A DNA stretch of 32,788 bases from Candidatus Methylomirabilota bacterium (GTDB lineage: Bacteria > Methylomirabilota > Methylomirabilia > Methylomirabilales > CSP1-5). The DNA is taken from positions 1 through 32,788 of the forward strand of contig VRUN01000014.1 of assembly GCA_019456075.1 (NCBI GenBank), read 5' to 3'. Shown here one piece after another: positions 1 through 32,788 of the stretch. The number at the start of each line of letters is the position of its first letter. Within the stretch, counting starts at the first letter, position 1. The translations under genes were made by a program, and so were the position numbers. A model generated the notes under the pieces. It had not been told where the DNA came from and searched no databases. It saw only the letters and a list, made by a program, of their open reading frames with translations.

Positions 1-233
1 TAACCAAGTCCTGCAATTGAATAGAGATCTGGGACCACATATTGACCTATATCGCCTGATGCCTGGCCGCCAGGGATGCCCGCGAGGCTTGTCAATGCCA
101 CCCCCCGCCATCCACGGCACGGATCCCGCCCGCAAGGCTTTGATTTAGGTGGCTCAAGGGAGTTTGGGGTTGAAAAATTGCGGTAAAAACGCTAGCCTCC
201 AGCGAAAGCGGGACCGCGCAGCGCCGGGGAGAC

Positions 234-899
234 GTGATGATTCAGATGTTTCATGTCTCCAAAATCTATCCGAAGGACGTTGTCGCCCTCTCGGACATCA
301 CGCTCCACATCCAGAAGAGAGAATTTGTCTTTCTCTCTGGTCCGAGTGGGGCCGGCAAGACGACCCTCCTTCGCCTCATCTTTCGCGATGAACTGCCTTC
401 CTCCGGGCAGATTCTCGTGCACGGTCGCAATGTCGTCCGACTGCGGGAGAGCAAACTACCAGCCCTGCGGCGGGGCATCGGCGTGATCTTCCAGGACTTC
501 AAACTCCTCATGGACCGGACGGTCTACGCCAATCTCCATCTGGTCGCCCGGGTCCTGGGCATCCCTGACACCATCAGCCGACGCAAGATCGGCCGCCTCT
601 TGAAAGACGTCGGCCTCATCCAGAAAGCGGACCAGACGCCCTACAAGCTCTCGGGGGGGGAACAGCAGCGCGTGGCGATCGCCCGGGCCCTCATGAGCGA
701 TCCCGTGATCCTACTGGCCGACGAGCCCACCGGCAATCTCGATCCGGATCTGGCGCTCGACGTCATGCGCCTCCTGGCCGAGGTGAACATCCGGGGGACC
801 ACCGTCGTCGTGGCGACGCACAACCCCAGGCTCGTGTCCGAGATGGGCCATCGCACCCTCATCCTGAAGCAAGGCCGCTTGGTGGAGGAGATCGCGTAA
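234..899 (+). CDS. ftsE: Cell division ATP-binding protein FtsE
   Basis: ABC ATPase with Walker A GPSGAGKTT, signature LSGGEQQRV, Walker B VILLADEPTGNLD; followed directly by ftsX. GTG start at 234 or ATG at 237. Confidence 0.95.
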   Translation: MMIQMFHVSKIYPKDVVALSDITLHIQKREFVFLSGPSGAGKTTLLRLIFRDELPSSGQILVHGRNVVRLRESKLPALRRGIGVIFQDFKLLMDRTVYANLHLVARVLGIPDTISRRKIGRLLKDVGLIQKADQTPYKLSGGEQQRVAIARALMSDPVILLADEPTGNLDPDLALDVMRLLAEVNIRGTTVVVATHNPRLVSEMGHRTLILKQGRLVEEIA

Positions 900-902
900 C
901 CC

Positions 903-1805
903 ATGTTCTGGGAGCGGATCCGGCACCTCGTGAGTGAGACCTTCCTCAACTTTCGGCGGGGAGGCTGGGGGGTCGTCGCCTCCGTCGGGGCCATCACCAT
1001 TGCCTTCCTGATCGCCGGAATCTTTTTACTCCTCACCCTCAATTTGAGCGCGGTGGTAGATCGATGGGCGGAAGATTTCCAGGTCGTCATCTTTCTGCAC
1101 GACAACATTACTAAGGAACAGCAGGTCCTTGTCCGGAAACGCCTGGACGGAGAGCTGGCGGTTCGCGAGGTGATCTATGTCTCGAAAAAGCAGGCGCTGG
1201 CCAAGTTTCGGAAACAGACCCGCGGCCAGGAGAGTCTCTTGGAAGGGATGAAGACCAACCCGCTCCCCGCCTCGTTCGAACTCCGGATTCATGAGAAATA
1301 CCAGACGGCCAATTCCTTAGGGCAACTGGCCGCCTCGCTCAAGCGCGTGGAAGGCGTCGAAGACGTCTTGTACGGTCAGGAGTGGGTCGAGCGCCTGACG
1401 AGTGTAGTCGAGGTGATGAAAATTGTGGGGATCGTAATCGGGGGGGTGTTGGGAGTGGCTTCGCTCTTTATCGTATCCAACACCATCCGAATGGCCGTGT
1501 ATGCCCGGGCCCAGGAAATCGAGATCATGCGCCTGGTCGGCGCGACCCGGACCTATGTCCAGATCCCCCTTATCCTTGAAGGGACCCTGCAAGGCGGACT
1601 CGGAGCCGCGTTGGCCCTGGGTCTACTCTACGTCTTGTTCCGGGCGACTTTGTGGCAAATGGACACGTCCGCCTCCATCATTTTCTCTGGACCGGAACTA
1701 GCCCAATTCCTCGAGACCGAGTACCGGATGGCCATGATCGGCATCGGGGTCTTCTTGGGCGGCGTAGCCAGTCTGGTGGCGGTCCGGCGATTTCTCAAGG
1801 TGTAA
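903..1805 (+). CDS. ftsX: Cell division protein FtsX (permease-like)
   Basis: N-terminal TM segment, periplasmic domain, C-terminal FtsX permease region (IVSNTIRMAVYARAQEIEIMRLVGAT); adjacent to ftsE. Confidence 0.95.
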   Translation: MFWERIRHLVSETFLNFRRGGWGVVASVGAITIAFLIAGIFLLLTLNLSAVVDRWAEDFQVVIFLHDNITKEQQVLVRKRLDGELAVREVIYVSKKQALAKFRKQTRGQESLLEGMKTNPLPASFELRIHEKYQTANSLGQLAASLKRVEGVEDVLYGQEWVERLTSVVEVMKIVGIVIGGVLGVASLFIVSNTIRMAVYARAQEIEIMRLVGATRTYVQIPLILEGTLQGGLGAALALGLLYVLFRATLWQMDTSASIIFSGPELAQFLETEYRMAMIGIGVFLGGVASLVAVRRFLKV

Positions 1806-1814
1806 GAGGAGGAG

Positions 1815-2999
1815 ATGAAGCAGATCCGCTCTGGAGTGGTGATCGCCGCGGTCGGCGTGCTGCTGCTGTCGACCGGAGGCCTGCAGGCGCGTCAGAAGCG
1901 AACCCTCCGCGAGAAGAAGCAAAAGCTCGAGACGGTGCAAAAGGAGATCGCGAAGGAACGGAAGAAGGCCCAAGAAACGGCAGCCAAAGAGGCGACCGTC
2001 CGGGCCACCCTGAAAAAGATTCAGCAAAACCTTCGGCAGAACACGAAGCAGCTCAAGACGCTCGAAGAGAAACTGAAGACCGATAAGCGGGCCATCGGGA
2101 AGAAACGGCGAAAGATTCGCCGCGCCGACCGCCAGACGCAACAGATCACCGAGCGGTGGGCCCACCGCCTCCGGGCCCTGTATAAGCAGGGACAGTTCGG
2201 TGCCTTCCGCCTGCTCTTCTCGGCCGACAGCCTCACCGACATGGCGGTCCGAATGAAATATCTCAGGACCATCACGGCCCACGATCGGGCCCTGAGCGAA
2301 CGCTATGCCGCGAGTCTGACTGCCTTGAAGAAGAAGCAGGCAGCGCTCAAGGCCCGCCTGGCCGCCCGGGCAAAGACCCAGAAGCGCCTCCAAGCAACGC
2401 AGGCGGCGATTGCGGATGAGAAATGGCGGCAGCGGATCCTGCTGGCTCGCCTGGGGGAAGAGAAGGAGGGCTATCTGACGGCCATCCGAGAGCTTGAGGC
2501 AGTCTCCACCCGTCTCCAGAAACTGATCAAACGACTGAGCAGGCAGTCCAAGACGCGATCCAAGCCATCACTCGCTCTTCCGCCCGGCCCGTTTACCGCC
2601 CGCAAGGGCAAGCTGCCCTGGCCGACCAAGGGCAAGGTGGCCTCCCGCTTTGGCCGGCAGGAGAACCACAAGTTTAAAGTCGTGACCGTCAACAAGGGGA
2701 TCGGCATTCGCGCCCCCCTCGGCCAGCAGATCCGGGCGGTGTATGGCGGCACCATCCTGTATGCGAACTGGTTCCGGGGCTACGGCAAGCTCATCATCGT
2801 GGATCACGGCCAAGGCTTCTTCTCTCTCTATGCCCACGCCTCGGAACTCCTCGTCCGGGTGGGGGATACGGTCCGGGCCGGCCAAGCCATCGGGCGGGTC
2901 GGGGAGACCGGCTCGCTCGAGGGGCCCCAGCTCTATTTTGAACTCCGCTACCGGGGAGAGCCACAGGACCCCCTCGTCTGGCTTGCCAAACGACCCTAA
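1815..2999 (+). CDS. EnvC-like murein hydrolase activator (coiled coil + degenerate LytM/M23 domain)
   Basis: Signal peptide, long Lys/Gln/Glu-rich coiled coil, C-terminal LytM fold (GIGIRAPLGQQIRAVYGGTILYANWFRGYGKLIIVDHGQGFFSLYAHAS...GPQLYFELRY) lacking zinc ligands; located after ftsEX. Confidence 0.9.
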   Translation: MKQIRSGVVIAAVGVLLLSTGGLQARQKRTLREKKQKLETVQKEIAKERKKAQETAAKEATVRATLKKIQQNLRQNTKQLKTLEEKLKTDKRAIGKKRRKIRRADRQTQQITERWAHRLRALYKQGQFGAFRLLFSADSLTDMAVRMKYLRTITAHDRALSERYAASLTALKKKQAALKARLAARAKTQKRLQATQAAIADEKWRQRILLARLGEEKEGYLTAIRELEAVSTRLQKLIKRLSRQSKTRSKPSLALPPGPFTARKGKLPWPTKGKVASRFGRQENHKFKVVTVNKGIGIRAPLGQQIRAVYGGTILYANWFRGYGKLIIVDHGQGFFSLYAHASELLVRVGDTVRAGQAIGRVGETGSLEGPQLYFELRYRGEPQDPLVWLAKRP

Positions 3000-3095
3000 G
3001 AATTTCCTCGAACCATCCGCGCTGTGGTATACTATTTGCACACCCCCGTGCACCCCCAAGAACATATAGCGCCGCGCGCAAAGGAGGTTCCCGCG

Positions 3096-4400
3096 ATGGT
3101 CTCCAGGAAGCAGCCGGACTGGATACGAGTCATCCTCGTGATCGCACTCTTGACCGTGGTGATCGTGATCAGCGGTGTCCACCGCCGGGTCGGGGCCAAG
3201 GAGGAGGCCTACGATACCCTCAAGGTCTTTTCCGAAGTCCTCACCCTGTTGCGGAACAACTACGTCGATTCCACCGAGTCAAAGGACCTGGTTTACGGGG
3301 CGATTAAGGGAATGCTGAGCACGTTAGATCCCCACAGCTCCTTTATGTCGCCCGAAGTCTACAAAGAGATGCAGATTGAAACCCAGGGGAGCTTCGGGGG
3401 GCTAGGGATCGAGATCACGGTGCGGGACCGGGATCTCACAATCGTCGCCCCCATCGAAGGGACGCCGGCGGATCAAGCCGGCCTCCAAGCGGGGGATCGC
3501 ATCGTCCGGATCGATGGGGAGCAGACCAAGGACATGACGCTCATGGAGGCGGTCCGGAAGCTTCGGGGACCCAAGGGTTCCGAAGTGACCGTCACCATTC
3601 TCCGGGAGGGGGCGGACCCCTTTGACGTGTCCATCACCCGCGACGTGATCGAAGTGCACAGCGTACGGGCGTCGGATCTCGGAGACGGGATCGGGTACAT
3701 TCGGGTAAACACGTTCCAGGAGCGGACCCGGCGGGACCTGGAGGCGGAACTCAACGAGCTCCAGGAAAAAGGGATGCGCGGCCTCATCCTCGACCTTCGG
3801 AACAACCCCGGGGGGCTGCTAAGTCAGGCGGTCCAGGTCGCAGATCTGTTCCTGAAGAAAGGACAGCTCATCGTTTATACTGAGGGCCGAGCGAAAAATC
3901 AGAATCTGCGCTTTGTGGACGAACATGATAATCCCCAGGACTACCCCATGGTGGTGGTGGTGAATCGAGGCTCTGCGAGTGCTTCCGAGATTGTGGCTGG
4001 AGCGTTACGAGACCATCAGCGAGCGGTCCTGGTAGGCACCCAGACCTTTGGCAAGGGGACCGTCCAGACGGTCATTCCGCTGAATGATGGGTCCGGTCTG
4101 AGGCTCACGACCGCCAGATACTTCACCCCCAAGCGCATTGCCATCGACGGCACCGGTATGACGCCGGACATCATTGTCAAACCGCCCACGCCGCCGACAC
4201 CCGCCAAGGGCCAGAAGCCGATCGGCCGGCGGACTCAGACCATCGGCGAGCAGGAGGGGGATACATCTCGCCCCCTGGGTCGGCGCACCCCTGACCCCAA
4301 GAAGGACCCACAACTCGGACGCGCAGTGGAGGTCCTCAAGGCAATCCTGATCTTCGAACGGCCTCCGAAGGCGGTCGCGTCCGGCCAAACAGACCAGTGA
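3096..4400 (+). CDS. ctpA: Carboxyl-terminal processing protease (S41 family)
   Basis: PDZ domain and S41 catalytic region GSASASEIVAGALRDHQRAVLVGTQTFGKGTVQ; start at ATG 3096 supported by upstream aaggagg; the ORF track extends to 3024. Confidence 0.92.
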   Translation: MVSRKQPDWIRVILVIALLTVVIVISGVHRRVGAKEEAYDTLKVFSEVLTLLRNNYVDSTESKDLVYGAIKGMLSTLDPHSSFMSPEVYKEMQIETQGSFGGLGIEITVRDRDLTIVAPIEGTPADQAGLQAGDRIVRIDGEQTKDMTLMEAVRKLRGPKGSEVTVTILREGADPFDVSITRDVIEVHSVRASDLGDGIGYIRVNTFQERTRRDLEAELNELQEKGMRGLILDLRNNPGGLLSQAVQVADLFLKKGQLIVYTEGRAKNQNLRFVDEHDNPQDYPMVVVVNRGSASASEIVAGALRDHQRAVLVGTQTFGKGTVQTVIPLNDGSGLRLTTARYFTPKRIAIDGTGMTPDIIVKPPTPPTPAKGQKPIGRRTQTIGEQEGDTSRPLGRRTPDPKKDPQLGRAVEVLKAILIFERPPKAVASGQTDQ

Positions 4401-4521
4401 CTGGTGCTTGGTGACTAGTGATTGGTGATTAGTGATTGGTTTGTCCCAGACGAGTCGGCTTTCCGTAACGACCAACCACTAGCCACTAACGACCAGCCGC
4501 CACCCACCAGGCACTAACCAT
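4398..4521. repeat. Degenerate heptanucleotide-period dyad array, site 1
   Basis: Left arm tgactgg|tgcttgg|tgactag|tgattgg|tgattag|tgattgg (4398-4439); right arm taacgac|caaccac|tagccac|taacgac|cagccgc|cacccac|caggcac|taaccat (4466-4521). Confidence 0.85.
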
Positions 4522-4533
4522 TTCCTTCAGACC

Positions 4534-5601
4534 ATGGCTGACCTGATTCTGGGCATCGAGACCTCGTGTGATGAGACCGCGGCTGCAGTGGTGGAAGGGA
4601 GGGAAAAGATCCGGTCCAACATTGTGGCATCTCAGGCAGCCCTGCATGCCCCGTACGGGGGGATCGTGCCCGAGCTGGCCTCCCGGCGCCATCTCGAGAT
4701 GATCGGGCCAGTCACCCGACTGGCGGTCCAGGAAGCCGGGATTACCTTTGATGATCTGACCGGCCTCGCTGTAACGGTCGGTCCCGGCCTGGTGGGCTCT
4801 CTCCTCGTGGGGGTGTCCACAGCTAAGGCGTTGGCGTACACCCTTGGGAAGCCCCTGGTCGCTGTCAACCATATTGAAGGGCATCTCCACGCGGGTCTGC
4901 TCGACCATCCACACCTCGAATGCCCCTATGTGGCCCTGGTGGCTTCGGGGGGACACACGCACCTGTACCACGCAGAGACCCCTGGGAAGTATCGCTTGCT
5001 GGGCTGTACCCGAGATGACGCGGCCGGAGAGGCCTTTGACAAGGTCGCAAAGATTCTCGGTCTGTCCTATCCCGGAGGCCCCCACATCGAACAGGTGGCG
5101 AAGACCGGAGATCCCCGCGCCGTCCCCCTCCCGCGTCCGACCCTCGGGCACGGATCACTCGACTTCAGCTTCAGCGGACTCAAGACCGCGGTTATTCATT
5201 ATCTCGAGGAAAAGGGATTCCGGGAACCCCGGAGACGGGGTGCCACAAGGACAAAAACTCCTGACCCACAACTCGTTCCCCTGGACCCCCCACTGGTGGC
5301 GGATATTGCTGCGAGCTTCCAACAGGCGGTCGTGGACGTCCTCACGCGCAATGCGATCAAGGCCGCCAAGCACGTCAGGGCACCCCGTATCCTCCTCACG
5401 GGTGGCGTAGCCTGCAACCAATCGCTTCGGCAACAGCTTGCAACAAGGGCCATCCGCGACGAGATAGAAGTGTACTGGCCCCGGCCCACACTCTGCACCG
5501 ACAACGCCGCCATGATCGCTGCGGCCGGATCCGCCCGCCTTGGCCGAGGAGAAGCGGCGTCCCTTGACCTCAACGCCGCCGCCGACCTCCCCCTCTGCTA
5601 G
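4534..5601 (+). CDS. tsaD: tRNA N6-adenosine threonylcarbamoyltransferase TsaD
   Basis: MADLILGIETSCDETAAAVV N-terminus, HIEGHLHAG metal motif, GGVACNQSLR. Confidence 0.97.
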   Translation: MADLILGIETSCDETAAAVVEGREKIRSNIVASQAALHAPYGGIVPELASRRHLEMIGPVTRLAVQEAGITFDDLTGLAVTVGPGLVGSLLVGVSTAKALAYTLGKPLVAVNHIEGHLHAGLLDHPHLECPYVALVASGGHTHLYHAETPGKYRLLGCTRDDAAGEAFDKVAKILGLSYPGGPHIEQVAKTGDPRAVPLPRPTLGHGSLDFSFSGLKTAVIHYLEEKGFREPRRRGATRTKTPDPQLVPLDPPLVADIAASFQQAVVDVLTRNAIKAAKHVRAPRILLTGGVACNQSLRQQLATRAIRDEIEVYWPRPTLCTDNAAMIAAAGSARLGRGEAASLDLNAAADLPLC

Positions 5602-5707
5602 TGCATAGCGAATAGTTGAGAGGAAAGAGCTGAGAGTGTGAAGAACCTCCCCCCAGGGTAAAGTGCAACTCTTTCCCTCAACTCTCGACTCTTAGCTCTC
5701 AGCGGGA
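5602..5707. repeat. Degenerate heptanucleotide-period dyad array, site 2 (convergent tsaD/surA junction)
   Basis: Left gttgagaggaaagagctgagag; right caactct|ttccctc|aactctc|gactctt|agctctc. Reverse complement of the right arm (gttgagggaaagagttg) closely matches the left arm. Confidence 0.8.
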
Positions 5708-5708
5708 T

Positions 5709-6689
5709 TTATTGGGTGAGGCGGATGTCTATGTACGCCTTCTCCTTTAACTCGGCGAAATACGCATTCGTTTGTTGCTGCATCTTCTCGGCAAAGAGGC
5801 GTTGGCGTACTTGGTCCCTGACCTTGGCAATCGGGACATCGCCGGTTGTCCGCTCCTCCACTCTGATGATATTGAGCCCCGCGGCGGTCTCAATCACGTC
5901 GCTGATTTTCCCCGGCTCCAGCGAAAACGCAACCTGCTCCAGGGCAGGATCGAGTTCCCCCCTCCGAATCACGCCCAAGTCGCCCCCCTCCTTGGCCGCC
6001 GCGCCGTCGGAATACTCTGCAGCCACTTCTTGAAACGTGGCCGCACTTTTGAGCCTCCGCAGCGCCTCCGCGGCGCGGCTCTGGGCCTGCATGACACCCT
6101 GAGGAGAAGGGTCCTCGGGAAGACGAATCAGGATATGCCGCAGCCGGACAGAGGGGAACTGGTCGAACTCATCCAAGTGGGCTTGATAATACTCGGTAAT
6201 CTCCTCCTCGGCCACGACGATGCTGGTCCGCACTTTGCGCGCGAGGAGCCGACTCACGACCATCTCCTCCGAGACTTTCGTCTTGAACTCCTTCAGGGTG
6301 AAATTCTGCTGCGCCAGCACCTCGGCGAACTCAGCATCACTGCTGATTCCGTTACTCTCCTTCATCATTTCTACGGTCGCGGTCACGTCGGTCTCATCCA
6401 CGGCGATCCCGAGCTTCTTGGCCTCCTGGAGCTGCAAGCGACGAAGGATCATGTCATCGAGAATCTGTCGCTGGGTAATTCGCATCTGATTCGCCTGCAC
6501 GTCCTCCTCCAACTCCTCCCGGATCCGCTGCATGAGAGGCTGCCCTTCCTTTTGGAGCTCGCTCAGGGTAATCACCTCGTCGTTCACCACGGCAACAACC
6601 TTATCAATGAGGAACCCCTGCCCCGCCGCCGCAGCCCTCCCCCACACGAGAAGGCAAAGGAACAGGACCTGTGGGTATCGACGCATCAC
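5709..6689 (-). CDS. SurA-like periplasmic chaperone / PpiC-type peptidylprolyl isomerase
   Basis: Signal peptide, SurA_N-like region (IDKVVAVVNDEVITLSEL), rotamase domain (RLRHILIRLPEDPS...FQEVAAEYSDGAAAKEGGDLGVIRRGELDPALEQVAFSLEPGKISDVIETAAGLNIIRV). Confidence 0.92.
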   Translation of the reverse strand: MMRRYPQVLFLCLLVWGRAAAAGQGFLIDKVVAVVNDEVITLSELQKEGQPLMQRIREELEEDVQANQMRITQRQILDDMILRRLQLQEAKKLGIAVDETDVTATVEMMKESNGISSDAEFAEVLAQQNFTLKEFKTKVSEEMVVSRLLARKVRTSIVVAEEEITEYYQAHLDEFDQFPSVRLRHILIRLPEDPSPQGVMQAQSRAAEALRRLKSAATFQEVAAEYSDGAAAKEGGDLGVIRRGELDPALEQVAFSLEPGKISDVIETAAGLNIIRVEERTTGDVPIAKVRDQVRQRLFAEKMQQQTNAYFAELKEKAYIDIRLTQ

Positions 6690-9600
6690 GACCCTCGAGA
6701 CGTCTCGATGGACTCTTCAGATGGCTCCCGCATATGGTCAAGCAGGGTCTGGAGCCTCGCAATCCGCTCCAACGGTGGAGCGCCATTCCCCGTGAGCTCC
6801 AACGCATCCTCGGGCAGATACCGGAGCTCACCCCCCATTTTCTGGAGGAGACCCATAAGTCGCTCCGGCGTGACAGGGGGGGCAGGCCCGAAAGCGATCC
6901 GCATAACGTCGTGACGGGCGTCGATCTCCTTGATTCGGAGGGCCCGGGCCGTCGCCTTCAGGTCGAGGACTTTCAACAGATTCTCTACTGGCGGGGGGAG
7001 CGGGCCAAACCGGTCCCGGAGTTCCCGGGCGAACTCCGCGCGCTCTTGCGCCGAGGTGGCGGCCGAGAGGCGCCGGTACAGGATGAGGCGGACGACCGCA
7101 TCCGAGACATAGGATTCTGGGATGTGCGCCTCGATGGAGAGACGGAGGACCGGATCCACCACGACCTCGCGATCTGCGCCTTTCAATTCCCCGACCGTCT
7201 CCTGGATCAGCTGACAGTAGAGATCAAACCCTACCGCATTAATGTACCCGTGCTGCTCTACCCCGAGGAGATTCCCTGCCCCCCGGATCTCTAGATCCCT
7301 GGCGGCAATCTTGAAGCCGGAGCCCAGTTCGGTCAGCTCGGCGACGACCTGCAGCCGCTTCCGGGCACTGTCATTCAGGACCTCTTCCTGGGGTACGAGG
7401 AGGTAGGCATGCGCTCGGAACCGGTCCCGCCCCACTCGACCTCGCAGCTGGTAGAGCTGGGCGAGTCCAAACCGATCCGCGCGGTTGATGATGATGGTAT
7501 TGGCGGTCGGGATATCCAGGCCCGACTCGATGATGGCGGTACAGCAGAGGAGTTGATACCGCTTCGCATAAAAATCACACATGATGCGTTCCAGCGCCGC
7601 CTCCGCCATCTGTCCATGGGCCACGGCGATGCTCACGTGGGGGAGCAGGCGCTTCAGCAACCGCGCCATCGCGTGGATATTTTCGATCTGGTTGTGGACG
7701 AAGAAGACCTGGCCACCTCGGCTGACTTCTTCCTCGACGGCCTGGCGGATCACCTCGGGGTCGAAGCGCGTGACGTAGGTGCGGATGCTCAGCCGATCCT
7801 CGGGAGGCGTCTCGATAGTAGAAATATCCCGGACGCCCAACATCGCCATGTGGAGGGTCCGCGGGATGGGGGTGGCCGTGAGCGTGAGGACATCGACCTC
7901 GGTTCGGAACTGCTTCAGCCGCTCTTTCGCCGCCACGCCAAAACGCTGCTCCTCGTCCACCGTGAGGAGGCCCAGGTCTCGGAAGCGGACGTCCTTCTGC
8001 AGCAGCCGATGGGTACCGATGACGATATCCACGGTCCCGTCCCGCAGCCCGCGGAGCACCTTGTGCTGATCGCGACGCGTCCGAAACCGCGAGAGCATCT
8101 CCACCACGATCGGAAAGGGGGCGAAGCGGTCCGAGAACGAATGGAAGTGCTGGAGGGCCAATACGGTCGTAGGGACGAGCACCGCCACCTGCTTGCCGTC
8201 CATGACCGCCTTAAACGCAGCCCGCATGGCCACCTCGGTCTTGCCGTAGCCGACATCGCCACAGATCAAGCGGTCCATCGGTTGCGGCCGCTCCATATCG
8301 GTCTTGACCTGGCGGATGGCTGTCACTTGGTCTGCCGTTTCTTCAAAGGGAAAGCCGGCTTCGAACTCCCGCTGCCAAGGGGTGTCCTCCGCGAAGGGAT
8401 GGCCTGCGCCGACCTGTCGGGCGGCATACAGCTTTAAGAGTTCCTGGGCCATCTCCCGAACGGACGCTCGCACGCGCTCCTTTGCCCTCGCCCACGAGGT
8501 CGATCCCAAACGATCCAAATGGGGGCCGCTTGCGCCAGCGTCGGCACCGATATAGCGCTGGACGAGGTGAAGTTTGTCCACCGGAACGTAGAGCTTATCG
8601 CTGCCCGCGTACTCCAGCAGGAGGTAATCGCCTTCGACATCGCCCGCCGTGAGTTTCCCCAGTCCATGAAACCGGCCAATACCATGATCCAGATGAACCA
8701 CCACATCGCCGGGTTTCAAATCCTCGAACGCCGCGAAGGCCCGAGCTTCCCGGATCTTTGGCCGGCGGACAGATACCCCCCTGCGCGGCCCGAAGATCTC
8801 GGCCTCGGTGAGATAGGTCCGTTGGAGCGGGGCAAAGTGAAAGCCGGCGTTGAGTCCCCCGTCCACGATGTGGATCCTTCCGGGGAGGGAAGGCCCGTCG
8901 GTGACGGTCGCTCCAAGGTCGTGCTCGCGGAGGACCTCCCACAGGCGATGCGCCTGGGCCGCCCCTCTGGCGACGAGCGTGATGGCGCGCCCCTCTTGAC
9001 GCCACACCCCGAGATCGCGCACCAGCGAGGTGATCCGACCGCGAAACGACGGAATCTGCTTTGTCTCAAAAACGCACGGATCCCTTTGTCCTGGGCCGGG
9101 TGAGAATGGGAAAAGGTTGATGCGGGGTCTTGGGGCAAGGGTGGCGTGGATGTCCTTCCACCGGAGGTGGGTCGCAGCAAGTGGGGGGAGCCCTTCCCCT
9201 TGATGGCGCTCGTACTCCTCGACCAAGAGCCTTCCCGTTGCCTCCCCCCTGGCCGTCACCTGATCCGGGTCGTCCCAGACGAAAATCGTCCCCGGACTCA
9301 CGTACTCCCAGAGGGGAATGGTTCGCCGATAAAAATAGGGGAGGTACCGCTCCAGCCCCGGAGTGGGTCGCCCAACCTCCACCGACTCTTGCAACAGCGG
9401 AGCGTCGCCATCCCCCAGCCGCTGCCGGGCGAACCCGCGAGACTCCGGGCTCAGGAGGACCTCAGAGAGAGGAAGGATGGTCACCCGGTCCACGCGGACC
9501 GGGCTTGAAAGCGAGCGTTGCGTCTCGACATCAAAGGTCCGGATCGACTCGATCTCGTCTCCAAAGAACTCGATCCGAACCGGATGCAAAAGATGCGGAA

Positions 9601-10150
9601 GGCCAATGTCCAGGATCCCCCCCCGGCGGCTGTACTCTCCCGCTTGCTCTACCTGGTGGACCGATCGATAGCCCCCGACCTCGAGCAGCTCTATCACCTG
9701 CTCGGGAGGGACGATCCGATCGGGATACAGGTGCACGGTCGCTTCATCCAACGCGTCCGGAGGGAGGAGGCGACGGAAGAAGGCATGGATAGGCACCACG
9801 AGCGCTTTGAGCTCTTGGTCCCGAAGCTCACGGATACGCTGGATCCGCTCCGCTCGGAGCTCGAGCGGGGGGGAGACTGGTTGAAACGGGGGGACCTCTG
9901 GCTCCGGAAAGAGGTGCACCCGGTCTCGGTCGAGGAAGAAACGGAGATCCGCCGTGAGCTCCTCTGCCTCACTCAGCGTCGCCGTCACCACGACCAGTGG
10001 CCGCTTGAGTGCCCGCGCAACTTCCCCCAACACCAGTGCCCGGGCACCCCCCCAGAGGCCGTACAGGCTGAGTGCGCCGCCGCTGGCCAGATCCGCCAGC
10101 CCCTCCTGAAGGCCGAGGCCCTGAAGATCGGCAAACCGTCTCGCACTCAT
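6686..10150 (-). CDS. mfd: Transcription-repair coupling factor
   Basis: RNAP-interaction domain (GDVVVHLDHGIGRFHGL), helicase motifs GDVGYGKTEVAMRAAF and DEEQRFG, TRCF C-terminal domain. Start set at MSARRFADLQ (10150), ATGA overlap with the upstream gene; the ORF track extends further. Confidence 0.96.
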   Translation of the reverse strand: MSARRFADLQGLGLQEGLADLASGGALSLYGLWGGARALVLGEVARALKRPLVVVTATLSEAEELTADLRFFLDRDRVHLFPEPEVPPFQPVSPPLELRAERIQRIRELRDQELKALVVPIHAFFRRLLPPDALDEATVHLYPDRIVPPEQVIELLEVGGYRSVHQVEQAGEYSRRGGILDIGLPHLLHPVRIEFFGDEIESIRTFDVETQRSLSSPVRVDRVTILPLSEVLLSPESRGFARQRLGDGDAPLLQESVEVGRPTPGLERYLPYFYRRTIPLWEYVSPGTIFVWDDPDQVTARGEATGRLLVEEYERHQGEGLPPLAATHLRWKDIHATLAPRPRINLFPFSPGPGQRDPCVFETKQIPSFRGRITSLVRDLGVWRQEGRAITLVARGAAQAHRLWEVLREHDLGATVTDGPSLPGRIHIVDGGLNAGFHFAPLQRTYLTEAEIFGPRRGVSVRRPKIREARAFAAFEDLKPGDVVVHLDHGIGRFHGLGKLTAGDVEGDYLLLEYAGSDKLYVPVDKLHLVQRYIGADAGASGPHLDRLGSTSWARAKERVRASVREMAQELLKLYAARQVGAGHPFAEDTPWQREFEAGFPFEETADQVTAIRQVKTDMERPQPMDRLICGDVGYGKTEVAMRAAFKAVMDGKQVAVLVPTTVLALQHFHSFSDRFAPFPIVVEMLSRFRTRRDQHKVLRGLRDGTVDIVIGTHRLLQKDVRFRDLGLLTVDEEQRFGVAAKERLKQFRTEVDVLTLTATPIPRTLHMAMLGVRDISTIETPPEDRLSIRTYVTRFDPEVIRQAVEEEVSRGGQVFFVHNQIENIHAMARLLKRLLPHVSIAVAHGQMAEAALERIMCDFYAKRYQLLCCTAIIESGLDIPTANTIIINRADRFGLAQLYQLRGRVGRDRFRAHAYLLVPQEEVLNDSARKRLQVVAELTELGSGFKIAARDLEIRGAGNLLGVEQHGYINAVGFDLYCQLIQETVGELKGADREVVVDPVLRLSIEAHIPESYVSDAVVRLILYRRLSAATSAQERAEFARELRDRFGPLPPPVENLLKVLDLKATARALRIKEIDARHDVMRIAFGPAPPVTPERLMGLLQKMGGELRYLPEDALELTGNGAPPLERIARLQTLLDHMREPSEESIETSRGS

Positions 10151-10638
10151 CCCTTGCCCTCCCGGATTCGCTGGAGGAGCTGGCTGCTCGAGGCCCCCTC
10201 CACATATGGGAGGGTACACACCCGGCCCCCCCGGCTTTCGACGATTTGCCGCCCGACGACGTGATCCACCGGCCAATCCCCTCCCTTCACCAGCAGGTCC
10301 GGCTCGAGCGCCCGGATCAGCTTTTCGGGGTCGACTTCCTCAAAGATAAGCACATAGTCGACTGCTGCCAGGGCGGCGAGCAGCTCGGCGCGCTCCGCGT
10401 GAGACATCACGGGTCGATCCGGTCCCTTCAGGGTCCGCACCGAGATATCGTTATTCACAGCGACGATGAGCACATCCCCCAAGCTCTTGGCCTGCCCCAG
10501 GAACCGGACGTGACCTCGATGGAGCAGGTCGAAGCATCCATTCGTGAAGACCACCTGCTTCCCCTGTCGGCCGAGGTCGTGCCGAATGGCGACAAGCTCC
10601 TCCAGTGTCTTCAGTTTTCCCGCATAGCCTGGCGGCAT
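10147..10638 (-). CDS. rfaE2: D-glycero-beta-D-manno-heptose 1-phosphate adenylyltransferase (stand-alone RfaE domain II)
   Basis: Nucleotidyltransferase motif VVFTNGCFDLLHRGHVRFL, and LVKGGDWPVDHVVG...LPYVEGASSSQLLQRI; no kinase domain. Confidence 0.92.
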   Translation of the reverse strand: MPPGYAGKLKTLEELVAIRHDLGRQGKQVVFTNGCFDLLHRGHVRFLGQAKSLGDVLIVAVNNDISVRTLKGPDRPVMSHAERAELLAALAAVDYVLIFEEVDPEKLIRALEPDLLVKGGDWPVDHVVGRQIVESRGGRVCTLPYVEGASSSQLLQRIREGKG

Positions 10639-10674
10639 CTTGGTTCCACCCCTCTTCAGCGTTCGGAGGCCTCT

Positions 10675-11487
10675 TCAGGCGGCCCTCGCCTTTCTCAGGC
10701 TCCTCACACGCGTCAAAAAATCCTCGACCTCCCCGGGGTCGCGAAGGTAATAGACAGCGGCACTCGTTCGCTTCCGCCCCCCCACAAAGATCGCGAAGTC
10801 ATGCACGCCGAGAGCCCGGAAGGCCGCCTCGTCGGTCTCGTCATCCCCAAGGTAGCAGAGGAGAATATTGCGAGACGACCAGTCCCTTTGAATCTGCCGC
10901 CGAATGAGTTTGACGGCACTCCCCTTGTCCCAATTCACGGCAGGCCGGACCTCGACAACCAACTTCCCTCGGGTCACCCGAATCGCACCTCGCTTCAGAT
11001 ACGGCTTGACCGTCCGAGCAAAGAGGCCCCGGACATGCGCGCGTCGGGCACGCGAGACCCGGCGCAGGTGGAGGCTCAGACTCAAGGTTTTGTCCTCGAC
11101 GAGCACTCCGGACACTCCCTTGAGCCGCTTCCGGAGCTCCCTGGCAATCCGGACGAGATCCGCCCGCGCCGCCGCCGCCCCCGGGTGAAGAAAGCGCACC
11201 CTCGGCCCCTCCAGCTCCAGGCCGTGGTTCCCCGCGTAATAGATCCCGCGCAGCTGGACGCGACCCCGGAGATCCCTCAGCCCGCGGCCGCTGACGACCC
11301 CAACGGCCACCCGGTTAGTCTGGGCGAGGGCCTGGAGCATCTTTCGGTTGGACGAGGAGAGGCGGGGAAGGTCCGGGCGGCTCGCAATAGGGCTCAGGGT
11401 TCCATCGAAGTCGAAGAGGAGAGCGATCTGTCCAGCCCGCCGAATGCGGGCGGCACACCGGTTCCACACCCGGAAGAGATGAATCAT
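10675..11487 (-). CDS. otsB: Trehalose-6-phosphate phosphatase
   Basis: HAD motif LLFDFDGTLSPIA, VVSGRGLRDL, YYAGNHGLELEGP, YLGDDETDEAAF; likely start MIHLFRVWN at 11487 with ATGA overlap with otsA. Confidence 0.92.
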   Translation of the reverse strand: MIHLFRVWNRCAARIRRAGQIALLFDFDGTLSPIASRPDLPRLSSSNRKMLQALAQTNRVAVGVVSGRGLRDLRGRVQLRGIYYAGNHGLELEGPRVRFLHPGAAAARADLVRIARELRKRLKGVSGVLVEDKTLSLSLHLRRVSRARRAHVRGLFARTVKPYLKRGAIRVTRGKLVVEVRPAVNWDKGSAVKLIRRQIQRDWSSRNILLCYLGDDETDEAAFRALGVHDFAIFVGGRKRTSAAVYYLRDPGEVEDFLTRVRSLRKARAA

Positions 11488-12971
11488 AACCGGCCGCGGC
11501 GGACCCGTCTCAACTCGGTGAGCATATCGAGGGCCCACCGATAAATATCATGATCCCGGACCTGCTCCTGGAGCCACCGGCAGCGTCTCACCCGCTCTTC
11601 CCGGGGCATTTCGAGTCCCCGGCGGATGGCCTCGGCAGACCCCTCGATGTCGTACGGATTAATCGGCAGAGCCTCGGTGAGTTCCCGCGCCGCACCGGTA
11701 AATTGGCTCAGGACGAGAACACCCGGCTCCTCCAGTTGCTGCGCCGCGATAAACTCCTTCGCGACCAGATTCATGCCATCATGCAGCGCCGTCACAAGGC
11801 AGAGATCAGCCACCGCCAGATAGGCAAGCACCCTGGGGTAGCTCACCTGTTGGTCCATAAGGACCACGGGTTGCCAGGTCTCTGTCCCGTACTTCCAGTT
11901 GATCTCTTCCACCGCCTGGGCGATCTCCGATCGAAGATGCTTGTATGCCGGGATGGGGATCCGGCTAGGGGCGCCGATCCCCAGATACACGAACCGTCCC
12001 AGGTATCGCGGGTAGCGGTCGAGGAACCGATCGATGGCCTGCAACCGCTCGACAATCCCCTTGGTGTAGTCAATCCGGTCCACGCCCACCGCCAAAAACT
12101 CCGGCCGCCCCCCCAGGAGTCGCTCGATCCGACGGGTCTCTTCCTTCACCTCAAGTGAGCCGAGGTCCTCGACGATGCGATGATAGTCGATACTGATGGG
12201 AAAGGGTCTTACCAGGGTCGTGCGTCCCCGGTACTGGACGGCCGACTGGTCGGTGATGATCTTGGCCTCCAGTTCACTGGCCACAGTGGCCAGGAAGTTA
12301 TCACAATGGTAGCGGACATGAAATCCGAGTAGATCACTCCCCAGCATCCCCTCGAGGATCTCGCGCCTCCAGGGAAAGATCCGAAAGATCTCGGGGTTTG
12401 GCCAGGGGATATGCCAGAAATGGGCCACGCTGATGTCCGGACGCGCCTCTTTCAGAAGCTGTGGGCAGAGAGCCAAATGGTAATCCTGGGTCCAGACGAG
12501 AGCCCGCCCGGAGCCGGCTTCCTTCAGGGCGGCATCAACAAAGAGTCGGTTGACTGCCTGATAATGCTGCCAGTCGGCGGCGCGGAAAATCGGTCGAACA
12601 AAGGCGGCATGACAGAGGGGCCAAAAGACCTCATTGGAGAAGCCGTAGTAATACCCTTCTTCCTGTTCCTTGCTGAGCCAGACCCGCCGGAGGGTGTACT
12701 GAGGATCCTCGGGCGGAATGCCGACCCGCCCTTCTGCGTCCACCACATGCCGGTCCGCCTCGGTCTGCCCAGCGGCCACCCAGCTCCCCTTGGCCACCCG
12801 CAACACAGGGTCGAGCGCCACGACCACTCCGCCGGCCGGCCGTCGCCAGATCACCCGGTCCCCCTCGTAGGTGTGCATGTACGGTTGACGATTGGAGACG
12901 ACCACGACCCGGGTGGCCTTCAACTTTGTTCTGACAAAATCTTGTAATGCTGCGCGGGGACTCAGCGGCAT
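11484..12971 (-). CDS. otsA: Trehalose-6-phosphate synthase (GT20)
   Basis: GT20 features: VVVSNRQPYMH, RPAGGVVVALDPVL, VWTQDYHLALCPQLL, VGVDRIDYTKGIVERLQAIDRFL, LHDGMNLVAKEFIAAQ; adjacent otsB. Confidence 0.9.
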   Translation of the reverse strand: MPLSPRAALQDFVRTKLKATRVVVVSNRQPYMHTYEGDRVIWRRPAGGVVVALDPVLRVAKGSWVAAGQTEADRHVVDAEGRVGIPPEDPQYTLRRVWLSKEQEEGYYYGFSNEVFWPLCHAAFVRPIFRAADWQHYQAVNRLFVDAALKEAGSGRALVWTQDYHLALCPQLLKEARPDISVAHFWHIPWPNPEIFRIFPWRREILEGMLGSDLLGFHVRYHCDNFLATVASELEAKIITDQSAVQYRGRTTLVRPFPISIDYHRIVEDLGSLEVKEETRRIERLLGGRPEFLAVGVDRIDYTKGIVERLQAIDRFLDRYPRYLGRFVYLGIGAPSRIPIPAYKHLRSEIAQAVEEINWKYGTETWQPVVLMDQQVSYPRVLAYLAVADLCLVTALHDGMNLVAKEFIAAQQLEEPGVLVLSQFTGAARELTEALPINPYDIEGSAEAIRRGLEMPREERVRRCRWLQEQVRDHDIYRWALDMLTELRRVRRGRL

Positions 12972-13142
12972 TCTGCACCCTTCTGAACGGTGATTTCCCC
13001 CAGCAACCTGTTGCGACCCACCCCCCTCCCGGGTTCCGACACGACTCCGAGGCGCATATGCGCGAGCCGCCTACAGCAAGGCTACCAGACAGTTGGAGGG
13101 ACGAAGGCAGGAACCCTGCGGACCGTCGACTTTTCTGGCTCT

Positions 13143-13171
13143 TTTCTATCAAAAAATCCCGGAAGGGTCAA
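13143..13171 (-). promoter_or_regulatory. Putative sigma70-type promoter of the otsA operon (TTGACC-N17-TAGAAA)
   Basis: Minus-strand reading TTGACCcttccgggattttttgaTAGAAA, upstream of otsA with a ~165-nt leader. Confidence 0.5.
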
Positions 13172-13185
13172 TCCCGGCGGCCATG

Positions 13186-16100
13186 TTATCGAAGACCCCC
13201 GGACTTTTCGCTCGCGCCCAGTTCCCCGGGGAACTCTAACAGACGACGGAAGACCCCGAAGACCCCCCGCCCGAGGGACTCCCCGGGCACCGCAGCAACC
13301 CGGGGTTCGGTCAAAGGGCCTTTGACCTCTACGGCAACCACCAGGACACTCTCCTCTTTGCCGAACAACAGACGGCCCAGCAGGGGGATCTTGTTGAGTT
13401 GAAGCAATTTGACTGCATTGTCCACGGTGCGCAGCGGCTGCACGCCGAGGAGCATATCGACCTCCCCACGACCCAGATCGATCTTTCCGACCCCCCCCGC
13501 GTTCATGGTCCGGGAGACAAACTTGAGATCGTCGGTCTCCGCCACCCCCCGCTTCAGACGAAAGTGGGCCCTGAGGTAATCATAGGGAACCCCCTCAGTA
13601 GGGTCGGGGTTCAGATTGAGGATCCGTACGATGTTGGCGATGACCGTGAATTGCCGAAACTTGCCCCCCTTGAAGATTACTCTGACCTTTCCCCTGAGGG
13701 ACCGTTGGAGCTGATTCCAGCTCCTCCCCTCGGCCGTCAACTTACTCAAGAGACGCATCCGACCGGTTACGCGTCCTTCCCCCTTTTCTTTCACAGCAGA
13801 GACTCGCCTTGCATCGGCATTATCCACACGGAGATCGAGCCCCCATCGCCACTCTTTCCTCCGTCCCCGGGATGCGGCCCCGGAAAGCGTCACCTTCCCC
13901 CTCGCCCATCTCCCTTCGAGGGCCGAAACTCGAATCTTCTGCCCCTGGAAATCGACCTGCCCTCCGATCCCTCCCAGGAGCTCCGGATGCTTGCCGAGGC
14001 GGAGACTGCCTCTGTTCACCGTGAGCCGTCCCGTGTAGCGGGGCGCCTTCCACAACCCCGAGACCTTTACATCCAGCTTCCCGGCTCCCCCGATCCCCGT
14101 GATGGCTCCCGGCTTGGGAAGGACCACGGCCAGCGGGATCTTGCCCTCCACGTCGAGATCCACCACCCCCTGGAAGGCGATTCGTCCCCGAGCATTCAAC
14201 CACCCCCTCCGTCCGGTCACCGCGAGGGAAGAAATCGTAAGAATGTCCTCTTTCATCTCGAGGCGAACCGGTTTAGCGGTGCGAAAGGTATGTCCGTGGA
14301 TGCGGATGGAGGGGGCCTCGAGTTCGAGGGTGAGCTGGGACAAACGGCGTGGCTTGAGATTGCCACTCACGCGAACTGTCCCGGAACCGGCGCCCCCAAT
14401 CCCGCGCAGGAGAGAAAAGCCTGTGAGGGTGATGAGGTCGGCTAAGTCCGCCTGTTTCATGGTGACGTGCACCGTGTAAGGGTACGGAGCGATGGCTTGC
14501 AGATTTCCCCGCGCCGCGTACCCTCGCTCCGGGAGGTCCAAATGACCGGTCACCGTCCGGTCCTGCAGCACAAGGCTCCCCTGACCGCGCCCCAGGGGGA
14601 CCGTGGTATAGCGGAGGCGCGTGAGCTCGTAATCTGCGCGAACCGTCGGATTGGCAATGCGACCCTCCCCTCGGATCTTCACCTGCATCCTTCCCCGGAG
14701 ATGCGTTCCCGCGAAGAGGCGAAACCCCGTCAGCGAGAGTCCTGCGCCGGCCAGGCGAAAATTGGTCTGACCGCCCTTCAACTGGATAACACCGTTCCCC
14801 GTCATCCGCTCGGTCCCCCGATGCAAGCGGACCTCTGTGAACAGGAGGCGTTCTGGCTCAAGTTTCAGGTCTCCGTCCACGGCCTGCCAAGGCTCACCCA
14901 ACACCGTTGCGTCCTTCACCACGAAATGCCCCTGGCCCTCGATCCGCGCTGGAACGCCCGTGACGCGCGCGTCGAGCGTCAGGCGGCCCGTGAAAGGCAT
15001 CGCTGTTCGGACAAAGATGGAGAGGAAGTCCTTGGGAATTCCATTCACCCGTCCCTCCGCCTCGATCCGGAGATCCTGATCCAGGTCTACCGCCGTCTGC
15101 TTCTTCGCCAGGGCCAAGCGGAGATGGATTATGCCGATACTTTTTCCCTTGGTGACGCGCAGCCGTGGAGCGATGAGCGTTCGCTTCTCCACCAGGACCG
15201 CTCCTCGAATCTGGCGGAACTCTTTTCCGAGAAGACGGGGGGTGTCCCAGGTGAGGGTCCCCCGAAACACGGGCGCCGAGAATGGTCCTCCCAGCCGCCC
15301 CACCACTTTCGCCTTTCCTCCCAGCTCCTTCTTCGCCCTCAGGAGCCGTCCCACCAGATCCATCCGAGGGAAGCTTCCCGACACCTCGAGGTTCAACTCT
15401 TTCCAAAGAGACCCCTTCATGGTGAGCCGGTTTGGTGGAAGATCCACGTGAAGGTGTTCAAGCGAGACGCGTCCGCGGCCCGCTTTCACGAGTCCCTCCG
15501 CCCCCTTGATATTGAGGGGGCGACCGCGGTGCATCAGCGAGGTCACCTGAAAGCTGGTCTCAGCCGTGAGCCCCGCACGCGGTGCGCCCCGGCCCCCCGC
15601 CTGGAGTGCGAGCTTCCCGGTCACCGGCACCGTGTCGAGGAGCGGGGTCGCGAGCTGCGCAAGGTTGAGTCCTCGGCCGCGAACCCAGAAATCGTAGCTG
15701 AAGTCCGTCCACTGCAGGTGAAAGCCCCCCGAGATCTCCCCGACGGCAGGGAGAAGTTTCAATCGCTCTCCCAGGAGTCCCTCGCGATCGGCAAGGAGCT
15801 GTAAGCTGAGGCGGGGCCACTTTTCCCCCTCGAGCCAGGCGCCGCCCTGAAATTGAGGCCGCTCAACCGATCCCATCAGTTGCCCCTTCACCCGGATGGC
15901 TCCCGGTAAGGTAACATGCCGCATCAGAGGTAGTTTACCGGCCAGGACGAGCTCCAGTTTCCTCTTTTCGAACGGGCTCCACACGCGCCCACTCACCTCA
16001 AAGGTCGCATCCCCCAGATCGATCCCGAGGCGCGTAATGGTCAGGTTCTCCTCGCTCAAGGCCAGCACTGCCTGGAGATTCTCCCCGGTGACCGATCCCT

Positions 16101-16704
16101 GAGGAAGATGCAGGACCGCCTCGGCGATCTGGAGTTCACCATGCACCTGTCTCTGCTGGTGCCAGAGGTCCACATCGATGCCCTGGACGTTCCAGACCTG
16201 CCCTTTCCTCTGGGAGGTCACCTCCCCCTCCCGGACCTGAAAGCGGTCCACATGGAGCGCCAGGAAACCTTGAACCTTTGAAAAAACCGCAAGGGGAGAA
16301 ATCTTTTTCCTCCCTGGCATGCCCTTCTGGATCGGAAGCCCCTCGGAGATATTGATGGATGGACGGAGCAGGACCACGGCCTTGAGTGCCAAGACCCGAC
16401 GAAGGAGGCGACTGAGATCCGGGTAGATCCGGACATGACGGATCTCAGCGAGGGGGGCTTGCCCGGGTTCCGCGACACGGACCTCACGCAGCTCAAGAAA
16501 GGTGAGCAAGGGGCTCAACGTGACCTGTCCGATTCGAACGTCCCGCCGCAGCTCCCGGCTGAGCACGTCCTCGAGCCGGGTCCGGATGGCCTGTTGAACC
16601 CCTTCGGCTGACAGAGTCAGGTGCAACGCGACCACCGCGACGCTCACGAAGAGGAGCAGGCCCACAAGAATTCGTGTCGTGATCCGGAGCCCTTTATTCA
16701 CCAA
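13186..16704 (-). CDS. Large AsmA/TamB/YhdP-like envelope protein (1172 aa)
   Basis: N-terminal TM anchor followed by AsmA-type start (LEDVLSRELRRDVRIGQVTLSPLLTFLELREVRVAEP), repetitive beta-rich body, AsmA-like C-terminus (GKVRVIFKGGKFRQFTVIANIVRILN). Confidence 0.85.
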   Translation of the reverse strand: MVNKGLRITTRILVGLLLFVSVAVVALHLTLSAEGVQQAIRTRLEDVLSRELRRDVRIGQVTLSPLLTFLELREVRVAEPGQAPLAEIRHVRIYPDLSRLLRRVLALKAVVLLRPSINISEGLPIQKGMPGRKKISPLAVFSKVQGFLALHVDRFQVREGEVTSQRKGQVWNVQGIDVDLWHQQRQVHGELQIAEAVLHLPQGSVTGENLQAVLALSEENLTITRLGIDLGDATFEVSGRVWSPFEKRKLELVLAGKLPLMRHVTLPGAIRVKGQLMGSVERPQFQGGAWLEGEKWPRLSLQLLADREGLLGERLKLLPAVGEISGGFHLQWTDFSYDFWVRGRGLNLAQLATPLLDTVPVTGKLALQAGGRGAPRAGLTAETSFQVTSLMHRGRPLNIKGAEGLVKAGRGRVSLEHLHVDLPPNRLTMKGSLWKELNLEVSGSFPRMDLVGRLLRAKKELGGKAKVVGRLGGPFSAPVFRGTLTWDTPRLLGKEFRQIRGAVLVEKRTLIAPRLRVTKGKSIGIIHLRLALAKKQTAVDLDQDLRIEAEGRVNGIPKDFLSIFVRTAMPFTGRLTLDARVTGVPARIEGQGHFVVKDATVLGEPWQAVDGDLKLEPERLLFTEVRLHRGTERMTGNGVIQLKGGQTNFRLAGAGLSLTGFRLFAGTHLRGRMQVKIRGEGRIANPTVRADYELTRLRYTTVPLGRGQGSLVLQDRTVTGHLDLPERGYAARGNLQAIAPYPYTVHVTMKQADLADLITLTGFSLLRGIGGAGSGTVRVSGNLKPRRLSQLTLELEAPSIRIHGHTFRTAKPVRLEMKEDILTISSLAVTGRRGWLNARGRIAFQGVVDLDVEGKIPLAVVLPKPGAITGIGGAGKLDVKVSGLWKAPRYTGRLTVNRGSLRLGKHPELLGGIGGQVDFQGQKIRVSALEGRWARGKVTLSGAASRGRRKEWRWGLDLRVDNADARRVSAVKEKGEGRVTGRMRLLSKLTAEGRSWNQLQRSLRGKVRVIFKGGKFRQFTVIANIVRILNLNPDPTEGVPYDYLRAHFRLKRGVAETDDLKFVSRTMNAGGVGKIDLGRGEVDMLLGVQPLRTVDNAVKLLQLNKIPLLGRLLFGKEESVLVVAVEVKGPLTEPRVAAVPGESLGRGVFGVFRRLLEFPGELGASEKSGGLR

Positions 16705-16849
16705 ACACTCCTTCCGAACCGCGTACGCGCCTTTTGATCTGCTCCGACCCTCACCCGCTTGAGGGGCGGCCGGGCGCTACGACACACTCCCTGAGTCGGG
16801 GAGCGCGGGCACATTTTCTCGTGAGGCTGATCTACACAGGGAGGAGGGA

Positions 16850-16875
16850 CTGACCCTTTCCATCACAAAGGTCAG
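16850..16875 (-). other. Small inverted repeat downstream of mlaD
   Basis: ctgacccttt-ccatcac-aaaggtcag; near-perfect stem with one bulge, no U-tract. Confidence 0.4.
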
Positions 16876-16895
16876 CGCGGCACGGGGGAGGAGAA

Positions 16896-17789
16896 TCACT
16901 GCTTCCCTTCTTGGACCGTATCCTGGCCCCCACGGACGCTGGATTGAATGAGGCCCCGGAGGATCCAGCTTCGTTTCGCCCCTCGGAGGAGGCTTGAAAG
17001 GTCCTCATAGAGGGTGGGATCCTGGAGCAGCGCGCCCAAGCTCCCCTTGCCTTCTGCCAGGTCATCGGTGATCTGCTTGAGATTGGCCGCAACCCTCTGA
17101 AGGTCTTCAAGAATCTGAGCCCCTTTGGGATCGGACAGCAGGGCTCCCAAGAGTCCTTCCCCCTTCTCAGCCCGTTCGCTCAGCCGGCGGATGTTCTTTG
17201 CGGCCCCGGCCAGGTCGTGGATCAAATCGCGCCCCGCTTCGTCCGAAATCATGGAGGGGAGAAGGCCCTCACCCTTTTCCAGCTTATCGAAGAATGTTTT
17301 CAGGGACTGGCTAGCCCCCGCGAGACCCTCCAGGACGTCCCCCCCCTGGGCCATCAGGCGAGCAAAATCGACGGGCTCTTTCGTCTCCAGGAATTTGCCT
17401 GACTGTAAAATCCCTGCTGTGTCACTCCCCACCGTAATCTCGAAAACTTTGTCGCCGACTAAGCCAACGGTACCGATGGTCGCCTCCGAGTCCTCCCGAA
17501 TGCGGGGCTGAAATTCCCGGTCGATGGTCACCTCGACATGGACCCGGGGGTCGGCGGCATCGGAACTAAAGGAGACCCCCTGCACCACGCCTATGGTCAA
17601 CCCGGCGAGGCGCACGGGAGCCCCCACGGTCAGTCCCTGGACATCCCGGAACGCGGCGCGCAGGGTATACCGTTCCTCAAAGAGGCGGGTCTGAGTCCCG
17701 ATGGTCAGGACAAAGGCGATGAAGAGAAGGAGAAGGAAAAAGACGAAGATCCCGACCCGAAGCTTGATTAGTAACTCTCGATCCCGCAT
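16896..17789 (-). CDS. mlaD: MlaD-like MCE-domain lipid transport substrate-binding protein
   Basis: Single TM plus MCE domain (TLRAAFRDVQGLTVGAPVRLAGLTIGVVQGVSF...ATIGTVGLVGDKVFEITVGS), C-terminal KGEGLLxxLLxDP repeats; adjacent mlaF/mlaE. Confidence 0.9.
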   Translation of the reverse strand: MRDRELLIKLRVGIFVFFLLLLFIAFVLTIGTQTRLFEERYTLRAAFRDVQGLTVGAPVRLAGLTIGVVQGVSFSSDAADPRVHVEVTIDREFQPRIREDSEATIGTVGLVGDKVFEITVGSDTAGILQSGKFLETKEPVDFARLMAQGGDVLEGLAGASQSLKTFFDKLEKGEGLLPSMISDEAGRDLIHDLAGAAKNIRRLSERAEKGEGLLGALLSDPKGAQILEDLQRVAANLKQITDDLAEGKGSLGALLQDPTLYEDLSSLLRGAKRSWILRGLIQSSVRGGQDTVQEGKQ

Positions 17790-17806
17790 CTCCGCTCCGT
17801 TCCTAG

Positions 17807-17955
17807 TTCACCATTCACGGTTCACAGTTCACATTGCAGGTTCATGGTGGATGGTTCATGGTTCATGGAAGTCAAAGACTTACTACTCTGAACTCTCAAC
17901 TCTGGACTCTCGACTCTCCCCTCTCTGAACCCTGAACCCTCCACTCTGAACCGTC
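17807..17955. repeat. Degenerate heptanucleotide-period array, site 3 (mlaF/mlaD gap)
   Basis: ttcacca|ttcacgg|ttcacag|ttcacat|tgcagg|ttcatgg|tggatgg|ttcatgg|ttcatgg, then ctctgaa|ctctcaa|ctctgga|ctctcga|ctctccc|ctctctg|aaccctg|aaccctc|cactctg|aaccgtc. Confidence 0.88.
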
Positions 17956-18689
17956 TATAAGTGGCCCGCCAAGAACTCCTGAACGACCGGGTCCTCGGTT
18001 TTTCCGATCTCCGCCGGCGATCCGGTAGCAGCGATCCGCCCATCAGAGAGGAGGGCAACCCGGTCTGAGATCCGAAAGGCACTCTGAAGGTCGTGGGTGA
18101 CCACCACCGAAGCCACCCGGAGTTTCGCCCGGAGGTCGGTGATCAGCTCATTGATCTTGTCCACATTCCGGGGGTCGAGGCCCGTCGTCGGCTCATCGTA
18201 GAGGACGATTCGCGGGGTCAAGGCGATGGCTCGGGCCAACCCCACGCGCTTGCGCATGCCTCCCGAGAGCTCCGCCGGATATTTTTCCTCCGTCCCGGCC
18301 ATCCCCACCAGGGCCAAGACCTCCCCGACCCGATCCCGGATCTGGGCCTCGGTCATCCCCGTGTGTTCCCGCAGCGAGAATGCGACATTTTCCTTCACGC
18401 TCATCGAGTCAAAGAGGGCTGCGCCCTGAAACAGCATGCCCACCTTCCGCCGCATCTTCAAGAGCTCGTCCTCCCGGAGGGGGACGATATCTTCAGCTTC
18501 GATCAGGATCTGACCGGCATCCGGCTTGAAGAGCCCGATCATCAGCCGGAGCAGGACGCTTTTGCCCGTCCCGCTCCCTCCCAAGATCGTCAGGATCTCT
18601 CCCTCCTCGATCCCGAGATCCACTCCCCTGAGGACCTCGTTGCCGTTGAAGGCCTTGAACAGTTGCCGGAGTTCAACAGCCCAGGTCAT
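17955..18689 (-). CDS. mlaF: MlaF-like ABC ATPase
   Basis: Walker A GGSGTGKSVLLRL, signature LSGGMRKRVGLARAI, Walker B RIVLYDEPTTGLDP; start MTWAVELRQ at 18689, 1-nt overlap with mlaE stop. Confidence 0.93.
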   Translation of the reverse strand: MTWAVELRQLFKAFNGNEVLRGVDLGIEEGEILTILGGSGTGKSVLLRLMIGLFKPDAGQILIEAEDIVPLREDELLKMRRKVGMLFQGAALFDSMSVKENVAFSLREHTGMTEAQIRDRVGEVLALVGMAGTEEKYPAELSGGMRKRVGLARAIALTPRIVLYDEPTTGLDPRNVDKINELITDLRAKLRVASVVVTHDLQSAFRISDRVALLSDGRIAATGSPAEIGKTEDPVVQEFLAGHL

Positions 18690-19495
18690 TAGTACAGCAT
18701 CTCCAGCCACCAAAAGAACTTGGTGAGGAAGAAGTCGGAGACCAGGATCAGAATGGCCGAGGTCACGACCGTGGCGGTTGTGGCGCGCCCAATTCCCTCG
18801 GTCCCCCCTGAGGCCTCGAGGCCATTGTAGCAACCGATGATCCCGATGATGAACCCAAAGAAGACCGTCTTGCCCAAGCCAGTCAAGAGATCGGCCAACC
18901 GCAGACTTTTCCAGATGGTGTTCATATACTGATGGTTATCCAAGTGAAGTTCGTATTGGGAGATCAACATTCCCCCGAAGATCCCCAACGCATCGGCCAG
19001 GACCGTGAGGAGGGGGAGGACGAGCATAGCACTCAGGACGCGGGGGACCACGAGCTTCTTGATGTGATTGGCCCCCAAGGCCCGCATGGCTTCGATTTGC
19101 TCCGTGACTTTCATGGCACCGAGCTCGGCGGTGATCCCGGACCCCACCCGTCCCCCCACCAAGAGCGCGGTCAACACTGGTCCCAGCTCCCGGACCACCG
19201 ACAGAGCAACCACGATCCCCACATAGGACTTGGCCCCAAAGCGGCCCAGCCCGTAAGCGGTCTGCAAGGCGAGGACCAGCCCGGTAAAGACGGCTGCAAT
19301 GCCACAGATCGAGATCGACTTGACCCCGATGTGGTCCATCTGCTGCACGAGGGACCGAATCTCATAGGGAGGCTTGAGCGCGTAGTAAAAGGTCTGGCCG
19401 GTCAGCAGGGCCACATCGCCGAGCTGTCCGAGACGATCGGTGGCTCTGCCGCCCAGCATCAGGAAGAAACTTCGTGTAACCTCAGCGCCCTTCAC
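18689..19495 (-). CDS. mlaE: MlaE-like permease
   Basis: YYALKPPYEIRSLVQQMDHIGVKSI...GPVLTALLVGGRVGSGITAELGAMKVTEQIEAMRALG...GCYNGLEASGGTEGIGRATTATVVTSAI. Confidence 0.95.
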   Translation of the reverse strand: MKGAEVTRSFFLMLGGRATDRLGQLGDVALLTGQTFYYALKPPYEIRSLVQQMDHIGVKSISICGIAAVFTGLVLALQTAYGLGRFGAKSYVGIVVALSVVRELGPVLTALLVGGRVGSGITAELGAMKVTEQIEAMRALGANHIKKLVVPRVLSAMLVLPLLTVLADALGIFGGMLISQYELHLDNHQYMNTIWKSLRLADLLTGLGKTVFFGFIIGIIGCYNGLEASGGTEGIGRATTATVVTSAILILVSDFFLTKFFWWLEMLY

Positions 19496-20019
19496 GGCTC
19501 TTCCGAGAGAAATTGCCAGCTGTTAATGAACGCGTCGAAATCCGCACTCCGGGCCCCGAAGGTTTCCGGAGGGGCAATGAAGAGAAGATCGTAGAGACAC
19601 CCCTTTCGGCGGATCACCACACTTCGCACGTGGACGGGGACCCCCTCCGATTTTCCCGTGATCTCCGTGTCGAGCCCCGCCACCCCATCCATCTGGACTT
19701 GCTCCTGTCGCAGCCGCTTCACGTCGCGGAGCCCAAAGAAGAGATGACGGACGAGGGAGGGTAAGGGACCGGATTCCCCCCCCGGACAACTGGCCGCGAC
19801 GGCCATACGGGCCTGAGAGCGGCTGTCTCGCAGGGCCAGGTCCGCCCCCGGAGATTCCATAAGTTCCCACCCGCTCCGAGGAAGTCGGACCCGAAAGCCC
19901 TTCCCCTCGTCGACGTAGAACCCCTCCAGGGTTTGTCCGGTGGCACAGCCGATCAGGAGAACGCAAACGACACCCATGCCGCTGACCGCAGCGCGTACCC
20001 CGGGACGAGACCGGATCAT
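19492..20019 (-). CDS. Uncharacterised lipoprotein
   Basis: MIRSRPGVRAAVSGMGVVCVLLIGCATG: signal peptide with lipobox LIGC; GTGA overlap with mlaE. Confidence 0.75.
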   Translation of the reverse strand: MIRSRPGVRAAVSGMGVVCVLLIGCATGQTLEGFYVDEGKGFRVRLPRSGWELMESPGADLALRDSRSQARMAVAASCPGGESGPLPSLVRHLFFGLRDVKRLRQEQVQMDGVAGLDTEITGKSEGVPVHVRSVVIRRKGCLYDLLFIAPPETFGARSADFDAFINSWQFLSEEP

Positions 20020-20068
20020 TCGGGGATCCCAGCGGAACCCATGGAGGCGTGACTCACCTGGTCCCCTC

Positions 20069-20362
20069 TCATTCCTCCTCGTTGACCGCCTCCCACATCT
20101 GCGACCCGCCAAGCTGCCTCGAGAGACGCTCCAGTTTCTCCTCGCTCTCCTTCATCCGGCGCCTCGCCCTCAGAGTCTGGGGAAGGCTGAGGAGGGCAGC
20201 CAACAGGGCTCCCATCCCTGCGGACGTCAGGATCACGATGACCACGGAGGTCTGGAAGGTCCACACGAGGAAACGGACCGTCACTTCGTCAGCATTTTGT
20301 AGGGCAAAGATTGCAACAAGGGTGGTCAGAAGAAGGGCAAGCATGAGGTAGAGTTGTGTCAT
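20069..20362 (-). CDS. LapA-domain (DUF1049-like) small membrane protein
   Basis: MTQLYLMLALLLTTLVAIFALQNADEVTVRFLVWTFQTSVVIVILTSAGMGALLAAL + C-terminal coiled coil; typical LapA layout. Confidence 0.8.
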   Translation of the reverse strand: MTQLYLMLALLLTTLVAIFALQNADEVTVRFLVWTFQTSVVIVILTSAGMGALLAALLSLPQTLRARRRMKESEEKLERLSRQLGGSQMWEAVNEEE

Positions 20363-20492
20363 GCAGAGGCTCTCCCGCCCTGTGGTCACTCGCAAAAGAA
20401 TACGGAGAAGCGGCGTCATGCTATCGGAAAAGGGGAAGGGCGTCAAGGCAACGACGGGCAGGAACACCGGCAACGCGCAGGACGGCAGCCGC

Positions 20493-21398
20493 TCAGGACG
20501 TGCGCAGCTTGGGGTCGAGCACGTCCCGGAGGGAGTCGCCAAAGAGATTAAAACCAAAGACGGAGGCGCTGATGGCGAGTCCCGGAAAGATCCCCATCCA
20601 CGGCGCCCGTTCCGCAAACTCCACGGCGGCTCCCTTGAGCATCAGGCCCCACGCCGGCGTCGGCTCGGTCACCCCGAGACCCAAGAAGCTCAGGGATGCC
20701 TCGAGGAGAATGGCCTGACCCAGAAAGGCCGTGATCATGATCAAATAGGGGGCCACGACGTTCGGAAGCATGTGACGGAGAATGATGCGCATGTGCCTGA
20801 AACCCATGGCGCGCGCCGCGTCCACATACGGGGTCTCACGGATAGCCAGGGCGCTTGAACGGATCACGCGGGCACACCGTGGCGTCATGGCGACCGTGAG
20901 AGCGATGATCACGTTTTCCGTCCCGGGCCCCAGCGCGGCCACGACCGCAAGGGCCACCACGATGAGCGGCAAGGAGAGCAGGACGTCCATGAAGCGCTGG
21001 ACCACGAGGTCGATCTTCCCCCCGAAGTAGGCACTCATCACCCCGATGATCGCCCCCACTGTCGCCCCGATTAAGGAGGCCGTAAACCCCACCAGCATGG
21101 CGGTCCGGGAACCGTAAATGATCCGGCTCAGGATATCCCGACCAAAGGTATCCGTCCCCAACCAGAAGGTTGCGTTCGGCGCTTGCATCATCAGGCGATA
21201 CCGGGTTTCCAGCGGATCGAAGGGGGCGAGGAAATTGGCGAACACGGCCACAACGATCATGAGCAGGACGATCGCTGCGCTGAACGCACCGAGCGGCTTC
21301 TGTCGCACGAACCGGATGACCGCCTGAAGCCACGTGGGGAGTCCGATCGTACGCCCCACTGCTGCCGCCGTCTCGACTCGGGTCTGGCTCGCTTCCAC
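20493..21398 (-). CDS. DppC/OppC-type ABC transporter permease
   Basis: FLAPFDPLETR...FWLGTDTFGRDILSRIIYGSRTAMLVGF, ARAMGFRHMRIILRHMLPNVVAPYLI. Confidence 0.93.
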   Translation of the reverse strand: MEASQTRVETAAAVGRTIGLPTWLQAVIRFVRQKPLGAFSAAIVLLMIVVAVFANFLAPFDPLETRYRLMMQAPNATFWLGTDTFGRDILSRIIYGSRTAMLVGFTASLIGATVGAIIGVMSAYFGGKIDLVVQRFMDVLLSLPLIVVALAVVAALGPGTENVIIALTVAMTPRCARVIRSSALAIRETPYVDAARAMGFRHMRIILRHMLPNVVAPYLIMITAFLGQAILLEASLSFLGLGVTEPTPAWGLMLKGAAVEFAERAPWMGIFPGLAISASVFGFNLFGDSLRDVLDPKLRTS

Positions 21399-21410
21399 GT
21401 TCGCTCCTCG

Positions 21411-22364
21411 CTACTGATAACGGATCCGCGGATCCAGCCAGGCGTACAGGATGTCTATCACAAAGTTCACCAGGACAAACGTCACGGCGACGAGCATCAC
21501 GAGCGTCTGGGTCATCGTGTAATCCCGCTGGGCGATGGACTGCACTAAGAGCTTGCCGAGTCCGTTCAGATTGAAGACCTGCTCCGTCACCACGAGCCCC
21601 CCGATCAAAAAGGCAAACTCGAGACCGATCACGGTGATGACCGGCAGCATGGCGTTTTTCATCGCGTGGCGGATAATGACGACCCTCTCCCATAACCCCT
21701 TGGCGCGGGCCGTCCGCACGTAGTCCTCCCGCAACACTTCCAGGGTAGAGGACCGCATCATGCGTGTGGAGACGGCGGAATACCGGTACCCGACTGCGGC
21801 AGCGGGCCAGATCATTTGGGAAAGATTCTCCCAGGGATCAACCCATATGGGTGTGAAAAACATCGGCGGGACCCAGTGAAAATTGATCAGCAGGAAGAGG
21901 ATGATGAGAATCCCCAGCCAGAAGGAGGGGATGGAAAGACCGGCGATGCTGAAGACCCGAATGAAGTAATCCACCCAGGTATCCTGTTTCAGGGCCGCGA
22001 GGGTCCCCAACGGGATGGCGATGAGGATCGCCACCATCGTGGCCAGAATCGCGATCTCCAGGCTGAGCTGGATCCGGATGCCGATCTCGTGGGAGATGGG
22101 CCGACCCGTCCACATGGACGTCCCGAAGTCGAGCCGCATAATCCCCCATATCCAGCTTGCAAACTGCTGCCAGATCGGCTTGTCCAGGCCGATCCGGGCC
22201 CGCTCCTGGGCCAGGACCTCTTCCGTGACGAAGCCGCCTTCACTGGTGAACTTGATCTCGACGATGTCCCCCGGAATCACCCGCATGAGCAAAAAGACGA
22301 AGACCGCCACCCCGAGGAGCGTCGGGATCATCAAGAGGAACCGCTTGAAGATATATCGCTGCAT
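21411..22364 (-). CDS. DppB/OppB-type ABC transporter permease
   Basis: MQRYIFKRFLLMIPTLLGVAVFVFLLMRVIPGD; YVRTARAKGLWERVVIIRHAMKNAMLPVITVIGL EAA loop. Confidence 0.93.
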   Translation of the reverse strand: MQRYIFKRFLLMIPTLLGVAVFVFLLMRVIPGDIVEIKFTSEGGFVTEEVLAQERARIGLDKPIWQQFASWIWGIMRLDFGTSMWTGRPISHEIGIRIQLSLEIAILATMVAILIAIPLGTLAALKQDTWVDYFIRVFSIAGLSIPSFWLGILIILFLLINFHWVPPMFFTPIWVDPWENLSQMIWPAAAVGYRYSAVSTRMMRSSTLEVLREDYVRTARAKGLWERVVIIRHAMKNAMLPVITVIGLEFAFLIGGLVVTEQVFNLNGLGKLLVQSIAQRDYTMTQTLVMLVAVTFVLVNFVIDILYAWLDPRIRYQ

Positions 22365-22378
22365 CGCCTCCTAACAAG

Positions 22379-22418
22379 GTGATGGCCCGCCGCGGCCATT
22401 CGTGCGGCGGGCCATCAC
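22379..22418 (-). other. Perfect 15-bp stem-loop between substrate-binding protein and permease genes
   Basis: gtgatggcccgccgc (22379-22393) / gcggcgggccatcac (22404-22418), 10-nt loop; no clear U-tract. Confidence 0.85.
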
Positions 22419-22446
22419 ACTGAGGAGCATTACACGCGCAATCCCC

Positions 22447-24069
22447 TTACTTCTCGGCCAGCCAGACGTCTCGCAAGTCCTGATTCAGGTAGTGGCTGGG
22501 GAGCTGCTTCCAGCCCTTGACCTTGGCCCAGTGGGGGTTGATCTTGAACCACCAGAGGGTGGGGAAAGTGTAGACTTTTTCGTCCAGGACGCGCTTCTCG
22601 AATTGCCGGACTAGCTTCCGCCGCTCTTTCTTGCTCTTGGCCTTGCTCTGCTTCACGTAGAGGTCATCCAAGGTCTTGTCAGTGTACCGCGAGTAATTAG
22701 AGCCGCTCTTTCCATGGGAGAGGAACTTGTAGAGCTGCAGATCCGGCTCGTCCATGAAATCACAGGACCAATCCATGATCGTCTGGAAGTTCCCCTTCTT
22801 GCGATCAGAGAAAAACGGCCCCTTCTCCTCGACCTTATGCGTGACGTTCAACCCAATTTTTCGCCACTGGTCGACGAGCCAGATCCCCATCGGCTCGTAC
22901 GGCATCGGCAGGTCGCGATTCTTGAAGGTGAATTCGTAGCCCGCGGGGACCCCGGCCGCCTTGAGCAAGCTCCGCGCCTCCTTGCGGGACGCCTTGATGT
23001 CTTTCCCGAAGCCGGCGAGCTTCGTGAGCTCGGCCTCCGTCGCCGCATATTCTGACCCGGGTCTCATGACGCCCCCCACCGGCTTGATGATGGCGATCGC
23101 GGACAATGTTTCCGAGGCCTCCCAGCGGTCCAGGGCGAGCGTCAGGGCCTTGCGCACCCGCACGTCATTGAACGGCTTCATCCCGTTGTTAATGGCGACC
23201 GAGAGATAGCAGAGCCAGGGGCCCTGCTGGACTTTGGCTTTGTTCCCGAGGGTCTTCACGATGTCGTCGCGACCGGCGGGCGAAAACCCCCGGAACTCGA
23301 TGAAGGCGCGCCCGCCGCGGATGGAGGCCACCCGGGCCGAGGTCGCCTTGATGAAGATGGCCTTGTACCCGTCGAGGTACGGTCGGCCCTTCACGAAGTA
23401 GTCCTCGTTCTTCGTGCCGATCCAGTGCGAGCCGGGGACGTACGACTCAAACTTGAAGGGGCCGGTCCCCATGATGTTCTTCTCGTACCAGTGCGGGTCT
23501 TTGGCGAGAATGGTCGCCTTGTAGAGGAAGTTCCAGGGGGAGGCCAGGTTGGCCAACAAGGAGGGGGCTGCCCACTTTAACTTGAACACGACCGTCTGGT
23601 CGTCCGGCGCCTCCACCTTCGTCACCATGGTATAGGACCCCTTGCGGACACTCGTGACGCCCGGGGGGGGGAAGATGATCTTGTCATAGGTCGCCTTGAC
23701 GTCGCGGGCCGTGAGGGTCGATCCGTCGTGCCACTTGATCCCCTTCCGGATCTTGAAGGTGTACGTCTTCTTATCTTTGGAGGTGGTCCAGCTTTCTGCC
23801 ACATCCCCGACGATCTTCGGGTACTTCCACTGATCAAACTTGATGAGCAGGCTATAATGAGGGGCCACGGGATGAATCAACGCAAAGGTATTCTCCCGAT
23901 GGCCATCAAAGGAGGGGGGGTCTTTCGGGACGGCAAAGACCAGGGTCCCCCCGTACTTGGGTTGGTCCGCCGCCAGGGCCGCCGGCGCCATCACCAGGGC
24001 CAGCACGAAAAGGCCCGCGGATACAGCAGCGACGCCCCGGGTGAGGCGGGGAAACTCTCTCACTGTCAT
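22447..24069 (-). CDS. Peptide/solute-binding protein family 5 (ABC transporter)
   Basis: Signal peptide, YGGTLVFAVPKDPPSFDGHRENTF, VAESWTTSKDKKTYTFKIRKGIKWHDGSTLTARDVKATYD, FNDVRVRKALTLALDR. Confidence 0.93.
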   Translation of the reverse strand: MTVREFPRLTRGVAAVSAGLFVLALVMAPAALAADQPKYGGTLVFAVPKDPPSFDGHRENTFALIHPVAPHYSLLIKFDQWKYPKIVGDVAESWTTSKDKKTYTFKIRKGIKWHDGSTLTARDVKATYDKIIFPPPGVTSVRKGSYTMVTKVEAPDDQTVVFKLKWAAPSLLANLASPWNFLYKATILAKDPHWYEKNIMGTGPFKFESYVPGSHWIGTKNEDYFVKGRPYLDGYKAIFIKATSARVASIRGGRAFIEFRGFSPAGRDDIVKTLGNKAKVQQGPWLCYLSVAINNGMKPFNDVRVRKALTLALDRWEASETLSAIAIIKPVGGVMRPGSEYAATEAELTKLAGFGKDIKASRKEARSLLKAAGVPAGYEFTFKNRDLPMPYEPMGIWLVDQWRKIGLNVTHKVEEKGPFFSDRKKGNFQTIMDWSCDFMDEPDLQLYKFLSHGKSGSNYSRYTDKTLDDLYVKQSKAKSKKERRKLVRQFEKRVLDEKVYTFPTLWWFKINPHWAKVKGWKQLPSHYLNQDLRDVWLAEK

Positions 24070-24177
24070 GCGTCACCTCCTTGCTATGATTGAGAGGCAG
24101 CTTCCTTGGAAGGGCTCATCTTCGTTGCCATACGCGTCAGGTTTCTGACACATGGGCCGTTTGGGTGGGGAAGATAA

Positions 24178-24205
24178 TTTATAAGGGATCACCCCATTCT
24201 GTCAA
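24178..24205 (-). promoter_or_regulatory. Putative sigma70 promoter of the substrate-binding protein gene (TTGACA-N16-TATAAA)
   Basis: Minus strand TTGACAgaatggggtgatccctTATAAA upstream of 24069. Confidence 0.65.
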
Positions 24206-24283
24206 GAGGTAACTCGCGGACCTTGGATGGGCAAGGCCCGCCGCGCATGGGGGGACTGCAAAGGAGGGGATCGATGCCAAACA

Positions 24284-24314
24284 AAAAGGCCCCGTCTGCC
24301 CGACGGGGCCTTTT
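24284..24314 (-). terminator. Intrinsic terminator for the phasin-like gene
   Basis: aaaaggccccgtc-tgccc-gacggggcctttt; T-tract on the minus strand, ~17 nt after the stop at 24331. Confidence 0.88.
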
Positions 24315-24330
24315 GCGCTAGGAGGGAGTC

Positions 24331-24798
24331 TTAGTTCTTCAGATCGTACAGTGCGAGGACCTTCTCGGTATGGTTTGTGACCGTCTCCCGGGTCTCCCGG
24401 CTCGCCTTCCCCAAAAGATTTTGCACATTCCCGCTGAACCGGTTCAGGGCCTCAAGCTGGACATCCCCGAGGCGAGTGATCTTCTCTCCCCCCTCCCAAG
24501 AGAGGGCTACCGCCTTTTGGGGAGAACCCATCGGATCTTTCGGAAACTCCTGAGCCAGAGTCCATTGACGGATCAATAACTCCCTGGCCTCCTCTGACGC
24601 CTGGCGGATGGCACCCTGGACCTCGCTCAGGTACTGAACCCCCTGCTGCGCGATGGCTGCAGTCACATCGACCGTTCGGTCCGAGAGGTCCCGATTCGCC
24701 TCGCTGGTCACAGAGAAAGCCTCCAGTGTTTTATCGAGGGTCTCTTTCCACGCTTCGTAAGCCCTGTTGCTGAACTCGGTACCATTCCCCTGAATCAT
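24331..24798 (-). CDS. Phasin-like protein
   Basis: 155-aa all-helical protein with phasin-like pattern (NRAYEAWKETLDKTLEAFSVTSEANRDLSDRTVDVTAAIAQQGVQYLSEVQ...QLEALNRFSGNVQNLLGKASRETRETV); ATG 24798 preceded by aggagg. Confidence 0.6.
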   Translation of the reverse strand: MIQGNGTEFSNRAYEAWKETLDKTLEAFSVTSEANRDLSDRTVDVTAAIAQQGVQYLSEVQGAIRQASEEARELLIRQWTLAQEFPKDPMGSPQKAVALSWEGGEKITRLGDVQLEALNRFSGNVQNLLGKASRETRETVTNHTEKVLALYDLKN

Positions 24799-24887
24799 GG
24801 TCTTCCTCCTCTCTTCTCCCTTTCCTGATCCCTTGGTCCGGCATCTCTTCTCGGCCCACCCGAGACGATTTGGACCGTACACACACC

Positions 24888-24915
24888 AATATAACACGGC
24901 GCGTTATTTTGTCAA
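24888..24915 (-). promoter_or_regulatory. Near-consensus sigma70 promoter of the phasin-like gene with internal dyad
   Basis: Minus strand TTGACA-aaataacgcgccgtgt-TATATT (N16); dyad ATAACGCG-C-CGTGTTAT overlaps spacer and -10. Confidence 0.75.
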
Positions 24916-24982
24916 GATATTTATCGCGTCGCATTAAAGTTTTAATGCAGCGAGTTAAACATTCTATTATAAAGGGGTTTAT

Positions 24983-25354
24983 TTATATAGGCTGGTCCTG
25001 GTCCTGCTCGGGGGGGTAGCCGAATCGCTCGGCGACCCCCTCTAGGTCGTCGGCTACCATCCGGTCTGTCGCCAGGCGAACCCGAACCCGGTAGGCGGCT
25101 CGAGCGATCATATGAGCGCCGGTTGGGGCCGTTATGAGCAGAAACCACAGGGCCAGAAAGGACTTGAGACCAATAGGGGAGTTCCCGTATTTCACCGTAG
25201 CGGCGAGTAAAATAGAGCAGGCCCCGAGTGTGGTGGTCTTGGTGGTGGCATGCATTCGGTTCAGCACATCGGGAAACCGGATGAGACCAATGGAACCGAC
25301 CACAATAAAGAAGGTCCCGATGCCAATCAACAGTCCGGTAATGAGGTTAATCAA
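24983..25354 (-). CDS. mnhG: Na+/H+ antiporter subunit G (MnhG/MrpG)
   Basis: GLLIGIGTFFIVVGSIGLIRFPDVLNRMHATTKTTTLGACSILLA. Confidence 0.93.
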   Translation of the reverse strand: MINLITGLLIGIGTFFIVVGSIGLIRFPDVLNRMHATTKTTTLGACSILLAATVKYGNSPIGLKSFLALWFLLITAPTGAHMIARAAYRVRVRLATDRMVADDLEGVAERFGYPPEQDQDQPI

Positions 25355-25616
25355 CGATATCCCCCTTTTTCAGATACTTGGCCACGGCCATGGTGCCGAC
25401 AAATCCCAAAATCGCCAGGACCAGGACCACATCGATGAGTTCTGCCAACCCATCCCGAATGACCAGTAGGAGCACCACGGCGGCCAGGTTCGTGGAGAAC
25501 GCATCGAAGGCGACGACCCGATCTGGGACCGAAGGGCCGACCACCATGCGGTAGAGACAGAGCATGGTCGCACAGGCTATCGCCACGAGTGCGCCATTCA
25601 CGAGGATGTTCATCAC
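25347..25616 (-). CDS. mnhF: Na+/H+ antiporter subunit F (MnhF/MrpF)
   Basis: LYRMVVGPSVPDRVVAFDAFSTNLAAVVLLLVIRDG...LVLAILGFVGTMAVAKYL; start GTG 25616 or ATG 25613. Confidence 0.93.
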   Translation of the reverse strand: MMNILVNGALVAIACATMLCLYRMVVGPSVPDRVVAFDAFSTNLAAVVLLLVIRDGLAELIDVVLVLAILGFVGTMAVAKYLKKGDIVD

Positions 25617-26107
25617 TCTGCCACCCCCAGGGTGTAATCTTCCAGCCCCCGACGAATCCCTTCTCGGACCTCTTCCGGATTGCTCACATCCAGTGTATGG
25701 ATAAAAAGGGTCCGCCCATCTGGAGAGACATCCATCGTGAGGGTCCCGGGGGTAAGCGTGATGCTGTTGGCCAGCAAGGTGGTCCCGAGAGCACTCCGGT
25801 GTCGGGTGTGAAAGGAAATGATCCCCGGACGAATCGGCATCTTGGGATGCAGCGCCAGATAGGCCACCTGCACATTCGCCTTGGCTAGCTCATAGAGGAA
25901 TCGACGGAGGTACCGGAGAAAGGCCGGAACCTTCCGGAACAGACGGAGGAGGGAGGTGTGCCAGGGAAAGAAAGGCCGAAACCAGAAAACGGTGAGCGAC
26001 CCGACGAGCAGCCCCATGACGAAATTCGCGAGATTCAGGGCTCCGCTCAGGAAACACCAGATCAGGGCCAGCACTGGAATCAGGAACCAGGGTTTATGCT
26101 TTTCCAC
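25613..26107 (-). CDS. mnhE: Na+/H+ antiporter subunit E (MnhE/MrpE)
   Basis: MnhE pattern (LANFVMGLLVGSLTVFWF...ALGTTLLANSITLTPGTLTMDVSPDGRTLFIHTLDV). Confidence 0.93.
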   Translation of the reverse strand: MEKHKPWFLIPVLALIWCFLSGALNLANFVMGLLVGSLTVFWFRPFFPWHTSLLRLFRKVPAFLRYLRRFLYELAKANVQVAYLALHPKMPIRPGIISFHTRHRSALGTTLLANSITLTPGTLTMDVSPDGRTLFIHTLDVSNPEEVREGIRRGLEDYTLGVAE

Positions 26108-26310
26108 GATACCTCCCTTCGACGTTGCTCAGGGCAGGCCCATCGACGTGCCGCGCCCCCGAGCTTGGTCGAGGGGCTCCCTTCCCCTCGATCCTCCTCG
26201 GGGTGGTGAGCTTGTCGAACCACGGGTCTGAGCCTGAGGCTCAGCCTCAGGGTCGAAGACAGGGCAGTACTTCGACAGGCTCAGCACATGGCTCCTTCGG
26301 CAGGCTTAGT
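26108..26310. repeat. Intergenic REP-like inverted-repeat cluster between mnhD and mnhE
   Basis: Several cttcgac...gctcag / gagcttgtcgaac words in both orientations; palindrome tgagcct-g-aggctca (26229-26243). Confidence 0.75.
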
Positions 26311-27805
26311 GTAAAGCGCTTCCACGCGTGACTTCTCGGAAGACGGCCGTCACATACACCCCCGGCTGCCTCAGCTGCGCCTCCACAGCACTCAAGAAAT
26401 CGACCAGGGGATTAAGAAATATTGTGCCGATAAGGATAAGCCCCGCCAGAACGAGGCCCGATCCTTTCATCAGTCGAGGGACTGCATGCAGGGCGTGGCC
26501 GCTCCCCTCCCGCCAAAAGACCTGTTGCCAGGCCGCAAAAAGATACCACAGGGTGACGATGGCCAAGACCGCCGCCAACGCGGCGAGAAATCCGTACCCC
26601 GCCTCGATCGCCGACTTGATCAGGAGAAACTTGGCGAAAAAGCCGAAGAGGGGGGGGACGCCGCCAATGGCCATGGTCCCGACCAGAAACGCCCCCGCGG
26701 TCCAGGGCATCTGCCGGCCCAGTCCACCCATATTTCCCATCTCTCGGGTTCCGGTCGCCTCAATGACGATCCCGGCTGTGAGGAAGAGCATTGCCTTGGC
26801 CAGTGCGTGATTGACAATAAAGAGGAGTGTGCTCACCAGGGCGAGCGGCGTTCCGATCCCGACGCCGAGAAGGATGTATCCCATCTGTCCCACGCTGGAA
26901 TACGCCAGGAGGCGCTTGACGTCTGACTGGGCGAGCGCCCCACAGGCCCCCACCACCATGGTGATGGCGGCCAGGGCCAGTATCCACCCCTGAACGTCGG
27001 GCCGGAAGGGGACGAAAATCACACTGGAGATCCGAAGGATGCTATACGCGCCCACCTTGATCAGCACACCGGAGAGTATTGCACTGATCGGCGTCGGCGC
27101 ACTGGAGTGGGCGTCCGGCAGCCAGAAGTAGAAGGGAAACATAGACGCCTTCACGCCAAAGACCGCGATGAAGAGCAGGAAGATGGTCGGGAGGGGACCG
27201 GGGTCCTGAAGCTGCCCGATCTTGAGACTGAGATCTGCCATGTTCAAGGAACCCATGGTTCCATACAATCCGCCCACCGCCAACAGAAACACCGCGGATG
27301 CAATCAGATTGATGGTGGCGTATTTGAGCGTGGCCTCGAGCTGATAGTCCTCGCCCGCGAAGGCCACCAGGGCGTAGGAGGAAATCAGCAGAATCTCGAA
27401 GAAGACAAAGAGGTTAAAAATGTCCCCGGTGAGGAAGGCACCATAGATGCCCATCATGAGCAGATGGAAGAGAGGATGGTACGCGAGCCGCTGCCCCTCT
27501 TCCTCGACGTATCCCACGGAGTAGCAGAGGGCAACCAGAGCCACGCCGCTCGACAGGAGGACCATCCCGCTGCTCAACAGATCCGCCACCAGGATAATGC
27601 CGAAGGGGGGAGACCAGCTCCCCATGACATGGACCACCGTCCCCTGACTCCAGACGGTCCTGAGGAGGAGGAGGGCACTCGCGAATGAGGCCCCGCCCCC
27701 GACTAAGCTCACCACCACCTTTCCGCGCAGGGAGCGTCCGAGAAAGATGGTGATGATAGCGGTCGCCAAGGGAATGAGAATGGGAAAGGTCACGAGCGCC
27801 TTCAT
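26306..27805 (-). CDS. mnhD: Na+/H+ antiporter subunit D (MnhD/MrpD)
   Basis: Proton-translocating NADH-quinone-oxidoreductase-like antiporter subunit: FFEILLISSYALVAFAG, SMFPFYFWLPDAHSSAPTPISAILSGVLIKVGAYSILRI, LAYSSVGQMGYILLG. Confidence 0.95.
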   Translation of the reverse strand: MKALVTFPILIPLATAIITIFLGRSLRGKVVVSLVGGGASFASALLLLRTVWSQGTVVHVMGSWSPPFGIILVADLLSSGMVLLSSGVALVALCYSVGYVEEEGQRLAYHPLFHLLMMGIYGAFLTGDIFNLFVFFEILLISSYALVAFAGEDYQLEATLKYATINLIASAVFLLAVGGLYGTMGSLNMADLSLKIGQLQDPGPLPTIFLLFIAVFGVKASMFPFYFWLPDAHSSAPTPISAILSGVLIKVGAYSILRISSVIFVPFRPDVQGWILALAAITMVVGACGALAQSDVKRLLAYSSVGQMGYILLGVGIGTPLALVSTLLFIVNHALAKAMLFLTAGIVIEATGTREMGNMGGLGRQMPWTAGAFLVGTMAIGGVPPLFGFFAKFLLIKSAIEAGYGFLAALAAVLAIVTLWYLFAAWQQVFWREGSGHALHAVPRLMKGSGLVLAGLILIGTIFLNPLVDFLSAVEAQLRQPGVYVTAVFREVTRGSALH

Positions 27806-28137
27806 CCCTTGAGCCCCCGGATCTGGTCCATGTCCACGGTCCCCGTTCGGCGATAGAGCCGGTAGAGGAGCGTGACCATAAACGCGGTCATCCCAAAACT
27901 GATCACGATGGCGGTGAGGACCAGCGCCTGCGGTAACGGATCGACGTACACCCCCCCGCCAGGCCCGATGATGGGCGGACGATTTCCGGCAAAGCCTCCA
28001 GAGGTCACCAGCAAGAGGTTGGCGCCGTGGGAGATGAGGGAGAGACCAATGATGACCTTCAGCGCATTGCGACGGAGGACGAGGAACGCCCCGGTCCCGA
28101 AGAGGACCCCGATGGTTACGGCAAGTAAGGTCGTCAC
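27802..28137 (-). CDS. mnhC: Na+/H+ antiporter subunit C (MnhC/MrpC, NuoK-like)
   Basis: NALKVIIGLSLISHGANLLLVTSG...DPLPQALVLTAIVISFGMTAFMVTLLYRLY. Confidence 0.95.
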   Translation of the reverse strand: MTTLLAVTIGVLFGTGAFLVLRRNALKVIIGLSLISHGANLLLVTSGGFAGNRPPIIGPGGGVYVDPLPQALVLTAIVISFGMTAFMVTLLYRLYRRTGTVDMDQIRGLKG

Positions 28138-28562
28138 GCCGTCTCCCTTCCCAGCAACGATATGACGGTCAAGGTGACCCCGACTACGATGAAGTACACC
28201 CCTACATCAAAGACGAAGGCCGAAACAACCTCGACTTCCCCGAAGAGCGGGATCTGTAAATGCAGGATGCCGCTCGTGAGAAATCCCCACCCCAAGACAA
28301 GGCTGCCCAGGCCGGTGCCCAGCGCGAGGGTCAGCCCGAGGGCCACCAGGCCGAGATAGCTGGACGGGGTAACGCGTTGCACTTCCCGCATCCCAAACAC
28401 GACGTACTGTAACACCAGGGCCACCGCGGTCATGAGGCCGGCGATGAACCCTCCCCCCGGATTATTGTGGCCCGCCAAGAGGAGATGCAGCGAAAAGAGG
28501 AAGATGATGGGAAAGGCGAAGCGAGTGACTACCTCGGCAATGATCGTTGTCGGGCGCCTCAT
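28134..28562 (-). CDS. mnhB: Na+/H+ antiporter subunit B (MnhB/MrpB)
   Basis: FLFSLHLLLAGHNNPGGGFIAGLMTAVALVLQYVVFG...FVFDVGVYFIVVGVTLTVI. Confidence 0.95.
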   Translation of the reverse strand: MRRPTTIIAEVVTRFAFPIIFLFSLHLLLAGHNNPGGGFIAGLMTAVALVLQYVVFGMREVQRVTPSSYLGLVALGLTLALGTGLGSLVLGWGFLTSGILHLQIPLFGEVEVVSAFVFDVGVYFIVVGVTLTVISLLGRETA

Positions 28563-30862
28563 CGCGTATCCTTTTTCGCGAGCAGGGTGTACACCCCCAA
28601 TAGCGCGATGGCCAAGACCGTAACCTCCCCCAGGGTGTCGTATCCGCGGAAGTCGATGAGGATTACGTTGACCACGTTTCTCCCGCCTCCCCCCGGGACA
28701 CTTTCACGGAGAAAGAACTCTGCGATCGAGGGGAAATAGCCTTGGCCAGCGGTGGCCAAAATGACCGCCGCCACGGCCCCACCCACCGCGGTGGCCAAGA
28801 GTCCGTCCCGCAGCAGGCGACCGCGAGAGGCCTGTTCCGGAATAAACGGAGGAAGACGATAGATCACCAAGAGAAAGAGAATGAGGGAAACGGTCTCGAT
28901 GAGGATCTGGGTGAGAGCGAGGTCCGGGGCGTACAGGACGATGAACAGAATCCCCACCAGATACCCCACTCCTCCGAGCAGGATCACCGCGGGAAGCGGT
29001 CGGGGGGCCAAGACCACCGCAATACTGGTGACAAGCGTCAGGATGAGCAGGATCCCTTCGTAGGAAAGGACCGATCGTGCCTCTGCAGGAAGGAGGGAGA
29101 CCCGATCCCAAATAAAGGTAGAGAAGACCACGAGGCTCAAGAAGGAGAAAATCCAGAGCAGGTATCGCCTGAGGAAACCCGATTGGAGCGACAGCGATAC
29201 GCCCCTCCCCGACTGCGAGAGGACGCGGAGACTGCCGTCATAGATGGCGTCCAGGCTGAGCCGGGAAAAGACCTCTTCCTGCCAGTGTTGGATCCGCGAC
29301 CGTGCCGGATAGATGAAAAGCCCGGCCGCAATAGTCATGGCACTCATCAGCAAGGGCCATCCGAAGCCGTGCCAGAGGGCCAGGTGAATCTCTGCCCCAT
29401 GCCTGAGAATTGCTGCAGCCATGGGTCCGAGGAGGAAGTGCCCCACCGAATTCGGCCAGAGACCGAGCAGGGGATTCAGTGCAGCCAGAATCAGGGGGGA
29501 CCACCGCATCCCCAGAGGAGCCTCGTGCGGATGCTTGGGGGGCTTCCCTGGTCTTCCGAAGAAGACCCCGTACACGAGCCGCAATGAGTAGGCGAACGTC
29601 AACGCTGATCCTGCCACCGCGAGGATGGGAAACAGAATCCTCGCGCCGCCTGCGTTCACGTCTAGCGTGGCTCCATAAAAGAGCTCTTTGCTTACAAATC
29701 CGCCAAAGGGGGGCAAGCCGGCCATGGCGGCCGCCGAGACGAGGGTAAAGACGGCTGTCCAGGGCATCGCCCGCCAGAGACCCCCCAATTGACTCAATCG
29801 TCTCGTCCCGGTCTCATGCTCCACCATCCCCACACAGAGGAACAAACCGGCCTTGAAGGCCGCGTGATTCATGAGGTGGAAGGACCCTGCCACCACCCCC
29901 GCGCTGGTGCCGAGGCCGTACAGGGCCATAATCAATCCCAGCTGGCTCACCGTGGAGTAGGCCAGCAGGGCCTTCAGGTCGTCCTGGCCCAGGGCCAAGA
30001 ATCCTCCGACACACAGCGTAAGAATGCCGACCCCCCCGACCAGATATAGCCACGCCTCTGTCCCCGAAAGCGCCGGATGTAGGCGGGCCACCAGGTACAG
30101 GCCGGCCTTGACCATGGTCGCGGAATGCAGATAGGCACTCACCGGGGTCGGGGCCTCCATGGCGTTGGGGAGCCAGATGTGGAAGGGGGTCTGGGCCGAT
30201 TTGGTCATGCATCCGAGGAACACCAGGCCCAGGATCGGCAGATAAAGGGAGCTGGCCCGGATCAGGTCGCCTTGCCTCAGGATTGTCTCGAGATCCCAGG
30301 ACCCGGTGACCTGTTGCAGGAGGATGAACCCGATGAGCATTGCCATCCCGCCGCCCGCGGTGATCAGGAGGGCCTTGGTAGCGCCATAGCGTGAGGCCTC
30401 GCGGCGGTCCCAGAATCCAATGAGGAGGAATGAAGAGAAGCTGGTGAGCTCCCAGAATACGAAGAGCGCGATGAGGTTGCCGATCAGGACCACCCCTAGC
30501 ATGGACCCCATGAACAGGAGCATATAGGCGAAGAACTTCCCATGCTCCTCGCGGGGGTCCAGGTAAAAGCGGCCGTAGGCCATGATGAGACATCCCGCGA
30601 AGGAGATCAGGAGGGCAAAGAAGAGACTCAGCCCATCCACCAGGATCGTGAGGTCGGCATTGAGGAGGGGGACCCAAGGAATGGTGAATCGGAGCGTGTC
30701 GCCATGGACGACGGAGGGAAGAAGGGTGAGAAGCGCCAGGGTGTTTCCCAGGGCGACCGCCGCAGCCCACCACCCAATCCGTCTCCCGAGATATCGGGCG
30801 AGAAGCGGGGTGAGGGCTGCGCCGACAAAGGGAGCAAAGAGGACGACGGGAAGCAGGATCAC
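28559..30862 (-). CDS. mnhA: Na+/H+ antiporter subunit A (MnhA/MrpA)
   Basis: NuoL-like domain (FVFWELTSFSSFLLIGFWDRREASRYGATKALLITAGGG...HIWLPNAMEAPTPVSAYLHSATMVKAGLYL) plus MrpA C-terminal extension (YAPDLALTQILIETVSLILFLLVIYRLP; ILIDFRGYDTLGEVTVLAIALLGVYTLL). Confidence 0.95.
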   Translation of the reverse strand: MILLPVVLFAPFVGAALTPLLARYLGRRIGWWAAAVALGNTLALLTLLPSVVHGDTLRFTIPWVPLLNADLTILVDGLSLFFALLISFAGCLIMAYGRFYLDPREEHGKFFAYMLLFMGSMLGVVLIGNLIALFVFWELTSFSSFLLIGFWDRREASRYGATKALLITAGGGMAMLIGFILLQQVTGSWDLETILRQGDLIRASSLYLPILGLVFLGCMTKSAQTPFHIWLPNAMEAPTPVSAYLHSATMVKAGLYLVARLHPALSGTEAWLYLVGGVGILTLCVGGFLALGQDDLKALLAYSTVSQLGLIMALYGLGTSAGVVAGSFHLMNHAAFKAGLFLCVGMVEHETGTRRLSQLGGLWRAMPWTAVFTLVSAAAMAGLPPFGGFVSKELFYGATLDVNAGGARILFPILAVAGSALTFAYSLRLVYGVFFGRPGKPPKHPHEAPLGMRWSPLILAALNPLLGLWPNSVGHFLLGPMAAAILRHGAEIHLALWHGFGWPLLMSAMTIAAGLFIYPARSRIQHWQEEVFSRLSLDAIYDGSLRVLSQSGRGVSLSLQSGFLRRYLLWIFSFLSLVVFSTFIWDRVSLLPAEARSVLSYEGILLILTLVTSIAVVLAPRPLPAVILLGGVGYLVGILFIVLYAPDLALTQILIETVSLILFLLVIYRLPPFIPEQASRGRLLRDGLLATAVGGAVAAVILATAGQGYFPSIAEFFLRESVPGGGGRNVVNVILIDFRGYDTLGEVTVLAIALLGVYTLLAKKDTR

Positions 30863-30950
30863 GCAGTCCTCCGAGGCCTCAGGTCCATGCCGGCAGGCAC
30901 CAACCCCTTAAGCGGGATCGACCGAAGAGGACTGTCAAGAGCTGTGTGGG

Positions 30951-30968
30951 ATAACCGCATGCCGTTAT
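30951..30968. promoter_or_regulatory. Operator-like dyad upstream of mnhA
   Basis: ataaccgcatgccgttat: ATAAC-c-GCATGC-c-GTTAT, symmetric except one base pair. Confidence 0.4.
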
Positions 30969-31097
30969 GCGATTCGTGAGAAGGAAGGTCCGGCACCAAA
31001 ACGGGACGGACCATAACACAACCCAAACATGGCGGCAAGGAGGGTCTCGTTCCAGAACCATGCCGCGCGGACCGACGACCATTAGTCGATGACCCAG

Positions 31098-31183
31098 TTC
31101 ATGGTTCATAGTTCATGGTTCATAGCAAGAACCCAGATTCCCATTCTTAAACCATCAACCATGACCCCTAAACCGTGAACCGC
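31098..31183. repeat. Degenerate heptanucleotide-period dyad array, site 4 (doxX/mnhA gap)
   Basis: ttcatgg|ttcatag|ttcatgg|ttcatag, spacer, aaaccat|caaccat|gacccct|aaaccgt|gaaccgc. Confidence 0.82.
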
Positions 31184-31300
31184 TTTGTCGGTCAACGGTC
31201 ATCGCTCAGTAGTTGGAGGGGCACTTGCAGGATACCAGAATCCTTCGCGAAGCGGATCTATTCTTGTACAGGCGGGGCGCGAGAGCATGACCAGAGAAGA

Positions 31301-31741
31301 CTACAGTCGACGCCTCGAGCCGTCCAGGGCGAGTGGGCCACCCCCGGTGATGAGAATGGCGATCGAGGCCATGAGGAGGACAAGGGCGTATTCATATCCG
31401 GCCACGGCCGCCTTTCCCGCAGCCGCATCCACGACCATGCCATGCAGGAAAAATCCTTCGCGAAGATGCACGAAGAAGATTGCACCCCCCATGATCACGA
31501 CGTGGACCAGGGCGCCAATACGGGTGAAGAACCCGAGCACGAGCGAGGCCCCCCCCAAAAAGTGACCCAGGATCACAAACCAGGCCATGATCGCCGGCAG
31601 CGGAATGCCCATCTTGGCATTGAAGGCGGTGACTCCGGCTGGGGTATAGACGAAGACGGCCAAGTAGCCATGCAACAAAAAAATAATTCCAAGGGTGACT
31701 CGTAACACCGTGATGCCGTAGCCGCTTCCCCGCCTCATCAT
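31301..31741 (-). CDS. DoxX-family membrane protein
   Basis: Four-TM DoxX pattern (GITVLRVTLGIIFLLHGYLAVF...AWFVILGHFLGGASLVLGFFTRIGALVHVVIMGGAIFFVHLREGFF). Confidence 0.88.
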   Translation of the reverse strand: MMRRGSGYGITVLRVTLGIIFLLHGYLAVFVYTPAGVTAFNAKMGIPLPAIMAWFVILGHFLGGASLVLGFFTRIGALVHVVIMGGAIFFVHLREGFFLHGMVVDAAAGKAAVAGYEYALVLLMASIAILITGGGPLALDGSRRRL

Positions 31742-31818
31742 CTCCTCCTCCTGTGGAATCCGACCGGTGATCCGCCCCGTCCGTTTGGAGATTCTCGGTA
31801 TGATACAGTGAAGAGGGC

Positions 31819-31839
31819 TCGTTTTGGAAACGAATTTCC
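31819..31839. promoter_or_regulatory. Overlapping operator-like dyads upstream of doxX
   Basis: TCGTTT-tgg-AAACGA (31819-31833) overlapping GGAAA-cgaa-TTTCC (31826-31839). Confidence 0.4.
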
Positions 31840-31873
31840 TCCCGGTGCCTTCCTATCTCCTTTGGCTCAATCG

Positions 31874-31908
31874 CAAAGTATACTAAAGTCTACTTACGAT
31901 ATACTTTG
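31874..31908. promoter_or_regulatory. Operator-like dyad upstream of doxX
   Basis: CAAAGTATA (31874-31882) / TATACTTTG (31900-31908), perfect 9-bp arms; inner aagt-ct-actt. Confidence 0.45.
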
Positions 31909-32151
31909 GCACAGGCTTTAGAGTGGGCCGAGGATGCCTCTGCCGGCCTCGGGTAGGGTCATGTCGGTAGCAACGTGGTAGCAGTGCCATGGAAAGACTT
32001 GATTTGCTGGGACTGGCCGGTCGGGATCTGATTACCAATTAGCGGGTCCACCCGACCTACAACCCGCAACCTTCGGCGAAGATTTGTAGTTGTAATCTTC
32101 CCATGGGGTCGGAGGCCTGGACGCGACAACCACGGGGAATGGATCAGGCTC

Positions 32152-32180
32152 TTGACACCACCCGCGGATTGGGCGATGCT
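32152..32180 (+). promoter_or_regulatory. Promoter-like element TTGACA-N17-GATGCT
   Basis: TTGACAccacccgcggattgggcGATGCT; resembles 32756-32784; strong -35, weak -10. Confidence 0.35.
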
Positions 32181-32205
32181 TTAGCCCTCCGCAGGAGGTT
32201 CACAG

Positions 32206-32322
32206 ATGGAACCGGTGGTAGGCATAGCCCCACAGCCCACCTCCGGCACAATCGACGGCGCACCAAGCATTCAGACGCCCTCTCAGGCGGAGCATGGCCC
32301 GGGAGGGCGTTTTGCTTTTTAG
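32206..32322 (+). CDS. Candidate 38-codon small ORF with strong Shine-Dalgarno
   Basis: AGGAGG at 32193-32198, ATG at 32206; MEPVVGIAPQPTSGTIDGAPSIQTPSQAEHGPGGRFAF*. Absent from the supplied ORF track (short). Confidence 0.35.
   Translation: MEPVVGIAPQPTSGTIDGAPSIQTPSQAEHGPGGRFAF
32275..32320 (+). terminator. Strong intrinsic terminator
   Basis: acgccctctc (32275-32284) / gggagggcgt (32301-32310), 10 bp with one G-U, then ttttgcttttt. Confidence 0.85.
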
Positions 32323-32386
32323 AGCCAAGCAAGATTCAGGCGTAGCCTGCGAAGGTGCCATCACAAAGAAAAAGAGGGTTGTCCTA

Positions 32387-32638
32387 GTGAGGAAACCATT
32401 GAAAATTATTTTAATGCTGTTGCTGGGCGTATCGTTGGGTTTGGCCGCTTGTACCTCAGAGCCATCATTAATCCGGGCGGCAAAGGAGGGCGACACCGAG
32501 ACGGTGAAAACCTTGCTGGCTGCCGGGGCGGACGTGAATGCGCAAAACTGGGTGGGCCAGACAGCCTTGATGCAAGCGGCATGGCATGGCCACACCGCCA
32601 TCGTCCAAATACTTAAAGAGGCCGGAGCGCGGGAATAG
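32387..32638 (+). CDS. Small ankyrin-repeat lipoprotein
   Basis: GTG start at 32387: VRKPLKIILMLLLGVSLGLAAC (lipobox LAAC) then ankyrin repeats SLIRAAKEGDTETVKTLLAAGADVNAQNWVGQTALMQAAWHGHTAIVQILKEAGA. Confidence 0.78.
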   Translation: MRKPLKIILMLLLGVSLGLAACTSEPSLIRAAKEGDTETVKTLLAAGADVNAQNWVGQTALMQAAWHGHTAIVQILKEAGARE

Positions 32639-32755
32639 CCGACTGATCGACTGCCATGTGCTGCCCCCGCGACGGGCTGCTTGATAATGGCTTCCACGAC
32701 ATGACCGGGAAGATCATCTGGAGCGCACCGTAGGAGGCGCTGACGCCCCTAGTTC

Positions 32756-32784
32756 TTGACACCCCTTGCCCAGTTGGCGATACT
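32756..32784 (+). promoter_or_regulatory. Putative sigma70 promoter at right edge (TTGACA-N17-GATACT)
   Basis: TTGACAccccttgcccagttggcGATACT pointing out of the window. Confidence 0.55.
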
Positions 32785-32788
32785 TAAG

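Follow-up and report, generated by a model that had tools for sequence, protein, structure and literature searches.

A dispersed family of terminator-bearing 5′ leaders in NC10 bacteria, a likely transcription attenuator placed before many unrelated genes

Near its 3′ end, the stretch of DNA analysed here (the window, 32,788 nt) carries one copy of a dispersed leader family, which is rather likely to act as a repeated transcription attenuator whose termination is conditional. The family is real, undescribed as far as the tools used here reach, and unusual in its copy number. The features of the window on which the following analysis draws are:

31301..31741, minus strand: DoxX gene (DoxX E 4e-18)
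32152..32157, plus strand: -35 hexamer TTGACA of the leader promoter, read from the sequence, its position conserved across copies
32175..32180, plus strand: -10 hexamer GATGCT after a 17-nt spacer, GATACT in many copies
32187..32320, plus strand: predicted leader RNA, one copy of the dispersed family (putative start; match to model R1)
32193..32198, plus strand: Shine-Dalgarno-like AGGAGG, read from the sequence
32206..32273, plus strand: middle module, conserved in sequence and weakly structured (ATGGAACCGG...GCCCACCTCCGGCACAATCGACGGCGCACCA...), from alignments of 30 and 93-100 copies
32206..32322, plus strand: open frame of 38 codons, MEPVVGIAPQPTSG..., in this copy only, the long frame being unconserved
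32274..32320, plus strand: intrinsic terminator with a ~15-bp stem, the loop GGAGCATG and a U tract, from folding and alignment
32387..32638, plus strand: downstream gene for an 83-aa lipoprotein-like protein with ankyrin repeats (Pfam Ank E 3.3e-12)
32756..32784 (region 32753-32788), plus strand: second promoter, TTGACA-N17-GATACT followed by TAAG (TTGACACCCCTTGCCCAGTTGGCGATACTTAAG), 10/12 matches in the promoter scan

The leader promoter is of the sigma-70 type (TTGACA-N17-GATGCT), and in most class 1 copies its -10 hexamer ends 13-15 nt before position 1 of the family model. Of 117 copies, 51 have a promoter-like site in the preceding 112 nt, compared with 2.3 in shuffled controls, whereas only 4 of 59 gaps between terminator and gene contain one. 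Transcription probably begins near 32187, about 7 nt past the -10 hexamer, and model R1 matches the window at 32195-32319 with 133.6 bits. The initial annotation had proposed a start at 32104 served by TGTAAT at 32091; that start is unsupported and that hexamer is not the conserved promoter, which lies at 32152-32180 and points to ~32187. The spacer of the second promoter resembles those of other family promoters, and the contig end cuts the element there; another leader copy probably begins at this point, as part of a leader array that continues beyond the contig.

A multi-branched, rod-like fold had been drawn over 32104-32320, ending in its own terminator. All the strings quoted for it lie at their given positions and pair as written, and the strong terminator is present at 32274-32320 (GACGCCCTCTCAGGCGGAGCATGGCCCGGGAGGGCGTTTTGCTTTTT), with a mean z of -5.0 for the terminator region over 92 copies. 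However, among seven copies sharing the upstream DNA, the five proposed helices retain no more than 54-80% of their base pairs, and many cells are broken. The whole interval folds somewhat better than shuffled sequence (z -1.5; 16 of 200 shuffles equal it), but this gain comes solely from the terminator: with the terminator left out, 32104-32265 has a z of +0.44, and 129 of 200 shuffles are as good. The minus strand of this interval folds equally well. The proposed arms 32108-32115, 32147-32150, 32157-32162 and 32164-32174 all lie 5′ of the likely start, so that with transcription beginning near 32187 the 5′ arms of all long helices would fall outside the RNA. The terminator of the earlier drawing is thus real and the rest of its fold is not above chance. 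A relationship with 6S RNA, suggested on the strength of the rod, was rejected: no Rfam match was obtained at gathering thresholds, RF00013 was absent among the matches up to E 5, the rod helices are not kept in the seven homologues, and without the terminator z is +0.44. The likeness to 6S RNA lies in the rod-like drawing only, and the arms of that rod fall in the promoter. The covariation check proposed with the drawing gave weak covariation only. The interpretation fared better in part, in that two of the alternatives named, a new class of RNA and a 5′ regulatory RNA acting on the lipoprotein gene, are each close to the family described here, a conserved 5′ leader with an intrinsic terminator.

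The terminator alone is conserved as a structure (mean z -5.0 over copies; 93% of cells paired), and the linker has a mean z of +0.12. The ~65 nt 5′ of the terminator are strongly conserved in sequence and fold near the shuffled level. In our own tree-based covariation test of 93 copies, nothing Watson-Crick rose above the null. A CCGG/GGU hairpin in this core was tried and rejected, for its pairs are kept in 88% but hardly vary, and its z is only -0.47. The only candidate antiterminator, a weak one, could form from GGCG 5′ of the terminator and CGCC of the terminator 5′ arm (4-5 pairs); this pairing is possible in most copies, with a mean pair probability of ~0.3 when the terminator 3′ arm is omitted. 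Because the conserved segment has neither significant covariation nor a stable fold, it points to no aptamer and to no clear antiterminator, which weighs against the attenuator reading as well.

These results bear on a possible though doubtful reading, in which a small molecule, a protein or a small RNA would set read-through by binding the conserved segment (together with two 5′ hairpins in one subclass) and translation of a mini-frame would play no part; it shares position and output with the attenuator reading and differs in the input. It would account for the ~65 nt conserved beyond the needs of a terminator, for the subclass hairpins GCGACCCTTCGGGTTGTCGC and GGGGAGCGGAAAGCTCCCC placed ahead of the same module, and for a regulon resembling that of a global signal. 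However, Rfam searches of the window and 20 other loci, riboswitch models included, gave zero matches, the core folds no better than shuffles, no conserved aptamer fold with covariation was found in the core, and the extra hairpins, whose covariation is not above controls, are absent from most class 1 copies. The literature search found no paper linking Methylomirabilis with riboswitches. Of the features of an attenuator leader, the family does have a promoter upstream, a same-strand gene downstream and an intrinsic terminator between leader and gene.

Two subclasses depart from the usual layout. The first (L037 2811-2876, L040 6741-6826, L133 1449-1530 and others) has two extra hairpins between promoter and module, namely GCGACCCTTCGGGTTGTCGC and GGGGAGC-GGAAA-GCTCCCC, plus a AGGTAGTAG motif, and this two-hairpin region is a candidate structured domain of its own. 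The other, a third subclass (L028, L129, L130, L144 and L147), carries GGCTCCCCGCAGCCATT...ATGAAACCGGGGCGATCAAT, and in several of its copies an ATG frame is open through the terminator.

Signals for translation initiation are a recurrent property of the conserved segment. In 73 of 93 copies the aligned start position is occupied by ATG, GTG or TTG, and 57 of these 73 have a Shine-Dalgarno-like sequence ahead of it. Codon 5 is a stop in 64 of 84 copies, with TAG, TGA and TAA all used, and the usual frame is M-(E/K/D)-P-G-stop, of 4 codons. Outside the genus, where many other bases differ, ~12 of 22 copies have, by our own reading, M-x-x-x-stop, often MVPG-stop. About one third of the copies are without the 4-codon frame, the window's included, in which a 1-base insertion lengthens the mini-frame to 38 codons. 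That this longer frame (32206-32322) is a conserved gene for a 38-aa protein is very improbable: it has a good ribosome-binding site and is open in the window, but other copies carry frameshifts and stops and the frame is not kept past codon 4, and a conserved peptide from 32206 was rejected on this comparison.

A DNA search found 8 similar places in the window's own genome, and six congeneric genomes had 4-16 apiece, the span common to the copies running from ~32206 to the U tract. With model R1, built from 30 copies and counted at E up to 0.001, the genomes G000 to G006 gave 18, 22, 9, 84, 7, 23 and 86 matches; every one of the genus's seven genomes (NC10 / CSP1-5 group) thus holds the family, at 7-86 copies each, in draft assemblies that are broken at repeats. 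Under the stricter filters of a class-wide search, model R2 placed it in 19 of the 95 genomes searched from the class: every genome of family f1, nine from f6, two from f3 and one from f5. Outside the genus it is sparse in related families of the order, and the R2 search of the 95 genomes did not find it in the large-genome family f7. The organisms bearing it belong to NC10 / Methylomirabilota, with named records including bacterium CSP1-5, SPGG6, MAG-BB-18 and nzgw238; CSP1-5 is a putative aerobic methylotroph (PMC6094997). Viral contigs, phages and plasmids were searched and gave zero matches, on which a phage or plasmid origin was rejected.

The position of about 120 copies relative to genes, called with our own codon-bias gene caller, is far from random. 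The nearest downstream gene is on the strand of the RNA for 97 of 106 copies (p 9e-20) and the upstream gene for 71 of 107; copies flanked by codirectional genes share their direction in 58 cases and oppose it in two (p 3e-15), and 29 copies lie in divergent gaps versus 4 in convergent ones (p 1e-5), although these p-values, down to 9e-20, overstate independence because the copies are related to each other. The gap between RNA and gene has quartiles of 72, 166 and 603 nt, the larger values reflecting in part small genes that were missed. Strand bias, an upstream promoter and the scarcity of promoters in the gap therefore indicate a 5′ leader with a terminator at its 3′ end.

The same evidence weighs on the unlikely reading that the copies are stand-alone trans-acting small RNAs of ~130 nt, with the downstream genes served mainly by other promoters. 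On the one hand, the copies have their own promoter and a strong terminator, their conserved unpaired segment includes the C-rich CCACCUCC, which could form base pairs with ribosome-binding sites, and UpsM of Rhodobacter is a leader that also yields a trans-acting small RNA (PMC5089854). On the other hand, the orientation to the next gene is strict with divergent or codirectional gaps preferred, few promoters lie between terminator and gene, and the copies travel with orthologous genes. Orientation also largely excludes an array of integron-like cassette boundaries (attC), which we regard as hardly credible: single genes do lie between copies in same-strand arrays (e.g., 6 copies in 6.7 kb at L041), but 29 copies have a same-strand gene downstream and an opposite-strand gene upstream, copies are spread throughout the genome with the best assembly, and the element has a promoter upstream and a 3′ part ending in a U tract.

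The copy number raises the question whether the element is mobile or selfish, a MITE- or REP-like repeat whose promoter and terminator are incidental. Such a repeat would fit with the high copy number (up to 86 per genome), the occurrence of copies in small arrays and at the ends of contigs, an ortholog locus in G004 that differs at the element and one copy preceding a transposase gene, and in one scheme of ncRNA discovery multicopy motifs, often near transposases, are filed as mobile or repeat candidates (PMC11109978). However, the orientation is far from random (58:2 and 29:4), a single transposase came to notice among the 65 proteins encoded downstream, and copies are retained vertically with orthologs across families, so this reading is quite unlikely; even if the spread had a mobile-repeat origin, orientation and orthology argue for a present function of the copies. 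The transposase gene in question, seen with its leader copy at L034 1119-1385, is IS200-like Y1 (Pfam E 2.4e-9) and was the sole such neighbour noticed.

The proteins encoded downstream of the copies are very diverse, including PAS/sigma-54 regulators, response regulators, PilZ proteins, AhpC/TSA redoxins, cupins, metallo-beta-lactamase-fold proteins, a GDSL lipase, a trypsin-like protease, and TPR and ankyrin lipoproteins; PPDK, cytochromes, a Crp-like regulator and others were added by our own reading of the sequences. Leader and orthologous gene stay paired across genomes, and one PAS/sigma-54 regulator (69% identity) keeps its leader across families f1 and f6. The lipoprotein gene of the window likewise has an ortholog in another genome of the genus, G004, where the terminator is kept and the conserved segment and promoter are absent; because only the terminator is kept there, a regulatory role for this particular gene is less certain than for the family.

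Promoter, conserved segment, terminator, orientation, repetition and conservation with orthologous genes are established from the sequence, and on them a mechanism for the attenuator can be proposed. RNA polymerase would start near 32187 and transcribe the ~65-nt conserved segment with its ribosome-binding site and, in most copies, the 4-codon frame, before reaching the strong intrinsic terminator 65-70 nt 5′ of the downstream start codon. By default most transcripts would stop there and yield a ~130-nt RNA; no other element approaches the terminator in stability, so termination should be the default state. Some condition acting on the conserved segment would then let the polymerase read through and the gene be expressed. 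Ribosomes on the mini-frame M-x-P-G-stop may take part in this conditional termination, and since initiation signals are kept across families, mini-frame translation is our best guess for the input; a factor binding the conserved segment would be the main alternative. As one leader type stands upstream of dozens of unrelated genes, a large regulon could answer to a single signal. A bolder proposal, speculative and rather improbable, is that NC10 bacteria have a genome-wide regulon run by one ~110-nt attenuator, and not by a protein, which reads the global translational state via the 4-codon frame (M-x-P-G-stop).

Several known systems resemble parts of this picture. The c-di-GMP (GEMM) and other multi-copy riboswitches also place one leader class before many genes, PilZ and sensory regulators among them, whereas the NC10 family has no Rfam match or covarying aptamer. 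Up to ~86 copies per genome is high compared with riboswitch copy numbers. A further comparison is with leader-peptide attenuators and termination in 5′ UTRs controlled by uORFs (e.g., leaders of E. coli, PMC7815308), which share a promoter, a ribosome-binding site with a short frame, and a terminator before the gene. In the classical cases, however, each leader controls a single operon and its peptide is linked to the operon's product, whereas in NC10 leaders that closely resemble each other and carry a 4-codon frame stand before dozens of unrelated genes. In the 5′ leader of the dcw genes of Rhodobacter sphaeroides, a Rho-independent terminator within a long 5′ UTR yields the small RNA UpsM, and read-through reaches the downstream genes (PMC5089854). 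The likeness is one of layout, namely a terminator-bearing 5′ leader whose gene is reached by read-through, as we infer for NC10; UpsM is a single locus in Rhodobacteraceae, whereas the NC10 family is multicopy and belongs to another phylum. The leader would thus work like known attenuators, and its reuse across many unrelated genes would be what is new.

Attenuators are usually tuned to single operons, and to our knowledge gene regulation is not yet well studied in this phylum, which is known for methane and methanol oxidation. If the attenuator reading is true, a module that one genome employs up to ~86 times would amount to an RNA-based global regulator, and it would explain many otherwise odd intergenic regions with a promoter and a terminator in NC10 genomes. 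The family, absent from Rfam, is easily found with the model.

Other repeats lie near the leader in the window. A second dispersed repeat of ~100 bp at 31945-32048 has copies of 76-89% identity at ~10 places in the window's own genome, G003 and G006, with none found in the genus's remaining four genomes; two of its copies are near leader copies (L130 and L143), in reverse orientation. A separate short repeat at 32058-32103 (the GCAACCTTCGGCGAAGATTTGTAGTTGTAATCTTCCC region) is 83-95% identical in several genomes and sometimes stands immediately 5′ of leader copies. Short imperfect repeats of the ATGGTTCATAG / AACCATG type occupy 31090-31180, in the gap beside the DoxX gene.
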